Assembly: GCF_000689395.1 (NCBI RefSeq)
Contig: NZ_HG966617.1
Span: 411,521-475,520 of the forward strand
DNA length: 64,000 nt
Origin: Candidatus Phaeomarinobacter ectocarpi
Lineage (GTDB): Bacteria; Pseudomonadota; Alphaproteobacteria; CGMCC-115125
Direction of reading: 5' to 3'
Shown in pieces: positions 1 through 64,000 of this stretch. Position numbers and translations under genes: made by a program. The notes beneath the pieces are model-generated. The model made no database searches. It was not told the DNA's origin and saw nothing but the letters and a program-made list of their open reading frames with translations. The stretch's first letter is position 1. Every line of letters begins with the position of its first letter.

Positions 1-228
1 AGACACGGCCATGATGCACTCCGGCTGCGACTCGCCGAGCGCGTCCACCAAGTAGGCATCACCGCAATAAGTCGCAAAACCGAAGTCTATAACATCGAGC
101 AGAATGCCAGCAGCGACCGGTGAAGACAGGATAGCTGGAACTATGACAAGCGCACTGACAACGAGAACTGCGCAAGTGGCCGCCCCGGCTGACAGGATCC
201 AACGCCCAACGCGTTGGCCCGGCCTCAC
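1..228 (-). CDS. Hypothetical membrane protein, partial
   Basis: An open frame of 76 codons runs from a GTG at 228 off the left edge of the window. It begins three bases after the stop of the OmpA-like gene upstream, so the two are probably co-transcribed. Residues about 10-40 form one hydrophobic segment rich in Ala, Val and Ile, which suggests an N-terminal membrane anchor or signal sequence followed by an exported part with two cysteines. I do not recognise the family. Only the N-terminus is visible, so the true start and the function are uncertain. Confidence 0.5.
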   Translation of the reverse strand, partial: MRPGQRVGRWILSAGAATCAVLVVSALVIVPAILSSPVAAGILLDVIDFGFATYCGDAYLVDALGESQPECIMAVS

Positions 229-231
229 CCG

Positions 232-723
232 CTAGGAGCCCATCGGCGCCATGCTGATCGGGCCGATGCTTTCCGGGTCTTCGATGTCTTCACCGATCCA
301 GCGTGCCGGCACGCCCATTTCGACGAGCGCGTCGCGGACAACCTGCGTGCGCTCAACAGGGCCGTCTTCGGTGGCCAGCGACACATGGCTCAGATCAAGA
401 CCGGTCACTTCAGCGGCGATCACGTCAAGGGTATCGCGGGCCGGGTCCGTCAAGTCACTGCCGTCCACGGGGAAGTAGATAACGTAAGTGTAGCCAAAAG
501 GCGGTGTGTCACTCTCGGTGCTGAAACCGGCTTCTTCGCCGGCAAAGGCCGGTGCGGTGGCCGTGATGTGCACGACAGATGTGGCAAGGGCTGGAACTGC
601 GGCGTCGGTGTCCAAAGAGGCAGGGCCGCCATTGGCGAAAGCCGCCATGCCGCCAATCGTGAAGGCGCATGCACCCGCAAGCGCCATAATGCCAAACTGC
701 CGTCTAATGCTGAGCCGTCCCAT
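232..723 (-). CDS. Exported OmpA-like domain protein
   Basis: 163-residue protein. I chose the ATG at 723 because an AGGAGG ribosome-binding site precedes it; a longer frame upstream has none. Residues 10-31 form a signal peptide (basic start, hydrophobic core ending in Ala-rich sequence). The C-terminal half resembles the peptidoglycan-binding OmpA C-terminal fold: a strand 'YVIYFPVDGSDLT' followed by a helix and a second strand 'DLSHVSLA'. It lacks a clear beta-barrel, so it is likely a small periplasmic or wall-associated protein. The family assignment rests on weak motif similarity only. Confidence 0.6.
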   Translation of the reverse strand: MGRLSIRRQFGIMALAGACAFTIGGMAAFANGGPASLDTDAAVPALATSVVHITATAPAFAGEEAGFSTESDTPPFGYTYVIYFPVDGSDLTDPARDTLDVIAAEVTGLDLSHVSLATEDGPVERTQVVRDALVEMGVPARWIGEDIEDPESIGPISMAPMGS

Positions 724-831
724 ATTCCAATTCCTCCTGGTCACACCGCGGTCCTGTGAAGACCCGATGGGGGAGCCCGAAATCGCCTCCCCGACACCTA
801 TGAGAGTGGGATCTGAATCCGGCGGGCACAT

Positions 832-1132
832 GATCTCTCCAAGGTGAACGATTGGTCATTTCATGGCTCAAATGCGGCAATGACGCAGGGGCAATCTGCT
901 AATGCGCTGATTCCAATGGGTTATTGAATGTGACCGGGGATGCCGGAATTAACCCTTCCGGCACGGGCCTGAACCCCTTATGGTTCGCGCCGACTTGCGG
1001 GTTTCAATTTCGTACCCGCTGCCAAACCAATTCCAGTGTGGCCCTGCTGCTCTGCGCAGACTTTTCGCGCGGAACGGCGCCCAAGACCCGATATCCAAGG
1101 GGCCGGCACAAATTCCAACAAGGAGTGACAGC
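832..1132. other. Intergenic region between divergent genes
   Basis: About 300 bases separate the exported protein gene from the thiolase gene. It contains one perfect inverted repeat (TGCCGGAA at 941-948 against TTCCGGCA at 956-963) without a T-tract. No further ORF is convincing. The thiolase ribosome-binding site AAGGAG lies near 1120. Confidence 0.5.
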
Positions 1133-2317
1133 ATGAGAGAAGCAGTCATCGTTTCCACTGCCCGTACCGGTCTTGCAAAGTCCGGCCGTGGTGGCTTCAA
1201 CATGACCCACGGCGCAGCCATGGGTGGCCACGCCCTCAAGCACGCCATCGAGCGCGCCAAGATCGAGCCCGGTGAAGTCGACGACGTCATCATGGGTTGC
1301 GGCACACCTGAAGGCGCAACAGGCCAGAACGTCGGCCGTCTTGCTGCCATCTGGGCAGGCTGCCCGGTCACCACGTCTGGCGTGACCGTCAACCGTTTCT
1401 GCTCTTCCGGTCTGCAGACCATCGCCATGGCCGCTGGCCGTATCGTCAATGACGGTGTGGACGTGGTTGCTGCCGGTGGCGTTGAGTCCATTTCGCTGGT
1501 GCAGATGTCCGGCGCAATGAACCTCAACAACATCACCGAAGAAAAGCTGATGGAGAGCTACCCCGCTCTTTGGATGCCGATGATCGAAACTGCTGACATC
1601 GTGGCTGACCGCTACAATGTGAGCCGCGAAGCGCAGGACGAGTATTCTCTCCAGTCGCAGCAGCGCACAGCAGCCGCTCAGCAGGCTGGCAAGTTCGACG
1701 ACGAAATCGTGCCAATGAACACGAAGATGAAAGTCGTCGATCGCGAAACCAAGGAAGAGTCGATTGTTGACTACGTCGTCGACAAGGACGAGTGCAACCG
1801 TCCCCAGACCACTCTTGAAGGCCTGAATGGCCTGCCGCCTGTTCGTGGTGAAGGCAACTACATCACAGCCGGTAATGCCTCCCAGCTGTCCGATGGCGCC
1901 TCCATGGTCGTCATGATGGAGCGCAAGGAAGCTGAACGTCGTGGCCTCGACATCATGGGTGCCTTCCGCGGCTTCCAGGTTGCTGGCTGCGAGCCGGATG
2001 AAATGGGCATTGGCCCCGTTTTCGCTGTGCCCAAGCTCCTCGACAAGGCTGGCGTCAAGAAGGACGACATCGACCTTTGGGAACTCAACGAAGCATTTGC
2101 ATCCCAGTGCCTCTACAGCCGTGACAAGCTGGAAATCGACAATGACAAGTACAACGTCAATGGCGGTTCCATCTCCATCGGTCACCCCTTCGGCATGACC
2201 GGCGCCCGTTGCACCGGCCACCTGATGATCGAAGGCAAGCGCCGCGGCTCCAAGCTCGGCGTCGTGACCATGTGCATCGGCGGCGGCATGGGTGCTGCCG
2301 GCCTGTTCGAAATGTAA
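1133..2317 (+). CDS. Thiolase (acetyl-CoA acyltransferase)
   Basis: 394-residue thiolase that makes or cleaves 3-ketoacyl-CoA in beta-oxidation or acetoacetyl-CoA metabolism. The start at 1133 follows an AAGGAG site. The nucleophilic cysteine is C90 in 'NRFCSSGLQ'. The C-terminal motifs 'NEAFA', '[16 protein letters not shown]' and '[10 protein letters not shown]' carry the other active-site His and Cys. Length and domain order are those of the complete family. A hairpin terminator follows directly. Substrate chain length cannot be read from sequence; nearby MaoC hydratase, SDRs and acyl-CoA dehydrogenase fit fatty-acid or related acyl-CoA breakdown. Confidence 0.92.
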
Positions 2318-2343
2318 TTTCGAGCAGACCTTGCTACAGTTGA

Positions 2344-2373
2344 AAGGCCCGGCAGCAATGCCGGGCCTTTTTT
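2344..2373 (+). terminator. Rho-independent terminator after thiolase
   Basis: AGGCCCGGCA pairs with TGCCGGGCCT around a four-base loop and is followed by six T residues, the classic intrinsic terminator form. Confidence 0.85.
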
Positions 2374-2392
2374 CATGGGACCAGACACAATC

Positions 2393-3292
2393 ATGCGCAT
2401 TTTCTGGATTGCTTTGATCTGTCTCACGGTCGCCCTGATTGCCGCTTTTGTCAGTGGGCGCTTCATGATGGCGGCGCGTGAAACTGTTGAACGGGCAGAG
2501 GCCCCGCTTGGTCCGGACGCTCGCTTTGTCGAAACCCGGTCCGGCCGCATTCATATGCTCGACCGAGGTAGCGGGCCGGTGGTTCTGCTGATCCACGGGA
2601 CAGGCCGGTCGATTGCCGACTGGCAAGAAGGTTTGGTGGATCTTCTTGCCGAGACCCACCGGGTCATCGCCATGGATTACTACGGCCACGGTTTGTCGGA
2701 CCGGAACCATGGATTGAGCTATGGTCATGTCCTGTGGACGCGCCAGGTTGTCGACCTGCTGGATGCACTTGAGATTGATCGGGTCATCATCGTCGGCCAT
2801 TCCGTGGGCGGTGTCATTGTCTCGCGGGTGGCTGCTGATTATCCCGAGCGAGTATCCCACGTGGTAACCATTGGTACCGGCATGGCCATGGACCCTGTGC
2901 AGATCGTACCGATGATTCCAGGAGCCGGTGAAATCGTCTTGGGCCGTACAGAGATTTTTGGAGACACATTCTCCGATGCGCACCGTCAGCGCCTCGCGGC
3001 TGCCTATGCCATCAAGGGCACGCGCGCCGCGTTGCTGACCTATATTCGCCGCCAATACACCATCGATGGAGTACGCCTGCTCTATGGCGTCTATGAAGAG
3101 ATACAAGCGCCGGTCCTGCATGTCAGCGGGTCTGAGGACGCATCGATCCCGAACGAAGCTGCACGCCGACTTTCGGAGCGAACCGGAGGGAAGTTTGTGA
3201 CTGTTGAGGGCATCGGCCACGATGTTCATATCGAAGCACCGGAAAAACTGGCTGGAGAAATTAGACAGTTTGTGCAGGAGAACCCGTCGTGA
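2393..3292 (+). CDS. Alpha/beta hydrolase, membrane-anchored
   Basis: 299-residue hydrolase. An in-frame ATG at 2375 exists but abuts the thiolase terminator, so I prefer 2393; neither has a strong ribosome-binding site. Residues 1-22 are a hydrophobic N-terminal anchor. The catalytic fold shows the oxyanion motif 'HGTGRS', the nucleophile elbow 'GHSVGG' with Ser137, a likely acid in 'SGSEDASIP' and the histidine in 'GIGHDVHIEAP'. It probably cleaves an ester, thioester or lactone at the membrane. Its last bases overlap the MaoC gene, so the two are translationally coupled. Confidence 0.85.
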   Translation: MRIFWIALICLTVALIAAFVSGRFMMAARETVERAEAPLGPDARFVETRSGRIHMLDRGSGPVVLLIHGTGRSIADWQEGLVDLLAETHRVIAMDYYGHGLSDRNHGLSYGHVLWTRQVVDLLDALEIDRVIIVGHSVGGVIVSRVAADYPERVSHVVTIGTGMAMDPVQIVPMIPGAGEIVLGRTEIFGDTFSDAHRQRLAAAYAIKGTRAALLTYIRRQYTIDGVRLLYGVYEEIQAPVLHVSGSEDASIPNEAARRLSERTGGKFVTVEGIGHDVHIEAPEKLAGEIRQFVQENPS

Positions 3293-3741
3293 CCATGCAA
3301 ACCCGATACTTCGATGACTTTGAACTGGGCGAACAGTGGCCCATTGCAGAAACCTATGAGATGACCCGCGACGAAATTGTGTCGTTCGCGCAAAAGTGGG
3401 ACCCGCAGCCCTTTCATGTCGATGAGGAAGCAGGCAAAAAGTCTGTCTACGGAACATTGACGGCCTGCGGCACGCATATCCAAGCTGTGGTGCTCAAGCT
3501 TGCCCAGGCGCTGCCCCATGAAACCGCCGTGATCGGGGCGCTTGGGTATGACGAGATCCGTTTCCACAAACCCGCCTGCCTTGATGATGTGCTGTCGCTG
3601 ACCATCGAGTGCATTGAAAAGCGCCCCTCGTCGTCCAAGCCGGATCGCGGCGTCATCAAGAACCGTCATACGCTTGTCAACCAAACCGGCGACACCGTGT
3701 TCTCCCAGACAACAACTCTGCTCATCGCGCGTAAGGCCTGA
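3289..3741 (+). CDS. MaoC-like hot-dog dehydratase
   Basis: 150 residues, single hot-dog fold. A GTG at 3289 overlaps the stop of the hydrolase gene (GTGA) and lies eight bases after CAGGAG; an ATG six bases later is the alternative start. The opening 'FDDFELGEQW' and the hydratase region 'DPQPFHVDEEAG' with Asp and His are typical of MaoC/R-specific enoyl-CoA hydratases. It likely hydrates an enoyl-CoA or a related thioester. Its neighbours (hydrolase, VOC, SDR, acyl-CoA dehydrogenase) support a role in acyl-CoA metabolism. Confidence 0.85.
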   Translation: MTMQTRYFDDFELGEQWPIAETYEMTRDEIVSFAQKWDPQPFHVDEEAGKKSVYGTLTACGTHIQAVVLKLAQALPHETAVIGALGYDEIRFHKPACLDDVLSLTIECIEKRPSSSKPDRGVIKNRHTLVNQTGDTVFSQTTTLLIARKA

Positions 3742-3780
3742 GTCAGAACAAGCGCCGACACAGGCGCCCGGAGACATTTC

Positions 3781-4143
3781 ATGAGTGACCTCAAGATCAG
3801 CGCCTATCGAGTTTTCGTGCCTGACGTGACGGCGTCCCTGCCGTTCTACCGTGACCTGCTGGGTCTCCCCGTGCGCGCTGCCGCTGATGATGGCGGATTT
3901 GCCGTGCTCGATGCCGGCATCATGCTGGTGTTGGAGCCTGTCGGGGACGAGCCGGACCTCACACAGAGATTCACCGGTGTATCCTTTGAGGTGGCTGACA
4001 TGGATGCCGCCTACCAGGAACTGCGTGGCAAAGGCGTCGAGTTTACCGATGCGCCTCACACTGCCGAGTGGGGCGGCACGCTGGCCCATTTCAAGGATCC
4101 CGGTGGCAATACGCTGACGATTGTGGAATATCCAAAGCATTAG
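3781..4143 (+). CDS. VOC/glyoxalase family protein
   Basis: 120 residues forming one vicinal-oxygen-chelate module pair: 'RVFVPDVTASLPFYRDLLGLPV' pattern at the start and 'FKDPGGNTLTIVEYP' at the end, the usual signature of glyoxalase/bleomycin-resistance/dioxygenase members. A metal-ligand Glu (E117 region) is present at the end. Substrate unknown. It lies 40 bases after maoC and just before an SDR gene on the same strand, probably in one transcript. Confidence 0.8.
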   Translation: MSDLKISAYRVFVPDVTASLPFYRDLLGLPVRAAADDGGFAVLDAGIMLVLEPVGDEPDLTQRFTGVSFEVADMDAAYQELRGKGVEFTDAPHTAEWGGTLAHFKDPGGNTLTIVEYPKH

Positions 4144-4183
4144 AAATTCACCGACACTCGATCAAAAAAAAGGAACAAGAAAC

Positions 4184-4990
4184 ATGGGACGCCTCACAGG
4201 AAAACGCGCCATCGTCACCGGAGCAGGGTCAGGCATTGGCCGCGCCGCCTCCCGCCGCTTTGCCGAAGAAGGAGCTACCGTTCTCGCCGTTGATCTCAAC
4301 GCGGATGCCGTCGCTGAGACCGTCAAAGGCCAGGACCGCATGACAGCGGAAGTCGGCGATGTCTCCAGCGAAGACTATGTGTCCCAGTCCGTGCGCGGCT
4401 TTGTGGATGCCAATGGCGGCATCGACATCGTGTTCGCCAATGCCGGCATCTCCGGCGGCTATGTGCCCCTGCACGAACAGACCCCCGACTATTGGGAAGA
4501 CATTCTGCGGATCAATCTCATCGGCCCGTTCCTTTATGTGAAACACGCCAGCCCCTACATGATCGACCAGCACGCTGGCTCCATTATATGTACCGCATCA
4601 GTAGCGGGGATACGCGCCAACGCCGGCGGCAATCCGTATTCAGCGTCCAAGGCGGGCGTCATCTCGCTGGTGCAGACCGTGGCCTATGATCTGGCGGGCA
4701 CGGGCGTGCGTATCAATGCCATCTGCCCCGGCCTCATTGAGACCGGCATGACCAAACCAATTTTTGATATGGCGCGCGGCAAAGGCTCTGAAGACCGTAT
4801 CGGTCAGATCAACCCGCTCAAACGCGCCGGCCGCCCCGAAGAGATTTCAAACATGGCCCTGTTCCTTGCCAGTGATGAAGCGTCCTACGTCAACGGCCAG
4901 GCATTTCCGGTGGATGGCGGCTTGTCCGGCTCTCATCCCTATGCCATGGGCGGTGGTCAGCAGCGCGCCTACAAGAAAGCACAGGACTAG
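4184..4990 (+). CDS. Short-chain dehydrogenase/reductase
   Basis: 268-residue classical SDR. The start follows AAAGGAACAAG. The nucleotide-binding motif 'GAGSGIG' is at residues 13-19, 'NAG' at 86-88, catalytic Asn111, Ser139 and the pair Tyr152/Lys156 in 'YSASK'; 'PGLIETGM' and 'PVDGG' complete the fold. An acidic residue after strand 2 ('VDLN') suggests NAD preference. It oxidises or reduces a hydroxyl/keto group, substrate unknown. The stop at 4990 is followed immediately by the next ATG. Confidence 0.88.
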   Translation: MGRLTGKRAIVTGAGSGIGRAASRRFAEEGATVLAVDLNADAVAETVKGQDRMTAEVGDVSSEDYVSQSVRGFVDANGGIDIVFANAGISGGYVPLHEQTPDYWEDILRINLIGPFLYVKHASPYMIDQHAGSIICTASVAGIRANAGGNPYSASKAGVISLVQTVAYDLAGTGVRINAICPGLIETGMTKPIFDMARGKGSEDRIGQINPLKRAGRPEEISNMALFLASDEASYVNGQAFPVDGGLSGSHPYAMGGGQQRAYKKAQD

Positions 4991-5299
4991 ATGACAGGGT
5001 TCCGCATCCTTTCAGCCATTCTCGGCCTCGCCTTCGCAGGCTCCATCATTTGGGGCTTTGCGGACGGCAGGTCGGTAGTTCCCTTGCTGGAGATCATGCT
5101 CGCCGAACCCTGGGGCGTCGTGACCCTTGCGGATCTCTATCTCGGCTTTGTCCTCGCAGCAGGATTGATCATCGTTCTGGAACCCAGCAGGACAACCGGT
5201 GTCCTGTGGGGTCTCAGCGTCGTCATCCTCGGGAATGTCGTCACTGCCGCGTGGATCGTTTTCCGGTTGCCCGGCGTGCTGGCGCGGCTGCGGCCTTAA
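4991..5299 (+). CDS. Small three-helix membrane protein
   Basis: 102 residues starting at the base after the SDR stop codon, so tightly coupled to it. Three hydrophobic stretches (about 4-22, 42-63, 67-90) are predicted membrane helices; the linkers carry the acidic 'EIMLAEPWG'. It resembles small uncharacterised inner-membrane proteins (DUF1475-like). Its stop overlaps the stop of the convergent acyl-CoA dehydrogenase gene (shared TTAA at 5296-5299). Confidence 0.7.
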   Translation: MTGFRILSAILGLAFAGSIIWGFADGRSVVPLLEIMLAEPWGVVTLADLYLGFVLAAGLIIVLEPSRTTGVLWGLSVVILGNVVTAAWIVFRLPGVLARLRP

Positions 5300-6498
5300 A
5301 GCCCCAGAACCATCTTCGCCACGATGCCGCGCTGAACTTCGCTCGACCCGCCATAGATCGTGCCGGCGCGATTGTTGAGCATGGCCGGGATCTTGGTCAT
5401 CACATCCGCACTGCCCACCGGTTCGACATTTGATCCCGGCTGACGCGCCTGCATCTGGTCCGGCAGGGCGAGATTGCCAATCGCCTCAACCGCCAGCAGA
5501 TCAAGCTCCTGACGCAGCTCAGTGCCCGACACCTTGAGCATGGAGGAGGCCGGTCCCGGGTTCTGGCCATTCGACATCGCCGCCATGATGCGGTTCTCGG
5601 TCATTTCCTGTGCGTCCAGGGCCACCTCAAAGGCGGTCAGCTTGCCCACAAAGGCATCATCCTCGGCAACACTGCCGCCATTGCCATTGGACTGATTGGC
5701 CGCAAGCGACTTGAGCCGCTCCACGCCCACCCGCAGGCGCGGCGCATAAGAGCCGCCGCGCTCGAACTCCAGAAGATACTTGGCAACCGTCCAGCCATCA
5801 TTTTCAGCGCCAACGCGATTGGCCTTGGGCACGCGCACATTGTCGAAGAACACCTGGTTGAACTCGTGGTCGCCCGCCAGCGTGATGATGGGTTCAACCG
5901 AGATACCCGGCGTATCCATATCAATCAGCAAAAAGGTAATGCCCGTCTGTGGCTTGCCCGAGCTGTCGGTCCGTACAAGGCAGAACATCCGGTTGGCCTC
6001 ATGGGCATGGGTCGTCCAGATTTTCGTGCCGTTGATCACATAATCGTCGCCGTCGCTCTCAGCCTTGCATTTGAGCGACGCGAGATCGGAGCCTGATCCG
6101 GGTTCGGAATATCCCTGACACCAGTAATCTTCGCCGGACAGCATGCGCGGCAGGTAAAAATCCTTTTGCTCCTGTGTGCCATGGCCGATCAGCATCGGCC
6201 CGCACATCTGCAGGCCCAGTGGCGACAGGGTGGGGGCTCCGGCGCGCGCGCATTCAGACGAAAAGATATGCCGCTGCGTCACGGTCCAGCCTGTGCCGCC
6301 ATATTCCTTGGGCCAGCTCGGGGCCACCCAGCCTTTGGCATAGAGCTTCTTGTGCCACAGCATGTTCCATTTCTTGTCGGTGAAGATGCCACTGGTCAGA
6401 CGGCCCGCCTCCCGCAGCTCGTCGCTGAGTTCCGCATCCAGAAAGGCACGCACCTCCTGGCGAAAGGTTTCGTCGGCCGGGCTAAGGGAAATGTCCAT
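5296..6498 (-). CDS. Acyl-CoA dehydrogenase
   Basis: 400-residue FAD-dependent acyl-CoA dehydrogenase introducing the alpha-beta double bond in an acyl-CoA. The start at 6498 gives the usual N-terminal helical domain ('PADETFRQEVRAFL'); the longer frame upstream has no family similarity. The middle shows 'YSEPGSGSDLASL' and 'GTKIWTTHAH' of the flavin-binding beta domain, and the end shows 'YGGSSEVQRGIVAK', the FAD-contact signature. A divergent SDR begins 121 bases away, so the gap likely holds both promoters. Confidence 0.9.
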   Translation of the reverse strand: MDISLSPADETFRQEVRAFLDAELSDELREAGRLTSGIFTDKKWNMLWHKKLYAKGWVAPSWPKEYGGTGWTVTQRHIFSSECARAGAPTLSPLGLQMCGPMLIGHGTQEQKDFYLPRMLSGEDYWCQGYSEPGSGSDLASLKCKAESDGDDYVINGTKIWTTHAHEANRMFCLVRTDSSGKPQTGITFLLIDMDTPGISVEPIITLAGDHEFNQVFFDNVRVPKANRVGAENDGWTVAKYLLEFERGGSYAPRLRVGVERLKSLAANQSNGNGGSVAEDDAFVGKLTAFEVALDAQEMTENRIMAAMSNGQNPGPASSMLKVSGTELRQELDLLAVEAIGNLALPDQMQARQPGSNVEPVGSADVMTKIPAMLNNRAGTIYGGSSEVQRGIVAKMVLGL

Positions 6499-6619
6499 GG
6501 GAGTGTCTCCGCCGTGTATCAGGGCTTGTGTGTTTCTGCGCTTGTTGTTTTCACTGGCCATTCTAGGATGCTTACCGAACAGAAACCAACTCATCAAAAG
6601 AACAGCAGGGAGCTTCACC

Positions 6620-7393
6620 ATGGATCTGGGTCTCAAAGGCAAGAAGGCCATCGTCACCGGCGGCACACGCGGTATTGGACGGGCCATCGCCGAAACCCTG
6701 GCCGCAGAAGGCTGCGACGTGGCCATCTGCGCCCGCAACGCAGACCAGATCGCGGACGCTGTAAAAGAGATGGCAGCCGCCCATGGCACCAAGGTCTGGG
6801 GTGCCGCCGCAGACATCTCCGACGCCGACAGCCTCAAGGGCTTCATCGGCGACGCCGCCAAAGAGCTCGGCGGCATTGATGTGCTGGTTTCCAATGCCTC
6901 CGCCCTGGCGATCGGCAATACCGAAGCGGCGTGGAAGAGCGGTTTTGACATCGACATCATGGGCGCCGTGCGCTCCGTCGAGGCAGCGCTGCCCGAGTTG
7001 AAAAAGTCCGCTGCTGCAAATGGCGACGCCGCCATCATCGCCATTGGGTCTGTCTCGTCTGTGTCAGCCACCGACGCCTCCGCCTATGGTGCCGTGAAGG
7101 GAGCCATGGTCCACCTTGTCAAAGGTCTGGCCAAGGAACTGGCCGGCGAACACGTGCGCGCCAACGTCGTGTCGCCAGGCACCGTGTATTTCGAAGGCGG
7201 TGTCTGGCACATGGTCGAGGAAAACATGCCCGACATGTTCAAAGCCACCATGGCCCGCAATCCCATGGGCCGGATGGCAACGCCGCAGGACATTGCAAAT
7301 GCAACAGCGTTCCTCGCCAGTCCCAAATCCTCTTTCACCACCGGCATCAACATGATCGTGGACGGTGCCATCACCGACCGCGTCAACTACTAA
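6620..7393 (+). CDS. Short-chain dehydrogenase/reductase with Asn-to-Asp change
   Basis: 257-residue SDR after an AGGGAG site. Motifs: 'GGTRGIG' at 14-20, 'SNAS' at 91-94 in place of 'NNAG', Tyr156/Lys160 in 'YGAVK' and 'VSPGT'. The canonical catalytic Asn ('NxxG') is Asp112 here ('DIMG'). An Arg after the second strand ('CARN') favours NADP. Divergent to the acyl-CoA dehydrogenase, so it may act on the same pathway. Substrate unknown. Confidence 0.86.
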   Translation: MDLGLKGKKAIVTGGTRGIGRAIAETLAAEGCDVAICARNADQIADAVKEMAAAHGTKVWGAAADISDADSLKGFIGDAAKELGGIDVLVSNASALAIGNTEAAWKSGFDIDIMGAVRSVEAALPELKKSAAANGDAAIIAIGSVSSVSATDASAYGAVKGAMVHLVKGLAKELAGEHVRANVVSPGTVYFEGGVWHMVEENMPDMFKATMARNPMGRMATPQDIANATAFLASPKSSFTTGINMIVDGAITDRVNY

Positions 7394-7436
7394 CGGCAGA
7401 GTCTAACGGCGCGGAAGAGTGCGGGGATAACTTTCG

Positions 7437-8093
7437 ATGATCTATGAATTCGACGACATTCTGACGCGCGAAGAGCTCGCCAAGGTCATAACCACGGTCA
7501 AGCATGGCGGCTTCCACGAGGGAGCCGCCGGCGCTGGCTGGCAGGCTGAATCCGTCAAACACAACGAGGAGTCCGACGGGCCGGTCGTTCAGGAGGTCGC
7601 CAAGATTGTCGGACAGGCGCTTGCCCGGTCCGACAAGTTCAAGGCCCTGGCATGGCCCAAGCGTCTCGCCGGTTTTCTGGTCAGCCGCTACAAGCCCGGC
7701 ATGACCTACGGTACCCATGTGGACAATGCGCTCCTCAACAATGCCCGGTCCGACATGTCCTTCACATTGTTCCTGGCTGAGCCGGACACCTATGAAGGCG
7801 GTGAGCTGGTGATTGAGCAGGGCGATGGTGAGCGCATCATCAAACCGCCAAAGGGCCATATGGTTCTGTATTCAACGGGCGCGCTGCATCATGTAGCGGA
7901 GGTCACCAAGGGGGAGCGGCTGGCGGTGGTCGGCTGGGTACGCTCCTATGTGCGTGATCCCGGTGCCCGCGAGATGCTCTATGACCTTGATTGCGTGATG
8001 CAGGATTTAAGGGATCGCCCGGACGATCGTCCGATCCTCGACCGGGTGGCCAAGGTCCGCACAAACCTGTTGCGCCTGTGGGTGGATGACTAG
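7437..8093 (+). CDS. PKHD-type Fe(II)/2-oxoglutarate hydroxylase
   Basis: 218 residues, the usual length of the YbiX/PiuC family. The iron ligands are His94 and Asp96 in 'THVDN' and His151 in 'LHHVAEV'; Arg161 ('ERLAVV') binds 2-oxoglutarate. The family is often iron-uptake-linked and hydroxylates an unknown substrate. Here no TonB receptor is adjacent. Its TAG shares a CTAG with the stop of the convergent DUF2336 gene. Confidence 0.88.
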   Translation: MIYEFDDILTREELAKVITTVKHGGFHEGAAGAGWQAESVKHNEESDGPVVQEVAKIVGQALARSDKFKALAWPKRLAGFLVSRYKPGMTYGTHVDNALLNNARSDMSFTLFLAEPDTYEGGELVIEQGDGERIIKPPKGHMVLYSTGALHHVAEVTKGERLAVVGWVRSYVRDPGAREMLYDLDCVMQDLRDRPDDRPILDRVAKVRTNLLRLWVDD

Positions 8094-9271
8094 ACGCGCA
8101 TCTTAGCGCGTGAATCCAGCGCTTCTTCTTTTTCGCGTTTGAGCTCGCGGGAGAGTTCCGCCATCACATGCTCCAGCTCCGCCGGCGCCACCGTGCCATA
8201 GGCCCCGACAATGCTGGAGATGACCGTCGGCACATAGCGCTGCGGTTCCATCTGTCCGTCACCGGCCCGCATGCGTTCCTGGGCCGCCGCCGCCAAGGCA
8301 GCACCGAAGGCAGGCCGCAGGCTCTTGGGCAGGCGCGTGCTGTCATAAATGGATTTGAAAACTTCGCCACTGCCCGGCTCCATGGCCGCGCGGACATGAT
8401 CCTGCGTCGTCTTCGCCAGTCGGGCAAAGGCCATTTCCACAAACCGAAGATCGCCAGAGCACAAGGAGCGCAGAAGCATGGTCGGCGTCAGCCGCCCGCT
8501 ACGGTGCAGCACGCCCACAAATTCTTCGACCTTCTCATCGTCGATTTCACCGGCGGTCATTTCAGCAACCGCCTGCTCACGCGCATGGGCCACAAGCTCA
8601 GACGCCATTTCCGCGGGCAGCTCTTCCTGCTGCACCAGGAAACGCCGCATCTCGTTGGCCACATCTGATTCAAGCTGATCGGCAACCACAAGCGACACGC
8701 AGTGCAGGCAGGTTTCAGCTGTCAGGTCCGGGCGTTTGGCAACAAGCACCGGAATATGGTCATGGTCCTGATGGTCCGTCAGCGCCCGCTGCAGGGCGTC
8801 AGCGGTGATGCGCGCGCCTTCATTTTCAAGCAGCACGCTCACAACATTCGAGTTGCCCGTATCAATCAACGCGCCGGACACCTGCTCGGACACGGTCGGA
8901 CGTTGGGCAATCGCCACCTGTTTGGCTTCCACTTCTTCCGAGATCACGGAAATCAGAAGCTCGTCGGAGAGATCCGGCCAGTGCTGGAGAACCGGCACGC
9001 TGACGTCTGCGACGTCGCGCGCCATCTGCTCGGCCATGCCCGTGGGCAACAGCGGATAGAGCGCAATCTGGCGGGCCAGGGCAGAGCGCACCAGCATGTC
9101 CGCGTCTTCCGCCATGCGAACCACTACGTCTTCGGCAATGGTGGCTTCAACGCCTTGCAGTTTTCCCTCTGCCATGAGCTGGCCGATCTTGGTAACCGCG
9201 GATTCGCGATTGAGCGGCGAGTTATCGCGCTCAAGCTTCACAACGTCTTCGAAACCAAGTGGAGTGGTCAT
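8090..9271 (-). CDS. DUF2336 protein (alphaproteobacterial)
   Basis: 393 residues from the ATG at 9271; a TTG at 9310 preceded by GGGAGGG is an alternative giving 13 more residues. The sequence is almost wholly helical with HEAT-like repeats ('LVRSALARQIALYPLLP', 'VPVLQHWPDLSDELL'), matching the DUF2336 family of alphaproteobacteria, whose role is unknown. The C-terminal end is basic and charged ('LKREKEEALDSRAKMRV'). No signal peptide, so cytoplasmic. Confidence 0.8.
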   Translation of the reverse strand: MTTPLGFEDVVKLERDNSPLNRESAVTKIGQLMAEGKLQGVEATIAEDVVVRMAEDADMLVRSALARQIALYPLLPTGMAEQMARDVADVSVPVLQHWPDLSDELLISVISEEVEAKQVAIAQRPTVSEQVSGALIDTGNSNVVSVLLENEGARITADALQRALTDHQDHDHIPVLVAKRPDLTAETCLHCVSLVVADQLESDVANEMRRFLVQQEELPAEMASELVAHAREQAVAEMTAGEIDDEKVEEFVGVLHRSGRLTPTMLLRSLCSGDLRFVEMAFARLAKTTQDHVRAAMEPGSGEVFKSIYDSTRLPKSLRPAFGAALAAAAQERMRAGDGQMEPQRYVPTVISSIVGAYGTVAPAELEHVMAELSRELKREKEEALDSRAKMRV

Positions 9272-9395
9272 GGGAGGGGCGCCCGCCGCAATGGAGTTGC
9301 AATTGTTCAACTGCAGCGTGCATCCCTCCCAGTAAAAACCACGTTAACCGGGCAAAGTCGGAGCATGGACCGGGGTGTGAGCCGGGGCCGGCTGA

Positions 9396-10421
9396 TCAGG
9401 CGGCCGGTTCGTCCGACACCCGCACCAGCAATTTGCCGATATTTTCCCCGGTAAACAGCCGATCAAGCGCCTTGGGCGCAGTCTCCAGCCCGTCCACGAT
9501 GTCCGTGCGGTATTTGAGTTTGCCCTCCGCCAGCCACTGGCCCATTTCAGCCTGGCCTTCAGCAAAGCGCTCGAGAAAATCAATGATGATGAACCCTTCC
9601 ACCCGGGCCCGCTTCATCAGGATGTTGCGGAACATGTAAGGCCCCGGCACATCTCCTTCTGCGTTGTAGGTAGAGATGAGACCACACAGCGGAATGCGTG
9701 CATTGTCATTGATCAGGGTAAGGACGGCATCGAGGATTTCGCCCCCGACATTTTCAAAGTTGACGTCAATGCCGTTGGGGCACTCGCGCCTGAGAGCCTC
9801 GAGCACGTTTTCCTTTTTGTAGTTGATGCAGGCATCAAACCCCAGATCATCCACAACCCACTTGCATTTTTCATCCGACCCGGCGATGCCCACAACACGG
9901 CAGCCCTTGATCTTGGCAATCTGCCCCACCGTCGAGCCAACAGCGCCCGCCGCCGCAGACACCACGACCGTTTCACCCGCCTTGGGCTGGCCGATTTCCA
10001 GCAGCCCGAAATAGGCCGTCATCCCCGTCGCGCCGAGCACACTCATGAACGCGTCCAGCGGAATGCCAAGCCCGGCCGGTATCTTGGACACGCCCGTGCC
10101 GTCCGACACCGTGTAGTCCTGCCAGCCGCCAAGGCCCGGCACCACGATGTCGCCCACGTCAAACCCATCCAGGTTGGACTGCTCCACGACGCCCAGGGTG
10201 CCACCGCGCATCACATCGCCGATCTCCACCGGCGGCATGTACTGGTCCATGTCGCTCATCCAGATGCGGTTGGTGGGATCCAGCGACAGATAAATCGTAC
10301 GGATCAGAATTTCGCCGTCACCCGCTTCGGGCTTTGGCGCATCCACCAGTTCCAGATCGCCATCCGAAATGTCGCCTTCAGGCCGCTGCCGCAACACCCA
10401 CTGCCGATTTGAATTACGCAT
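9396..10421 (-). CDS. NADP-dependent MDR oxidoreductase (prostaglandin-reductase type)
   Basis: 341 residues from the ATG at 10421, preceded by GGAGGAA. A zinc-free medium-chain reductase: the start 'NRQWVLRQRPEG', 'LSLDPTNRIWM' and 'PGLGGWQDY' are typical of the leukotriene/prostaglandin-reductase and curcumin-reductase group; the cofactor motif is 'SAAAGAVGSTVGQIAK'. It likely reduces the C=C bond of an enone using NADPH, a detoxification role. Stand-alone transcription unit. Confidence 0.88.
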   Translation of the reverse strand: MRNSNRQWVLRQRPEGDISDGDLELVDAPKPEAGDGEILIRTIYLSLDPTNRIWMSDMDQYMPPVEIGDVMRGGTLGVVEQSNLDGFDVGDIVVPGLGGWQDYTVSDGTGVSKIPAGLGIPLDAFMSVLGATGMTAYFGLLEIGQPKAGETVVVSAAAGAVGSTVGQIAKIKGCRVVGIAGSDEKCKWVVDDLGFDACINYKKENVLEALRRECPNGIDVNFENVGGEILDAVLTLINDNARIPLCGLISTYNAEGDVPGPYMFRNILMKRARVEGFIIIDFLERFAEGQAEMGQWLAEGKLKYRTDIVDGLETAPKALDRLFTGENIGKLLVRVSDEPAA

Positions 10422-10949
10422 CGTTGTTCCTCCGATTGGATTTGGTTTGTTCATTTTTCAGAACCGATGGTGACTCGCACTCCTGCCTTTGGCCAGCACC
10501 AAAAGCTCCGCCGGACACAAATCCGCGAAAGCATGAGGGAGAACGGGAGCGCTGCCGTGGCAGCCCGGCCGTTGTGATCAAGAACTGTATCGAGTGCCGC
10601 TCGTAAGCAGCGCTCCCGTTACGGATGGTCTTCGGCTGGGGCACAAGCAATGGCGCGAGGCGTTACCTCGCAGTGTTCCACCGCAGCCCTGCTACCGGTC
10701 ACACATGCATTCCGACACCGGTCTGGCCATGTGTCGCGTCCGCATGCACGTCCACCGGGGCGATCTTACTTTACGCGCCGGGCCGAGCCTTTGCCGCCTC
10801 ATGGTCACCTGCGTTCGTTACCCGCAAGCAGCCCACAAGGCCATCCGCCCCCATGCCCAAGCCCGGACGGTCCGGGATGCCCTCAAGCACGAGGCGCACC
10901 CAGTATGAGGCCGCCAAGAAGACCGGGGATAGATTCCTGAAAAAACTTT
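10422..10949. other. Gene-poor intergenic stretch
   Basis: No ORF here has family features or a good ribosome-binding site; those present read low-complexity composition. It holds a perfect 14-base inverted repeat (10542-10555 against 10607-10620, listed separately). The rest shows nothing I can assign. Confidence 0.5.
10542..10620. repeat. 79-bp element with 14-bp perfect inverted ends
   Basis: AACGGGAGCGCTGC at the left end is perfectly complementary to GCAGCGCTCCCGTT at the right, enclosing 51 bases. It could be a long hairpin in RNA (small RNA or terminator-like) or the remnant of a miniature inverted-repeat element. No other copy is seen in the window. Confidence 0.55.
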
Positions 10950-11040
10950 CCGTAGCCCCGGACGTGATCCGGGGCCTACTCGCAAACAATCAACTGCACA
11001 GCGACCGCGAGTGGACCCCGGATCAAGTCCGGGGATGCGG
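10950..11040. repeat. Palindromic repeat doublet, family A
   Basis: Two inverted copies of a 34-base palindromic unit (10950-10983 and 11007-11040) flank a 23-base spacer. Each has a CCCCGGA..TGATCCGGGG stem; the outer side reads CCGTA/CCGCA and the inner side ends in ACTCGC. It is the same unit as at 17101-17191, and its flanks match the repeats around the GIY-YIG gene. Translated, this family gives the familiar spurious 'SPDLIRG' peptides. Confidence 0.85.
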
Positions 11041-11100
11041 GTATTTAAGGGAGGCGCTGGCCTGAATTGGCTTGCTGGGGCCAATCCCAAGCAGAGTTTT

Positions 11101-11505
11101 CTAGGTTCTGTTTTGGGTCATTTGCATTATGAAGCGACCCATCACCGTGAGGCGCTGGCTGTTCAAGTGCTTTTCTGCAGATGTCGGCAACAGAACACCG
11201 CCTCTGTTGTCAATGAAGATGCTGCGCCCGTCGGGGAACTCAAACTTTGCCCTGACAGCCATCCCATCGAAACTTCCAGCCCCAGAAGCATCAATCATAT
11301 TTAAGGCTCTTGTGAGCCTCCAATCATCCTTATGCACCAAACCAATGCGCATTGGATCGGAAATGGAGTCCACGGTCACCGGAAACATGGTCGCCAGCCC
11401 AAAGGGTATGTAGTAGATCTTCACTAGCCTCTCACTCCGATTTCCATCGGAGCAAGAGCTGAAGAGTATGATCGCGAGAGCCGCTAGCAGATATCTGAAG
11501 GTCAA
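11101..11505 (-). CDS. Putative lipoprotein
   Basis: 134 residues from a TTG at 11505, three bases after the sppA stop. Residues 1-18 form a lipoprotein signal with lipobox 'LFSSC'. The mature part carries a conserved-looking motif around 'DGRSIFIDNRGGVLLP'. I do not recognise a family. The gene is less GC-rich than its neighbours. Its position suggests co-transcription with sppA and a function at the envelope. The start codon is uncertain because no clear ribosome-binding site is present. Confidence 0.65.
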   Translation of the reverse strand: MTFRYLLAALAIILFSSCSDGNRSERLVKIYYIPFGLATMFPVTVDSISDPMRIGLVHKDDWRLTRALNMIDASGAGSFDGMAVRAKFEFPDGRSIFIDNRGGVLLPTSAEKHLNSQRLTVMGRFIMQMTQNRT

Positions 11506-11508
11506 TGT

Positions 11509-13278
11509 CTACCGCATCTCCGGCACACGGGCCCGGGCCTCCAGACCACGACCGTCTGCGGCGAGTTCCTTCACCAGCGCGCTGACTTCGGGATGGTCTG
11601 CAATCGTTGACATGGTCACCAGCGTTCTGGCCACGGCTTCTGCGTTGAGCGCAAAGCCGAACAGTTCTTCCTGGAAGGTGCGCGGTTTAGGGAAGGTGCG
11701 CAGCTGAACCGGTGCGCCTTCCTCAAGACCCACCACTTCGCGGGCCGCTTCAATCGTCGTGCTGAACCCGCCCAGCTTGTCCACCAGGCCCTTGTCCATG
11801 GCGTCCACGCCGGCCCAGACACGGCCACGGGCAATCTCTTCGGTTTCAGCAGCAGACAGATTGCGTCCGCCAGCCACACGGTCCTTGAAGTCTTCATACG
11901 CCGTTGAAAGCCATGCGGTAAATCGCGCCCGCTGGGGATCGCTGAAGCGCGTATCCATGGCCCAGATGTCCGCATTGTCGTTTGTCGAGACCGCATCCAC
12001 ATTGACGCCGATCTTCTCAAACAATCCGCCTACGGAGAATTTCGCACCGATCACGCCGATGGACCCTGTCACTGTTGTCGGGTGCGCCACGATGACGTCT
12101 GCCCCGGCGGGAATGTAGTAGCCGCCGGATGCTGCCACCGATCCCATGGAGGCGATGACGGGAATGTCGCGGGCCTGCACGGCGCGGATCGCGTCCCACA
12201 CCTGGTCGGAGGCTGAGGCTGATCCACCCGGTGAATCAATGCGCACCACAATGGCTTTCACCTCTTCGTCGTCCGCAGCATCCAGAATGGCGTTGGCCAT
12301 GGTGTCCGAGCCGATCATCGGTTCGCCACCAAAGGGACCCATGGGCGGAGATTCACCGGACACGATGGCGCCCTCGCCATACACAACCGCAATCACGTCG
12401 CCTTCACGGGAAGTAGCCTCTGCAGCCGCATAGCTTGCCAGCGACACAAAGTCGGCGTCATCGCCAGCTGCAGCCAGCACCAGGTCAGCCACTTCGCGTT
12501 CATAGGCCAGCTTGTCGATGAGCTTTGCTTCAACCGCTGCCACCGCCCCAAAGGGCGCAACAGCGAGTGCTGCATCAAGGTCAGCGGCGCTCATGTCGCG
12601 GCCCGCCGTAATGCTGTCAGCGATGCTGGCATAGATCACATCCACCAGCCGCTGGTTGGCTTCGCGCTGGGGCGCGCTCATCTGCGTATCCGTAAAGGTG
12701 TCCATTGCACCCTTGTATTCGCTGAACGCCACTTTCTCGGCGGTGACGCCAATCTGGTCCAGCGCGTCGCGGGCATAGGTCAGCCGCGCACTCAGGCCTG
12801 CAGGCATGAAGCTGCCGGTCGGCTGCATCCAGATCGTGTCCGCCTGCGCCAGCACCTGATAGTCGCCCAGCGCTTCAGGAGCGATGTCCTGGGTGTAGCC
12901 ATAAACCGGTTTGCCTGACGCCTTGAACGGCGCCATCGCTTCCAGAATTTCATTGGCGGTGGTCGAGCCCACAAACCCCATGCCGCCGCGAATGTAGAGC
13001 GCTTCCACGGTGTCGTCCTCAGCCGCCTGCCTCAGCCCGTCATGCAGGCTGGCCAGCGTCAGGACGTCATATCCGTCAGCGAAGGCAAAGAAGTTCTGCA
13101 CCGGCTGCTGATAGACCGGGTCCGCCAGATCAATCAGCACCACCTTGCGCTCGGGCAAGGGTTCCTGCTCCGGCGTCACCGATGACGCCACCATGGCCAC
13201 CAGAACGACGGGGATAATGAACACCGCAATCAACAAGGCGGTCAAAACACCGGCGATGGTTATGAAGAACTGACGCAT
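11509..13278 (-). CDS. sppA: Signal peptide peptidase SppA, 67K type
   Basis: 589 residues, the long double-domain form of the inner-membrane signal-peptide peptidase. Residues 8-32 form the N-terminal membrane anchor. The catalytic dyad is split as in E. coli: Lys189 in 'SEYKGAMD' in the first half and Ser384 in 'GSVAASGGYY' in the second. 'RIDSPGGSASASDQ' is the strand preceding the nucleophile. It degrades cleaved signal peptides in the membrane. A lipoprotein gene follows, and proline iminopeptidase lies upstream on the same strand. Confidence 0.93.
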   Translation of the reverse strand: MRQFFITIAGVLTALLIAVFIIPVVLVAMVASSVTPEQEPLPERKVVLIDLADPVYQQPVQNFFAFADGYDVLTLASLHDGLRQAAEDDTVEALYIRGGMGFVGSTTANEILEAMAPFKASGKPVYGYTQDIAPEALGDYQVLAQADTIWMQPTGSFMPAGLSARLTYARDALDQIGVTAEKVAFSEYKGAMDTFTDTQMSAPQREANQRLVDVIYASIADSITAGRDMSAADLDAALAVAPFGAVAAVEAKLIDKLAYEREVADLVLAAAGDDADFVSLASYAAAEATSREGDVIAVVYGEGAIVSGESPPMGPFGGEPMIGSDTMANAILDAADDEEVKAIVVRIDSPGGSASASDQVWDAIRAVQARDIPVIASMGSVAASGGYYIPAGADVIVAHPTTVTGSIGVIGAKFSVGGLFEKIGVNVDAVSTNDNADIWAMDTRFSDPQRARFTAWLSTAYEDFKDRVAGGRNLSAAETEEIARGRVWAGVDAMDKGLVDKLGGFSTTIEAAREVVGLEEGAPVQLRTFPKPRTFQEELFGFALNAEAVARTLVTMSTIADHPEVSALVKELAADGRGLEARARVPEMR

Positions 13279-13341
13279 GATACTGCTCTCGCTTGGTCAA
13301 AGGTGCCGCGCAAAGGGCGGGCAAACTTCTAGATATGTGGG

Positions 13342-14325
13342 CTACCTGAACTTGTCTGTGGCCGTGATGAACTCGTGAATGATGCCCGGCTCTGTTGCTG
13401 TGTGGCCGGCGTCGGGCACGATCTTCAATTCTGCCTCCGGCCGTGCCTGTTTCAGTGCCCATGCTGTCATGACCGGGGTTACCACGTCGTAACGACCCTG
13501 AACCATGACGCAGGGAATGCCCCTGAGCTTGTGCGCATTGGCAATGAGCTGGCCGTCCGCTTCAAAAAAGCCGTCATTGATAAAGTAATGACATTCGATG
13601 CGGGCAAAGGCCTCGGCAAAATCATCTGCGCCAAAGCGCGCTTCGCGGTCCGGGTCAGGCAGCAGGGAGAGGGTTGAGCCTTCCCATGTGCTCCAGGCGC
13701 GCGCCGCCTCAAGACGAACCTCAGCGTCATCGCTGGTCAGCCGTTTGTAGTAGGCGGCAATCATGTCGCCGCGCTCGGCGTCGGGAATCGGCGCCACATA
13801 TTTTTCAAACGCTTCTGGATAAAGCGCCGCCGTGCCGTTTTCGCCGAGGCGGCCCGCATAAAACCAGTCCAGTTCCACCTTGCGCAGGGTGAAGATGCCG
13901 CGCAGCACCATTTCGGTCACCCGCTCCGGGTGGGTTTCCGCGTAGGCCAGCGCCAGGGCAGAGCCCCATGAGCCACCCGTGACCTGCCATTTATCAATGC
14001 CCAGTTCCTCGCGCAGCTTTTCAATGTCCGCCACCAGGTCCCAGGTCGTGTTCTCGCGCAGATCCGCATAGGGCGTCGATTTCCCACAGCCGCGCTGGTC
14101 AAACAGGATGATGCGGTAGGTATCGGGATCATGGCTGCGGCGCATGGTCGGGTTGGAGCCTCCCCCCGGGCCGCCATGCAGCACCAGCGCCGGCTTGCCG
14201 TCCGGATTGCCGGATTCCTCATAATAGATCTCGTGGATGTCCGAGACCTTGAGGCGACCGGTGCGGTAGGGCGCAATCTCTGGATAATTATCCCGGCGTG
14301 GGGTTGTGGAAGACATATCAGGCAT
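13342..14325 (-). CDS. pip: Proline iminopeptidase
   Basis: 327 residues from ATG 14325 (14316 is an equal alternative; neither has a clear ribosome-binding site). The frame upstream is unrelated to the family. An S33 alpha/beta hydrolase that removes N-terminal proline from peptides: 'RTGRLKVSDIHEIYYEESG' start, oxyanion motif 'HGGPGGGSNP', 'FDQRGCGKSTP', nucleophile 'GGSWGS', and catalytic Asp/His in 'QGRYDVVTP' and 'DAGHTATEP'. All family hallmarks are present. Confidence 0.93.
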   Translation of the reverse strand: MPDMSSTTPRRDNYPEIAPYRTGRLKVSDIHEIYYEESGNPDGKPALVLHGGPGGGSNPTMRRSHDPDTYRIILFDQRGCGKSTPYADLRENTTWDLVADIEKLREELGIDKWQVTGGSWGSALALAYAETHPERVTEMVLRGIFTLRKVELDWFYAGRLGENGTAALYPEAFEKYVAPIPDAERGDMIAAYYKRLTSDDAEVRLEAARAWSTWEGSTLSLLPDPDREARFGADDFAEAFARIECHYFINDGFFEADGQLIANAHKLRGIPCVMVQGRYDVVTPVMTAWALKQARPEAELKIVPDAGHTATEPGIIHEFITATDKFR

Positions 14326-14474
14326 CGGCTGCGGCAGGCTCCCCAGAAGGCTTAAGGCTGGATGATCAAGCGCCAGTTTGGCACGGAAATGCGCCGCTTC
14401 CACGGCATAGTGCGCACACCCCCCATATAGGGGCACCCAGCGCACCAACCCACCCCTCTTAACGGGGATAGACT

Positions 14475-14483
14475 TGTGGATAA
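14475..14483 (-). promoter_or_regulatory. DnaA box upstream of nrdA
   Basis: TGTGGATAA on the plus strand is the reverse of the perfect DnaA box TTATCCACA. DnaA is known to regulate nrd genes in several bacteria; one box by itself is weak evidence. Confidence 0.45.
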
Positions 14484-14561
14484 GTCGGGCGTGACAGGTG
14501 ATTTGCTCTTGCCGATGTTAACGTATTGCACCCATAGGTGGAGGGATTTGCCGGTCCCGAG

Positions 14562-14598
14562 CCACTATATGTTGTGTTTGGCGCCCTAAATATGGTGG
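14562..14598 (+). promoter_or_regulatory. Pair of NrdR boxes upstream of nrdA
   Basis: CCACTATATGTTGTGT (14562-14577) and GCCCTAAATATGGTGG (14583-14598) fit the palindromic NrdR-box consensus acaCwATATwGtgt. Their centres are 21 bases apart, two helical turns, as expected for co-operative NrdR binding. NrdR represses ribonucleotide reductase genes when dATP is high. Confidence 0.75.
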
Positions 14599-14745
14599 TC
14601 TGACCGGCCAGCGTTAACCAATTCGATTTGCAGTGGAAAAAAGTTTTTGCGCCCAATCCCATTAACCAAGCGGCGGAGCGCTGATTTGCAAACCTGTCAA
14701 TGGGGTTTGTTCGCCCTTTTTTCGTTAACAGACTGACACAATCAC

Positions 14746-14773
14746 TTGACGGTAAAACACCTGCAGATACTAT
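14746..14773 (+). promoter_or_regulatory. Sigma-70-like promoter for nrdA
   Basis: TTGACG (14746-14751), a 16-base spacer and TACTAT (14768-14773) give a good housekeeping promoter. It would start transcription near 14780 and leave a leader of about 300 bases. It lies about 150 bases downstream of the NrdR boxes, so another promoter nearer the boxes is possible. Confidence 0.5.
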
Positions 14774-14779
14774 ATCTCG

Positions 14780-15077
14780 TGTTGGCAGCCGGTTCGGCGG
14801 ACTTCAAGAGGGGAGTCCAAAGCACCACGGGGGAGTGAAATTCTCTTCCGGGCCTGCCAGTCCGGCCAGAACGGTCGTTTCATAGACGTTTAGGCGTGTT
14901 TTCCGAGGTGTATTTCTCGGTGCGGGAGAGGTGTGCGCGGTGTCCAGCCGATGTGAGAAGCCCCAGGGGGCTCCGGCTGGATCAGGTGCACGGGATAGTT
15001 TGCCAATTTAGGCACACGGTTTTTTACAAGGCATGCGGGCCTTGACCGGGTACCATCGAGGGGGAGCAGAAGAAGTC
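14780..15077 (+). ncRNA. Structured 5' leader of nrdA
   Basis: About 300 untranslated bases with three clear hairpins: GGACT/AGTCC (14799-14818), CCGAG/CTCGG (14903-14920) and a two-part stem CCAGCCG...CGGCTGG enclosing AGCCCC/GGGGCT (14944-14980). Purine-rich unpaired segments lie between. No coding frame is supported. It could be a regulatory leader or riboswitch-like element; it does not match the cobalamin riboswitch core that I know. Confidence 0.45.
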
Positions 15078-16973
15078 ATGTTTCAGACGCAGGCAGTTCA
15101 GTTTGAGAAGCGCGGCCGGGTAGAGGTAGATCGCACCCGCGACGCCCTGCTGACCGATTTTGGCCGTGAAACCCTCGTGGACCGGTACTTGATGCCGGGC
15201 GAGAGCTTCCAGGACCTGTTCGCGCGCGTCGCGTCTTATTACGGCGACGACGATGCCCACGCCCAGCGCATCTATGACTACATCTCCAAATTATGGTTCA
15301 TGCCGTCCACGCCCGTGCTCTCCAATGGTGGCACCGAGCGCGGCCTACCCATTTCCTGCTTCCTGAACGAAGCAAATGACAGCCTCGACGGCATTGTCGG
15401 TCTGTGGAACGAGAATGTGTGGCTCGCCTCCAAGGGCGGCGGCATCGGCTCCTACTGGGGCAATTTGCGCTCCATCGGTGAGACGGTCGGCGGCGTTGGC
15501 AAGACATCGGGCATCATTCCCTTCATCCGCGTGATGGATTCGCTGACACTCGCGATCTCTCAGGGCTCGCTGCGTCGTGGCTCGGCTGCTGTCTATCTCG
15601 ACATCAACCACCCGGAAATCGAAGAGTTCATCGAGCTGCGCCGCCCCACCGGTGGTGACCCCAACCGCAAGGCACCCAACCTGCACCACGGCGTTGTGAT
15701 CTCAGACGCGTTCATGCGCGCTGTAGAGAACGACGAAGAGTGGGCGCTCGTGAGCCCGAAAGACGGCGCCGTCATGCGCTCCGTCGGTGCCCGCGATCTG
15801 TGGATCCGCCTGCTCATGGCCCGCATCGAAACGGGCGAGCCCTACATGCTGTTCGGCGACCACGTGAACAAGGCCGTGCCCGAGCACCACAAGCTCGCCG
15901 GCCTCAACGTGAAGATGTCCAACCTGTGCTCCGAGATCACACTCCCCACGGGCATGGACCATCTGGGTGAAGAGCGCACCGCTGTGTGCTGCCTCTCCTC
16001 CGTCAACGCGGAACTCTATGACGAATGGTCCGGCGAAGAGCTCTTCATCGAAGACATCATGCGCTTCCTCGATAACGTCCTGCAGGACTTCATCGACCGC
16101 GCACCGGACGCCATGTCCCGCGCCCGCTATGCCGCAGAGCGTGAACGCTCCGTTGGTCTGGGCGTCATGGGTCTGCACTCCTACTTCCAGTCCAAGATGA
16201 TCCCGTTTGAAAGCGTGATGGCGAAGGTCTGGAACAAGCGGATTTTCCAGCACATTGACGAGCACGCAACAGCCGCCTCGCAGAAGCTGGCCAAAGAGCG
16301 CGGGCCGTGCCCGGATGCTGCTGATTACGGCATCATGGAGCGCTTCTCCAACAAGACAGCCGTCGCACCAACCGCGTCCATCTCCATCATCTGCGGGGGT
16401 ACGTCCGCCGGCATCGAGCCCTTTGCGGCCAACGCCTACACCCACAAGACCCTGTCAGGCTCCTTCAGTGTACGGAACAAGTACCTGAAAATGCTGCTCG
16501 CAGAAAAAGGCATGGACGACGCAGACACCTGGTCCTCCATCACCATCAATGGCGGCTCTGTCCAGCACCTCACCTTCCTGAGCCAGGACGAGAAGGACGT
16601 GTTCAAGACCGCCTTCGAACTGGATCAGCGCTGGGTCGTGGAACATGCCGGGGACCGGTCAGAGCACATCGACCAGTCCCAGTCCGTCAACGTGTTCCTG
16701 CCCGCAGACGTGCACAAGCGCGACCTGCACCAGATTCACATGCTGGCCTGGAAGCGCGGCGTGAAGTCGCTCTACTACTGCCGGTCCCTGTCGATCCAGC
16801 GGGCTGAAAAGAAAGAAGAAGCACCGCTCGTCGCAGCCAATGTCGAAGTCGCCCAGCTGCCGCTTCGCCAGCTCGACGATCTACCGCTGGCCGCTGCCGC
16901 CGCCGATGGCCAGGCAGTTGCCATCAACCCGGCAGAAACCAACGACTACGACGAGTGCATCGCCTGCCAGTAA
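15078..16973 (+). CDS. nrdA: Ribonucleotide reductase class I alpha subunit, no ATP-cone
   Basis: 631 residues reducing NDPs to dNDPs together with NrdB. ATG 15078 follows GGGGGAG; a longer frame from 15033 is possible. Active-site residues are visible: Cys94 ('PISCFL'), Asn282/Cys284/Glu286 ('SNLCSEI', the thiyl-radical site), Cys304, the radical-path tyrosines in 'SLYYCRS' and the C-terminal reductant pair C627/C630 ('CIACQ'). The protein begins directly with the barrel domain and lacks the roughly 90-residue ATP-cone, so dATP overall-activity control by that domain is absent. Confidence 0.95.
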   Translation: MFQTQAVQFEKRGRVEVDRTRDALLTDFGRETLVDRYLMPGESFQDLFARVASYYGDDDAHAQRIYDYISKLWFMPSTPVLSNGGTERGLPISCFLNEANDSLDGIVGLWNENVWLASKGGGIGSYWGNLRSIGETVGGVGKTSGIIPFIRVMDSLTLAISQGSLRRGSAAVYLDINHPEIEEFIELRRPTGGDPNRKAPNLHHGVVISDAFMRAVENDEEWALVSPKDGAVMRSVGARDLWIRLLMARIETGEPYMLFGDHVNKAVPEHHKLAGLNVKMSNLCSEITLPTGMDHLGEERTAVCCLSSVNAELYDEWSGEELFIEDIMRFLDNVLQDFIDRAPDAMSRARYAAERERSVGLGVMGLHSYFQSKMIPFESVMAKVWNKRIFQHIDEHATAASQKLAKERGPCPDAADYGIMERFSNKTAVAPTASISIICGGTSAGIEPFAANAYTHKTLSGSFSVRNKYLKMLLAEKGMDDADTWSSITINGGSVQHLTFLSQDEKDVFKTAFELDQRWVVEHAGDRSEHIDQSQSVNVFLPADVHKRDLHQIHMLAWKRGVKSLYYCRSLSIQRAEKKEEAPLVAANVEVAQLPLRQLDDLPLAAAAADGQAVAINPAETNDYDECIACQ

Positions 16974-17027
16974 GGCTGTCGGCCGAGGCCGGGCGTCAGG
17001 TCCGGGCGTCAGGTCCCAAACATTCGA

Positions 17028-17056
17028 AAAGCCTCCCCACACCGGGGAGGCTTTTT
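17028..17056 (+). terminator. Rho-independent terminator after nrdA
   Basis: AAGCCTCCCC pairs with GGGGAGGCTT across a short loop and runs into TTTTT. It would separate nrdA transcription from nrdB. Confidence 0.85.
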
Positions 17057-17100
17057 GCGTTGGAGGCATGCCGCTCAGGTTTTCGCTCGAGACAATCTCT

Positions 17101-17191
17101 CCGTGTCCCCGGACTTGATCCGGGGCCTACTCTCGGACCCGTCACACCGCAGCAACCGCGAGTGGACCCCGGATCAGGTCCGGGGATACGG
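17101..17191. repeat. Palindromic repeat doublet, family A
   Basis: Two inverted copies (17101-17134 and 17158-17191) of the same 34-base unit as at 10950-11040, again with a 23-base spacer. Stems are CCCCGGACTTGATCCGGGG and its near-inverse. It sits in the nrdA-nrdB gap. Confidence 0.85.
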
Positions 17192-17234
17192 CAAAGAGAA
17201 CTGGTCGGGCCCCGCGCTTACAATATGTTGTCAG

Positions 17235-17341
17235 CCGCCATCCTCCGGCTTGGTGACCCTTTAGCCTTCCGGCTCGACCGGAGGGGTGGGATTCAGGCAG
17301 CACCCGCCATCTGGATTGTCCGGTTAAACCGGACAATGGCG
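17235..17341. repeat. Composite palindromic repeat, family B
   Basis: About 107 bases bounded by CGCCAT and ATGGCG. It contains one CCGGCTCGACCGG-type stem after 'CTTGGTGACCCTTTAG' and one perfect hairpin ATTGTCCGG-TTAAA-CCGGACAAT. Related copies are at 23769, 41395, 46997 and 51193. Confidence 0.85.
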
Positions 17342-17367
17342 CTGTTTGGGTGTGTGTGCCCGTGTGC

Positions 17368-17416
17368 CCACTATCGGTAGTGACAAACTGCGTCCAAAAC
17401 ACACAATATGGTGGGC
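17368..17416 (+). promoter_or_regulatory. Pair of NrdR boxes upstream of nrdB
   Basis: CCACTATCGGTAGTGA (17368-17383) and ACACAATATGGTGGGC (17401-17416) resemble NrdR boxes; centres are 33 bases apart, about three helical turns. The second box shares its ATATGGTGG half with the nrdA box. This suggests nrdA and nrdB are co-regulated though separately transcribed. Confidence 0.65.
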
Positions 17417-17507
17417 GTGCGCCCCGGTTCGCGCTATGTAAATGTTAACAACATTTCGCCCGTGACTCGCACGCCCATCTCGCACGCACTTATCGGAACG
17501 CAAGCCC

Positions 17508-18470
17508 ATGACCCTTCTTGATGAACGCCTCACCTACAAGCCCTTCCGGTATCCCTGGGCCTATGAAGCTTGGCTCACCCAGCAGCGCATTCACTGGCTG
17601 CCGGAAGAAGTGCCCATGGCGGAGGACGTCAAGGACTGGCATCACAAGCTCGACGACAAGGAGCGCAATCTCCTCACGCAGATTTTCCGCTTCTTCGTGC
17701 AGGCCGATGTGGAAGTGAACAACTGCTACATGAAGAACTACATGGGTGTGTTCAAACCCACCGAAGTTCTGATGATGCTCTCGGCATTCTCGAACATGGA
17801 AACGATCCATGTGGCCGCCTACTCGCATCTGCTTGATACGCTGGGCATGCCGGAAGTCGAATACGAAGCCTTCCTCAAATATGCCGAGATGAAGGACAAA
17901 TACGACTTCATGCAGGAGTGGGGCACGGAGACAAAGTCAGACGTCGCCAAGACCCTGGCCGTGTTCGGCGGCTTCACCGAAGGCGTGCAGCTGTTTGCAT
18001 CCTTTGCCGTGCTGATGAACTTCCCGCGCTTCAACAAGATGAAGGGCATGGGCCAGATCGTCACCTGGTCCGCCCGCGATGAGAGCCTGCACTGCAACTC
18101 CATCCTGCGCTTGTTCCGCACCTGGGTGGATGAGTTCCCGGACTGCTGGGATGAGCAGACACAGCGCGACGTCTACAAGGCCTGCGAAACCATCATCCAC
18201 CACGAAGATGCCTTCATCGACCTGGCGTTTGAAATGGGTGGCGTCGAAGGCCTCGATGCCCAGGGCGTCAAGGACTACATCCGCTACATCGCCGACCGCC
18301 GCCTGAGCCAGATCCGCCTGCAGCCCATCTACGGCATCGAGAAGAACCCACTGCCCTGGATGGACGAAATGCTCAACGGCATCGAGCACACCAACTTCTT
18401 CGAAAACCGCGCCACGGAATATTCCAAGGCATCGACGCGCGGCTCATGGGAAGATGCGTTCGCGGACTAA
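17508..18470 (+). CDS. nrdB: Ribonucleotide reductase class I beta subunit
   Basis: 320 residues, the radical-generating ferritin-like subunit. The iron ligands and radical tyrosine follow the class Ia pattern: Glu98, His101 and Tyr105 in 'METIHVAAYSH' (E-x2-H-x3-Y); the second ligand set is in 'SARDESLHC' (E and H). The C-terminal tail 'ASTRGSWEDAFAD' is the acidic/aromatic segment that docks to NrdA. There is no N-terminal ATP-cone. It is 534 bases after nrdA with its own NrdR boxes and repeats between, so it is not in a tight operon. Confidence 0.95.
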   Translation: MTLLDERLTYKPFRYPWAYEAWLTQQRIHWLPEEVPMAEDVKDWHHKLDDKERNLLTQIFRFFVQADVEVNNCYMKNYMGVFKPTEVLMMLSAFSNMETIHVAAYSHLLDTLGMPEVEYEAFLKYAEMKDKYDFMQEWGTETKSDVAKTLAVFGGFTEGVQLFASFAVLMNFPRFNKMKGMGQIVTWSARDESLHCNSILRLFRTWVDEFPDCWDEQTQRDVYKACETIIHHEDAFIDLAFEMGGVEGLDAQGVKDYIRYIADRRLSQIRLQPIYGIEKNPLPWMDEMLNGIEHTNFFENRATEYSKASTRGSWEDAFAD

Positions 18471-18505
18471 GGCAAGCTAGAGTTGGGAAAACGCGGATCA
18501 TAATT

Positions 18506-18562
18506 CCGTATCCCTCCTCCTCCGACTTGATCGGGGGATTGACCGGAGGGCCCACTCACGGT
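18506..18562 (+). repeat. Palindromic repeat, left flank of GIY-YIG gene
   Basis: Begins CCGTATCCCTCC and ends GGAGGGCCCACTCACGG, the same borders as the copy at 19003-19040 and, inverted, at 18874-18910. The stem is expanded here by an extra nested TCCGACTTGATCGG. It ends eleven bases before the nuclease start codon. Confidence 0.8.
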
Positions 18563-18572
18563 GCCATTGGGC

Positions 18573-18860
18573 ATGGCTTTCTATGTGTACATCATGTCCA
18601 ACCGCATGCACGGCACGCTTTATGTCGGCCACACGGATGACCTTGTGCATCGCGTGGAAACCCACAAGACCGGCACTGTTCCCGGCTTCTCGCAACAGCA
18701 TGACCTGAAACTGCTCGTTTACTACGAGCTTCATGACAGTCGGGAAGCCGCCCGTCGCCGGGAACGTCGTCTGAAACACTGGCTCCGCGCCTGGAAAATA
18801 AAGCTGATAAATGAAGCCAATCCTGAGTGGCGCGACCTGGCAGAAGACCTCAACCAGTGA
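18573..18860 (+). CDS. Small GIY-YIG nuclease
   Basis: 95 residues of the UPF0213/URI type. ATG 18573 gives the family start 'MAFYVYIMSN'; earlier in-frame codons lie in the repeat. Motifs: 'YVYIMSN' (GIY equivalent), 'GTLYVGHTDDLVHRVETH' (YIG, catalytic Arg and His) and the closing 'NPEWRDL' with Glu. The domain cuts DNA using one metal ion in characterised relatives; this small group has no known job. It lies between inverted copies of a palindromic repeat with only 10-14 bases to spare on each side, which is the point of interest. Confidence 0.88.
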   Translation: MAFYVYIMSNRMHGTLYVGHTDDLVHRVETHKTGTVPGFSQQHDLKLLVYYELHDSREAARRRERRLKHWLRAWKIKLINEANPEWRDLAEDLNQ

Positions 18861-18873
18861 TCGCGTAACGACG

Positions 18874-18910
18874 GCGAGTAGACCCTCCGGTCAAGCCGGA
18901 GGGACACGGG
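18874..18910 (-). repeat. Palindromic repeat, right flank of GIY-YIG gene
   Basis: Inverted relative to the left-flank copy: GCGAGTAGACCC, a CTCCGG/CCGGAG stem, then GGGACACGGG. It starts 13 bases after the nuclease stop codon. Confidence 0.82.
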
Positions 18911-19002
18911 TTTGGTGTCGATTCTGGTGAAGATCACAGAAACCCTGAAGGCTGAAGCGGCAGGCGGCAATGTAATGTCGCGAACCACCTATTCGCCCAC
19001 CA

Positions 19003-19040
19003 CCGTATCCCTCCGGCTTGACCGGAGGGCCCACTCGCGG
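19003..19040 (+). repeat. Palindromic repeat, third copy near GIY-YIG gene
   Basis: CCGTATCCCTCCGGCTTGAC followed by CGGAGGGCCCACTCGCGG, direct orientation to the copy at 18506. Together with 18874-18910 it makes a gene-free inverted doublet with a 92-base spacer. Confidence 0.82.
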
Positions 19041-19106
19041 CGCCACGTGGCAAGGTGTTGGACGTTCACAGCATGACATCCAGCATTCATGGCACCGCCT
19101 AGGCCT

Positions 19107-19733
19107 TTACGCCGCCAACGCCCCCAGCTTCTCAGCCTTGCCGATCCAGCGACCAATCTTTTTGTCGCTGGCAAGCTTCACGGAGCCCCACTGCAGGATG
19201 TTCTTGGACTTGATGCCGCAGAAATCCAGCACCTGGTTCTTGATCACGCGACGACCGGGGCTGCGATAGAGCAGGGTGTCGAGCAGGGGCGGGGTGTCGG
19301 AGGTGATGATTGCGTCGGCCGTCTTGCCTTCCAGCAGCTTGTCCCATTTGACGCCGCGCTGGTGATATTTGAACGCAAAGCCCGGCGTCAGCGCACGATC
19401 CAGCACCGCCTTGGCCTTGGTCGGCATCGCGCCCCACCAATAGGGGTGGACGATCATCACGTGATCCGCCCAGCGCATATTGGCCTGCCACTGCAGCAGA
19501 TCGGGCTCCAGCGCCTTCCCCCCTGATCCAACGGCGGCCTTGGTATTGTCCGCATAGGGATCATCATAGCCCTCAAAATTGAGATCAAACGCCATGTCGC
19601 TCAAATCCATGCGGCGAATCTCCGCGCCCTGGCGCGCGGCGCCGGCGGCATAGGCATCGGCAATACCGCTGTTCAGGGTGTTGGCTTTGGGGTGCGCCAC
19701 CCAGATGAATATTTTCTTCGCTGAATTGCTCAT
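19107..19733 (-). CDS. NAD(P)H dehydrogenase (quinone), flavodoxin-like fold
   Basis: 208 residues from ATG 19733, nine bases after CAGGAG. It belongs to the NQO1/KefF/MdaB flavin reductase family: 'IFIWVAHPKANTLNSGIAD' phosphate-binding start, 'DHVMIVHPYWWGAMPTKAKAV' flavin site, and 'FAFKYHQRG' followed by 'KLLEGK'. It probably reduces quinones with two electrons to avoid radical formation. It is divergent from a TetR-type repressor gene, with palindromic operators between them, so it is the likely target of that regulator. Confidence 0.88.
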   Translation of the reverse strand: MSNSAKKIFIWVAHPKANTLNSGIADAYAAGAARQGAEIRRMDLSDMAFDLNFEGYDDPYADNTKAAVGSGGKALEPDLLQWQANMRWADHVMIVHPYWWGAMPTKAKAVLDRALTPGFAFKYHQRGVKWDKLLEGKTADAIITSDTPPLLDTLLYRSPGRRVIKNQVLDFCGIKSKNILQWGSVKLASDKKIGRWIGKAEKLGALAA

Positions 19734-19759
19734 GTGACCGGCTCCTGCTGCGGCTTTCA

Positions 19760-19818
19760 CTTGACACCATGTCAAGTTGACGTGGTGACAAGTAGGCGGT
19801 ACTTTACATCATGTCAAG
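19760..19818. promoter_or_regulatory. Three TetR-operator-like palindromes
   Basis: CTTGACACCATGTCAAG (19760-19776) is a perfect 7-3-7 palindrome. Imperfect copies follow: GTTGACGTGGTGACAAG (19776-19792) and CTTTACATCATGTCAAG (19802-19818, overlapping the tetR start). They lie between the divergent quinone reductase and tetR genes. Confidence 0.75.
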
Positions 19819-20398
19819 TGAGCAATCAGATACCCGCAGCAAAATTCTTCAATCCGCCAGCGATCTACTCGAGAACGGCACGCCAGGAGACGTCCGCATG
19901 TCGGATGTCGCCAAGGCTGCCGGTATCAGCCGGCAGGCGCTGTACCTGCATTTTCCCAACCGCGCTGATCTCCTGATCGCCACCGTGCGCTATCTCGATC
20001 AGCTCAATAATGTAGATAAGGGCCTGGCCCCCAGCCGGGCCGCCGGGTCAGGCATTGAGCGCCTGGAGCTCTACATTGCCGCCTGGGGCAACTACGTCCC
20101 CAAGATTTACGGCAATGCCCGCGCCCTCATGGCCATGAAGGATACGGACGACGCCGTCGCCGCCACGTGGGAAGACCGCCAGCAGGCCATCCGCCATGGC
20201 TGCGAAGCGGCCATCAAGGCCTTGAAAAAGGACGGAACCCTGTCACCGGACCACACGGTCAAACAGGCGACCGACATCCTGTGGATGCTCGTCTCCATCC
20301 AGAACTGGGAACACCTGACCAAAACCTGTGGCTGGTCCCAGAAGCGCTACGTGGAGACAACCACCCGGATGGCCAAAACCCTTTTGGTGGTCGAGTAG
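19811..20398 (+). CDS. TetR family transcriptional regulator
   Basis: 195 residues. The N-terminal helix-turn-helix is canonical: 'SKILQSASDLLENGTPGDVRM' then 'VAKAAGISRQALYLHFPNRADLL'. The C-terminal ligand domain is variable; 'WEDRQQAIRHGCEAAIKAL' is helical. It probably represses the divergent flavodoxin-fold reductase gene and itself through the palindromes at 19760-19818, one of which covers its own start codon. Confidence 0.9.
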   Translation: MSSEQSDTRSKILQSASDLLENGTPGDVRMSDVAKAAGISRQALYLHFPNRADLLIATVRYLDQLNNVDKGLAPSRAAGSGIERLELYIAAWGNYVPKIYGNARALMAMKDTDDAVAATWEDRQQAIRHGCEAAIKALKKDGTLSPDHTVKQATDILWMLVSIQNWEHLTKTCGWSQKRYVETTTRMAKTLLVVE

Positions 20399-20402
20399 TG
20401 GT

Positions 20403-21308
20403 CTAGATTTTCGCTGGTGCGGGCTGCGTGTCGGCAATCACCGTCCCCAGTGCCTCAAAATCAGCCTTTAGCGGGGACGTCTTGCGAAAGGCAAGGCCAA
20501 CGGTGCGCGAGGGTTCAGGGGTTTCAAACCGCATGACGCGCAGGTCGTTGCGTGCCGCTTCAAGCCCAACGCTCATTTCCGGTAGCAGCGTTTGCCCCAT
20601 GCCGCTTGCCACCATCTGCACAAGGGTGGAGAGGCTGGAGGCGCCGAAGGAATCCGCGTTGTCCGTGCTGCGCAGGGAACAAAAGCTCAAGGCCTGCTCT
20701 CGCAGACAATGCCCTTCTTCCAGCAAGAGCAGCGGCGCATCATCAAGCGCGTCGGTGCGGGCCCACTTGCGCTTGGGGGCGGGGGCATCCGCTGCCGTCG
20801 CCAGCAGGAACCGGTCTTCAAACAGCGCGATCGTTTCCAGCCCCGCCGCGTCCACCGGCAGGGCGAGCAGCGCCACGTCCAGCGTGCCGTCTTCCAGCTG
20901 TCCCAGCAGATACTCGGTCAGGGTTTCACGAATGCGCAGTTCCAGATGCGGGTAGCGCGCCTGCAATTCCGGCAGGACGGACGGCAGCAGATAGGGCGCA
21001 ATGGATGGAATGACCCCCAGCCGCAGCCGCCCGGTCAAAACCCCTTGCCGCTGGGACGCAAAGTCAGACAACCCGTCAATCTGCTGCAGAATGGCAGCGG
21101 CCCGCGCGGCAATCTCCGCACCCGCATCCGTCAGCCGGATGGTCCGGCCACGCTCCACAAGCGCCACCCCCAGCTCGCGTTCCATTTCCTGTATCTGCAT
21201 TGACAGGGCAGGCTGGGTCACGGCCCGCTCCTCTGCTGCCCGGCCGAAATGTTTCAGGCGCGCCACCGCATCGAAATACAAAAGCTGTTTGGTTGAGATC
21301 ATTCCCAT
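20403..21308 (-). CDS. oxyR: OxyR, peroxide-sensing LysR regulator
   Basis: 301 residues (an internal ATG at 21302 is an alternative start). The winged helix is at 5-60 ('LKHFGRAAEERAVTQPALSMQ'). The peroxide-sensing pair is Cys201 and Cys210 in 'EEGHCLREQALSFC', the same spacing as E. coli OxyR C199/C208; this separates it from other LysR proteins. It is divergent from katG, its usual target. On oxidation it activates catalase-peroxidase expression. Confidence 0.93.
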   Translation of the reverse strand: MGMISTKQLLYFDAVARLKHFGRAAEERAVTQPALSMQIQEMERELGVALVERGRTIRLTDAGAEIAARAAAILQQIDGLSDFASQRQGVLTGRLRLGVIPSIAPYLLPSVLPELQARYPHLELRIRETLTEYLLGQLEDGTLDVALLALPVDAAGLETIALFEDRFLLATAADAPAPKRKWARTDALDDAPLLLLEEGHCLREQALSFCSLRSTDNADSFGASSLSTLVQMVASGMGQTLLPEMSVGLEAARNDLRVMRFETPEPSRTVGLAFRKTSPLKADFEALGTVIADTQPAPAKI

Positions 21309-21312
21309 AAGA

Positions 21313-21327
21313 TATTCTGATCGAATA
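21313..21327. promoter_or_regulatory. LysR-type box in oxyR-katG gap
   Basis: TATTCTGATCGAATA is an interrupted palindrome with the T-N11-A form of LysR sites. It lies five bases from the oxyR start, so it may mediate autorepression and katG activation. Confidence 0.55.
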
Positions 21328-21336
21328 GTTCAGTAA

Positions 21337-23679
<2,343 letters not shown>

Positions 23680-23701
23680 GCCACCCCCATCGCACCTAGG
23701 A

Positions 23702-23732
23702 AAAGGGCCGGATACTCAGTATCCGGCCCTTT
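23702..23732 (+). terminator. Rho-independent terminator after katG
   Basis: AAAGGGCCGGATAC and GTATCCGGCCCTTT form a 14-base perfect stem with a three-base loop; it begins with A-run and ends with T-run, so it can work in both directions. Confidence 0.85.
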
Positions 23733-23768
23733 ATTGTATCCGCACCCCGGACTCCGTTCGCCACAAAA

Positions 23769-23889
23769 CCGCCATCCCCCGGCTTGGTGACCCTTTAGCC
23801 CTCCGGCTCGACCGGAGGGGTGGGATCCATTGTGAGCCCGTGGGTGTGCCCCGTATTTCTGGATTGTCCGGTCAAGCCGGACAATAGCG
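23769..23889. repeat. Composite palindromic repeat, family B
   Basis: Same order as the copy at 17235: GCCATCCCCCGGCTTGGTGA, CCTCCGGCTCGACCGGAGG stem, spacer, then ATTGTCCGG-TCAAG-CCGGACAAT. The last hairpin loop differs by two bases from other copies, both sides consistent with stem pairing. Confidence 0.85.
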
Positions 23890-23959
23890 AGGCGGATGTG
23901 TTGTGAAGAATTTGGTATGGCCATTAAGCCGGCGATCACCTAGCGCAACCACGATGTGG

Positions 23960-24931
23960 CTAATTCACCATCACCAGCTTGCCTACAAGCTTGCGGTCCA
24001 GCTGGTCCCGCAGGGCCTGTGGCAGCTCGGCCATGGCCCGTGTTGTCACCGGCGCGGGCGTCATCTTGCGCTGGGCGAACCATTCAAGAAGGGTGGCAAA
24101 CTGTTCCGCCGCCAGCACCGGGTTGGCGCGGATCTCGCCACCCCAGTCCGCCCCCACGATGGAGCAGCGCTTGAGCAGGGGAATGTTGAGACCCACCTTG
24201 GGAATGTCGCCGGCTGCAAACCCGACCACCAGATGCCGCCCACCGGGTGACAGGGAGCGCATGGCCGCTTCCGCCGCGTCGCCGCCGACCGGGTCATAGA
24301 CAAGATCAAGCCCGCTTTTTGCTGTCAGCTGCTTGAGCTCATCCCGCCAGTTGGGCTGTGTGTAGTCCACCGTTTCATCTGCGCCCGCGGCCTTTGCCGC
24401 CGCGCGTTTGTCTTCTGTCGCCGCCGCGCCGATGATCCGCAGCCCCATGGCCTTGCCCACAGCGATCGCCGCCTGTCCCACACCGCCGGACGCGCCCAGC
24501 ACAAGGGCCGTTTCTCCGGTCAGGGCCTTGCCGCAGTCGCGCCATGCATACAGGGCTGTGGCGTAGGAGATGGCAAAGCCCGCTGCAATTTCGTCAGTCA
24601 TGTCGGCGGAGGTGGGGATGCACAAAAGGGCTGGTGCCTTGAGCTTGTCCGCATAGGACCCTGCCGCCGTGCCCATGACCCGCTGGCCCACTGAGAGGTT
24701 TTTGACATCGCCGCCGACGGCTGAGATCACGCCGGCAAACTCATTGCCGGGCACGAAGGGCAGCGGCGGCTTGACCTGATACAGCCCCTGCACCAGCAGT
24801 CCGTCGACAAACCCCACACCGGCAGCGTTGATGTCCACCACCACGTCCTGCGGCCCGGCAACAGGGTCGGGCACGTCTGTCCGCGTCAGGTCTTCGGGCG
24901 GGCCAAACTTATCGACAACAAACGCTTTCAC
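23960..24931 (-). CDS. NADPH:quinone oxidoreductase, MDR family
   Basis: 323 residues. Zinc-free quinone-reductase type MDR: 'NAAGVGFVDGLLVQGLYQ' and 'PFVPGNEFAGVI' near the N-terminus, cofactor loop 'GASGGVGQAAIAVGKAMG' and 'VYDPVGG' after it. The Ala in 'AAATEDKRAAAK' region with following Lys suits NADPH. It reduces quinones or enones. A family B repeat separates it from katG. Confidence 0.88.
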   Translation of the reverse strand: MKAFVVDKFGPPEDLTRTDVPDPVAGPQDVVVDINAAGVGFVDGLLVQGLYQVKPPLPFVPGNEFAGVISAVGGDVKNLSVGQRVMGTAAGSYADKLKAPALLCIPTSADMTDEIAAGFAISYATALYAWRDCGKALTGETALVLGASGGVGQAAIAVGKAMGLRIIGAAATEDKRAAAKAAGADETVDYTQPNWRDELKQLTAKSGLDLVYDPVGGDAAEAAMRSLSPGGRHLVVGFAAGDIPKVGLNIPLLKRCSIVGADWGGEIRANPVLAAEQFATLLEWFAQRKMTPAPVTTRAMAELPQALRDQLDRKLVGKLVMVN

Positions 24932-25010
24932 GGCTCAAACTCCCTTGGTCACTATGTTTCCAAAGTCATGCGGGGTAACGTGCAACTTGTCTAGCCAGAG
25001 GGACCATTCA

Positions 25011-25643
25011 ATGTATCGAGCGTTTTCAGGGATTGTCGTCGCCGCATCCGCGCTGCTGCTCGCTGGCTGCGTCTCATGGGACTGGTCCGAGCCGGACGAC
25101 TTTTTCGCGTTTTACGAGCTGCCCGAACAACCGCAGATGGCAGACGCCACCTTCTGCCATGCCTATGGCTGTCAGGTGCGGTCTCAGGTTGACCTGCGCC
25201 CGTACTGGCAGGCCGTGCGTGCTGAATTTGCCAATGTAAAAACTGCCTCTGAAGAACGCTACGCCATGGCGCAGGCCGTGGGCGTCATTGAAACCGCCGT
25301 CGGCCCCATCCTTGGGACGGCGGATGATCCCGGCGGCGTGCTCAACGCCTCATGGTCCGGCAACCCGGCCTATCAGGACTGCATCGACGAAGCAGCCAAT
25401 ACCACAATGATCCTTGTGCTGATGGAACGCGACGGCCTGATCCGCCATCACAATCTGCATTCCCCGTCGATCCGCGGGGCCTTCATCGATGGCCGCTGGC
25501 AGCACTACACGGCAGTGATTGAAGAAACGGCCACAGAAGAACGCTACGTCGTCGACAGCTGGTTCCGCACCAATGGCGAGCCGGCTTACGTGATGCCGTT
25601 TCAGGAGTGGTATACCGGCTACGGCATTCCGGCTGACGCGTAA
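25011..25643 (+). CDS. Lipoprotein with possible Cys-His-Asp triad
   Basis: 210 residues. Residues 1-20 form a lipoprotein signal with lipobox 'LLAGC', so it is probably anchored to a membrane. The mature part has Cys124 in 'QDCIDEA', His165 in 'RWQHYTAV' and Asp182 in 'YVVDSWF'. The order Cys, His, Asp with helix then strands is that of transglutaminase/papain-like folds, so it may be a periplasmic peptidase or transglutaminase-like enzyme. This is inference from motif order; I do not recognise a named family. Confidence 0.7.
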   Translation: MYRAFSGIVVAASALLLAGCVSWDWSEPDDFFAFYELPEQPQMADATFCHAYGCQVRSQVDLRPYWQAVRAEFANVKTASEERYAMAQAVGVIETAVGPILGTADDPGGVLNASWSGNPAYQDCIDEAANTTMILVLMERDGLIRHHNLHSPSIRGAFIDGRWQHYTAVIEETATEERYVVDSWFRTNGEPAYVMPFQEWYTGYGIPADA

Positions 25644-25653
25644 GCGATATCTG

Positions 25654-27123
25654 CTACTTCTTGGTTGCTTTCCAAACGCCGTTTGCAGGTACCTGAGCAC
25701 AGGCAACATGCTTGGATTTGTCATCCTCGAACAGATTGCCGAAGAAGCACGCCATATCCATATTGGTGCCACCGAGCTTGCCCGACATCGTATCGCCCTG
25801 AACATCTCCCAGAAGGTCCACGTTCAGAAGTGTTGCTAGTTGCCCTGTATCTTCATCGCGCCCCTGAAGCAGCATGTCCATGTCTGCCTTGCCGTCTTCA
25901 ACGGTGCCCTCAACCGTCACGAAGGACCCGCCCTCTTCCAGCTTGGAGAGGATCAGTCCGTTCTCCGGCACTGAAATCTCAAAGGCATCCAACGGCAATA
26001 GTTCATCGCCTGCATCATCCAGCAGCGTGACCTTCAAAAGCCAGCCACCAGCCAGATCGGCAGCGTCCTTATTGGCGAAGCGCTCGCACAGCCACGCCGC
26101 CGCCTTGGAGCTGACTTCCATGGCTGCAATGGTGTTTTCAAACTCGGCGAACTCGGGGCTTTGCCGCAGTCGCACAAATTTCCGGGCTTCAAGCTCAATG
26201 TCATAGCGATTGTTGAAATCCCGCAGCATCACCGCAATCGGTGTGCGAAGCCGTTTGGACTGCGGGGCAACGTCAGCGGCGCTGCCCGCCACGTCGGCAA
26301 CAGTCCCCATGACCCGATTGAACCAGCTCACTGGATTGGTTGGCGCTTCAGCGGAATCCGCGCCAAGCGTGGACACCTCAATCTGCTCCGCCTCCGGCAA
26401 TGTGTTGTTCACATAGCACTGGAGGTTGCGGCGGTTCTGCGCCTTGGTGGTGCCGCCGGGGGCTTCACCGCCCCCAAACAGATAATCCTTGATATAGGCG
26501 TCTACGGCACCCGCCTTGATCTTTCCGTCTTCATCCGTACGCAGACGGTCATCTTCAAGAAAATTGTAGTAGGCGTTGTCGATGTTCAGGAGGCAGTCCT
26601 GAACCTCAAGCCCCTCATAGCTTTCCTTCACGATCTTGAGGCCTGTCACAACAATGCCCGCCACCGGCACACTTGAGGTGGCGCCCACATGTTTCAAAAA
26701 GCCATCTAGTGACCGCTCGACAACTTCGTCTTGTGCCCAGTTGGCAACTTCCTGATACTCACCGGCGACGACGGCCTTTGAAAGGTTGGCCGCCTTCAGA
26801 ACATGGACCCAGTTATTGGCAAACTTGACCTTGTTGCCTTCAATGCGAAATTTCAGCCAGTCGCTCGTGGTCGCCGCTTCAGCCGAGCGGGTCATGTAAC
26901 TGTCGATCAGTTTTTGCGCATAGTGGTCCTGCACTGCCCCTGTCGTGTTTTCCATGATGAACCCGGTGAACGCATTACTCGTCTCGGTGGCGTACTCACC
27001 ACCAAGAGATATCTCGGGAATGTCACACTGTGCCGCCGCGCGCGCTGGTTGGACCCAGGTCGCTGCCAACATGGTAATGGAAAAAGACAGGGATAGGGCA
27101 AGTGCGCGTGCGCGGGTCATCAT
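25654..27123 (-). CDS. Secreted protein of unknown function
   Basis: 489 residues from ATG 27123 (27120 also possible), just after AAGGGA. A signal peptide ends around 'PARAAAQC'. The mature protein is helix-rich to about residue 370 ('VGATSSVPVAGIVVTGLKIVKE' looks like an amphipathic or membrane-interacting helix), then the last 100 residues are strand-rich ('GGWLLKVTLLDDAG', 'SGKLGGTNMDMACFFG'). The final domain resembles small periplasmic beta domains but I cannot name it. It has six or more cysteines, so disulfides are possible. Own transcription unit, convergent with the lipoprotein gene. Confidence 0.7.
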   Translation of the reverse strand: MMTRARALALSLSFSITMLAATWVQPARAAAQCDIPEISLGGEYATETSNAFTGFIMENTTGAVQDHYAQKLIDSYMTRSAEAATTSDWLKFRIEGNKVKFANNWVHVLKAANLSKAVVAGEYQEVANWAQDEVVERSLDGFLKHVGATSSVPVAGIVVTGLKIVKESYEGLEVQDCLLNIDNAYYNFLEDDRLRTDEDGKIKAGAVDAYIKDYLFGGGEAPGGTTKAQNRRNLQCYVNNTLPEAEQIEVSTLGADSAEAPTNPVSWFNRVMGTVADVAGSAADVAPQSKRLRTPIAVMLRDFNNRYDIELEARKFVRLRQSPEFAEFENTIAAMEVSSKAAAWLCERFANKDAADLAGGWLLKVTLLDDAGDELLPLDAFEISVPENGLILSKLEEGGSFVTVEGTVEDGKADMDMLLQGRDEDTGQLATLLNVDLLGDVQGDTMSGKLGGTNMDMACFFGNLFEDDKSKHVACAQVPANGVWKATKK

Positions 27124-27243
27124 GGGTCCCTTCATCGGGGGCCGCTGCCGTGAGCAACAGTCACGACCCGGCATATTGCGCCAGGGCATGCGGCGCCAGT
27201 TCTAAACACGAACACCCAGCCTATCGCCACAACATCCAAATGG

Positions 27244-28458
27244 CTATTGCCGTGTCAGCCTCAACAACAAGAGTGCGATGACACTCATCACCAGCACTGA
27301 GACGGCGCCCGCCCATACACCTGTTTCAAGAAACGGCGCCGCAGCTGCCGTGCACAGGGCCGTTGCCGCCATGGAGGCAAACAGGATGAACGCGCTGGCG
27401 CGCGCCGCATGGCTTGGCATCATGTCGATGGCACGGGCAAAGCCGGCACCGCCGCGCAACCCAAGCCCGATGCAGGTCGGCACTGCCGCCAGCGCGTGCA
27501 GCCACCACGCGGGATTGGCGGCAAGCAAGGTGTACCCGACCAGCAAGACGCCGCCGACAATCTGCAATTGATTGCCAACCATGATGAGCCGGTCGGCCCC
27601 CAGCCGCACAGCCAGCCGGCCTGTCATCTGGGCGGCAATAAGAAATACCCCGACCCACAAGATCTGTGTACCGACGAATTCAGAAGGTCCACCATCCATA
27701 TGGATGCGCAGCAAGGCAGGCGTGCTGAACACCAGTCCGAGGAACCCGCCAAGAGCAGCGGCGTGCGACAGGGCATAGCCCATATAGGCCGGATGCTTCA
27801 GCAAGGCGGTATAGCCCAGCAGCGCGCCCACAAGATCACGGCCCGGCTTTGGCAGTTCACGGGGCATCGCCAGAAACGCAATCAGGCCTGCGGGGATTGT
27901 GATGATCGCCAGCAGCCAGAAGTTCCACGACCAGCCAAAGCTGATGAAAATCCACGCCCCCAATATGGGCGCAAAGGCCGGGATCACCGCATCGATCGAC
28001 CCGATGATCGACATGGCATGAATGGCGCGGGCTTCTTCAAACAGCGCCCGGATCAGCGGGGCCGTCAGGGCAGCACTGGCAGCACCGGCGGCGCCTTGCA
28101 CGAAGCGCGCGGCAATCAACGCGTCGGCACTTTGCGCCATGGCGCAGGCAATGGTTGCAGGCACGAACAGCGCGACCGATGTGCCAAGCACCGCGCGCCG
28201 CGAATAGATATCGCCAAAGGCCCCCATGAAAATCTGCGAAATGGCAAAGCCCGCCGCAAACGCAACCAGCGTCATCTGTGCGGACTCAAGACTGATGCCC
28301 AGGATCTCCGGCAGGGCAGGAACAGACGGCAGATAAAGATCCGTTGCGGCCAGCGCCAGCATGTTGAGGGCCACGATGGACCCGAGCATCAACGCGCGCC
28401 GTCGCGGGGACACGGTGTAAGCGTGGGCTTCGACAGAATGGTCGTCATGCAGGGTCAC
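27244..28458 (-). CDS. MFS drug efflux transporter, Bcr/CflA type
   Basis: 404 residues with about 12 membrane helices. The N-terminal helix motif 'ALAATDLYLPSVPAL' with the conserved Asp is diagnostic of the Bcr/CflA drug:H+ antiporters, as is the loop 2-3 motif 'GAFGDIYSRRAVL'. It probably exports drugs or small metabolites using the proton gradient. No regulator is adjacent. Confidence 0.9.
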   Translation of the reverse strand: MTLHDDHSVEAHAYTVSPRRRALMLGSIVALNMLALAATDLYLPSVPALPEILGISLESAQMTLVAFAAGFAISQIFMGAFGDIYSRRAVLGTSVALFVPATIACAMAQSADALIAARFVQGAAGAASAALTAPLIRALFEEARAIHAMSIIGSIDAVIPAFAPILGAWIFISFGWSWNFWLLAIITIPAGLIAFLAMPRELPKPGRDLVGALLGYTALLKHPAYMGYALSHAAALGGFLGLVFSTPALLRIHMDGGPSEFVGTQILWVGVFLIAAQMTGRLAVRLGADRLIMVGNQLQIVGGVLLVGYTLLAANPAWWLHALAAVPTCIGLGLRGGAGFARAIDMMPSHAARASAFILFASMAATALCTAAAAPFLETGVWAGAVSVLVMSVIALLLLRLTRQ

Positions 28459-28508
28459 GGCGGCGTCCTCAATCAGGGCCGCGCACTATCAAACGGAGGC
28501 GCTGAAAA

Positions 28509-29630
28509 TTACAGCCCGAACTCTGACATATCTACTATGCGCCCCTGCTCGATGGAGCGGTGGGCGGCCAGACCCATGGCGACAGACCGCAGCCCGTCCC
28601 CAACAGACACCAAAGGTTTTGTGCCCGAGCGGATGGCGTCCTGAAACGCCAGATGCTGGTAGTAGGAGGCCCCATGGTGATGCCCCGCATCCAGCACCTT
28701 CTGGTCCACATCAATATGCGTGCGCACGGTATCGTTGCCGGTATTGAGCGTATGCGCCAGCTCACTTTGCGGAATGGTCACTTCCAGCGCGCCCCTGGTG
28801 CCGGTAACGGTCAGGTGCTCGCGCTGCTCCAGCGCTGTTACAAACATGCACAGCTCGTGACAGGCCCGCACCCCATTGTCGAACTCAACAATCACAAACG
28901 CATTGTCCATGATGTCCGGCGTCTTGCCGTCATAGCTTTCATCCAGATGGTTCACGTCCTGCCCGCCCGACGCCATCACCCGCCGTGGCTCGGACCCGAT
29001 GATGTGGCGCATCAGGTCAAAGAAGTGGCAGCTCTTCTCCACCAGCGTCCCGCCGGAGTTCCGGTTGAACCGGTTCCAGTCACCGACCTTCTGCAGGAAG
29101 GGAAAGCGGTGTTCCCGAATGGTCAGCATCTTCACGTCGCCGACGGCACCCGCACGGATTTCATCCACAAACCGCGTCACCGGTGGCATCCAGCGATACT
29201 CAAGCCCCATCCACACCACACCGGGATGGGTGGACGCGGCAAGCTCAATCCACTGGCAGTCATCAAAGGTCGTGCACAGGGGTTTTTCGATGAGCAGGTG
29301 CTTGCCGGTTGCCAGCGCATCTTCCACCACATCCTTGTGGGTGTGGTTCGGCGTCGCGACAATCAGCGCGTCAAAACTGTCCGGCTTGGCAAACAGGTCG
29401 CGATAGTCCGCATAAAGCTCAATCGGTTTGCCCTCCATGGTGAGCTTCGCCCAGTCGCGCGAGCCTTCATGGGGGTCCGCCGCCGCCACCACTTCTGCAC
29501 CATCAATAATGGCGATGTTGCGAATATGCTCATTGCCCATCATTCCGGCGCCAATGATGGCGTAGCGGATGGGGCCAGCATGTCCTTTGGCATCCGCACT
29601 GGCATGTCCGCGGGTCTCGATAGAAGGCAT
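28509..29630 (-). CDS. Gfo/Idh/MocA family oxidoreductase
   Basis: 373 residues. N-terminal Rossmann motif 'AIIGAGMMGNEHIRN', the family signature 'EKPLC' (Lys) around residue 120, and 'GLEYRWMPP' and 'GGTLVEKSCHFFDLMRHI' with catalytic His in the C-terminal domain. It oxidises or reduces a sugar, cyclitol or similar polyol with NAD(P). Divergent from an aldo/keto reductase gene 102 bases away, which may act on the same compound. Confidence 0.88.
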   Translation of the reverse strand: MPSIETRGHASADAKGHAGPIRYAIIGAGMMGNEHIRNIAIIDGAEVVAAADPHEGSRDWAKLTMEGKPIELYADYRDLFAKPDSFDALIVATPNHTHKDVVEDALATGKHLLIEKPLCTTFDDCQWIELAASTHPGVVWMGLEYRWMPPVTRFVDEIRAGAVGDVKMLTIREHRFPFLQKVGDWNRFNRNSGGTLVEKSCHFFDLMRHIIGSEPRRVMASGGQDVNHLDESYDGKTPDIMDNAFVIVEFDNGVRACHELCMFVTALEQREHLTVTGTRGALEVTIPQSELAHTLNTGNDTVRTHIDVDQKVLDAGHHHGASYYQHLAFQDAIRSGTKPLVSVGDGLRSVAMGLAAHRSIEQGRIVDMSEFGL

Positions 29631-29732
29631 TCGCTTGGTCTCCGGGCTATGCTATTGGGGGGGCTATTGGGGGCTAACGCAAGTGCCCCGGCAGTGGGTG
29701 CGGCAACCTACGCGACGCGGCAGAGGAAATAA

Positions 29733-30653
29733 ATGTCCGACCTGATGATTGATAAGGGCAAGCGCCAGCTCGGCCCCAGTGACCTCAAGGTCAGCCCCAT
29801 CGCCTACGGCATGTGGCGGTTTGCAGGAGAGGGCGAGATTGAAGCCAACGCGAAGGTCGAAAGCGCGCTCGATGCTGGCATCACGCTGTTTGATACCGCT
29901 GATGTGTACGGCCTTGATTCCGACGCGCCCTTTGGCGCCGCAGAGGAACTGTTCGGCCATGTCCTCAAGGCCCGGCCCGCGCTGCGCGACCAGATGGTGA
30001 TCGCCAGCAAGGGCGGCATCATTCCCGGCACGCCATATGACAGCAGCGCAAAATATCTGCGCGAAGCCTGCGAAGCATCCCTCAAGCGCCTGCAGATCGA
30101 GACCATCGATCTCTATCAGGTGCACCGGCCCGACCTGCTGACCCACCCCGCAGAGCTGGCGGATACGCTTCAGTCCCTGCGCAAGGAAGGCAAGATCCGC
30201 GAATACGGCCTCTCCAACGTGACCGCCCACCAGATTGCAGCCCTGCAGGCCCATCTGGATCACCCCATGGCCACCCAGCAGCCTGAATTGTCCGCGCTGG
30301 CCATCGAACCGGTGACCGACGGTATCCTCGACCTGTGCATGGCCACAAACATGACGCCCCTGGCCTGGAGCCCGCTGGCCGGCGGTCGCTTGATGCTGCA
30401 CGCGTCAGAAGCGCCGACGTCCCAGCTGTCCGACGTCATCACGATGCTGGACAAACTGGCCGACAAGCACGCCGCCAGCCGCACCGCCATCGCTCTTGCA
30501 TTTGTGCTGGCCCATCCATCGCAGCCCATTGCCATCATCGGCAGCCAGACCCCGGCCCGCATCGCCGACGCCATGAGCGCGCTTGATGTCACCCTCAGCC
30601 GCCAGGACTGGTACGCCATCTACGAAGCCGCACTCGGCGCGCCTCTTCCCTAG
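29733..30653 (+). CDS. Aldo/keto reductase
   Basis: 306-residue TIM-barrel reductase. Catalytic tetrad: Asp54 and Tyr59 in 'FDTADVYG', Lys in 'IASKGG' and His in 'YQVHRPD'. 'EYGLSNV' and 'LAWSPLAGG' mark the cofactor end. The C-terminal 'IIGSQTPARI' contacts NADPH. It is close to the YdhF-type members. A flavin monooxygenase gene follows eleven bases on. Confidence 0.9.
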   Translation: MSDLMIDKGKRQLGPSDLKVSPIAYGMWRFAGEGEIEANAKVESALDAGITLFDTADVYGLDSDAPFGAAEELFGHVLKARPALRDQMVIASKGGIIPGTPYDSSAKYLREACEASLKRLQIETIDLYQVHRPDLLTHPAELADTLQSLRKEGKIREYGLSNVTAHQIAALQAHLDHPMATQQPELSALAIEPVTDGILDLCMATNMTPLAWSPLAGGRLMLHASEAPTSQLSDVITMLDKLADKHAASRTAIALAFVLAHPSQPIAIIGSQTPARIADAMSALDVTLSRQDWYAIYEAALGAPLP

Positions 30654-30664
30654 GAAATCACTCA

Positions 30665-31753
30665 ATGTCCCATTCCCCAGTCACGGGCCCTGTCGAAATC
30701 TCCTGGTTCTCCGCTCTGTGCGATGACGATGCTGAGTTTCTTGGCACCCAGGACCCGGCCTATCTGTCGACCTTCGAGCACTGCAAAAAGATTGTGGATG
30801 CGGCGGAGGCAGGTGGCTTTGACAACATCCTGCTGCCGTCAGGCTTTTCGCTGGGCATTGACCCGGTAGCGTTTGCAGCCGGCGTTGCCCCTACCGTCAA
30901 GAACATGCGTCTGCTTTTGGCTGTGCGCTGCGGCGAAATGTGGCCGCCCCAGCTGGCCCGCCAGATCGCAACGCTGGACCAGATGCTCGGCGGTCGCCTG
31001 ACGGTCAACATTATTTCATCCGACATGCCCGGCCAGACCATGGAGTCGGCACCGCGCTACGGTCGCACGCTGGAAGCCATGGAAATCGTCCGTACCCTGC
31101 TGGATGGCAAACCCGTCGATATCGATGGCGAGCATTACCAGATGCAGTTGGATCCCATGCGCATCGGCACGGTCTCCGGCAAAAGCCCGCCCTTCTATTT
31201 CGGCGGTATGTCACCAGCAGCCCGCGAAGTGGCCGCCAAGGGGTCTGACGTCTTCCTCATGTGGCCGGACACCAGGGAAAAGGTGCAGGCGCTGGTGGAC
31301 GATATGCGCGAACGTGCGGCAAATCACGGCCGCGAACTCAAGTTCGGCTACCGCGTCCACGTCATTGTGCGTGAGACCGAAGAAGAGGCGAGGGCCCATG
31401 CCCGCCACATCATGTCGAAACTGGATGTGGAAGAAGGCGAAAAACTCCGTGCCCGTGCACTGGACGCAACGTCTGAAGGCGTGCGCCGTCAGGCCATGAT
31501 GCGCGACGGGGCCGACGACGAAGGATTTGCCGAGGAAAATCTGTGGACCGGCATCGGCAAGGCCCGGTCAGGCTGCGGGGCTGCCATTGTCGGCAACCCG
31601 GATCAGGTGGCCGCCAAACTCGAGATGTATCGCGAGATGGGCTTTTCCGCCTTCATCCTGTCCGGCTATCCGCACGCAAAGGAGGCCGAGTATTTCTCCC
31701 GGCTTGTCTTGCCGAAGATCGACCACGGCCCCCTGCTGAATGCGCGCAGCTAG
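30665..31753 (+). CDS. LLM-class (SsuD-like) flavin monooxygenase
   Basis: 362 residues of the bacterial-luciferase/alkanesulfonate monooxygenase fold. Features: 'EISWFSALCDDD' start, 'AVRCGEMWPPQLARQIATLD', 'GGRLTVNIISSDMPGQ' and 'PPFYFGGMSPAAREVA' as in SsuD. It uses FMNH2 and O2, cleaving C-S bonds of sulfonates or oxidising another substrate. It is co-directional with the aldo/keto reductase. No ssuE-type reductase is adjacent. Confidence 0.88.
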   Translation: MSHSPVTGPVEISWFSALCDDDAEFLGTQDPAYLSTFEHCKKIVDAAEAGGFDNILLPSGFSLGIDPVAFAAGVAPTVKNMRLLLAVRCGEMWPPQLARQIATLDQMLGGRLTVNIISSDMPGQTMESAPRYGRTLEAMEIVRTLLDGKPVDIDGEHYQMQLDPMRIGTVSGKSPPFYFGGMSPAAREVAAKGSDVFLMWPDTREKVQALVDDMRERAANHGRELKFGYRVHVIVRETEEEARAHARHIMSKLDVEEGEKLRARALDATSEGVRRQAMMRDGADDEGFAEENLWTGIGKARSGCGAAIVGNPDQVAAKLEMYREMGFSAFILSGYPHAKEAEYFSRLVLPKIDHGPLLNARS

Positions 31754-31756
31754 CTG

Positions 31757-32311
31757 CTAGACACGCCCGTAAGGCAGCATCCGCTGGAACACCTTGTCCC
31801 GGTCGATGAGCCAGTGCTTCATGGCGGCAGCCACATGGACGATCAGCAGCGCTGACAGCGCCAGCCCGCCAATGGCGTGCATCACGTGGAACACCTGCGT
31901 CAGAGCCGCATCAGACGGTGCAAGGCCTGTGAGGTTGATCAGCCCGTAGGGTTTGATGTCCCCGTCCACATAGGTCAGCGCATGCGACATGCCGATAATC
32001 GGTTGATAGATCAGCAGCGTATACAATCCGTACACGTTCCATTTGGAGGCTGTTTTCTGCCACGCGGGCATGCTGTCAGGATAGGCGGGCGGTGTGTGCG
32101 TCCGCCGATAGCGCAGGCGGTAGAAGGTCAGCAGCAGCACGACAATGCCATTGCCCGAATGGATCATCAGCGTCTGCAGCCGCTCATCCAGCGGCATGCC
32201 TTCAAAGCCCGGCGGAATGACGCCGAACGAAAACAGGATCGCCACAAGCACCAGAAGCGCTGTCACCCAGTGCAGCCATTTGGCTGTCGCCGAAAATTTC
32301 TCTGAAGCCAT
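31757..32311 (-). CDS. Cytochrome b561-type membrane protein
   Basis: 184 residues with four membrane helices. Haem-ligand histidines are in 'KWLHWVTALL' (His14), 'LMIHSGNG', 'HVMHAIGG' and 'IVHVAAAMKH'. It moves electrons across the inner membrane, likely taking them from ubiquinol, as in the YodB/CybB group. It is convergent with the monooxygenase gene, three bases from its stop. Confidence 0.9.
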   Translation of the reverse strand: MASEKFSATAKWLHWVTALLVLVAILFSFGVIPPGFEGMPLDERLQTLMIHSGNGIVVLLLTFYRLRYRRTHTPPAYPDSMPAWQKTASKWNVYGLYTLLIYQPIIGMSHALTYVDGDIKPYGLINLTGLAPSDAALTQVFHVMHAIGGLALSALLIVHVAAAMKHWLIDRDKVFQRMLPYGRV

Positions 32312-32422
32312 TTTTGCGCCCTCCCCAGGATTAGTCTTGATGACAAGAGTATGGGGACGCTCAGACAGCGTTCAAGCGAAGAATTGATCAAATGATCAGG
32401 AAAAAACAGAAACCCGCAGAAT

Positions 32423-32779
32423 TTAGCCCTTTAGCTCCGGCTGCCCGGTTTCAGGATCGGTGACGATCAGCGGCAGGCCCGCCTGTTTCCACTCACCCAG
32501 GCCACCGGCCATGTGGGTTGCCTCGGCAGCGCCGCCGTCAAAGCACTTTTGTGCCGCCATGGCCGACCGCTTGCCGACACCGCAATGCAGGATCACCGGT
32601 TTGCCGCCTGTGGGCAGCGCGGAGGCATCAAAAGTGGACAGGGGAAAGTTGAACGCGCCGGGAATACGTTCGGCGCCATATTCACGCGGCTCGCGCACAT
32701 CAATCACCACCACCTCGCCCGCATCCATTTTTGCTTTGACTTCGGTTGGGGAGAGTTCGTGCAGAATCTTGTCGCTCAT
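32423..32779 (-). CDS. Single-domain rhodanese
   Basis: 118 residues. One rhodanese domain: 'LSPTEVKAKMDAGE', 'IDVREPREYGAERIPGA' and the active-site loop Cys66 in 'HCGVGKRS'. It transfers sulfane sulfur. The loop sequence CGVGKRS is of the GlpE-like length. Cytosolic. Confidence 0.9.
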   Translation of the reverse strand: MSDKILHELSPTEVKAKMDAGEVVVIDVREPREYGAERIPGAFNFPLSTFDASALPTGGKPVILHCGVGKRSAMAAQKCFDGGAAEATHMAGGLGEWKQAGLPLIVTDPETGQPELKG

Positions 32780-32966
32780 GTCCGTGTCCTTTTTGTCAGG
32801 CGGTCTTGTTGGTCAAGTCTCTTGTGCGTCGGGTATTTGTCCAGCGGTTTGTGCAAGGCGTGTTGCACGCTCTGGATCGAAGCCGGGCGCCCCCACATAT
32901 GCCGGGCACACGACTTTACACATTGAGTGTGCCGACTTTTCAGATATCTACATTGAGCGAAATCAT

Positions 32967-33344
32967 ATGCCCGACAAAGCCCGCGTCGACCAGTTTATTG
33001 ATGCTGTTGTAAATGGCGACCACGTGGAAGCCATCCGCAATTTCTACCACGAGACCGCAACCATGCAGGAAAACCTGGGTGAGCCTCGTGTGGGCCGCGA
33101 CGCCCTGATGGCCCATGAGGCCAACGCCATGGCCCGGGTCGCGAAAGTGGAGACCAAACCGGTCACTACCTATCTCGTTGATGGCGACAGTGTTGCCATC
33201 CGCTGGACCTTCATCATGACGGACAAATCAGACGTCAGCCGTCAGCTTGAGGAGCTGTCGCTGCAGCACTGGGACGGAGACCGTATCGCCCGGGAACAGT
33301 TCTTCTATGACAGTGCAACCGCATGGCATGTGGTGGACGCCTAG
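32967..33344 (+). CDS. SnoaL/NTF2-like protein
   Basis: 125 residues forming an NTF2-like cone fold: 'ARVDQFIDAVVNGDHVEAI' helices, 'FYHETATMQENLGEPRVGRDAL' and strands ending 'REQFFYDSATAW'. Members are isomerases, hydrolases or ligand binders. Substrate unknown. It ends in a CTAG shared with the stop of the convergent VOC gene. Confidence 0.8.
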   Translation: MPDKARVDQFIDAVVNGDHVEAIRNFYHETATMQENLGEPRVGRDALMAHEANAMARVAKVETKPVTTYLVDGDSVAIRWTFIMTDKSDVSRQLEELSLQHWDGDRIAREQFFYDSATAWHVVDA

Positions 33345-33862
33345 ACCTTCTGCACCGGGTCAGACCCATCCCAGCTGTCTGCCGCATCGCGGATCGACTG
33401 GAAGAACGCGCCCTTGCGCCCGTTGGTCTCTGACAGCTCGATGACGCTGCCGGGATGGTCCTGCGCTGTGAAGTACACAAAACGACCGTCCGCCCCGATC
33501 TGCCCGGAATGGCCGACCTCAAACCCGCGTTCGGTCATCCGCGCCATGTCGCCGTCAAAGTCCGCCGTCCAGAAGGCCACGTGCTGCAGGCCTTCGTGAC
33601 CGGCATTGAGAAAGTCGAGATACATGGACGGCGCGTCATTGCGCTGCTGGATCAACTCGATCTGCAATGGCCCGCTATTGGCCAGCGCAATGCTCATCTT
33701 CACGTCGGACGGCTTGCCGCCATACTGAAAGTTACTCACCGGCACGTCTTCGATATAGAAGAACGGCCCGACGCCCATGACCTCGGTCCAGTGGCGCATG
33801 GCGCGGTCGATGTCTCGCACCACATAGCCGTTCTGGCGGATGTCGCCCAAAACCCGGCTCAT
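33341..33862 (-). CDS. VOC family protein (glyoxalase type 4)
   Basis: 173 residues: 'QNGYVVRDIDRAMRHWTEV' opening, 'IELIQQRNDAPSMY' and 'GLQHVAFW' with metal-ligand His, and closing 'PGSVIELSE' with Glu. It resembles epimerase/lyase-like VOC members. It is three bases downstream of an amidohydrolase gene on the same strand and likely co-transcribed with it. Confidence 0.85.
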   Translation of the reverse strand: MSRVLGDIRQNGYVVRDIDRAMRHWTEVMGVGPFFYIEDVPVSNFQYGGKPSDVKMSIALANSGPLQIELIQQRNDAPSMYLDFLNAGHEGLQHVAFWTADFDGDMARMTERGFEVGHSGQIGADGRFVYFTAQDHPGSVIELSETNGRKGAFFQSIRDAADSWDGSDPVQKV

Positions 33863-33865
33863 GAA

Positions 33866-35611
33866 CTATTCCGCAGCGGCCGGTATTTGTGCCGCTGCCG
33901 GACGCGCCTGGCTGCCGCGAATGAGCTTGCCGCCCAGAACGCCGGTCGGCTCACCGTTGCGGAACGCCACGGCACCGGAAATGATGCTCGCCGTATAGCC
34001 GCGTGTCTTTTGCACAAAGCGTTTGCCGCCTGCGGGCAGGTCATAAACGATTTCCGGCTTGTCCATGGTGAGGTTGTCAAAGTCGATGACATTGACATCC
34101 GCCTTCATGCCCGGGGCCAGCACGCCCCGGTCATACAGGCCCACCAACTCCGCCGTCTTTTTCGTCTGTCCACTGATGATCCACTCAAGCGGCAGCGTCT
34201 CGCCCCGCGTCCGGTCGCGGCCCCAATGGGTCAGCATGGTGGTGGGGAAGCTGGCGTCGCAAATGATGCCCACATGCGCCCCGCCGTCACTAAGACCAAA
34301 CGTGGTGTTGGGATGCTTCAGCATCTGTTCCACGTAAGACAGATCACCCGGCAGATAGTTCATCAGCGGGAAATAGATCAGCGCCTTGCCGTCATCTTCC
34401 GCCATCCAGTCCAGCAGCACTTCACGCGGGTCGCGCCCGTCGCGCTTGGCGTGGGCTTCCACGCTGTCTTCGGGCGCCGGTTCGTAGTTGGGTGGGCTGC
34501 CCAGCGGGAACATCTTGTGGAACCAGGTGAACAGCTGCGTTGAAATCTCGCCTTCCTTGAAGTCGACTTTTTCGGCCAGCAGGCGCGTCCGGAAATCCGG
34601 GTCTTTCAGCGCGGCCACCTGAGCCTCAAGCGTCCGCGGCATGATCTCGTGCCATGTCTTGTAGAGCAGGAACGGGTTGAGCGACGCCGTCAGCCCCATG
34701 ACAACGCCGGTCGGGCGCGCAGGCACCTGCCCACGCATGGGCAGGCCGGCCTTGTTGGCGTCGGCAATCTTGTCGAGCACCTGGCTCCAGATGTCCGGGT
34801 GGCGGTCGTCCTGCTCAATGGTGAGCGACAGCGGCCGACCGGAAATCTCGACCATCTTGCGCAACATGCCGAATTCCCAGTCCACATCGCGGAAATCAGC
34901 GATGAGCTGGATGACACCTTTGCCGGACCGTTTCATGGCCTCGGCAATGCCGTTGAGTTCCATCTCTTCTGCCTTGTAGGTCGGCGTATGTTCGCCGTCC
35001 TTGTCGCGATGCTTTTCCGTGCGCGATGTAGTGACACCCAGCGCACCGGCCTCAAGCGCGGCTTCAACCAGCGCACCCATCTTGTCCGTGTCTTCGCGCG
35101 TGGCCGGTTCAAGCCGCGCGCCGCGCTCGCCCATCACATAAGCGCGCAACGCGCCATGGGGCACCTGTAGGCCCACGTCCAGCGCCAATGGAGATTTCTC
35201 CACCACGTCCATGTAATCCGGAAAACTCTCCCAGCCCCACTTGATGCCCTCGGCAAGCGCCGTACCCGGAATATCTTCCACGCCTTCCATCAGGCCGATC
35301 AGCCAGTTGTGCCGGTCCGGCGCACACGGCGCAAAGCCAACCCCGCAATTGCCCATGATGGCGGTGGTGACGCCATGGAAGGTGGAGGGCTGCAGATAGG
35401 GGTCCCACGTCACCTGGCCATCATAATGCGTATGCGCATCCACAAAGCCCGGCGTCACGATCTGACCCTTGGCGTCAATTTCTTCGCGGCCTGTGTCCGT
35501 CACCGTGCCGACGATGGAGATCGTCGCGCCGTCAATGGCAACATCCGCTTCATAGGGTTTGCCGCCCAGCCCGTCATAAACGAGCCCGTTCCTGATCACG
35601 AGATCATGCAT
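33866..35611 (-). CDS. Amidohydrolase, N-acyl-D-amino-acid deacylase type
   Basis: 581 residues from ATG 35611, after AGGAGGAA. It is a metal-dependent amidohydrolase: 'PGFVDAHTHYDGQ' with ligands His60 and His62, 'GVTTAIMGNCGVGFAP' as in D-aminoacylases, 'LSDGGAHVG' with catalytic Asp/His. It is longer than classic D-aminoacylase (about 480) through an inserted middle segment at about 350-430, as in the group of large alphaproteobacterial members. The substrate is unknown. With the downstream VOC protein it may form a small catabolic operon. Confidence 0.88.
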   Translation of the reverse strand: MHDLVIRNGLVYDGLGGKPYEADVAIDGATISIVGTVTDTGREEIDAKGQIVTPGFVDAHTHYDGQVTWDPYLQPSTFHGVTTAIMGNCGVGFAPCAPDRHNWLIGLMEGVEDIPGTALAEGIKWGWESFPDYMDVVEKSPLALDVGLQVPHGALRAYVMGERGARLEPATREDTDKMGALVEAALEAGALGVTTSRTEKHRDKDGEHTPTYKAEEMELNGIAEAMKRSGKGVIQLIADFRDVDWEFGMLRKMVEISGRPLSLTIEQDDRHPDIWSQVLDKIADANKAGLPMRGQVPARPTGVVMGLTASLNPFLLYKTWHEIMPRTLEAQVAALKDPDFRTRLLAEKVDFKEGEISTQLFTWFHKMFPLGSPPNYEPAPEDSVEAHAKRDGRDPREVLLDWMAEDDGKALIYFPLMNYLPGDLSYVEQMLKHPNTTFGLSDGGAHVGIICDASFPTTMLTHWGRDRTRGETLPLEWIISGQTKKTAELVGLYDRGVLAPGMKADVNVIDFDNLTMDKPEIVYDLPAGGKRFVQKTRGYTASIISGAVAFRNGEPTGVLGGKLIRGSQARPAAAQIPAAAE

Positions 35612-35782
35612 GGGTTTCCTCCTGAATGTCGTGTTTCGGCAATTCTGAACTGCAACCGGCCCCACTTCAACCGCTGGTCTACTTTCGACAAGCTGGCAGC
35701 AATAATATGCTGAAGGTCGATACTAGACTTAACCTATTGTCCAGATGCTCCACGGTCGTGCGCCTGGGAGACACCGCAAGAA

Positions 35783-36154
35783 ATGCAAAGTAATGGTTTG
35801 AAACTAAAGGTGGCGAAGATGGATGTTCGGCTTAGTGAAGTTCTAAATCCAGCTGAATCCAAGTATCTGCAAGAGGCCTTATCTACCGCCGCGTTGACCA
35901 GTTTGCTCCGAGATACAGACGTTGCAACGTTGATAGGGGCGACTAGAGAAGAAGTACGTCTGTTGATGATGAAAGCCGACGACCCGGACGCGCTTTGGAG
36001 TCCTAACGACATGTACATCGCGCGAGTGACTGCCTCGTGTATGTCGGATTCAGCGTTCACTCCAGACAAACACTGGTCCAAGTTCTTTTCCTGCGCTCGA
36101 GATGAGTTTGATTGCATCGTCGACAAAATGATCAGTTTCAAGTTTCCCAAATGA
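35783..36154 (+). CDS. Hypothetical protein in AT-rich islet
   Basis: 123 residues, helical and soluble, with 'LSEVLNPAESKYLQEALS' and 'EEVRLLMMKADDP'. I do not recognise the family. The frame is preferred to its 138-codon antisense shadow because composition is protein-like (mixed charge, no Ser/Arg bias). The DNA from about 35.7 to 36.2 kb is clearly less GC-rich than its neighbours, suggesting recent transfer. Start uncertain. Confidence 0.5.
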   Translation: MQSNGLKLKVAKMDVRLSEVLNPAESKYLQEALSTAALTSLLRDTDVATLIGATREEVRLLMMKADDPDALWSPNDMYIARVTASCMSDSAFTPDKHWSKFFSCARDEFDCIVDKMISFKFPK

Positions 36155-36220
36155 CACCAAGGTCGATGCCCGCAATCGGGTGAACTAAGGCGTCAGACAA
36201 ATAAGAAAGCCCGCCCGGTC

Positions 36221-36919
36221 ATGGACCTTGCCAAGAATTCGCTCGATGTCGGCCTCTTCACCAATACACCTGAAGACGTGTCAGCCTTCTGGGTTGAGCA
36301 CGCGGGCGTACAATTCGACCATGTCCTGCCGGTCTCCCGCGAGCTTCGGCAGCACCGCCATACGCTTGACGGTGCGGTGCTGAAGATCAATCACGCCAAA
36401 GACCCGCTGCCGCCGCGCGGCACTGCGGGATATCTGCGGCTTGTGGTTGCCTGTCCGAATGTGACGGACCCCCAGATATTGGTTGATCCCGATGGCAACG
36501 AGCTTGTGCGCTGGCCCATGGGACGTGACGGCATCACGCACTGGGCTCTGGAACTCGCCACGCCCTCTGTTGAGGCCTTCATGACGTTTTATCGGGATGC
36601 GGTTGGGTTGCCGGTGGATGAGACGCTTCCCTGCGCCGTGGCTTGCGGCCAGAGCCGCATTGTGGGCCGCGTCACACCTGACGTGCCCGACCGGTCCGAC
36701 AATGACGTGATGGTCCGACCCGGCCTGCGCTATTCCACAATTCAGGTGTTCGATGTGGATGCGGAATATGCCCGCATCGTCGGCCATGACCCGGCCTACG
36801 GGGCACAGGAGCCCAGAACATTGGGCAAGACGGCCCGTATCGCTTTCATCCGCGATCCGTTCGGAAATTGGATCGAGTTGTCCCAGCGCGCCTCACTGAC
36901 GGGCGCACTGCCGGAATAA
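36221..36919 (+). CDS. Two-domain VOC protein
   Basis: 232 residues with two vicinal-oxygen-chelate modules: 'DVGLFTNTPEDVSAFWVEHAG' to 'DPDGNELVRWP' (about 8-105), then 'THWALELATPSVEAFMTFYRDAVG' to 'DPFGNWIELSQ' (about 107-225). Metal-ligand positions His/Glu appear in the second module ('THWALEL', 'WIEL'). It may be a dioxygenase or lyase. Stand-alone. Confidence 0.82.
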   Translation: MDLAKNSLDVGLFTNTPEDVSAFWVEHAGVQFDHVLPVSRELRQHRHTLDGAVLKINHAKDPLPPRGTAGYLRLVVACPNVTDPQILVDPDGNELVRWPMGRDGITHWALELATPSVEAFMTFYRDAVGLPVDETLPCAVACGQSRIVGRVTPDVPDRSDNDVMVRPGLRYSTIQVFDVDAEYARIVGHDPAYGAQEPRTLGKTARIAFIRDPFGNWIELSQRASLTGALPE

Positions 36920-37054
36920 GTCTGATTATTGCGTCAGAAGAAATAATAATTCCCCGTTTGTCCGGTTAATCCCGTCAGAGAAACCATCCATCTTGATCTC
37001 ATCAGCAATTCAGCGGCCCCCAAAAATGGCCGCGCCACGAAATGGAGAGATCAG

Positions 37055-37672
37055 ATGTTCACCCGCAAGAAAGACGCCGCCGCCCCCTTCACCGTTCTGC
37101 ACATCGATGCCAGCGCCAGAAAGTCTGGCTCCGTGAGCCGCGACCTGAGCTACCGTATCGTGTCCGGTCTGATGAATGGCAACAAGGGCGCCAGGCTCAT
37201 CCGTCGCGACCTCGCTGACGGCGTCCCCTTCATCGATGAAACCTTTACCGCCGCCATCAACACCCCGGAAGACCAGCGTACGGCAGCACAGAAAGAAGCC
37301 CTGCGCGTCTCGGACCAACTGGTCGCAGAACTTCAGGCGGCGGACGCCGTCGTGATCGGCGCCCCGATTTACAATTTCAGCGTTCCCGCCGTGCTCAAGG
37401 CCTGGATTGATCAGGTCGCCCGCGCCGGTGTCACTTTCAGCTACACGGAAAACGGACCCGTGGGTCTGCTTGAAAACAAGAAGGCCTATGTCGCGCTTGC
37501 CTCCGGCGGCACCCAGGTCGGTTCCGACATTGATTTCGCGTCCGGCTGGCTCAAGCACATCATGGGCTTCATCGGCATCCACGACGTCGAGATGGTCGCC
37601 GCCGACCGCACCATGATGGACGACCAGTCCGTCTCCCGCGCCGAAGCCGCAGCTGAAAAACTCGCTGCGTAA
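37055..37672 (+). CDS. FMN-dependent NADH azoreductase
   Basis: 205 residues with the AzoR flavodoxin fold: 'LHIDASARKSGSVSR' phosphate-binding loop, 'GAPIYNFSVPAVLKAWIDQVARAG' flavin site and 'ALASGGTQVGS'. It reduces azo bonds and quinones using NADH. ATG 37055 follows GGAGAG. The upstream 135 bases hold its promoter. Confidence 0.92.
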   Translation: MFTRKKDAAAPFTVLHIDASARKSGSVSRDLSYRIVSGLMNGNKGARLIRRDLADGVPFIDETFTAAINTPEDQRTAAQKEALRVSDQLVAELQAADAVVIGAPIYNFSVPAVLKAWIDQVARAGVTFSYTENGPVGLLENKKAYVALASGGTQVGSDIDFASGWLKHIMGFIGIHDVEMVAADRTMMDDQSVSRAEAAAEKLAA

Positions 37673-37722
37673 AGTGCAACGAGGCCGGGACCGCGCTGGA
37701 CAAGAGGCAACAATCCTCCTGT

Positions 37723-39474
37723 CTAGCGCGGGATCACCGGCACCAGCAGGTGCGAGTCATATTGTCCGCCGGTATGGATAATGTGCGTCCCGTCGTTGAC
37801 CGTCGCGTCATGCGCCAGCGCCATGTGGTCCATCTGGTCGCGGCCCTGCACGGAGACTTCCAGCGTCTCACCCGGCATGAACCGTGTGCCGCTGGGCAGG
37901 ATCTCGATTTCCACCGGAACGATCTCGCCCGCACCAAGCGGCAGACTGCGTTCATGGGCCAGCACCGGCCGCGCCGGTGTTGAAAGATCTTCATCGAGCT
38001 CGCGTTGTGAGACGCGCAGCCAGCCAAGCGCCACCGGGCCTTTGGTGTAGCTCGCCTTGGCATAGAATGTGACCTCTTCGCCCAGCGCATTGTATTTGCG
38101 GACGGCCACGAAAAGATCCATGTCGTCGGCCCCTTCCGCCTCAACCCAGAGCTTCAGCTTCATGTTGCCGGTCAGCTCTGTTTCCTCGCTGAATGTTGTG
38201 CGGAACACAGCACCGCCTTCCCGCGCGTCATATCGTGTTGTCGTGCTCTCAGCCGGCAAAGTGTCGGCGAGGGCGCCACTGGCCGCATCAAGATAGAGCG
38301 GCGTCAGCACCGTGGGGGGCAGGGGCCACGTGTCTTCGCTGCGCACGCTGTAGGTATCAAGCGTGTCGCGCACCTCAACCCGGACACGGGGGCGTTTGTC
38401 GAAGCCATTGTCCTCACCTTTCAGGAAATGGTCGAAGAAGGCCGTCTGCATCTCCAGCGCCTCGGGGCTGTAATAGACGTCCCATTTGGGCTGGCCGTGC
38501 GTGTACAGCCACTTCTGCTGCGAGCTGATGCTCTTGAAGCCCTCGAACGACCCGCGCGTGTGCATGCCGTGGTCAGACCAGCTCGCCGCGATCAGCGCGG
38601 GAACCGTAATTTCTTCAAGCGCAATGCCGGAGGGCGGCATCACGTTTTCCTGCAACCACCTCATCAGCATCGGGCGCTTGCCGGCAAAATTGACGATGGC
38701 CGCCGGCGGCAGGTTGATGTCATTGGCCTTGCTGCGCACCCGCGTCAGCCAGAATTCGGTAAAGGCTGTTTCCGGAATGCCACCGTGAAACAGCACTTCG
38801 CGATAATTATCGCTCTGGCCTTCCCACGGCATGATCGCTTTCAAATGTTCCGGCGCGCTGCTGGCCGCCACCCATTGGGCGATAGCCAGATAGGATACGC
38901 CGGTTAGCCCGACATTGCCGTTGCTCCAGTCCTGCGTGCCTGCCCAGGTGATGGCATCATGAAAATCGTGGCGGTCCTGCATGCTCAGCACGCTTGCGAC
39001 CCCTTCGGATTTTCCATAGCCGCGGCTATCGAGCGTCACGACGGCATAGCCCTGCTGCACCCAATAGGCGGGATCCGGACCTTCCCATGGGGTCCACGGG
39101 CTCACGACAATGCGCCCCATGTCATAGTCCGCCGTCGCGTTGCGGCGGATGTAATCGGGATATTGGTTGGGGCCTTCGTCCTTGTGGTAGGCGGTCAGCA
39201 TCATCACTACGGGATATGTCCCGGCAGCCTTGGGGCGATAGAGATTGGCGGACAGTCGAATGCCGTCACGGGTCATCACGCCAAGGTCGCGATCGATGAT
39301 GACGTCATCTTCAAGCCCAGCGATGTCCTTGATGATGATCGGACTGTCGGGAGTTCCAATGAAATCAGACAGATCAGATGGCTCATGCAGGTCCGGCCCG
39401 CTGCCCAGGACCAGGACGAGTCCCGCCACCACACTTGCACTAACCAGTCCGGCGGCAATGAGTGTCTTTCTCAT
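37723..39474 (-). CDS. CocE/NonD family exported hydrolase
   Basis: 583 residues. Signal peptide or anchor at 1-23. X-Pro dipeptidyl-peptidase/cocaine-esterase fold: 'VMTRDGIRLSANLYRPK', 'TLDSRGYGKSEG', nucleophile Ser194 in 'GVSYLA', and His-bearing 'WSDHGMHTRGSFEG' region; the last 200 residues are the jelly-roll domain. It likely hydrolyses an ester or acyl-amino acid outside the cytoplasm. Its ATG overlaps the TGA of tetR (ATGA at 39471-39474), so the two are coupled. Confidence 0.88.
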   Translation of the reverse strand: MRKTLIAAGLVSASVVAGLVLVLGSGPDLHEPSDLSDFIGTPDSPIIIKDIAGLEDDVIIDRDLGVMTRDGIRLSANLYRPKAAGTYPVVMMLTAYHKDEGPNQYPDYIRRNATADYDMGRIVVSPWTPWEGPDPAYWVQQGYAVVTLDSRGYGKSEGVASVLSMQDRHDFHDAITWAGTQDWSNGNVGLTGVSYLAIAQWVAASSAPEHLKAIMPWEGQSDNYREVLFHGGIPETAFTEFWLTRVRSKANDINLPPAAIVNFAGKRPMLMRWLQENVMPPSGIALEEITVPALIAASWSDHGMHTRGSFEGFKSISSQQKWLYTHGQPKWDVYYSPEALEMQTAFFDHFLKGEDNGFDKRPRVRVEVRDTLDTYSVRSEDTWPLPPTVLTPLYLDAASGALADTLPAESTTTRYDAREGGAVFRTTFSEETELTGNMKLKLWVEAEGADDMDLFVAVRKYNALGEEVTFYAKASYTKGPVALGWLRVSQRELDEDLSTPARPVLAHERSLPLGAGEIVPVEIEILPSGTRFMPGETLEVSVQGRDQMDHMALAHDATVNDGTHIIHTGGQYDSHLLVPVIPR

Positions 39475-40157
39475 GTCGTTTCCTTTTTTGTACGTGCGGT
39501 CGGCGCTGTTTCCGTTTGCGGGAACAGGGTGCTCAGGACACGGTCAATGTGGGTCTCGATACCGGCCTCGCCGGTGATGTCTTCGCTATAGAATTTGTTC
39601 GTGAAGGGCGCGATCGCAAAGGGGATCGAGCCAAGCATCACAAGGAAAATGAAAAACGAATCCGGGTCATGCTGCTGCATATACCCGGCATTCTGGACGC
39701 GTTCGAACACAGGTGTGATCAGCTCGTGGACTGGCAGAATGCGTGCCACCAGATAGTCCAGATGCGGCCCGGGCTCGCCACTGTCGTTGAGCATCAGCCG
39801 GGAGATCTCAGGCATCTCCGCGGTCTGCAGCATGAACTGCCGGGTAAAATCCTTGAGCAGCGCAACCGGGTCGCGGTCGTCGATGTTCTCGAACAGGGGA
39901 AGTTGCCGCTCGGCGACCTTCGCAATGAAACTGTCGACGACGGCCTTCCACAAATCATCTTTGGTGCCGAAGTGATGACGGATCAGTCCGTGGGTCGTGC
40001 CCGCGCTGTCTGCAATATCCCGCAGGCTGGTGGCACCAAAACCCTGCGCGGCGAAGAGCCGTCCCGCCGCACGCAAAATGGTCCGCCGCGTTTCATCGGC
40101 TGTCTCAGCCGACCGCTTGCCTTTCTTCCGGGGCGATATGGTCAAGTTGCTATCCAT
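39471..40157 (-). CDS. TetR family transcriptional regulator
   Basis: 228 residues from ATG 40157. Helix-turn-helix: 'TRRTILRAAGRLFAAQGFGATSLRDIADSAG' then 'LIRHHFGTKDDLWKAV'. Its start overlaps a perfect palindrome TATCCATATGGATA, a likely autoregulatory operator, and it is coupled to a CocE-type hydrolase gene downstream. A haloalkane dehalogenase is divergent and may be a second target. Confidence 0.9.
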   Translation of the reverse strand: MDSNLTISPRKKGKRSAETADETRRTILRAAGRLFAAQGFGATSLRDIADSAGTTHGLIRHHFGTKDDLWKAVVDSFIAKVAERQLPLFENIDDRDPVALLKDFTRQFMLQTAEMPEISRLMLNDSGEPGPHLDYLVARILPVHELITPVFERVQNAGYMQQHDPDSFFIFLVMLGSIPFAIAPFTNKFYSEDITGEAGIETHIDRVLSTLFPQTETAPTARTKKETT

Positions 40158-40164
40158 ATGGATA
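40151..40164. promoter_or_regulatory. Palindromic operator over tetR start
   Basis: TATCCATATGGATA is a perfect 14-base palindrome that includes the tetR start codon (bases 40155-40157). It lies within an AT-rich stretch likely to hold the -10 region. Confidence 0.65.
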
Positions 40165-40398
40165 ATATAAAAAATCAGGTGCTTCAGAGTCAATGCGTCC
40201 GGTCACGTCACTTGGCGACGCCTGTGTGTGGGGGCTAGGGGCCCGGAACCACGGGGGAACCTGGCTGCTGCCAACAACGTTTTCAGGCGTTGGGTGCGGC
40301 TGAAAAACTCGCGGCTTGACCAAAAACATAGGGCTTGCGCAAACCTGTCCGCATGGCCACTTTTCCCTCCAGCAACCCAATGCTGGAGGGACAATCAA

Positions 40399-41364
40399 TT
40401 GGCGCAGGCGAACACGAACGTAATCCGCACACCGGACGCCCGGTTTGAAGACCTGCCGGACTGGCCCTTCGCGCCGCACTACCAGGAAGTCGCGCCTGGT
40501 ATCGAGATGCACTATGTGGACGAAGGCCCGCGCGACGGCGACGTGGTGCTGCTGCTCCACGGTCAGCCCAGCTGGGGCTACCTCTACCGCAAGATGATCC
40601 CGCCGCTGGTGGCTGCGGGCTATCGCGTCATCGCGCCGGATCTGATCGGCTTTGGCCGCTCCGACAAACCGACCTCCAAGGACATGCACAGCTACTCCGG
40701 TCACGTTGCATGGATGCGCGCCTTTGTGGAGCGCATGAATCTCACCAACATCAATGTCTTTGTGCAGGATTGGGGCGGCCTCATCGGCCTGCGCGTGGTT
40801 GCTGAAATCCCGCAGCGCTTTGCGTCCATCACCGCCGGCAATACCGGACTTCCAGAAGCGCCTTTCCCCATGTCCGTCATTGGCCGCTGGATGATGCGGT
40901 ATCAGGCATGGCGCAAGGGCGACACCATCACCAGCATGGACAAGATCAACGGCTTCCCGGACTGGATCGCCCATGCCCGGTACGCCCGCGAGTTCAATCC
41001 GGGTGCCACGCTGCAGTCAGCGACGGTCAATGAATTGAGCGCCGACGAAGTGGCCGCCTATCAGGCGCCATTCCCCGACGAGCCCCACATGATGGGCCCG
41101 CGCGCCATGCCGTGGCTGGTCCCAAGTGAGCTGGGCAAGGGCAGGGCGGCATGGAAAAAACTCGAACAGCTCGACACGCCGGTGCTGCTCGTCTTCTCCG
41201 ACAGTGACCCCGTCACCGCGGGCCGGGACAAGGAATTCGCCAAACGCCTCAAAGGCGCCAAGGGACAGCCCCACAAGACCATCATCGGCGGCGGTCACTT
41301 CCTGCAGGACGACAAGGGCGAAGAAATCGCGGCCCACATGATTGAGTGGATGAAAGGTCTTTAG
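40399..41364 (+). CDS. Haloalkane dehalogenase, HLD-I (DhlA-like)
   Basis: 321 residues from a TTG start preceded by GGAGGG eight bases upstream; upstream codons in frame have no family similarity. It hydrolyses carbon-halogen bonds of haloalkanes. Nucleophile Asp124 and halide-binding Trp125 in 'FVQDWGGLIG' match the numbering of DhlA; oxyanion motif 'HGQPSWGYLYRKMIP'; later acid in 'SDSDPVT' and catalytic His in 'GGGHFLQDD'. No signal peptide. A TetR gene is divergent, 241 bases away. Confidence 0.9.
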   Translation: MAQANTNVIRTPDARFEDLPDWPFAPHYQEVAPGIEMHYVDEGPRDGDVVLLLHGQPSWGYLYRKMIPPLVAAGYRVIAPDLIGFGRSDKPTSKDMHSYSGHVAWMRAFVERMNLTNINVFVQDWGGLIGLRVVAEIPQRFASITAGNTGLPEAPFPMSVIGRWMMRYQAWRKGDTITSMDKINGFPDWIAHARYAREFNPGATLQSATVNELSADEVAAYQAPFPDEPHMMGPRAMPWLVPSELGKGRAAWKKLEQLDTPVLLVFSDSDPVTAGRDKEFAKRLKGAKGQPHKTIIGGGHFLQDDKGEEIAAHMIEWMKGL

Positions 41365-41394
41365 GATCATAGCTCCGCATTCATGCCTCCTACC

Positions 41395-41498
41395 GCCATC
41401 CCCCGGCTTGGTAACCCTTTAGCCCTCCGGCTCGAACGGAGGGGTGGGATCCATGCAGCGATTGCCCTTGGATTGTCCGGTTAAACCGGACAATGGCG
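41395..41498. repeat. Composite palindromic repeat, family B
   Basis: GCCATCCCCCGGCTTGG, CCTCCGGCTCGAACGGAGG stem, a spacer and the hairpin ATTGTCCGG-TTAAA-CCGGACAAT ending in GGCG. It lies between the convergent dehalogenase and membrane-protein genes. Confidence 0.85.
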
Positions 41499-41520
41499 TA
41501 GCGCTGGCGTACTGAAGTGA

Positions 41521-41874
41521 TCAGGCCACGTCGCGCTTCGGCGTCATCAAAAACGCCACGATGAACGCGATGGCCAGCACCTGATCCGCGATGCCGCCAA
41601 AGAAGAACTGCTCGTCGCCACGCCCGACCAGATACAGATAGATGAAGGGCAGGGTGCTGAGTTTTTCCAGCACACACACCGGCATGATCGGCCGGTAGCG
41701 CACCGGATCCGTCGAGATCACCAGAAACAGGATCTGAAACACAAATGCGATGCCCGCAAAGCCAAGATAATAGACCGGCTGCGCCATCTGCGAGGTGTCC
41801 GCAAAGAACAGTGGTGTGATCACCAGCAGGCCATAGATGCCCGCAATCCGAAAAATCCATTTTGCTGCCAGCAC
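41521..41874 (-). CDS. Small four-helix membrane protein
   Basis: 117 residues from a GTG at 41874, six bases after GGAGGT; the longer open frame upstream reads a palindromic repeat and is not real. Four hydrophobic segments (about 9-27, 36-55, 66-84, 91-108) predict an inner-membrane protein, with 'STDPVRYRPIMP' as a loop. Uncharacterised. Confidence 0.7.
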   Translation of the reverse strand: MLAAKWIFRIAGIYGLLVITPLFFADTSQMAQPVYYLGFAGIAFVFQILFLVISTDPVRYRPIMPVCVLEKLSTLPFIYLYLVGRGDEQFFFGGIADQVLAIAFIVAFLMTPKRDVA

Positions 41875-42371
41875 GACATTACCTCCGGTTTGTTGTTTTG
41901 CCTGAAGGCTAATGCGGCATCTTGCGCCGACCAACCGATAGCAGCGCATAGCTGGTGCAAAGCAAAAGCAGAGTTCTGCAAAGCCCTCCCACTTAACAAT
42001 GGCCAGTGGACCCCGGATCAAGTCCGGGGATACGGGGAAGGGTGCACCAGGCTGCAAAGCAGCCAAGCGTGCGACCGCGCGCCGGCGCTTATTGCGCCGC
42101 CCCCGCGGAGCCGCTGCGCGGCGTGAGCGCAAAAAAGTCCGAATGGCAGAATCTGAGGGGTCCGCAGGACTAGCGACGCGGCTTGTCTTCGTGCAAGAGT
42201 CCGGTCCGGGATGCGGTAATACGCTAAAAAAGAGCAGAAAACCTGCCATTTGGCACCATATCCGCAGGGGAATTGAGCGCCGCAGACTTTCATTTGCGCG
42301 CTCGCCCATAAACAGTTTGCGAAACGCGGGTGCCCTGGCCACGAGCCACCCCGCAACACGGGAGAAAACAC
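41875..42371. other. Intergenic region with half of a family A repeat
   Basis: About 500 bases. One arm of the family A palindromic repeat is at 42003-42035 (listed separately). The stretch 42060-42130 is a GC-rich run with several short inverted repeats. ORFs crossing here translate the repeat or low-complexity GC and are not supported. The ALDH promoter must lie in the last 100 bases. Confidence 0.5.
42003..42035 (-). repeat. Family A palindromic repeat, single arm
   Basis: CCAGTGGACCCCGGATCAAG followed by TCCGGGGATACGG. This is the right arm of the doublets at 10950 and 17101, here without its partner. Confidence 0.8.
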
Positions 42372-43802
42372 GTGAAAGAAGCCCTCCAGTTCTACATCAA
42401 TGGTGAGTGGGTCGACCCCGCCACCCCCAAGACCCTTGAGGTCATCAACCCGGCCACGGAAGAGCCCTGCGGCACCATTTCCATGGGTTCGGAAGCAGAC
42501 GTCGACAAGGCTGTCGCGGCTGCCAAGGCTGCGTTCCCCGCATGGTCAAACACGACCCGCGAAGAGCGCATTGCGATGTTCGAAAAGATCCTCGAGGTCT
42601 ATCAGACCCGCTATGACGAGATTGCCGAAACCATCTCCACCGAGATGGGTGCGCCGATCTGGCTGGCCAAGGCCGCACAGGCGGCCATGGGCGTTGCGCA
42701 TTTCAGCAGCACGCTGGAAATCCTGAAGAACTACCAGTTCGAGGAAGTCCGCGGCTCCACGCAGATCAAGAAGGAAGCTGTGGGCGTCTGCGGTTTCATC
42801 ACGCCATGGAACTGGCCGGTCAACCAGATCGTCTGCAAGGTGGCACCGGCGCTGGCCGCTGGCTGCACCATGGTGCTCAAGCCATCTGAAGTGGCACCGC
42901 TCAACGCCATCATCCTGGCTGAAATCTTCCATGAAGCAGGCCTGCCCAAGGGCGTCTTCAACCTGGTGAATGGCGACGGTCCGTCTGTCGGCGCACCGCT
43001 TTCCAGCCACAAGGACGTGGACATGGTGTCCTTCACGGGCTCTACCCGCGCCGGCATCATGGTCGCCAAGGCGGCTGCCGACACGGTCAAACGCGTCGCA
43101 CAGGAACTCGGCGGCAAGTCACCCAACATCGTTCTGGAAGATGCAGACATCTCAGCTGCAGTCGCCGGTGGCGTGCAGGGCGTGATGATGAACTCGGGCC
43201 AGTCGTGCAACGCACCGACCCGCATGTTCGTACCAGCCTCCAAGAACGACGAAGCCAAAGCCGTTGCCAAGGCAGCCGCTGAAGGCGTCAAGGCCGGTGA
43301 TCCGCATGCGGAAGGAACCACCATCGGTCCTGTTGTGTCTGAAGTTCAGTTCAACAAGATCCAGGACCTGATCCAGAAGGGCATCGACGAAGGCGCAACG
43401 CTTGTTGCCGGTGGCACGGGTCGTCCTGAAGGTCTCAACAAGGGCTTCTATGTCCGCCCGACCGTCTTTGCAGACGTGACGCCGGACATGACGATTTCCC
43501 GTGAGGAAATCTTCGGCCCGGTTCTCTCCATCCTCACCTATGAGACGGAAGAGCAGGCCATCGACATGGCGAATGACACGGAGTACGGCCTCTCGTCCTA
43601 CGTCCAGTCAGGCGACATCAACCACGCCCGCGAAGTCGCCGGCAAGATCCGCGCCGGCAACGTGCACCTCAACGGCGCAGGCCCGGACGTCAACGCACCG
43701 TTCGGCGGCTACAAGCAGTCCGGCAACGGCCGCGAATGGGGCGAGTTCGGCTTCGAAGAATTCCTCGAAGTCAAAGCCGTCCTCGGCTACGAAGCCGCGT
43801 AA
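42372..43802 (+). CDS. Aldehyde dehydrogenase
   Basis: 476-residue NAD(P)-dependent aldehyde dehydrogenase from a GTG start after GGGAGA. Catalytic Glu245 in 'QELGGKSP' and nucleophilic Cys279 in 'NSGQSCNAP'; 'FTGSTRAG' and 'PWNWP' are cofactor motifs; 'EEIFGPVLS' contacts NAD. It oxidises an aldehyde to the acid. Strong terminator downstream. Near a haloalkane dehalogenase, whose alcohol product could feed such an enzyme, but they are not in an operon. Confidence 0.92.
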   Translation: MKEALQFYINGEWVDPATPKTLEVINPATEEPCGTISMGSEADVDKAVAAAKAAFPAWSNTTREERIAMFEKILEVYQTRYDEIAETISTEMGAPIWLAKAAQAAMGVAHFSSTLEILKNYQFEEVRGSTQIKKEAVGVCGFITPWNWPVNQIVCKVAPALAAGCTMVLKPSEVAPLNAIILAEIFHEAGLPKGVFNLVNGDGPSVGAPLSSHKDVDMVSFTGSTRAGIMVAKAAADTVKRVAQELGGKSPNIVLEDADISAAVAGGVQGVMMNSGQSCNAPTRMFVPASKNDEAKAVAKAAAEGVKAGDPHAEGTTIGPVVSEVQFNKIQDLIQKGIDEGATLVAGGTGRPEGLNKGFYVRPTVFADVTPDMTISREEIFGPVLSILTYETEEQAIDMANDTEYGLSSYVQSGDINHAREVAGKIRAGNVHLNGAGPDVNAPFGGYKQSGNGREWGEFGFEEFLEVKAVLGYEAA

Positions 43803-43828
43803 CCCGCGCACTTCACACGCGACACACC

Positions 43829-43864
43829 AAAGCCCCGGCGGAGCAATCCGCCGGGGCTTCTTTT
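43829..43864 (+). terminator. Rho-independent terminator after ALDH
   Basis: AGCCCCGGCGG pairs with CCGCCGGGGCT around GAGCAAT-like loop and ends in TTCTTTTG. Confidence 0.8.
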
Positions 43865-43922
43865 GTTTGAAGAAGTACCCACATACCATGTTGAACACGA
43901 TGAGCGGGGTTGATTGCAAGAA

Positions 43923-44732
43923 ATGGCAAAATTCGAAACTTTCCAGGAAGTTGCTAGAGACGTAATTGGAGACCACCGGGATCGGGCGATGCACAAGTTT
44001 CGCAAGTCTGTTCGACCAGTCTACGGAACCACAGATAAGAAAAGGCCCGACCACCTAGCTTCATGCATTTTGGCTGAATTCCAAGGAGAAGCGTACCTGA
44101 TTACAGCCGCTCACGTAGTCGATCATGCCTCTGTTACTACACTGCATATTGGCGCTAAAGAACTCGTCCCTGTATCTGGCGAATTCAAAGTTACGGAAGC
44201 TGAAAAAGCTCGGGAGCACGATAAGTTCGATTTCGCGTTTCTTCGGCTAACGGAGGAACAAAGGCTTAGTTTCGCGGATTGTACTTTGCTGGATTTGAGT
44301 GAAATTGCCGAGGCCAACGACTACGAAGAGAGCAGCGTATATGCGGCAATTGGCTTTCCGAACACAAAAAACCGAAAAGTAGACAACGTAGCAAAAACAG
44401 TCCAACCGACCCTTTGGTCATTCACGAATTATGCGGGAACTCGCGACCTTCTAGCACCAGACTGGCCTCAGAGCGGTGAGGGCCACGTCTTTCTTAAATA
44501 TGGCAAGTATCTTCGGGACGCATCTGGACAAAAGGTACCTGCTGTAAAACCCGTCGGAATGAGCGGAGGTCTGCTCGCTAGTTTGGGTAACTTGGCGAGC
44601 GTTGAGGTCATTGCGGGGGATAGGTCTCCGACTCCTAAAGCGGCAGGCCTTCTAATTGAAGGATCTGCCAGAAGCGGTCGAATGGTGGCTACAAAGCTGC
44701 ATATTGTTCGTGACGCTATCCGCCGAAGCTAG
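43923..44732 (+). CDS. Trypsin-like serine protease domain protein
   Basis: 269 residues (a TTG at 43914 is an alternative start). It resembles S1-type proteases without a signal peptide: His64 in 'ITAAHVVD', Asp103 in 'KFDFAFLRL' and Ser214 in 'VGMSGG' form the expected triad order. It would act in the cytosol. The DNA is noticeably less GC-rich than flanking genes, so it was probably acquired. Such orphan trypsin-like proteins occur in accessory regions, sometimes with defence genes; no partner is visible here. Confidence 0.75.
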   Translation: MAKFETFQEVARDVIGDHRDRAMHKFRKSVRPVYGTTDKKRPDHLASCILAEFQGEAYLITAAHVVDHASVTTLHIGAKELVPVSGEFKVTEAEKAREHDKFDFAFLRLTEEQRLSFADCTLLDLSEIAEANDYEESSVYAAIGFPNTKNRKVDNVAKTVQPTLWSFTNYAGTRDLLAPDWPQSGEGHVFLKYGKYLRDASGQKVPAVKPVGMSGGLLASLGNLASVEVIAGDRSPTPKAAGLLIEGSARSGRMVATKLHIVRDAIRRS

Positions 44733-44865
44733 CGACAAGGTTCTGTCCACCAACTCGTGATTTCGGGTATCGCCCAATGAATTACTTCTGCCAATCGACG
44801 GACTCCTGACGCCCGCCCGTTGAAGATGTCGTGTGTGCCCTCTGAACTCAGTCAGGAAAACTACC

Positions 44866-45240
44866 ATGACGTCTTCCCTTCGCGTCTCTCGACGCGCTCT
44901 TTCCGCAGCTGTCGTTGCCGCGTCCGCGCTTGTGGCGGCGGCGACCTTTGCGCCGTCGCAGGCCTCAGCCGCGCCGCGCCATGCGGCGGCTAAAGTCACC
45001 CTTGCTCAGGCCAATGTGGTTGTGCGGGTTGCGCCACCCACGCGCCGCGTTGTGACCGTGCGCCCGGCGCGGCCCAATGCGCGCGCTGTGTGGACGGACG
45101 GCTACTGGCGCTGGAACGGCCGCAAGCATGTGTGGGTCGGCGGGCGCTGGGTCTCAAACCCCAAGGGCACCTGGGTTGCCGGGCGCTGGGATAAGCGTCC
45201 GGGCGGCTATGTCTGGATTGCCGGACGCTGGCGTCGCTAG
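44866..45240 (+). CDS. Exported YXWGXW-repeat-like protein
   Basis: 124 residues. Signal peptide ends at 'SQASAAP'. The C-terminal half has aromatic repeats 'DGYWRWNGRKHVWVGGRW', 'KGTWVAGRW', 'GGYVWIAGRWRR', the W-x-x-G-x-W pattern of small periplasmic or outer-surface proteins. Very basic. Function unknown. Start at 44866 follows CAGGA. Its stop shares CTAG with the convergent thioesterase gene. Confidence 0.82.
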   Translation: MTSSLRVSRRALSAAVVAASALVAAATFAPSQASAAPRHAAAKVTLAQANVVVRVAPPTRRVVTVRPARPNARAVWTDGYWRWNGRKHVWVGGRWVSNPKGTWVAGRWDKRPGGYVWIAGRWRR

Positions 45241-46034
45241 GCGCGTGTCGCGTCTGGCTCAATCAGCCTGACCACCCCGGACTGGGCGGCGGTGGCGATC
45301 AGGGCGCCGTCGCGTGCATGCAGCGCCATGCGCCCGTGAAACAGTCCCGCCTCAATGGCATCGAGCTGGGTGACACAGAGCACCCACTCGGTCGCCGGGC
45401 GGGCGATGATGCGCAGGGTGTTGTCCAGGCTCGTGGCCCCCGCCGGGCGGCCGATATTGAAGTGGATGCTCTCGGGCAAGTAATCCGCCGCCAGCGCCAG
45501 AAAAGCTGAATCAATGCCTCTGGCGGGTGCCCTGATCCAGAAGGCCATCTGGCCGCGCGCGCCGTCGTGCTCAAAGTCGGTGGCAAGCCGCATATCCAGA
45601 TGGGTGTGCAGATCGCCTGCATCCTCGCGCACAAACGGGATCGGCCCGCAATGCTCCGGGTCCGGCACATCCGGCATCCTGGTCCATTCATGTGTGCCGA
45701 CGTCCGGGCGGCGGCCAAGAGACGCCTGCACCTGCACCCGGTCCGCGCCGTCCACCTGAAGCGCTGCCCGTGCCTGCGCAATGGACCGTCCGCTCATCAA
45801 GGTGTGCGTGGTGACCGTGGCGGATGTCCCCTCGGCGGGTGCCGCAATGAACTGGGCCGACGCCTGAATGACCGGGCGCTGGTGTTCTGCCTCCGGTGCG
45901 GCCAGCAGGGTCGCAAAGCAGGCCCCGCCGCTCATGTGCTTTGCGTCCGGAGGTCCGACACACAGGACGCGATGGGCGGCGATCGACGCGTCGCGCGGCG
46001 TCAGCAGGGCCAGAATGTCATCGGTGGTCATCAT
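45237..46034 (-). CDS. Acyl-CoA thioesterase family protein
   Basis: 265 residues, double hot-dog: 'HMSGGACFATLLAAPEAEHQRPVIQASAQFIAAP' and 'SLDNTLRII' (Asp in the second half). It hydrolyses acyl-CoA to free acid. The ATG at 46034 overlaps the TGA of marR (ATGA), so it belongs to the DoxX-MarR-thioesterase operon. Confidence 0.85.
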   Translation of the reverse strand: MMTTDDILALLTPRDASIAAHRVLCVGPPDAKHMSGGACFATLLAAPEAEHQRPVIQASAQFIAAPAEGTSATVTTHTLMSGRSIAQARAALQVDGADRVQVQASLGRRPDVGTHEWTRMPDVPDPEHCGPIPFVREDAGDLHTHLDMRLATDFEHDGARGQMAFWIRAPARGIDSAFLALAADYLPESIHFNIGRPAGATSLDNTLRIIARPATEWVLCVTQLDAIEAGLFHGRMALHARDGALIATAAQSGVVRLIEPDATRA

Positions 46035-46498
46035 GAGTTCTGCCCGTCGGGGCCTGCGCCGACGGCCCGGGTGATCTGGTCCAGCTGGTCCACGAAGTGC
46101 CGGCGGTCTGATGCGGGAAGGGTGGCCAGCATGGTCTGGCAGTTGGCTATGTCCTGCCGCTCAATGGCCGCCTGCATGTCCTCGCCTTGCTTGGTGAGGG
46201 ACAGGGAAATGGCGCGGCCGCTGGAGGGGTTTGCATCCCGCGCGAGAAGCCCGCGCTTGATCAGCCGGTCCGTCACGCTTTGCGCGGTGGTGGGAGACAC
46301 GCCCAGAAACCGCGCCAGGGCGGCGCCGGTCGAGCCCGGCGTCTGCGACAGAAAATGCAGCGTCTGAAAATCCAGCGCGTTGTATTTCATGCGTCCTTCG
46401 GCAGGCGGAAACTGCGTTTCATCCACCGTGAACGTGCGCAGCAGCACGCGAATGGCATCGGCAAAGCGCGCCGCCTGCTTTTCAGATGCCGTACTCAT
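46031..46498 (-). CDS. MarR family transcriptional regulator
   Basis: 155 residues. Winged helix: 'LHFLSQTPGSTGAALARFLGVSPTTAQSVTDRLIKRGLLAR' is the core, then the wing 'DANPSSGRAISLSLT'. Overlaps doxX upstream and the thioesterase gene downstream by four bases each. Likely represses the operon through two palindromes at 46907-46943. Confidence 0.92.
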   Translation of the reverse strand: MSTASEKQAARFADAIRVLLRTFTVDETQFPPAEGRMKYNALDFQTLHFLSQTPGSTGAALARFLGVSPTTAQSVTDRLIKRGLLARDANPSSGRAISLSLTKQGEDMQAAIERQDIANCQTMLATLPASDRRHFVDQLDQITRAVGAGPDGQNS

Positions 46499-46890
46499 GC
46501 CGCGCGCCTCAATTGATGCGTTCCCGCCGCCGCAAACAGCAGCCCGCCGGCAATGGAGACATTCTTGAAGAACAGCGACAGCTCCAGCGCCGCCATCTCG
46601 CCGGACATGGCCCAGAAGTCATGAAAGAAGATGTTCGTCGCCAGCGTGAACGCCGCAAGCGCCAGCGCGGCAAAGACCGCGCCCCATCGCCCCAGGGCAA
46701 CCACCAGCCCGCCCCCAAGCTCCAGCGCGATCACCAGGGGCAGCAATGCAGGCCACAGCCCCACCTCGCTCATCTGCACCTGTGTCGCCGCGTAATTCAC
46801 GAGCTTGTTGAGCCCGCCCAGCACAAACAGCGACGCAAGCACCACACGCCCCATCGGCAATGCCGCCCGGCTCAATCCATCCACGGTCAT
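46495..46890 (-). CDS. DoxX family membrane protein
   Basis: 131 residues with four predicted helices. 'RVVLASLFVLGGLNKLVNYAAT' and 'ALELGGGLVVALGRW' are typical DoxX motifs. The family is linked to redox and thiol stress. First gene of the operon with marR and the thioesterase gene. Start at 46890, after CAGGAGGC. Confidence 0.88.
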   Translation of the reverse strand: MTVDGLSRAALPMGRVVLASLFVLGGLNKLVNYAATQVQMSEVGLWPALLPLVIALELGGGLVVALGRWGAVFAALALAAFTLATNIFFHDFWAMSGEMAALELSLFFKNVSIAGGLLFAAAGTHQLRRAA

Positions 46891-46906
46891 GACAGCCTCC
46901 TGATAA

Positions 46907-46943
46907 TACGAACTTCGTACGATATAACCATACGAAGTTCGTA
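46907..46943. promoter_or_regulatory. Two MarR operator palindromes
   Basis: TACGAACTTCGTA (46907-46919) and TACGAAGTTCGTA (46931-46943) are perfect 13-base palindromes, 24 bases centre to centre, just upstream of doxX. They are likely bound by the MarR protein of the operon. Confidence 0.8.
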
Positions 46944-46996
46944 TTCAAGGCTGTTTCGACAATGAGTGTGATGCCGTCGGACACCTGCCCGTCGCT

Positions 46997-47073
46997 CCTC
47001 CATCCTCCGGCTTGACCGGGGGATCCATGCAGCATCCCCCTCCTGGATTGTCCGGTTAAACCGGACAATGGCG
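46997..47073. repeat. Shortened family B repeat
   Basis: CCATCCTCCGGCTTGACCGG, a 25-base spacer and the hairpin ATTGTCCGG-TTAAA-CCGGACAAT ending in GGCG. The middle stem found in the longer copies is missing. Confidence 0.8.
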
Positions 47074-47279
47074 TTCTTTGTAGGTCGCGCAACTGGATAA
47101 CCGAACGGTCATGCCGTCCTGCCTGAGCGTTGTGCGTGATGCAACAAAAGGCAAAGAGAGGAGGAAGCCACCGGCGACGGGCATCGTGCTCGTCGCAAGC
47201 ACCCGACCGGGTGTCGGCCCTTCATGGGCCGCCCCACTGGAGCGTTGGCGCAAAGCGCCATCAAGCGTGAGGTCAAAAA

Positions 47280-47354
47280 TGGTGCCGCGAGGGAGAATTG
47301 AACTCCCGGCCTCACCCTTACCAAGGGTGCGCTCTACCACTGAGCTACCGCGGC
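47280..47354 (-). tRNA. tRNA-Thr (anticodon GGU)
   Basis: 75 bases including an encoded CCA. Acceptor GCCGCGG pairs with TCGCGGC (one G-T), D-arm GCTC..GAGC, anticodon stem CACCC/GGGTG with loop TTGGTAA (anticodon GGT), T-arm GGGAG TTCAATT CTCCC. All arms fold. Confidence 0.95.
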
Positions 47355-47633
47355 TTGACCATTGGAGCGGGCACACTGCCTTGAAACCGGAAGAATTCGG
47401 TTAACGTCCCCCAAAGGAGGCCGGAAACTGCCATAAGGTGTTTCGCGCTGCAATAGGGCTTTTCCACAATCGGCGGGCCCGTCGTCTGGAGGGTATGAAA
47501 GCCATGCGCATGGGTCTGGCTGATCCCCCCTTGACCGGACCCGGTCACATTTGCAGGATCGCGCGCAATCCAGCCCCGACCCTGCTCACATGAGGGGGAA
47601 ACTTACGGGGCAGAACCGTCAGGACACACCCAA

Positions 47634-47834
47634 ATGGTGATGAAATCAAAGACCCGTGCCAGCGGCCGCGAGCCCGGTGCGCCCAATACGCGCCACGGCA
47701 ACGACTTTGCGGACCGTCAGGCCCGCCAGGCAGCGGCCCTGAAGGCCAATCTTCAGCGCCGCAAACAGCAGGCCAAGGCCCGTGCTGCCGAAGCCGGCGC
47801 CGAGGCAGACAGGTCGCCCACAAAACAGGACTGA
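47634..47834 (+). CDS. Small basic protein upstream of murA
   Basis: 66 residues (ATG at 47640 also possible), very basic and helical, rich in Lys, Arg, Ala: '[22 protein letters not shown]'. Small proteins with a similar '[10 protein letters not shown]' segment are often found before murA in alphaproteobacteria. Role unknown; may bind nucleic acid. Confidence 0.7.
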
Positions 47835-47968
47835 CAGGCAGGGCGCTAACCGGACAGCAAGACCCAGCGGATAAGCTTGCGGTCAAGCGTGTGGTTAAGC
47901 TTTGCGCCTCACCCGTGCCGTATTCCCACGGCACATCGCCCCTTCTCTTCTTTCCGCAAGGACGTGTC

Positions 47969-49345
47969 ATGGACAGGATCAGGCTTACCGGCGGCTATGA
48001 GCTGAATGGGACCATTCCCATTTCCGGCGCAAAAAATGCCGCCCTGCCGCTGATGATCGCCAGCCTGCTCACCGATGAGCCGCTGGTGCTGACCAATCTT
48101 CCGCGCCTGACCGACATCGCCACCCTTGCGCGCCTCTTGGCGGAGCTGGGCGTCGAGATAGACGTGATGAATTCCAGCGGCGAGTGGGAAACGTTGACGA
48201 GCCGCACCGAAGGCCGCCTGTCTCTGGGCGCCGATCAGGCCAAGCGCCTGGCAGGCTTTGGCCCGGACACCAAATACCGGCCCGGCGGACGCACGCTGCG
48301 TTTGACCGCAAAGAAAATCGAAAGCACCCACGCCGACTACGAACTGGTGTCGCGCATGCGCGCCAGCTTCTGGGTGCTGGGTCCGTTGCTGGGCCGTTGT
48401 GGCGAAGCGGACGTATCGCTTCCCGGCGGCTGTGCCATCGGCACCCGCCCGGTAGACCTGCACCTTCAGGGTCTGGAAAAACTCGGCGCCAACATCGAGC
48501 TCGACAAGGGCTACGTGATCGCCAGCACCAAGGGCGGTCTTAAGGGCGCTGAAATCCGCTTCTCCATGCCTTCCGTTGGGGCGACCCACAATGTGCTCAT
48601 GGCCGCTGTTCTCGCCAAGGGCGAAACCGTGATTGAGAACGCCGCCCGCGAACCTGAAATCACCAATCTTGCCGAGTGTCTCGTCGCCATGGGCGCCAAG
48701 ATCGACGGCATCGGCACCTCCACCCTGCGCATCACCGGTGTGGACAAGCTGCACGGTGCTGAAGTGGCGGTGATCTGTGACCGGATCGAAGCTGGCACCT
48801 ACGCCATGGCCGCAGGCATGACCGGCGGCGATGTTACGCTGACGGGCGCAGACCCCGCTTTGTTTGAAGCAGCGCTGCAGGCCCTGTCAGCTGCAGGCGT
48901 CACCGTGGACCACACGGACAAGGGCATTCGCATCACCCGCTCCGGCACGCCGCTGACGCCGGTGGACATTGTGACCCAGCCATACCCTGCCTTCCCCACG
49001 GACCTGCAGGCCCAGTTCATGGCCCTGATGACCATGGCCGACGGCAATGCCCAGATGACCGAAACGATTTTTGAAAACCGCTTCATGCATGTGCAGGAGC
49101 TGGCCCGTCTCGGTGCGCTCGTGTCCCTGCATGGCGACCGGGCGATTGTCTCCGGCGTCAAAGCCCTGCGCGGTGCACCGGTCATGGCAACGGATCTGCG
49201 GGCATCCGTGTCGCTGGTGATTGCGGGCTTGGCAGCGGAGGGCGAAACAACTATCTCTCGCGTCTACCATCTGGATCGCGGCTTTGAGCGTCTCGAAGAC
49301 AAGCTCTCCGCCTGCGGTGCTGATATCTCACGCCTTCCTGGATAG
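47969..49345 (+). CDS. murA: UDP-GlcNAc enolpyruvyl transferase with insertion
   Basis: 458 residues. First committed step of peptidoglycan synthesis: transfers enolpyruvate from PEP to UDP-GlcNAc. Catalytic Cys155 is in '[13 protein letters not shown]' (fosfomycin target, Cys115 in E. coli); 'GAKNAALP' near the start and '[12 protein letters not shown]' follow the family. It is about 40 residues longer than E. coli MurA because of an insert at about 68-106, between 'GVEIDVM' and 'RTLRLTAKK'. First of the conserved murA-DUF2948-hisD order. Confidence 0.95.
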
Positions 49346-49360
49346 TTGCCCGGATAAATC

Positions 49361-49816
49361 ATGAAACCGCTTCTGCTACGCATAGAAGACGAGCAAGACC
49401 TCGCCGTGCTGTCCGCCCATCTTCAGGATGCGGTGACGGCGGTGGGCGACTTTGCCTATGAAAAGAAGCGGCGGCGGTTTGCAGGCGTCTTCAACCGCTT
49501 CCGTTGGGAAGCTGAGGGCACTTCCAAGCTGGGCCCAAAGCGTCATTCGCGCATCCGTGCGGGCGTGCATTTCGATGATGTGCTGGCCGTCCGCTCCCAG
49601 AATATCCGCCTTGAGGCCAAGGACGCGGTGGTGGAGTTGCTCGCCATCCGGTTTGAAAAGACCGGCGGTGACGAGGACCCGGCGGGCACGATCACATTTG
49701 ATTTTGCCGGCGGCGGGACGATTGCACTGGACGTGGAGTGCCTTGAGGGCCATTTGACCGATATCGGGCAGCCGTGGGAAACCACATCCAAGCCCGAACA
49801 CGATCTGGACGCCTGA
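49361..49816 (+). CDS. DUF2948 protein
   Basis: 151 residues. Alphaproteobacterial DUF2948: 'LAVLSAHLQDAVTAVGDFAYEKKRRRF' and 'NRFRWE' near the start, then 'RIRAGVHFDDVLAV', and the C-terminal 'GTIALDVECLEGHLTDIG'. Almost always found between murA and hisD. Function unknown. Confidence 0.9.
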   Translation: MKPLLLRIEDEQDLAVLSAHLQDAVTAVGDFAYEKKRRRFAGVFNRFRWEAEGTSKLGPKRHSRIRAGVHFDDVLAVRSQNIRLEAKDAVVELLAIRFEKTGGDEDPAGTITFDFAGGGTIALDVECLEGHLTDIGQPWETTSKPEHDLDA

Positions 49817-49854
49817 CCCGCGCTTGCAAGCGCCCCTCAATACCAAGTGATGAC

Positions 49855-51180
49855 ATGACCGGACGATCTCAGCCCCAGCGCTCAGAACCAAGACGCCTCG
49901 ATGCGCGCAGTGCCGATTTTGAAGCACAGTTTGCCGAGCTGCTCACCGCCAAGCGGGAGACGGCAGTGGACGTCAACAACGACGTTGCTGCCATCATCGC
50001 GGATGTGCAGGCGCGCGGCGATCAGGCTGTCATTGATCTGACCAACAAGTTTGACCGGCTGTCGCTGAAAGGCGCGGACGACCTGCGCATCCCGCAGGAG
50101 CGCCTCGACGCTGCTGCCGCGAATGTGTCGACCGAAACCCTTGATGCCCTCAAACTCGCCGCGGATCGCATCGAGGCCTTCCACGCCAAACAACTTCCCG
50201 AATCCATGCGCTTCACCGATGAAGCAGGCGTAGAGCTGGGTCACCGCTGGTCTGCCGTCGATGCGGCTGGTCTGTATGTGCCCGGCGGCACGGCAGCCTA
50301 TCCGTCATCCGTCCTGATGAACGCCATTCCCGCCCGCGTCGCCGGTGTGGAGCGCGTCGTTATGGTGGTGCCGACGCCCGATGGCATCGAGAACCCGCTC
50401 GTGCTTGCCGCCGCCAAGCTGGCAGGTGTCACCGAGGTCTATCGCATCGGCGGGGCCCAGGCCGTCGCCGCACTCGCCTATGGCACAAACACCATCGCGC
50501 CGGTTGATAAGATCGTCGGCCCCGGCAACGCCTATGTGGCTGCTGCCAAGCGTCAGGTCTTCGGCACCGTCGGCATCGACATGATCGCCGGTCCCTCAGA
50601 AATTCTTGTCGTCGCCGACGGCGAAAATGATCCCGCCTGGATTGCGGCTGACCTGCTCAGTCAGGCCGAGCATGATCCCTCGTCCCAGTCGATCCTGATT
50701 ACGGACAATGTGCAGTGTGCGGATGATGTGGCACAAGCTGTTGCCAGTCAGCTCAAGCAGCTGTCACGCGAGAACACGGCCTCCGCCAGCTGGCACGACT
50801 ATGGGGCCATCATCACCGTGCCATCGCTCGATGATGCGATTCCGCTGGTAAATCGTCTGGCCCCGGAACACCTGGAATTGGCCGTCGCCGATCCTGAACC
50901 GCTGGCCGACAAGGTGCGTCACGCGGGGGCCATTTTCCTGGGCCGCTATACGCCTGAGGCGGTGGGCGACTATGTGGCTGGCACCAACCACGTGCTGCCA
51001 ACGGCCCGCTCCGCCCGATTCTCATCCGGCCTGTCCGTGCTCGACTTCATGAAGCGTACGTCGCTGGTGAAATGCGATGCGGATAGCCTGGGCCGTATTG
51101 GTCCGGCAGCGGTGGCGCTTGCAGATGCGGAAGGGCTTGAAGCCCACGGTCGCTCAGTGTCGATCCGCTTGAACAGGTAG
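49855..51180 (+). CDS. hisD: Histidinol dehydrogenase
   Basis: 441 residues. Last two steps of histidine synthesis, histidinol to histidine, using NAD and zinc. Signatures: 'GLYVPGGTAAYPSSVLMN', 'RIGGAQAVAALAYGT', 'IDMIAGPSEILVVAD', 'LLSQAEHDP' with zinc-binding Gln/His, and 'NRLAPEHLEL'. The last part 'SSGLSVLDFMKRTS' is canonical. Family B repeat follows. Confidence 0.96.
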   Translation: MTGRSQPQRSEPRRLDARSADFEAQFAELLTAKRETAVDVNNDVAAIIADVQARGDQAVIDLTNKFDRLSLKGADDLRIPQERLDAAAANVSTETLDALKLAADRIEAFHAKQLPESMRFTDEAGVELGHRWSAVDAAGLYVPGGTAAYPSSVLMNAIPARVAGVERVVMVVPTPDGIENPLVLAAAKLAGVTEVYRIGGAQAVAALAYGTNTIAPVDKIVGPGNAYVAAAKRQVFGTVGIDMIAGPSEILVVADGENDPAWIAADLLSQAEHDPSSQSILITDNVQCADDVAQAVASQLKQLSRENTASASWHDYGAIITVPSLDDAIPLVNRLAPEHLELAVADPEPLADKVRHAGAIFLGRYTPEAVGDYVAGTNHVLPTARSARFSSGLSVLDFMKRTSLVKCDADSLGRIGPAAVALADAEGLEAHGRSVSIRLNR

Positions 51181-51192
51181 CGCGGCATAATG

Positions 51193-51280
51193 GACTCTCC
51201 GGTCAAGCCGGAGGGTGGCGGAGAATTTTGAGTTCGGTCGACAAAAGAAACGCCATTGTCCGGTTTAACCGGACAATCCA
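51193..51280. repeat. Family B repeat, permuted order
   Basis: CTCTCCGG-TCAAG-CCGGAG stem, GGTGGCG, spacer of about 30 bases, then CGCC-ATTGTCCGG-TTTAA-CCGGACAAT. Read on the minus strand the two hairpins come in the opposite order to the other copies. Confidence 0.8.
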
Positions 51281-51372
51281 TTCAACAGCTGGCTGTTTCC
51301 CGACTCCGTGCCCTAGGAACACCGCCGCCAAACCCATAGACTGCCCCCGCACTCTCATCTCCTGGTCCTTCC

Positions 51373-51876
51373 ATGACTGACGAACCCACATCCGAGCAGA
51401 CGCCCGATCCGACCAAGCGGATCGCATCTATCGTGCTCGACGAGGCCAGCGTCGTGCGGCGGACGCCGGAGATCGAGCATGAGCGCAAGGTCGCGATCTT
51501 CGATCTGCTGGAAGACAATACCTTTGCCCCCGTTGGCAGCGAAGGCGGGCCCTACAATCTGCATCTCGCCATCGAGGAAAACCGGCTGGTGTTCGACATC
51601 CGCGATGAGGCCGAAGAGCCCCACGGCAAGGTCATTTTGTCCCTGTCGCCGTTCCGCAAGATCATCAAGGACTACTTCCTGATCTGCGAAAGCTACTACG
51701 AAGCCATTCGGTCAGCGTCGCCGTCCAAGATCGAGTCCATCGATATGGGACGTCGCGGCCTGCACAATGAAGGGGCAGAGCTTCTGACGGCCCGGCTCGA
51801 CGGCAAGATCACCATCGACCATGACACCTCACGCCGTCTCTTCACGCTCATCTGTGTTCTGCACATGAAGGGCTAG
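51373..51876 (+). CDS. UPF0262 family protein
   Basis: 167 residues of the alphaproteobacterial UPF0262 family: '[32 protein letters not shown]' opening, '[20 protein letters not shown]', '[23 protein letters not shown]' and '[16 protein letters not shown]'. Usual place between hisD and a low-Mr phosphatase gene. Function unknown. Confidence 0.92.
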
Positions 51877-51882
51877 GGCACC

Positions 51883-52341
51883 ATGCGGGGCCCCAATGGC
51901 GAAGACCTGCCAGACGCAATCCTGTTTGCCTGCAGCCAGAACGCCGTCCGCTCACCCATGGCGGAAGGCATCATGCAGCTGCTCTATGGCCGTCATGTCT
52001 ATGTGGATTCGGTCGGTGTGCGGGCAGGGGAGGTGGACCCCTTCGTCATCGTCGTGATGGATGAACTGGGCATCGACCTCACCAAGCACAAACCGCGCAG
52101 CTTTGATGAACTGGAAGACACGAGCTTTGATCTCATCGTGTCCCTGACACCGCAGGCCCAGCACAGCGCCGTCGACATGACCCGCGCCATGGCAGCCGAC
52201 GTCGAGTATTGGCCAACCCACGACCCCACCCTGGTGGAAGGGTCTCGCGAGCAGCGCCTCAACGCCTATCGCGAAGTCCGCGATGCCCTGATGGCCCGCA
52301 TCAAGGAGCGGTTCGGCTGGCGAGCGGCACCAAGCGGCTAA
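51883..52341 (+). CDS. Low molecular weight phosphatase family protein
   Basis: 152 residues with the P-loop C-x5-R: Cys17...Arg23 in 'ACSQNAVRSPMAEG', and general acid Asp in 'YWPTHDPT'. It is of the protein tyrosine phosphatase/arsenate reductase fold. It starts seven bases after UPF0262 and is co-transcribed. The substrate is unknown; the loop sequence differs from classic ArsC. Confidence 0.88.
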   Translation: MRGPNGEDLPDAILFACSQNAVRSPMAEGIMQLLYGRHVYVDSVGVRAGEVDPFVIVVMDELGIDLTKHKPRSFDELEDTSFDLIVSLTPQAQHSAVDMTRAMAADVEYWPTHDPTLVEGSREQRLNAYREVRDALMARIKERFGWRAAPSG

Positions 52342-52362
52342 ACCTACTTAGGACTGAACTGC

Positions 52363-52758
52363 CTAAGCCTGAACAGGATGCGCCTCAAACTGCTTGGCGT
52401 CATCACAGATGTCGTACCAGGCAGGCTTCTCCGCCACGAACTCATGAAACTGGTTGCGGACGCCCGGGTCCTCGTCGAGCACATGGGCATTGATCGGGAA
52501 GCTGTTTTCGTCGGACAGGATTTCCCCCAGCGATGTGCCGCAGACCTTGCAGAAACAGCGCGCATATTTGTACGGCGGCGACGGCTCATAGGTCGCAATC
52601 TGATCGCGGCCGGAAATCCACTTGATGTCGTCTTTCTTGACGAACACCAGCGAGCCCGCCCCAACCTTGCGGCAGCGCGAGCAATGGCACGTGCCCATCA
52701 TGGATGGCGGCGCGGTCAGCTCAAATTTTACGGCACCGCAGCAGCAACTTCCCTGCAT
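52363..52758 (-). CDS. GFA family zinc protein
   Basis: 131 residues from ATG 52758 after GGGAG; the longer frame upstream has no family similarity. Zinc ligands are in 'GSCCCGAV' (Cys5, Cys7), 'GTCHCSRCRK' and 'CFCKVCG'. The family includes glutathione-dependent formaldehyde-activating (Gfa) enzymes and many of unknown use. It is oriented against the flanking housekeeping genes. Confidence 0.88.
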   Translation of the reverse strand: MQGSCCCGAVKFELTAPPSMMGTCHCSRCRKVGAGSLVFVKKDDIKWISGRDQIATYEPSPPYKYARCFCKVCGTSLGEILSDENSFPINAHVLDEDPGVRNQFHEFVAEKPAWYDICDDAKQFEAHPVQA

Positions 52759-52958
52759 CACTTTTCTCCCTCGTTTGATGAGAACATTGAGTGAACATTT
52801 GAGTCGCGTCAATGGTTCTGCCGCTTGATTATGCTGCCGTCTTGATTTTGCCGGCCCGAATGCCCATTCTCCGGCCCAATTCACGGACATACGCGTTGAG
52901 TGCCGCATCTGGTGTGCGTTCCGCCTGTCCAATCTGTTGAGACGCTGGAAAGGCCATA

Positions 52959-53177
52959 ATGGCAAAAGAAGAACTACTCGAGTTTCCAGGAACAGTCGTC
53001 GAACTGCTCCCCAACGCCACCTTCCGGGTGGAGCTTGAGAACGAACATCAGATCATCGCCCACACCGCAGGCAAGATGCGCAAGAACCGCATCCGCGTGC
53101 TGGCCGGCGACAAGGTGCTGGTTGAAATGACGCCCTACGATCTCACCAAGGGCCGCATCACCTATCGCTACAAGTAA
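52959..53177 (+). CDS. infA: Translation initiation factor IF-1
   Basis: 72 residues, one S1/OB domain: '[21 protein letters not shown]', '[17 protein letters not shown]' and '[14 protein letters not shown]'. Exactly the family length. It binds the ribosomal A site in initiation. Followed 16 bases later by maf. Confidence 0.98.
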
Positions 53178-53193
53178 GAGCGAGGGCACGACC

Positions 53194-53796
53194 ATGCGTG
53201 CCTCCCCAAAGACAGCGAAGCTGGTGCTGGCAAGCGCATCGCCGCGCCGCCTTGATCTGCTCGCGCAGGCCGGCATCGTCCCGGATAGCGTAGACCCCGC
53301 AGACATTGACGAGACCCCGGCCAGAAGCGAGCTGCCGCGCCCCCATGCCCTGCGCCTGGCCCGTGACAAGGCACAGGCCGTCGCTGTCCGTCACCCGGAT
53401 GCCTTCGTACTTGCAGCCGACACGGTGGTGGGCGTTGGACGGCGCATTCTCCCCAAGACCGAAGACGAAGCGTCCGCTCGACAATGTCTTGAGCTTTTGT
53501 CCGGACGCGCGCACCGGGTGTTCACCGGCGTCTGCCTTGTCGCCCCAGGAGGCAGGGTTTCAGCCCAGGTGGTTGAGGCGCGGGTCCACATGAAGCGCCT
53601 TAGCGACATGGAACTTGCGTCGTATCTGTCGTCCGGCGAGTGGCAGGGTAAGGCAGGTGGCTACGCCATTCAGGGCCGCGCATCGGCCTTTATTCCGTCG
53701 ATCTCAGGCTCCTATACGGCGATTGTCGGTCTGCCGCTGGCTGAAACGGTCAATATGCTCAACGGTGCCGGTTACGTAGCGTCCTCCAGCGACTAA
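53194..53796 (+). CDS. maf: Maf nucleotide pyrophosphatase
   Basis: 200 residues: 'LASASPRRLDLLAQAGI' (Arg18), 'DETPARSELP', 'AADTVVGVG' with catalytic Asp, 'GKAGGYAIQGRA' and 'GLPLAETVNML'. It hydrolyses nucleoside triphosphates to monophosphates, probably removing non-canonical nucleotides. Fixed infA-maf-rng order. Confidence 0.93.
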   Translation: MRASPKTAKLVLASASPRRLDLLAQAGIVPDSVDPADIDETPARSELPRPHALRLARDKAQAVAVRHPDAFVLAADTVVGVGRRILPKTEDEASARQCLELLSGRAHRVFTGVCLVAPGGRVSAQVVEARVHMKRLSDMELASYLSSGEWQGKAGGYAIQGRASAFIPSISGSYTAIVGLPLAETVNMLNGAGYVASSSD

Positions 53797-53896
53797 TCCG
53801 CCGCCCAATCCGCCACCTGACCTGCCCTGACTGGTATTTTGCCTTAATTGCAGCCTAGACTTGGGTTGAAACATATTCGTGAGTCTTAGACCTTCC

Positions 53897-55417
53897 ATGA
53901 GCGACGAAATTCTCATCAATGTCGGTATCGGCGAAACGCGCGTTGCGCTCGTTGACGACGGCATGCTGCGCGATCTGGTGATCGAACGCAGCGTTGATGA
54001 CAGCGCCCACGGGCCCTGCTCGGGTGGCACAACTGGTGCCAGCCTCGTCGGCAATCTCATGATCGGCCGTGTGGAGCGCGTGCTCCCGGGCATGCAGGCG
54101 GCCTTTGTTGATATTGGTCTGCCGCGGTCCGGCTTCCTCGGCGTCCGCGAAGCGCAATGTCTGTGCGAACTCATGGGGCTGCGCGACGCAGGAAAAATGC
54201 CCCGCATCAATGATTGCGTCCGCGAAGGCGAAAAGGTGCTGGTACAGGTCCTCAAGGACCCAATCGGCGATAAAGGCCCGCGCCTGTCCGCCAATGTCAC
54301 CATCCCCGGTCGCCTCCTCGTGCTCGTCCCCCATCAGCCCGGCGTCGCCCTGTCGCGCCGCATTGAAGATGAAGACGATCGCGCCCGCCTGACCGAACTG
54401 GTCGAGCGTGTCGGCGCCGATGTTGCCGCAAGCGAAACCGGCGATGATCTCGCCAAGGCCGGCTGGATCGTCCGAACCGCAGCGCTGCAGGCTGATGAAG
54501 CCGCGGTGGAACGTGATGCCCGCCACGTGCTGGAAACCTGGCGCGAGGTCAAAGAGCGCGCCAAGGGCATGAACGGCCCGGCCACCGTGTTCAAGGAACT
54601 AGGGCCCGTGCAGCGCGTGCTGCGGGACCACCTGAACGAAGACACCAAGGCCGTGCTGATCGACGATGCGGATGCCTTCGTCAAAGCCCGCGCCTATTGC
54701 GACGCGGTGATGCCCGGCTATGCAGATCGCCTGAAGCACCACACCAGCCGCAAGCCGCTCTTCGCCGAGCATGGCGTCGACGCTGAAATTGAAACAGCCC
54801 TGTCCTCCCGCGTGGATCTGCCGTCCGGTGGCTGGATCACGGTCGAGCGCACTGAAGCACTGACGGCGGTGGATGTGAACTCTGGCAGCTTTACAGCGTC
54901 AACCAATCTTGAGCAGACCAGTCACCGCATCAACATGGAAGCAGCGGACGCCATTGCCAGCCAGGTGCGCCTGCGCGGTGTCGGCGGCCTTGTCATCATC
55001 GACTTCATTCATCTGGCCGAAGACGCCCACAAGGAAGAAGTCGTGGCCCGCCTGGAAGCAGGCTTTGAGGGTGATCGCACGCCCACGCAAATTCTTCCGA
55101 TGACGGAGTTTTCCACCGTCGAGATGACCCGCAAGCGCGTCCGCGAACCGCTGGACCGTCTGCTACTCGACCCCGTGCGCCGCGATCCCAACAAGACCCG
55201 CGCCACTGTGGCCTATGAAGCCCTGCGGGCAGCGGAAGCGGCGGCCACCGAAAATCCCGGCCAGCCCCTGTCGCTTCATACAGCGCCGGACATTGTCACC
55301 TGGCTGGAAGATTCAGGCCTGATGCCGCAACTGCGCGCCCGTCTGGGTGTGGATGTCACACTCACCGCTGTCGAAGGCGCCCGCCGCCACCACATCGACG
55401 TCGCGGTGATGGCCTGA
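53897..55417 (+). CDS. rng: RNase E/G family ribonuclease without Zn-link
   Basis: 506 residues. N-terminal S1 region ('IGRVERVLPGMQAAFVDIG'), RNase H-like and DNase I-like catalytic segments, with metal-binding Asp326 in 'TAVDVNSG' and Asp369 in 'GLVIIDFIHL'. After 'TRKRVREPLDRLL' the usual zinc-link CPxCxG is absent, and a short Ala-rich C-terminus follows. Full-length RNase E scaffold is also absent. This is the short alphaproteobacterial form in the infA-maf-yacG cluster. Start at ATG 53897. Confidence 0.88.
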   Translation: MSDEILINVGIGETRVALVDDGMLRDLVIERSVDDSAHGPCSGGTTGASLVGNLMIGRVERVLPGMQAAFVDIGLPRSGFLGVREAQCLCELMGLRDAGKMPRINDCVREGEKVLVQVLKDPIGDKGPRLSANVTIPGRLLVLVPHQPGVALSRRIEDEDDRARLTELVERVGADVAASETGDDLAKAGWIVRTAALQADEAAVERDARHVLETWREVKERAKGMNGPATVFKELGPVQRVLRDHLNEDTKAVLIDDADAFVKARAYCDAVMPGYADRLKHHTSRKPLFAEHGVDAEIETALSSRVDLPSGGWITVERTEALTAVDVNSGSFTASTNLEQTSHRINMEAADAIASQVRLRGVGGLVIIDFIHLAEDAHKEEVVARLEAGFEGDRTPTQILPMTEFSTVEMTRKRVREPLDRLLLDPVRRDPNKTRATVAYEALRAAEAAATENPGQPLSLHTAPDIVTWLEDSGLMPQLRARLGVDVTLTAVEGARRHHIDVAVMA

Positions 55418-55419
55418 AG

Positions 55420-55629
55420 GTGAGGGTCTGGTTCGTGTCTCAATCCAAAGCCAAATGCACCAATTGCAGCAAGCCGATGGTGGCGGAGTACCGCCCGTTC
55501 TGCTCCAAGCGCTGCGCCGATGTGGACCTCAACCGCTGGCTGGGCGGCCATTACGCCATTCCCGCCGTCGAGCCGCCCGATGAGTGGGATATGGCCGCTG
55601 CTCAAAGCGAATCCGAGACCAAGCACTAG
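55420..55629 (+). CDS. yacG: DNA gyrase inhibitor YacG
   Basis: 69 residues from GTG 55420, two bases after rng; a GTG at 55435 is an alternative. Zinc ligands Cys13, Cys16, Cys28, Cys32 in 'CTNC' and 'FCSKRC', then 'VDLNRWLGGHYAIP'. The family binds GyrB and reduces its activity. Typical position after rng. Confidence 0.93.
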   Translation: MRVWFVSQSKAKCTNCSKPMVAEYRPFCSKRCADVDLNRWLGGHYAIPAVEPPDEWDMAAAQSESETKH

Positions 55630-55842
55630 CCTGCACAAATGTGCCATTGGGCCGCCGCGAGGCCGCCACGCGGCCACCAGACCCATCCGCCGAAGACGAT
55701 CTCAAAATCGCGCCACGATGACTGGACTTAACCGCAGGATTTGCCTATAAACCGCCGCCTTGGCTCCGGTTTCCAACCGGCTCCGCCTCACGCGGAAAAC
55801 AGGTCTGATCATCATGTGCGATCACACCCCTTTGCCAGGTTC

Positions 55843-55918
55843 GCCCGGGTAGCTCAGTTGGTAGAGCATGCGACTGAAAATCGCAGTGTCGGTGGTTCGA
55901 TCCCGCCCCCGGGCACCA
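55843..55918 (+). tRNA. tRNA-Phe (anticodon GAA)
   Basis: 76 bases with encoded CCA. Acceptor GCCCGGG/CCCGGGC, D-arm GCTC..GAGC, anticodon stem GCGAC-type with loop CTGAAAA (GAA), T-arm ending GGTTCGATCCC. Marks the end of the conserved block and the left border of the accessory region. Confidence 0.96.
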
Positions 55919-56257
55919 TTGTTTTCAATGGGTTAGTTGTCGTGAGCCTAATGCGCTCTTTGGTTGCCGTGTAGTTTCAGTGTAACTGGGCGCACGGTGA
56001 CACTCCGTTACAGGTCCAGCAATTACCCGCAGCCGTATCTCAAAGCTCTCCACGAGCCCGGTGCTGTCAGGGTATGCGACAACGTTATCACGCGCCGCAA
56101 AGACAGTCTCAGTCTAAAACGCGCCCCGATCGGTGGCACCCAACACCCAGTCAGGGTCAGTCACGTCAAGGTGCCTTCAGACAATGCGAAGTGCCGCCTC
56201 GATAGCGGCAAGCCTGATCTCTAAATCCTCCATGAAAACGCTCCTTGGGTTGATGCG
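55919..56257. other. Junction between tRNA-Phe and accessory region
   Basis: About 340 bases without a supported gene. On the minus strand a frame opening at 56232 ('MEDLEIRLAAIEAALR') is broken by a stop after 17 codons, so it may be a decayed gene remnant. No copy of the tRNA 3' end is seen. Confidence 0.45.
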
Positions 56258-56938
56258 CTATTCCGGTAACGAAGCGCTCCCACCAAGCACAGCCTTCGTT
56301 CGCGCCAACCTCCCGACCGATTTGGGAAACATCGCCAAGATCAGCCCCTTCAGCCAGTTGATCCCAAACACCCTTTCTAGCTCATCCCTAAATGCGGCCG
56401 CATTTGACAAATTTCCGTCACGAGCGAATTTCACGAGCTTATTGAATAGTTCGGAAGGTCTTTCAATTATGCCAACCTTGATGAGCTCTTCGACTTTAAA
56501 GAAAACGGAGGAGTTGAAATCAAGTGTTCTAATGTGATTGTTTTCAACTACATCGACGAGAACAAGCTCAAACCCCAGATCATAGTTCCAGCCCGGAATC
56601 TCACGCTCAAAGGCTTTCACGAACGAGTAAGCGGCCTCAGCGTTATGGTAGAGCGTCACGCCATTCAACTCACCGAGCTCCCGTGCTCCGCTTTCACTCG
56701 GTCCAAACTGCGAAACGCCACAGAGAAAGAAATGAATATCGGTACCTGAGTAGATATGAAGCATATCCAAATTTGCGACCAAATCCGTGATGGGGTATCG
56801 ACTGAAGTTTTGATCAAAAAGAATGAACCCAACAGTTCCGGTCTCCTTGGGTATCCCTAAAGAAAATCTGCGGCCAGACGTGAGTTCTTCCTCGTTCAGA
56901 ATTCTGTCAATATGATCATAAGATGGTGCAGCGATCAT
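56258..56938 (-). CDS. Unknown protein, accessory region
   Basis: 226 residues from ATG 56938, seven bases after GGAG. Soluble; about 45-75 carries 'GFILFDQNFSRYPITDLV' then 'TDIHFFLCGVSQFG', alternating strands and helices in the first half, helices in the second ('SSVFFKVEELIKVGIIERPSELFNKLVKF'). I recognise no family. Less GC-rich than chromosomal neighbours. A 16-base palindrome 50 bases upstream is a likely operator. Beside an RM operon it may be a defence or island cargo gene. Confidence 0.65.
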   Translation of the reverse strand: MIAAPSYDHIDRILNEEELTSGRRFSLGIPKETGTVGFILFDQNFSRYPITDLVANLDMLHIYSGTDIHFFLCGVSQFGPSESGARELGELNGVTLYHNAEAAYSFVKAFEREIPGWNYDLGFELVLVDVVENNHIRTLDFNSSVFFKVEELIKVGIIERPSELFNKLVKFARDGNLSNAAAFRDELERVFGINWLKGLILAMFPKSVGRLARTKAVLGGSASLPE

Positions 56939-56987
56939 GCCCAAGCTCCTCAGCTACTGAATCAGCGAAAACCAACTCGAAAGTAAT

Positions 56988-57003
56988 ACTGTCGCGCGAC
57001 AGT
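56988..57003. promoter_or_regulatory. 16-base palindrome upstream of unknown gene
   Basis: ACTGTCGCGCGACAGT is a perfect palindrome 50 bases before the start of the 226-residue protein gene. It looks like an operator for a dimeric repressor; no regulator gene is adjacent in the window. Confidence 0.6.
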
Positions 57004-57037
57004 TAATCCGCGTCGGCCGGTGTCCTACCATCTGATC

Positions 57038-57058
57038 AAGGCGTTCTTAGAACGCCTT
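57038..57058. terminator. Hairpin between hsdR end and unknown gene
   Basis: AAGGCGTTC-TTA-GAACGCCTT is a perfect 9-base stem with a three-base loop. There is no T-tract on either side, so it is at best a weak terminator for the hsdR transcript. Confidence 0.4.
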
Positions 57059-57093
57059 TGGAAGCGGCTTCTCGGAGATTTTGAACTCGCTAT

Positions 57094-60000
57094 CTAAGCA
57101 GCTTTCGCCCATCTGTCGGACATCGACTGCTGCAAAACGTGCGAATACACGGCTTTGGCCAAAGCTTTCTTCTCGTCCGCAGTGAAGGGCGGTGTAGGCA
57201 GGTTTGTGTGAACGGCGTTGAGGATTAAAACCTCAATGTCTGCCTTGGTCTCTTCTTTCTCCCAGAATCGGTCAAGCTCGGACAAGCGTGCGGTAATTGA
57301 TGCCAGTAGATCCCGGCTTGCCTGTTTGATGCGCTCGCGGTTCGCCTTGCTGAGGCTGTCCTTCTTGAGTAAATCGAAGAGAGCCAGTTCGTCCTCGGTG
57401 AGACCTTCTTCAACGGCGCGTTTTGTCTCCGCGTCCAATTCAGCCATGAGTTCGGTTAGGCGCCGGAAAGTCTCTTCGACCGTGGCTCGGTCTTTCTCGC
57501 GGTTATATTCGGCAACTATCTGCTCGTACTTAATCTGGTAGTCCATGCGGGTCGGGTTTCGAGCCAGCATCTGGACTAGTTTCTGTTCGACGATCTCGCG
57601 GATATCTTGTAGCGCTGTCGCTTTGCGCCTGACTTTCTTTGCGAACTCGTCGCGCAGTTTCTCAAGGTCGATCTGACTTAAATCGAAGGTAAGACCCTCG
57701 GCTTGGTCATCGCCAGGTGCTTGTGTGCGGATGGATTCGTTGATGATCCGATGCAATTCCTTCAGCAGCGCCGTCACATCAGCCGTGTCGCGGCGCTCGG
57801 TCAACTTCTTGTAAATGGCCTCAATGTCGTCGTGCCGCTCAGCGTATGCCAATGCGCTCGGTTCCATCAGCAATGCTTTGAATCGGATGAATACCTGACG
57901 CGCTATGATCTCAAAGCGGCGCTTCGCTTCATCTGTCGAATAGACAGCTTCCACGGCGTCTTTCAGCCCCTTTATGCGCGCAAATCCCTTTGATCCAAGC
58001 AGCGACGCCAGATCGAATCCAAGGCCACGCAGATGTGCCTCAGAGGCCTCCACGGCTTCGAGCAAGGCCTGCACGCGCTCCTCAATGGGTGCGATGATGT
58101 CCTCACCGCTTGAGCCATCATCGCCCAGCGCATATTGAGCCAGTGCTGCTCGCAAACTAGCAAGCATTCCATTGTAGTCGACGATAAGGCCGAAGTCCTT
58201 GCCAGGATAAACCCTGTTCGCGCGGGCGATGGCCTGCATCAGCGTGTGCGCCTTCATGGGTTTGTCGATGTAGAGCGTCGACAGACATTCAACATCAAAG
58301 CCTGTCAGCCACATTGCACAGACGATCGCGACACGGAATGGATGCTTTGGATTTTTAAAAGCAGTCTCGACATCCACCCGCTCGCCTTTCTCCGTATCAA
58401 AGCCCCTCTTCATCAAGGAGCGATGTGGGATGATATCGAACCCCCATTTTTTGAACTCGGCGACCTCGTTCTGGGCTTCACTGATGATGATCTCAACGAT
58501 CGTCTCATCAAGCCAATCAGCCTGCGCTGACAGCTTTTGAGCTTGCTCCAAGAGTACGGCGCGCCGGGTCTCGTCAGCAGCGGATTCAGCTTCTGCCTGC
58601 TTCTGTTCGGCCGTCGCCCGAACCGCCGCCGCCTTTGCGCGCCAGCGCGGGATGATCATCTGGTGCATCCGTGCGCAGGTAATCTTGTCGATGCACACAA
58701 ATAGAGACTTACCGGATTCCCATCGCGTCGCGCAGTGCTCGACGAAGTCGGCCGCAATCTTATCAAGCCGCTCATCGGCTGTGATGACTTCGTAGTCCTT
58801 ACCCAGAAGCTTATCGAGCAGCGCTGCCTGGTCGGGGTTAAGTTCTGTTTCCTCTATCTTCTCGGCGATCCGGTCATTCAGGTCGGCTCTGGCGACGCCT
58901 AGCTTCTCACCTCGGTTCTCGTAAACAAGTTTGACGGTAGCGCCGTCCTCTTCCGACCGCTTGAAATCATAGCGCGAGACGTAATCTCCGAAGATGCGTT
59001 TGGTGATCTGGTCCTGCTTGAATAGAGGAGTCCCGGTGAAACCGATAAAGGCGGCGTTGGGCAGTGCCAGGCGCATGTTGCGCGCGAGCCTCCCAGCCTG
59101 CGTGCGGTGCGCTTCGTCAGAGATCACGATGATGTCATCGCGCTCGCTGTAGGGCTTCTCCGGGTTCACATTTTTGTTGAACTTGTGAATCAGACTGAAG
59201 ACGTACTGGTGGTTCTCCTTGAGAATTCGCTCCAGATCATCGCCTGATGCCGCCCGCGGAGGCTTGTTTCCGGCAATACCGCAGCCGACGAAAGTCTTGT
59301 AGATCTGGCTGTCCAGGTCGTTCCTGTCGGTCATCAGAAGAAACGTGAAGTTGCCTGGAATCTTGCGCCGCACTTTCTCGGTAAAGAACGCCATGGAATA
59401 AGATTTGCCGCTCCCTTGCGTGTGCCAAAAAACGCCCAACCGGCCAAGATCAGGGTGCGCCCTTTCGATGATGTCGACCGGACCTTCGGGGATGAATGAC
59501 GGAAGGGCAGCGGCCGCGTTGGCCGATAGCTGGACGTCCTTCTTCTTCTTGGATGATGGCTTGCGTTCCAGCGGCAGTTCGACCACGCGATGCATCAGAC
59601 GCTCTTCAGGCGGGATATCTGCCTTGATGGCCTCCTGTCGCGCTACTGAGGCTACTGCCCGGTTCACGCCTAGAAGTTGATGGTTGCGAGCTACAACCTT
59701 GCGCGCAGTGCCGGCCTTGCTCTCGTCGAACAGGATGAAATTCTCGACAAGATCGAGCAGCCGGTCATGCGCAAGCATGCCGTTCAGCAGCCGTTCCGCA
59801 TCGACGCTGCCTGCATCGTCCTCATCCAGCCGCTTCCACTCGTTGAAATGTTCCCATTCGCTGGTGATCGACCCGTAGCGGGCACTATCGCCGTTTGAGA
59901 CGATCAGAAAGGCATTGTGGTGGAAAGCGTGCGCGATGACGTGCTCGTCCATATAGTCGCGCAAATTGCTGTCGAACCCGGCCCGGATGTTTTTGTAAAC

Positions 60001-60519
60001 CGCCTTAAGCTCGATGAAGACCAGCGGCAAACCGTTGACAAAGCAGACGAGGTCAGCCCGCCGGTTGTAGTTTGGCGTCCTTATGCCGGTCAGCTTCAAC
60101 TCGCGCACGGCGAGGAAGCGGTTGGCGCCGGGTGCATTGTCAAAGTCAATGACGCGCGCGCGCGCAGATTTCCGACGGCCCTCAGCGTCTAGATAGGTGA
60201 TGGGCACCCCGCCCTGGATCATCCGGTAGAAGTCGCGATTGTGCTGCACCATGGACCGGCTAACGTCATAGACAGTCAGCGCGCGGATCGCGTCATCGAT
60301 GGCCGGGGCGGGTAAGTCGGGGTTCAGACGCTCCAGCGCCGTACGCAGATCACGGGTCAGAACCGCTTCGGTCGTGTCCTTTCGTCCCAAGGTGCCGTCC
60401 GGGCCGAATGTTTCGGTATTGAAGGCATAGACATTGTCCCAGCCGAGCACTTGCTCCAGATGCTCAGCGAAAGTCGCCTGAACCAATCTATCCTCGCTGT
60501 TAATGCCCGTAGCGGCCAT
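57094..60519 (-). CDS. hsdR: Type I restriction enzyme R subunit
   Basis: 1141 residues, intact. It cleaves unmodified DNA after translocation, in complex with HsdM and HsdS. The nuclease site is Asp156 with Glu170-x-Lys172 in 'VFIELKAVYKN'. The motor has Walker A 'HTQGSGKS' (366-373), DEAH at 468-471 ('SDEAHRTQAG') and 'FIGFTGTPLF'; 'ARANRVYPGK' marks motif VI. About 65 extra residues (291-356), Lys-rich, lie before Walker A. The C-terminal helical domain to about 1100 is present. Start is 16 bases after the preceding gene. Confidence 0.95.
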   Translation of the reverse strand: MAATGINSEDRLVQATFAEHLEQVLGWDNVYAFNTETFGPDGTLGRKDTTEAVLTRDLRTALERLNPDLPAPAIDDAIRALTVYDVSRSMVQHNRDFYRMIQGGVPITYLDAEGRRKSARARVIDFDNAPGANRFLAVRELKLTGIRTPNYNRRADLVCFVNGLPLVFIELKAVYKNIRAGFDSNLRDYMDEHVIAHAFHHNAFLIVSNGDSARYGSITSEWEHFNEWKRLDEDDAGSVDAERLLNGMLAHDRLLDLVENFILFDESKAGTARKVVARNHQLLGVNRAVASVARQEAIKADIPPEERLMHRVVELPLERKPSSKKKKDVQLSANAAAALPSFIPEGPVDIIERAHPDLGRLGVFWHTQGSGKSYSMAFFTEKVRRKIPGNFTFLLMTDRNDLDSQIYKTFVGCGIAGNKPPRAASGDDLERILKENHQYVFSLIHKFNKNVNPEKPYSERDDIIVISDEAHRTQAGRLARNMRLALPNAAFIGFTGTPLFKQDQITKRIFGDYVSRYDFKRSEEDGATVKLVYENRGEKLGVARADLNDRIAEKIEETELNPDQAALLDKLLGKDYEVITADERLDKIAADFVEHCATRWESGKSLFVCIDKITCARMHQMIIPRWRAKAAAVRATAEQKQAEAESAADETRRAVLLEQAQKLSAQADWLDETIVEIIISEAQNEVAEFKKWGFDIIPHRSLMKRGFDTEKGERVDVETAFKNPKHPFRVAIVCAMWLTGFDVECLSTLYIDKPMKAHTLMQAIARANRVYPGKDFGLIVDYNGMLASLRAALAQYALGDDGSSGEDIIAPIEERVQALLEAVEASEAHLRGLGFDLASLLGSKGFARIKGLKDAVEAVYSTDEAKRRFEIIARQVFIRFKALLMEPSALAYAERHDDIEAIYKKLTERRDTADVTALLKELHRIINESIRTQAPGDDQAEGLTFDLSQIDLEKLRDEFAKKVRRKATALQDIREIVEQKLVQMLARNPTRMDYQIKYEQIVAEYNREKDRATVEETFRRLTELMAELDAETKRAVEEGLTEDELALFDLLKKDSLSKANRERIKQASRDLLASITARLSELDRFWEKEETKADIEVLILNAVHTNLPTPPFTADEKKALAKAVYSHVLQQSMSDRWAKAA

Positions 60520-60535
60520 CTCATAACCCCAATAC

Positions 60536-61786
60536 TCACATGACCGTAAAGGCGTCTTTCACCGTCTCATTTTTAGCCCAGGATTGTCTGTAAGCCGATA
60601 TGCCTCCATCCTGAGAGACCTTCATCCCCAGACCAAGCTTTCCGAGCTGCCGAGCTGCGGCAGTACGCCCACCCCCTGTGCTTCCTCCTTCGATTTTTAG
60701 GATGGCGCCGACAGCTAAAATTTCGCCCTTATGATTGATCACGGTCGCTCCGTCGATCGCGGCAAGTTCTTGCCGTAATGTGCGCGGAAGATCCTCAAAA
60801 TTACGTCCGCCCACTATCAGATTAATTGCCTGGGCCTTTTTCGACAGGCCACCAGCAAGCCGGTCGGCTTCGTCCACGGTCTTCTGCCAATCATTGCTGG
60901 CTCCAGATCCCACGACTCCGATGCAGGCGCCGGTTCGAGCAAAGGAAGCATCCAGCGCTGTCTCATAGATAGCCTGCCGGATGCTCTCCTTCTGTGGCAG
61001 ACCCATCTGGCGAATGACCGGAGCGTGAGTGAGAAAGTGCCAATTGCCACTCCGCCTAGCAAAGAGCAATTGTCCTTGGCGGAATACAAGAATCTCCCCA
61101 AGGCGGTTGAGAACAACCGCTATTCGTTTTGCGTCCTCCTGAGTCCATTTTGCAATCGCAGAATGACGCCATGGGCAAAATCCAGTTTCCGCCGAAGTGG
61201 GCTCTAAAACAAGGTGGTTAGCCAGCTTGAGATCTGCATCAAACGTCAAAAGTGTATCGAAACCATTTGAAAGAACGGCGCAGAAATCTTCCTCAGAAAT
61301 TTCGGTCAATTGAAGTGTTGAGGAGCCAGTTACAGCAGGGTCGATGCCGATAGCGCTAGCGATTGGGGCACCTTCGTACAGCCGGGTAGACCAAAGGGCC
61401 ACTTGGTCGATGACAGTCACTAGCTTTGTCTCTTGGCCAAGGTCGGCAACGGCGCGGGCCACAACCCTTCGCTGGAACGTGGAAAGCAGGTCGTCTTTAT
61501 GGGCTCCTGTCAATTCCTCCGACATACCGGCGAGAATGCTGACGAACGCATCAATGACCTGAGTCTCGCGGGCTGGATCAGACTTTTTTGCAAAAGGGTG
61601 ATGACGGCGGACCTGGAGCCGGTACTCATCACCTTGGTGCACCTTGAACTCAATGATCTGCGGGGTGTTGAATGCAACGGTTTGCTGCCGCGACGCCGAC
61701 GGCACAGAAGCGTCTTCCAGTGTCGCTCCTGAAAAGAACGGGATAAGATATTTTTCTGAAATCTCACGCAGAAGCGCTTCATCCAT
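60536..61786 (-). CDS. DAC-like nucleotide-binding (sensor) domain protein in RM operon
   Basis: 416 residues, 16 bases upstream of hsdR and co-directional. The last 80 residues match the core of the diadenylate-cyclase (DisA_N) fold: 'IDGATVINHKGEILAVGAIL' with the DGA motif at 345-347, then 'GGRTAAA' (Arg374) where active enzymes have 'TRHRAA', and 'VSQDGGISAYR' where they have 'VSEE.G.IS'. The His of the RHR motif is Thr375, so it may bind rather than make a nucleotide, as in the described DAC-like sensor families. The first 330 residues are a mixed alpha/beta region I do not recognise. No membrane segment. Confidence 0.75.
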   Translation of the reverse strand: MDEALLREISEKYLIPFFSGATLEDASVPSASRQQTVAFNTPQIIEFKVHQGDEYRLQVRRHHPFAKKSDPARETQVIDAFVSILAGMSEELTGAHKDDLLSTFQRRVVARAVADLGQETKLVTVIDQVALWSTRLYEGAPIASAIGIDPAVTGSSTLQLTEISEEDFCAVLSNGFDTLLTFDADLKLANHLVLEPTSAETGFCPWRHSAIAKWTQEDAKRIAVVLNRLGEILVFRQGQLLFARRSGNWHFLTHAPVIRQMGLPQKESIRQAIYETALDASFARTGACIGVVGSGASNDWQKTVDEADRLAGGLSKKAQAINLIVGGRNFEDLPRTLRQELAAIDGATVINHKGEILAVGAILKIEGGSTGGGRTAAARQLGKLGLGMKVSQDGGISAYRQSWAKNETVKDAFTVM

Positions 61787-61951
61787 GGTCTTTGATGCTC
61801 CCTTGGCGGCCTACCGAATTCACCGTTCATCAGATACGTGTGTGGGTCGCACGTTGGCTCCATACCGTTTAGCGCTTGGCGAATGAACGCTCCGACAAAT
61901 ATGGAACCAAATTTGCCGAGCCATACATTGCCTCCTTAAAGGCAGATCACA

Positions 61952-62767
61952 TCAAGTCTGCTCTGATCTGCCTTGCTCAAGGTATTCTCCAACCCCATGA
62001 AGCACCTGGTCAATCATTTTGAGGCAATGCTTGATGAAGTCATCACTCATATAGAAGATCCAAGGCTCTCCACCAGTGTTTGACTGCGTAAACCATCCCT
62101 CGGGCCAGGCTTCATTCTCAATGCGCTTTCCGAATTTATGGCGCTCTTCCATCGGCCATTCGAAGCCGTTGTGAAACATCTTGTTGCGATAGGCGAACAG
62201 CGCTGTAAGTGCCTTGTCACAGTTTGCAGGGAGGAATGGGGCCAGCCCGACCGACGCCGACAGTTGGCCTATCCCTGCCACAAGGTCTTTTCGCCGGACC
62301 TTTTTGTCGAACACGAAATGCGGGTCCCAGAAGTCAGTTTCCGACCTGGCACGACGGACGCCTCTGGTGCGGTGATTGTCGTCGTCGTGCTGTTGGCGGG
62401 TTCGCAGGCCCGAGAAGATCGAAACGAAAAGCGACTCGACAAATGGCGCCAGCATGCCCACGGCAGACATGCTGTGGGCGGCATCCTGGAACACCGTTCC
62501 GTGTAACGTGTCGGCCCAGTGGTTCTCCATATGCATATGGTATTCATCATCGCCGCCCGTGCGATTGCGCATCTGCTCGTTGAGCGCCTCGATATCTTCG
62601 ATCACCAGTTGTCTCGCCGCGCGGTTCTGGCTCAGCACACCTCTGATGGCGATGAGTTGCGCTTCTAGGTCATACTCTTGGATCAAGAACAACGCCTGAT
62701 CCAGATTGCTGAGTTCGAAATCTCCAAAGCCTGCGCCTGCCAGGTCGCCATAATCATGATCCGTCAT
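61952..62767 (-). CDS. HEPN-like protein in RM operon
   Basis: 271 residues. ATG 62767 overlaps the TGA of hsdS (ATGA), so it is translationally coupled; the longer upstream frame lies in hsdS. Mostly helical. Residues 191-200 'FAYRNKMFHN' contain Arg194-x4-His199 with Asn after Arg, the HEPN RNase signature, followed by a 'GFEWP' segment. Many HEPN proteins are toxins or RNases linked to restriction systems, such as PrrC and RloC. Family assignment rests on the motif and helical context. The 165 bases to the next gene are not coding. Confidence 0.65.
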   Translation of the reverse strand: MTDHDYGDLAGAGFGDFELSNLDQALFLIQEYDLEAQLIAIRGVLSQNRAARQLVIEDIEALNEQMRNRTGGDDEYHMHMENHWADTLHGTVFQDAAHSMSAVGMLAPFVESLFVSIFSGLRTRQQHDDDNHRTRGVRRARSETDFWDPHFVFDKKVRRKDLVAGIGQLSASVGLAPFLPANCDKALTALFAYRNKMFHNGFEWPMEERHKFGKRIENEAWPEGWFTQSNTGGEPWIFYMSDDFIKHCLKMIDQVLHGVGEYLEQGRSEQT

Positions 62768-63978
62768 ACTGCGATCTCTCCGTTCATCAGGCGTGGGAGG
62801 AGGAGATCGCGTGCCTGGGCGAGTTTCTGGTTCTGTTGATCGAGCTTCCTGATGAGTCTTAAGTTCGGCTCCGTCGCTTCGTGGAAGTGATCGAGCAGTG
62901 CCTTCGGCGGCAGTAGCACCTCTGCTCGCTCGAAGTCGTCGGAACGCACCGCCGGATAACCCACGCCGGTTGCGTGGTTGATCAAATGACCGACGAAACT
63001 GTCTGTGGTGACAAACATATAGAGCCAACTGAACGGCACCAGTGATGCCGAAAGAACCGTGAAGCCAGTCGAGACCACGTCGAGATCATCGGGATCGAGG
63101 ATCAGCGCATAGGCCCGCAAGTTCGGCCTCACGTTTGACCAGATAACGTCGCCGTCCCTAACCTTTCGGCGCGCGCGGCCCGGTGCCTCAACCGCAGGCA
63201 TTCGGGTTTTCGAGACGACGCTGCCATGCGCTACCGACGAAATGTCGATGTAGTCGATCTCCTCGGGCAGTTCCTTAGCGCGGTAGCTCTCGCAGTTGTT
63301 CTCTGCAATCTTGTCAAGTGTGCGCCGCTCCCAGCCTTCGGGGAGGCCGTCGGTGATTTTGATGTGTTCGTGGCTAGGGAAGCGGAAGTAGACGAACCAC
63401 TCGCGGTAGAGCATCCTCGCCGCCTCCTCCAACAGCGCGATCCGCCGCCGGTTGGTCTCGATCAGGTCGTCGTAGGCAGAGAGGATTTCGACAATGGCAT
63501 CTTGAGTGCGAATGTCCGGAAGGGGCAATTCAACGCCCTTGAGCATGGTCAGATTGATGTTCGGCTGCGCGGCCTGACCGCCGAGGCCTTGGAACTTCTG
63601 GAAGGTTAAAGGGTTTTTGAAGTAGTAATAGACAAATGCTGGGTGCGCGCACTCGCGTTTGACGCGGACAATTCCGACAGCTTGGTTGGTATTTGCAGGG
63701 AGATGCGCAGCGCGCACAAAGCCACAACGGCCAACTTGTGCCCCAGCGATTGTCAAAAGGACGTCATGCTCGTTGAGGATTGAGCGTTTGAGTTTTTCGT
63801 GTGTGCTTTCGGAGACGAAGGTAAACCCGGATCGATCAAGCGATGTATCGCCGTTGAGTGCTTCCGCCTTTATGAAGTTCACGCCAGAGTCAGTGAACGG
63901 CATGCCGTAGGTAGTTGGTGTGGTCCCTTTTGTGACCACCTCGGCAATATCGCCGATCTTTGCGCTCGCCCAACTCAC
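62764..63978 (-). CDS. hsdS: Type I restriction specificity subunit
   Basis: 404 residues from a GTG that overlaps the TGA of hsdM. Two target-recognition domains (about 1-170 and 205-375), each followed by a helical spacer: 'TQDAIVEILSAYDDLIETNRRRIALLEEAARMLYREWF' and 'EPNLRLIRKLDQQNQKLAQARDLLLPRLMNGEI'. The second TRD starts 'GWERRTLDKIAENN'. It sets the DNA target of methylation and cleavage. Target sequence cannot be predicted here. Confidence 0.94.
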   Translation of the reverse strand: MSWASAKIGDIAEVVTKGTTPTTYGMPFTDSGVNFIKAEALNGDTSLDRSGFTFVSESTHEKLKRSILNEHDVLLTIAGAQVGRCGFVRAAHLPANTNQAVGIVRVKRECAHPAFVYYYFKNPLTFQKFQGLGGQAAQPNINLTMLKGVELPLPDIRTQDAIVEILSAYDDLIETNRRRIALLEEAARMLYREWFVYFRFPSHEHIKITDGLPEGWERRTLDKIAENNCESYRAKELPEEIDYIDISSVAHGSVVSKTRMPAVEAPGRARRKVRDGDVIWSNVRPNLRAYALILDPDDLDVVSTGFTVLSASLVPFSWLYMFVTTDSFVGHLINHATGVGYPAVRSDDFERAEVLLPPKALLDHFHEATEPNLRLIRKLDQQNQKLAQARDLLLPRLMNGEIAV

Positions 63979-64000
63979 GCCCCCAACTCCTCAAAGTTCC
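63975..64000 (-). CDS. hsdM: Type I restriction methylase, 3' end only
   Basis: The last seven codons and stop are visible (ending 'NFEELGA'), overlapping the hsdS GTG as GTGA. Position before hsdS and coupling suggest hsdM, but only the end is in the window. Confidence 0.55.

Follow-up and report, generated by a model that had tools for sequence, protein, structure and literature searches.

Comparison of 127 homologous loci shows that the members of a small GIY-YIG nuclease subfamily are typically encoded between inverted copies of their own palindromic repeat, which in most cases is a CGTC-REP. On the basis of these arrangements, we consider it probable that nuclease and repeat form a functional pair, a 'GIY-YIG REPtron', in which the nuclease processes the hairpins of its cognate repeat and drives their spread.

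CGTC-REPs have been described as palindromes with the tag CGTC, TGTC or CCTC, a stem of 8 or 9, a loop of 4 or 5 and the tail CCA, which occur mostly as dimers (Di Nocera, De Gregorio and Rocco, 2013; PMC3733652). They are mainly alphaproteobacterial, being found in all orders of this class, and include the neisserial dRS3 and the rickettsial RPE-4 and RPE-6 elements (PMC3733652). The 2013 paper, in which GIY-YIG proteins are not mentioned, reported no transposase gene associated with the repeats (PMC3733652); as a transposase was not found, it left open how the repeats spread. A nuclease of 95 residues probably fell outside its search for transposase genes. The repeat family was known before, albeit without a partner; in the open-access literature, we found no paper that links GIY-YIG proteins to REPs.

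The REPtrons of the REP/RAYT (TnpA-REP) type consist of a gene between inverted REPs, are accompanied by many gene-less doublets, and their gene is seldom multiplied (PMC8266576, PMC6006769). The system described here resembles them in that the nuclease gene lies between inverted repeats that are scattered over the genome, with many doublets and a rarely multiplied gene, but differs in its enzyme, a GIY-YIG protein without an HUH/Y1 domain, and in its repeat tag, which is GTC and not GTAG. A sequence-only reading of the DNA had proposed a nuclease-repeat pair related to, yet distinct from, REP/RAYT; this proposal is strongly supported by the conserved flanking, by the co-occurrence of gene and repeats and by a search of the genus that detected no RAYTs.

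The nuclease gene and the repeats around it

The stretch analyzed here, referred to as the window, comprises 64,000 nucleotides of the Candidatus Phaeomarinobacter ectocarpi genome (3.42 Mb; G000 in the following); G001, G002 and G003 denote sister species of the same genus. The nuclease gene is located on the forward strand at positions 18573–18860 and encodes 95 amino acids plus a stop codon (ATG at 18573, stop at 18858–18860). Its product belongs to the GIY-YIG domain family, with a Pfam match to PF01541 clearly above the cut-off (3.6e-13; 50.1 bits, cut-off 22.6) and intact Tyr, Arg, His, Glu and Asn catalytic positions; Y6, T21, R27, H31, E64 and N83 are invariant in an alignment of 21 homologs. 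The dN/dS values of the nuclease, mostly 0.02–0.18, point to purifying selection.

AlphaFold2 predicts a confident fold (pLDDT 92), for which Foldseek places UPF0213 proteins and Slx1 near the top of its matches, only the first of them below E = 0.001; the modelled fold thus resembles that of the branched-DNA nuclease Slx1. By sequence, the nearest solved structures are 1zg2, 1ywl and 1yd6, from the stand-alone GIY-YIG proteins of the UPF0213 type and UvrC. The fold is also shared with GIY-YIG homing endonucleases such as I-TevI, but, compared with I-TevI and Slx1, the nuclease has no intron, no separate DNA-binding domain within its 95 residues and no Slx4-type partner that we could see. None of the NCBIfam models matches the protein, a phage search with it returned no match, the block at 18400–19140 has no match in plasmids, and a search of window positions 10000–20000 with Rfam yielded no RNA family.

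The left flanking repeat (18506–18559, forward strand; CCGTATCCC...CCCACTCAC), recognized in the sequence and by its inverted match to the right copy, ends 13 bases upstream of the ATG, with its tag CCGTAT outside and its tail CCCACTC towards the gene. The right repeat is an inverted copy (18874–18909, reverse strand; stem CCCTCCGG/CCGGAGGG, loop CTTGA), which begins 13 bases past the stop codon and was also retrieved by the genome-wide pattern search described below (place 430396). About 20 extra bases, which form a further palindrome core (CCGACTTGATCGG), lie within the stem of the left repeat. Its match to the right copy is therefore weak (score 29), and the present-day gene unit has one damaged end. 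A third copy follows at 19003–19038 on the forward strand (place 430528 in the pattern search). Since its 3' side, ACTCGCGGCGCCACGTGGCA, is similar to the bases that separate repeat and start codon in the G001 ortholog, it is possibly a solo left end.

Two gene-less doublets with the same borders are found at 10950–11040 and 17101–17191. The first consists of a forward repeat at 10950–10983 and a reverse one at 11007–11040, the latter also a pattern match, and is common to G000 and G002. The second, in the interval between nrdA and nrdB, consists of a forward repeat at 17101–17134 and a reverse one at 17158–17191, both pattern matches, and is absent in G002. In all these points, namely the 95-residue GIY-YIG gene between inverted repeats, the third copy behind it and the two doublets, our analysis agrees with the sequence-only reading.

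The window repeats have either an 8-bp stem with the loop CTTGA or a 7-bp stem with a 5-nt loop, the tag CCGTRT and the tails TCCACTC and CCTACTC (YCYACTC). In stem and loop, in having a short unpaired tail and in their arrangement as opposed dimers, they correspond to CGTC-REPs; by contrast, their tag reads CCGTRT in place of CGTCAT and their tail is of the YCYACTC form, while the repeats of a second nuclease gene in this genome carry CGCC. Because CCGTRT does not fit CGTC, TGTC or CCTC, we regard the window repeats as a divergent relative and not as strict members of the CGTC-REP family.

Repeat types and gene copies in the genus

Searching the window genome with the pattern TCCC..GGGNCYACTC yielded 52 matches, which represent about 47 distinct real sites, as opposed to six with the reversed pattern as control. 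Two sister species have 64 and 41 matches and the third, a fragmented assembly, has nine (controls 7, 4 and 5), whereas the pattern stays at control level in 112 other alphaproteobacteria. This count, suggested as a check by the sequence-only reading, is more than chance would give in the window genome. Twelve of the 15 adjacent repeat pairs less than 400 bp apart in the window genome are doublets with facing tails, and five of these share an offset of 54 bp. The commonest stem type in this genome is CCCCGG; the stem beside the nuclease gene, CCCTCCGG, is a different one, which counts against the proposed pair.

The window genome encodes a second GIY-YIG gene (L001, G000:C1:1620073), the only other model match at E ≤ 0.001, which is flanked by palindromes of other types: CGCCAT..ATCCATRCAG, and ATTGTCCGGTTTAACCGGACAAT with CGCC and CCA ends. 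A repeat of this flank type (CGCCATTGTCCGGTTTAACCGGACAATCCA) is also present in the window, on the reverse strand at 17312–17341; this is a copy of the ATTGTCCGGTTTAACCGGACAAT palindrome, for which seeds also occur near 41475, 47050 and 51258. G001 and G002 have three and two GIY-YIG genes, respectively, each between palindromes with stems of their own, which mostly match across the gene. The repeat with the ACTC tail is common to the window gene and one gene each of G001 and G002, the repeat with the CCGCT tag is common to the genes L035 and L064, and L001 and L065 have types of their own, so that tree and flanks together show gene clades in agreement with repeat types.

The abundance of the repeats follows the same lines. 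There are 27 CCGCT-type repeats in G001 and eight in G002, where the cognate gene is present, compared with four in G000 and none in G003, where it was not found; likewise, CGCC-type repeats number five in G000, the genome with the cognate gene, and 0, 3 and 0 were counted in G001, G002 and G003. Judging by these counts, the link between gene and repeat type is strong but leaves relics. The stem, tag and tail of the repeat vary along with the gene. Near position 2065100 of G002:C1 (L166), opposite window position 5293, a pair of CCGCT-type repeats is inserted beside a conserved gene end; the window has none there.

RAYTs were considered as mobilizers of the window repeats and rejected for this genus: RAYT-type HUH/Y1 transposases (PF01797) were found in none of four genomes of the genus by a search that was positive in E. 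coli and Caulobacter.

Conservation of the arrangement across bacterial phyla

The 127 homologous loci with both flanks available were taken from the whole genomes of relatives and from GTDB genomes, in which a pattern scan based on the protein alone identified 80 named loci. In 61% of these 127 loci, which come from many phyla, an inverted repeat with a score of at least 30 connects the 150-bp flanks on either side of the gene. The same is true for just 1.5% of 532 other open reading frames in the same loci, for 9% of cross-paired flanks and for 2.6% of 155 control genes that lie between two intergenic stretches, so that chance or a general richness in repeats can be ruled out as the cause of the pairing. 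The GIY-YIG genes of other subfamilies in the same kind of genomes provide a further comparison: none of ten such remoter genes, in contrast to the subfamily described here, has flanking repeats, and in a tree of 130 proteins they are set apart from the repeat-associated clade (support 97/89).

The flanking palindromes are chiefly of one kind, with the tag YGTC, a stem of 8 or 9 bp, a loop of 4 or 5 nt and the tail CCA, and thereby share tag, stem, loop, tail and dimer layout with the published CGTC-REPs. Among 101 flanking repeats, 98 have the stem/loop combinations 8/4, 9/5 or 8/5, with the tails CCA or CTA. CGTC-REPs, here including the tag that the window repeats lack, lie within 150 bp of the gene in 73% of the 127 loci, compared with 3.9% of the 155 intergenic-flanked controls; their density is 5.17 per kb within this distance and falls to 0.31 per kb in intergenic DNA beyond 1 kb from the gene. 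Scrambled tags and tails gave 0–3 matches, the true motif 220. Furthermore, the repeats are oriented, with the tag outside and the tail towards the gene in 145 cases and the opposite in 52. The conserved flanking that the sequence-only reading suggested looking for in other genomes with this subtype is thus borne out. About a quarter of the homologs have no detectable canonical repeat nearby.

Individual loci illustrate the arrangement. On plasmid AZO_p3 of Azospirillum lipoferum 4B (L205, 2489–2782), the gene has a REP dimer on each side and lies between sufB and sufC, interrupting the suf operon. In Neisseria gonorrhoeae, it lies between dRS3-type repeats (CGTCATTCCCGC..-type), which fit the CGTC-1 class that has been equated with dRS3 (PMC3733652). 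Further repeat-flanked examples are found on Novosphingobium aromaticivorans pNL2, in Sphingobium and in Aeromonas caviae. The plasmid-collection records of N. gonorrhoeae (L206, 2.17 Mb) and A. caviae (L211, 4.94 Mb) look like misfiled chromosomes.

Co-occurrence of gene and repeats

To relate gene and repeats at the genome level, we combined a protein profile (A1) with a covariance model of the repeat (R1), counting a genome as repeat-rich from five repeats upwards. Of 289 evenly drawn alphaproteobacterial genomes, 72 have both the gene and at least five repeats, 20 the gene only, 31 the repeats only and 166 neither (odds ratio 19, p 4e-25), in a comparison that controls partly for phylogeny, covers the best 25–30 or fewer repeat candidates per genome and includes drafts, in which genes can be missed. 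At least five repeats are thus found in 72 of 92 gene-bearing genomes and in 31 of 197 others. With approximately one genome per family (118 genomes), the corresponding numbers are 30, 5, 11 and 72 (odds ratio 39, p 6e-14), and in a phylum-wide sample of 239 genomes 47, 15, 21 and 156 (odds ratio 23, p 2e-20). For the part of this sample that is not alphaproteobacterial, the agreement holds for all assumed subset sizes between 100 and 140.

The association has exceptions in both directions, in that no strong match to the gene was found in 31 of the 103 repeat-rich alphaproteobacterial genomes, and 16 gene-bearing ones have no repeat according to R1 among the best 25 or fewer candidates scored. 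The sequence-only reading had named two outcomes that would speak against a pair, repeats equally abundant in genomes without the nuclease and a lack of conserved flanking; we observe neither.

Presence and absence in related genomes

Both the gene and the doublets are polymorphic in presence and absence between species. In G002, whose nrdB is 95% identical, the interval between nrdB and the next gene has neither the nuclease nor the repeats. In G001, the ortholog (L034/L066, compared with window 17508–18909) occupies the same site beside nrdB, but is inverted relative to nrdB, which would fit recombination between the inverted repeats as well as a separate insertion. In addition to the doublet between nrdA and nrdB, three more doublets are found only in G000 and one only in G002, all with syntenic flanks. 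Inverted ends and sites differing in presence and absence can thus be seen, but the flanks are about 90% identical and too diverged for target duplications to be recognized; due to this divergence of about 10%, the insertion ends cannot be fixed to the base. In the Sphingobium strain set and its megaplasmids, doublets differ between strains as well, with fuzzy borders. Among these data, there is no empty doublet whose unique flanks match those of a gene-filled one, and the blocks A1/B1 of G000 and G002, considered as a comparable site, proved non-syntenic.

A possible mechanism and its alternatives

In the mechanism that we propose, the nuclease would recognize its cognate repeat when this is folded into a hairpin or cruciform and, during replication or repair, would cut beside the tag or the tail; the broken, folded doublet would then be copied to new intergenic sites by host repair. 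Since a hydrolytic GIY-YIG nuclease cuts DNA but does not join it, host repair would have to complete the process. The process would usually yield doublets, with only rare movement or duplication of the unit that bears the gene, and the role of the nuclease would parallel that of RAYTs for GTAG-REPs. Across bacterial phyla, we slightly favor the view that the nuclease is the dedicated enzyme for spreading and maintaining CGTC-REPs and constitutes, through hydrolytic cutting of hairpins and host repair, a second, independent REP-amplifying machine unrelated to RAYT. If this is true, unrelated nucleases have become partners of REP-type repeats on at least two occasions. For the spread of CGTC-REPs, which are widespread and include dRS3 in Neisseria and the RPEs in Rickettsia, the nuclease is a good candidate agent, and with a specific, conserved, catalytically intact nuclease clade between these repeats, the question of their spread becomes directly testable.

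Alternatively, the nuclease could be a free-standing gene of the homing type, a passenger that cuts empty doublets spread by other means and is copied into them by gene conversion. GIY-YIG is a classical homing-endonuclease fold, the gene occupies the position of the doublet spacer, so that gene-less doublets look like empty sites, and repeats without the gene are common. Moreover, in one locus (L144), the entire repeat-gene-repeat unit is tandemly duplicated, at 88% identity. On the other hand, the repeats have no other known agent, and the search of the genus detected no RAYTs. Furthermore, in a genome with eleven members of the subfamily, the ten paralogs examined are 44–68% identical and are thus no recent home-ins; their flanking repeats differ where recognizable. 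Finally, the shift of tag and tail with the gene clade suggests mutual dependence. We therefore consider this scenario unlikely, though not negligible.

The position of the repeats raises a different possibility. Upstream repeats peak 10–20 bp before the start codon and downstream repeats 0–10 bp after the stop codon, as might be expected if they acted as transcription attenuators or terminators and the pairing reflected expression control or sheltering rather than mobility; indeed, REPs are thought to work as RNA hairpins (PMC3733652). Such a regulatory or insulating role is improbable as the explanation of the pairing, since it does not account for the scattered gene-less copies, the matched stems on both sides, the co-occurrence or the presence/absence polymorphism. 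Even less probable is a role of the nuclease in repair, as a structure-selective enzyme that removes or resolves repeat cruciforms and stalled forks and is retained by cells with many such repeats, the flanking repeats being incidental remains of horizontal transfer: its Slx1-like fold, the strong purifying selection and the co-occurrence of gene and repeats would be in line with this, but such an enzyme would need neither to sit between its own repeats, tags outside, in most loci, nor to have separate paralogs beside different repeat types.

The proposed nuclease-repeat pair may extend beyond the repeat types described so far. On a Planktothrix plasmid (L212, 2501–2785) and in an Omnitrophota metagenome-assembled genome (L156, 9389–9682), repeats of the GTCATTCTGAGYGAARCGAAGAATCT type flank the nuclease, an indication that this other family is part of the same system.
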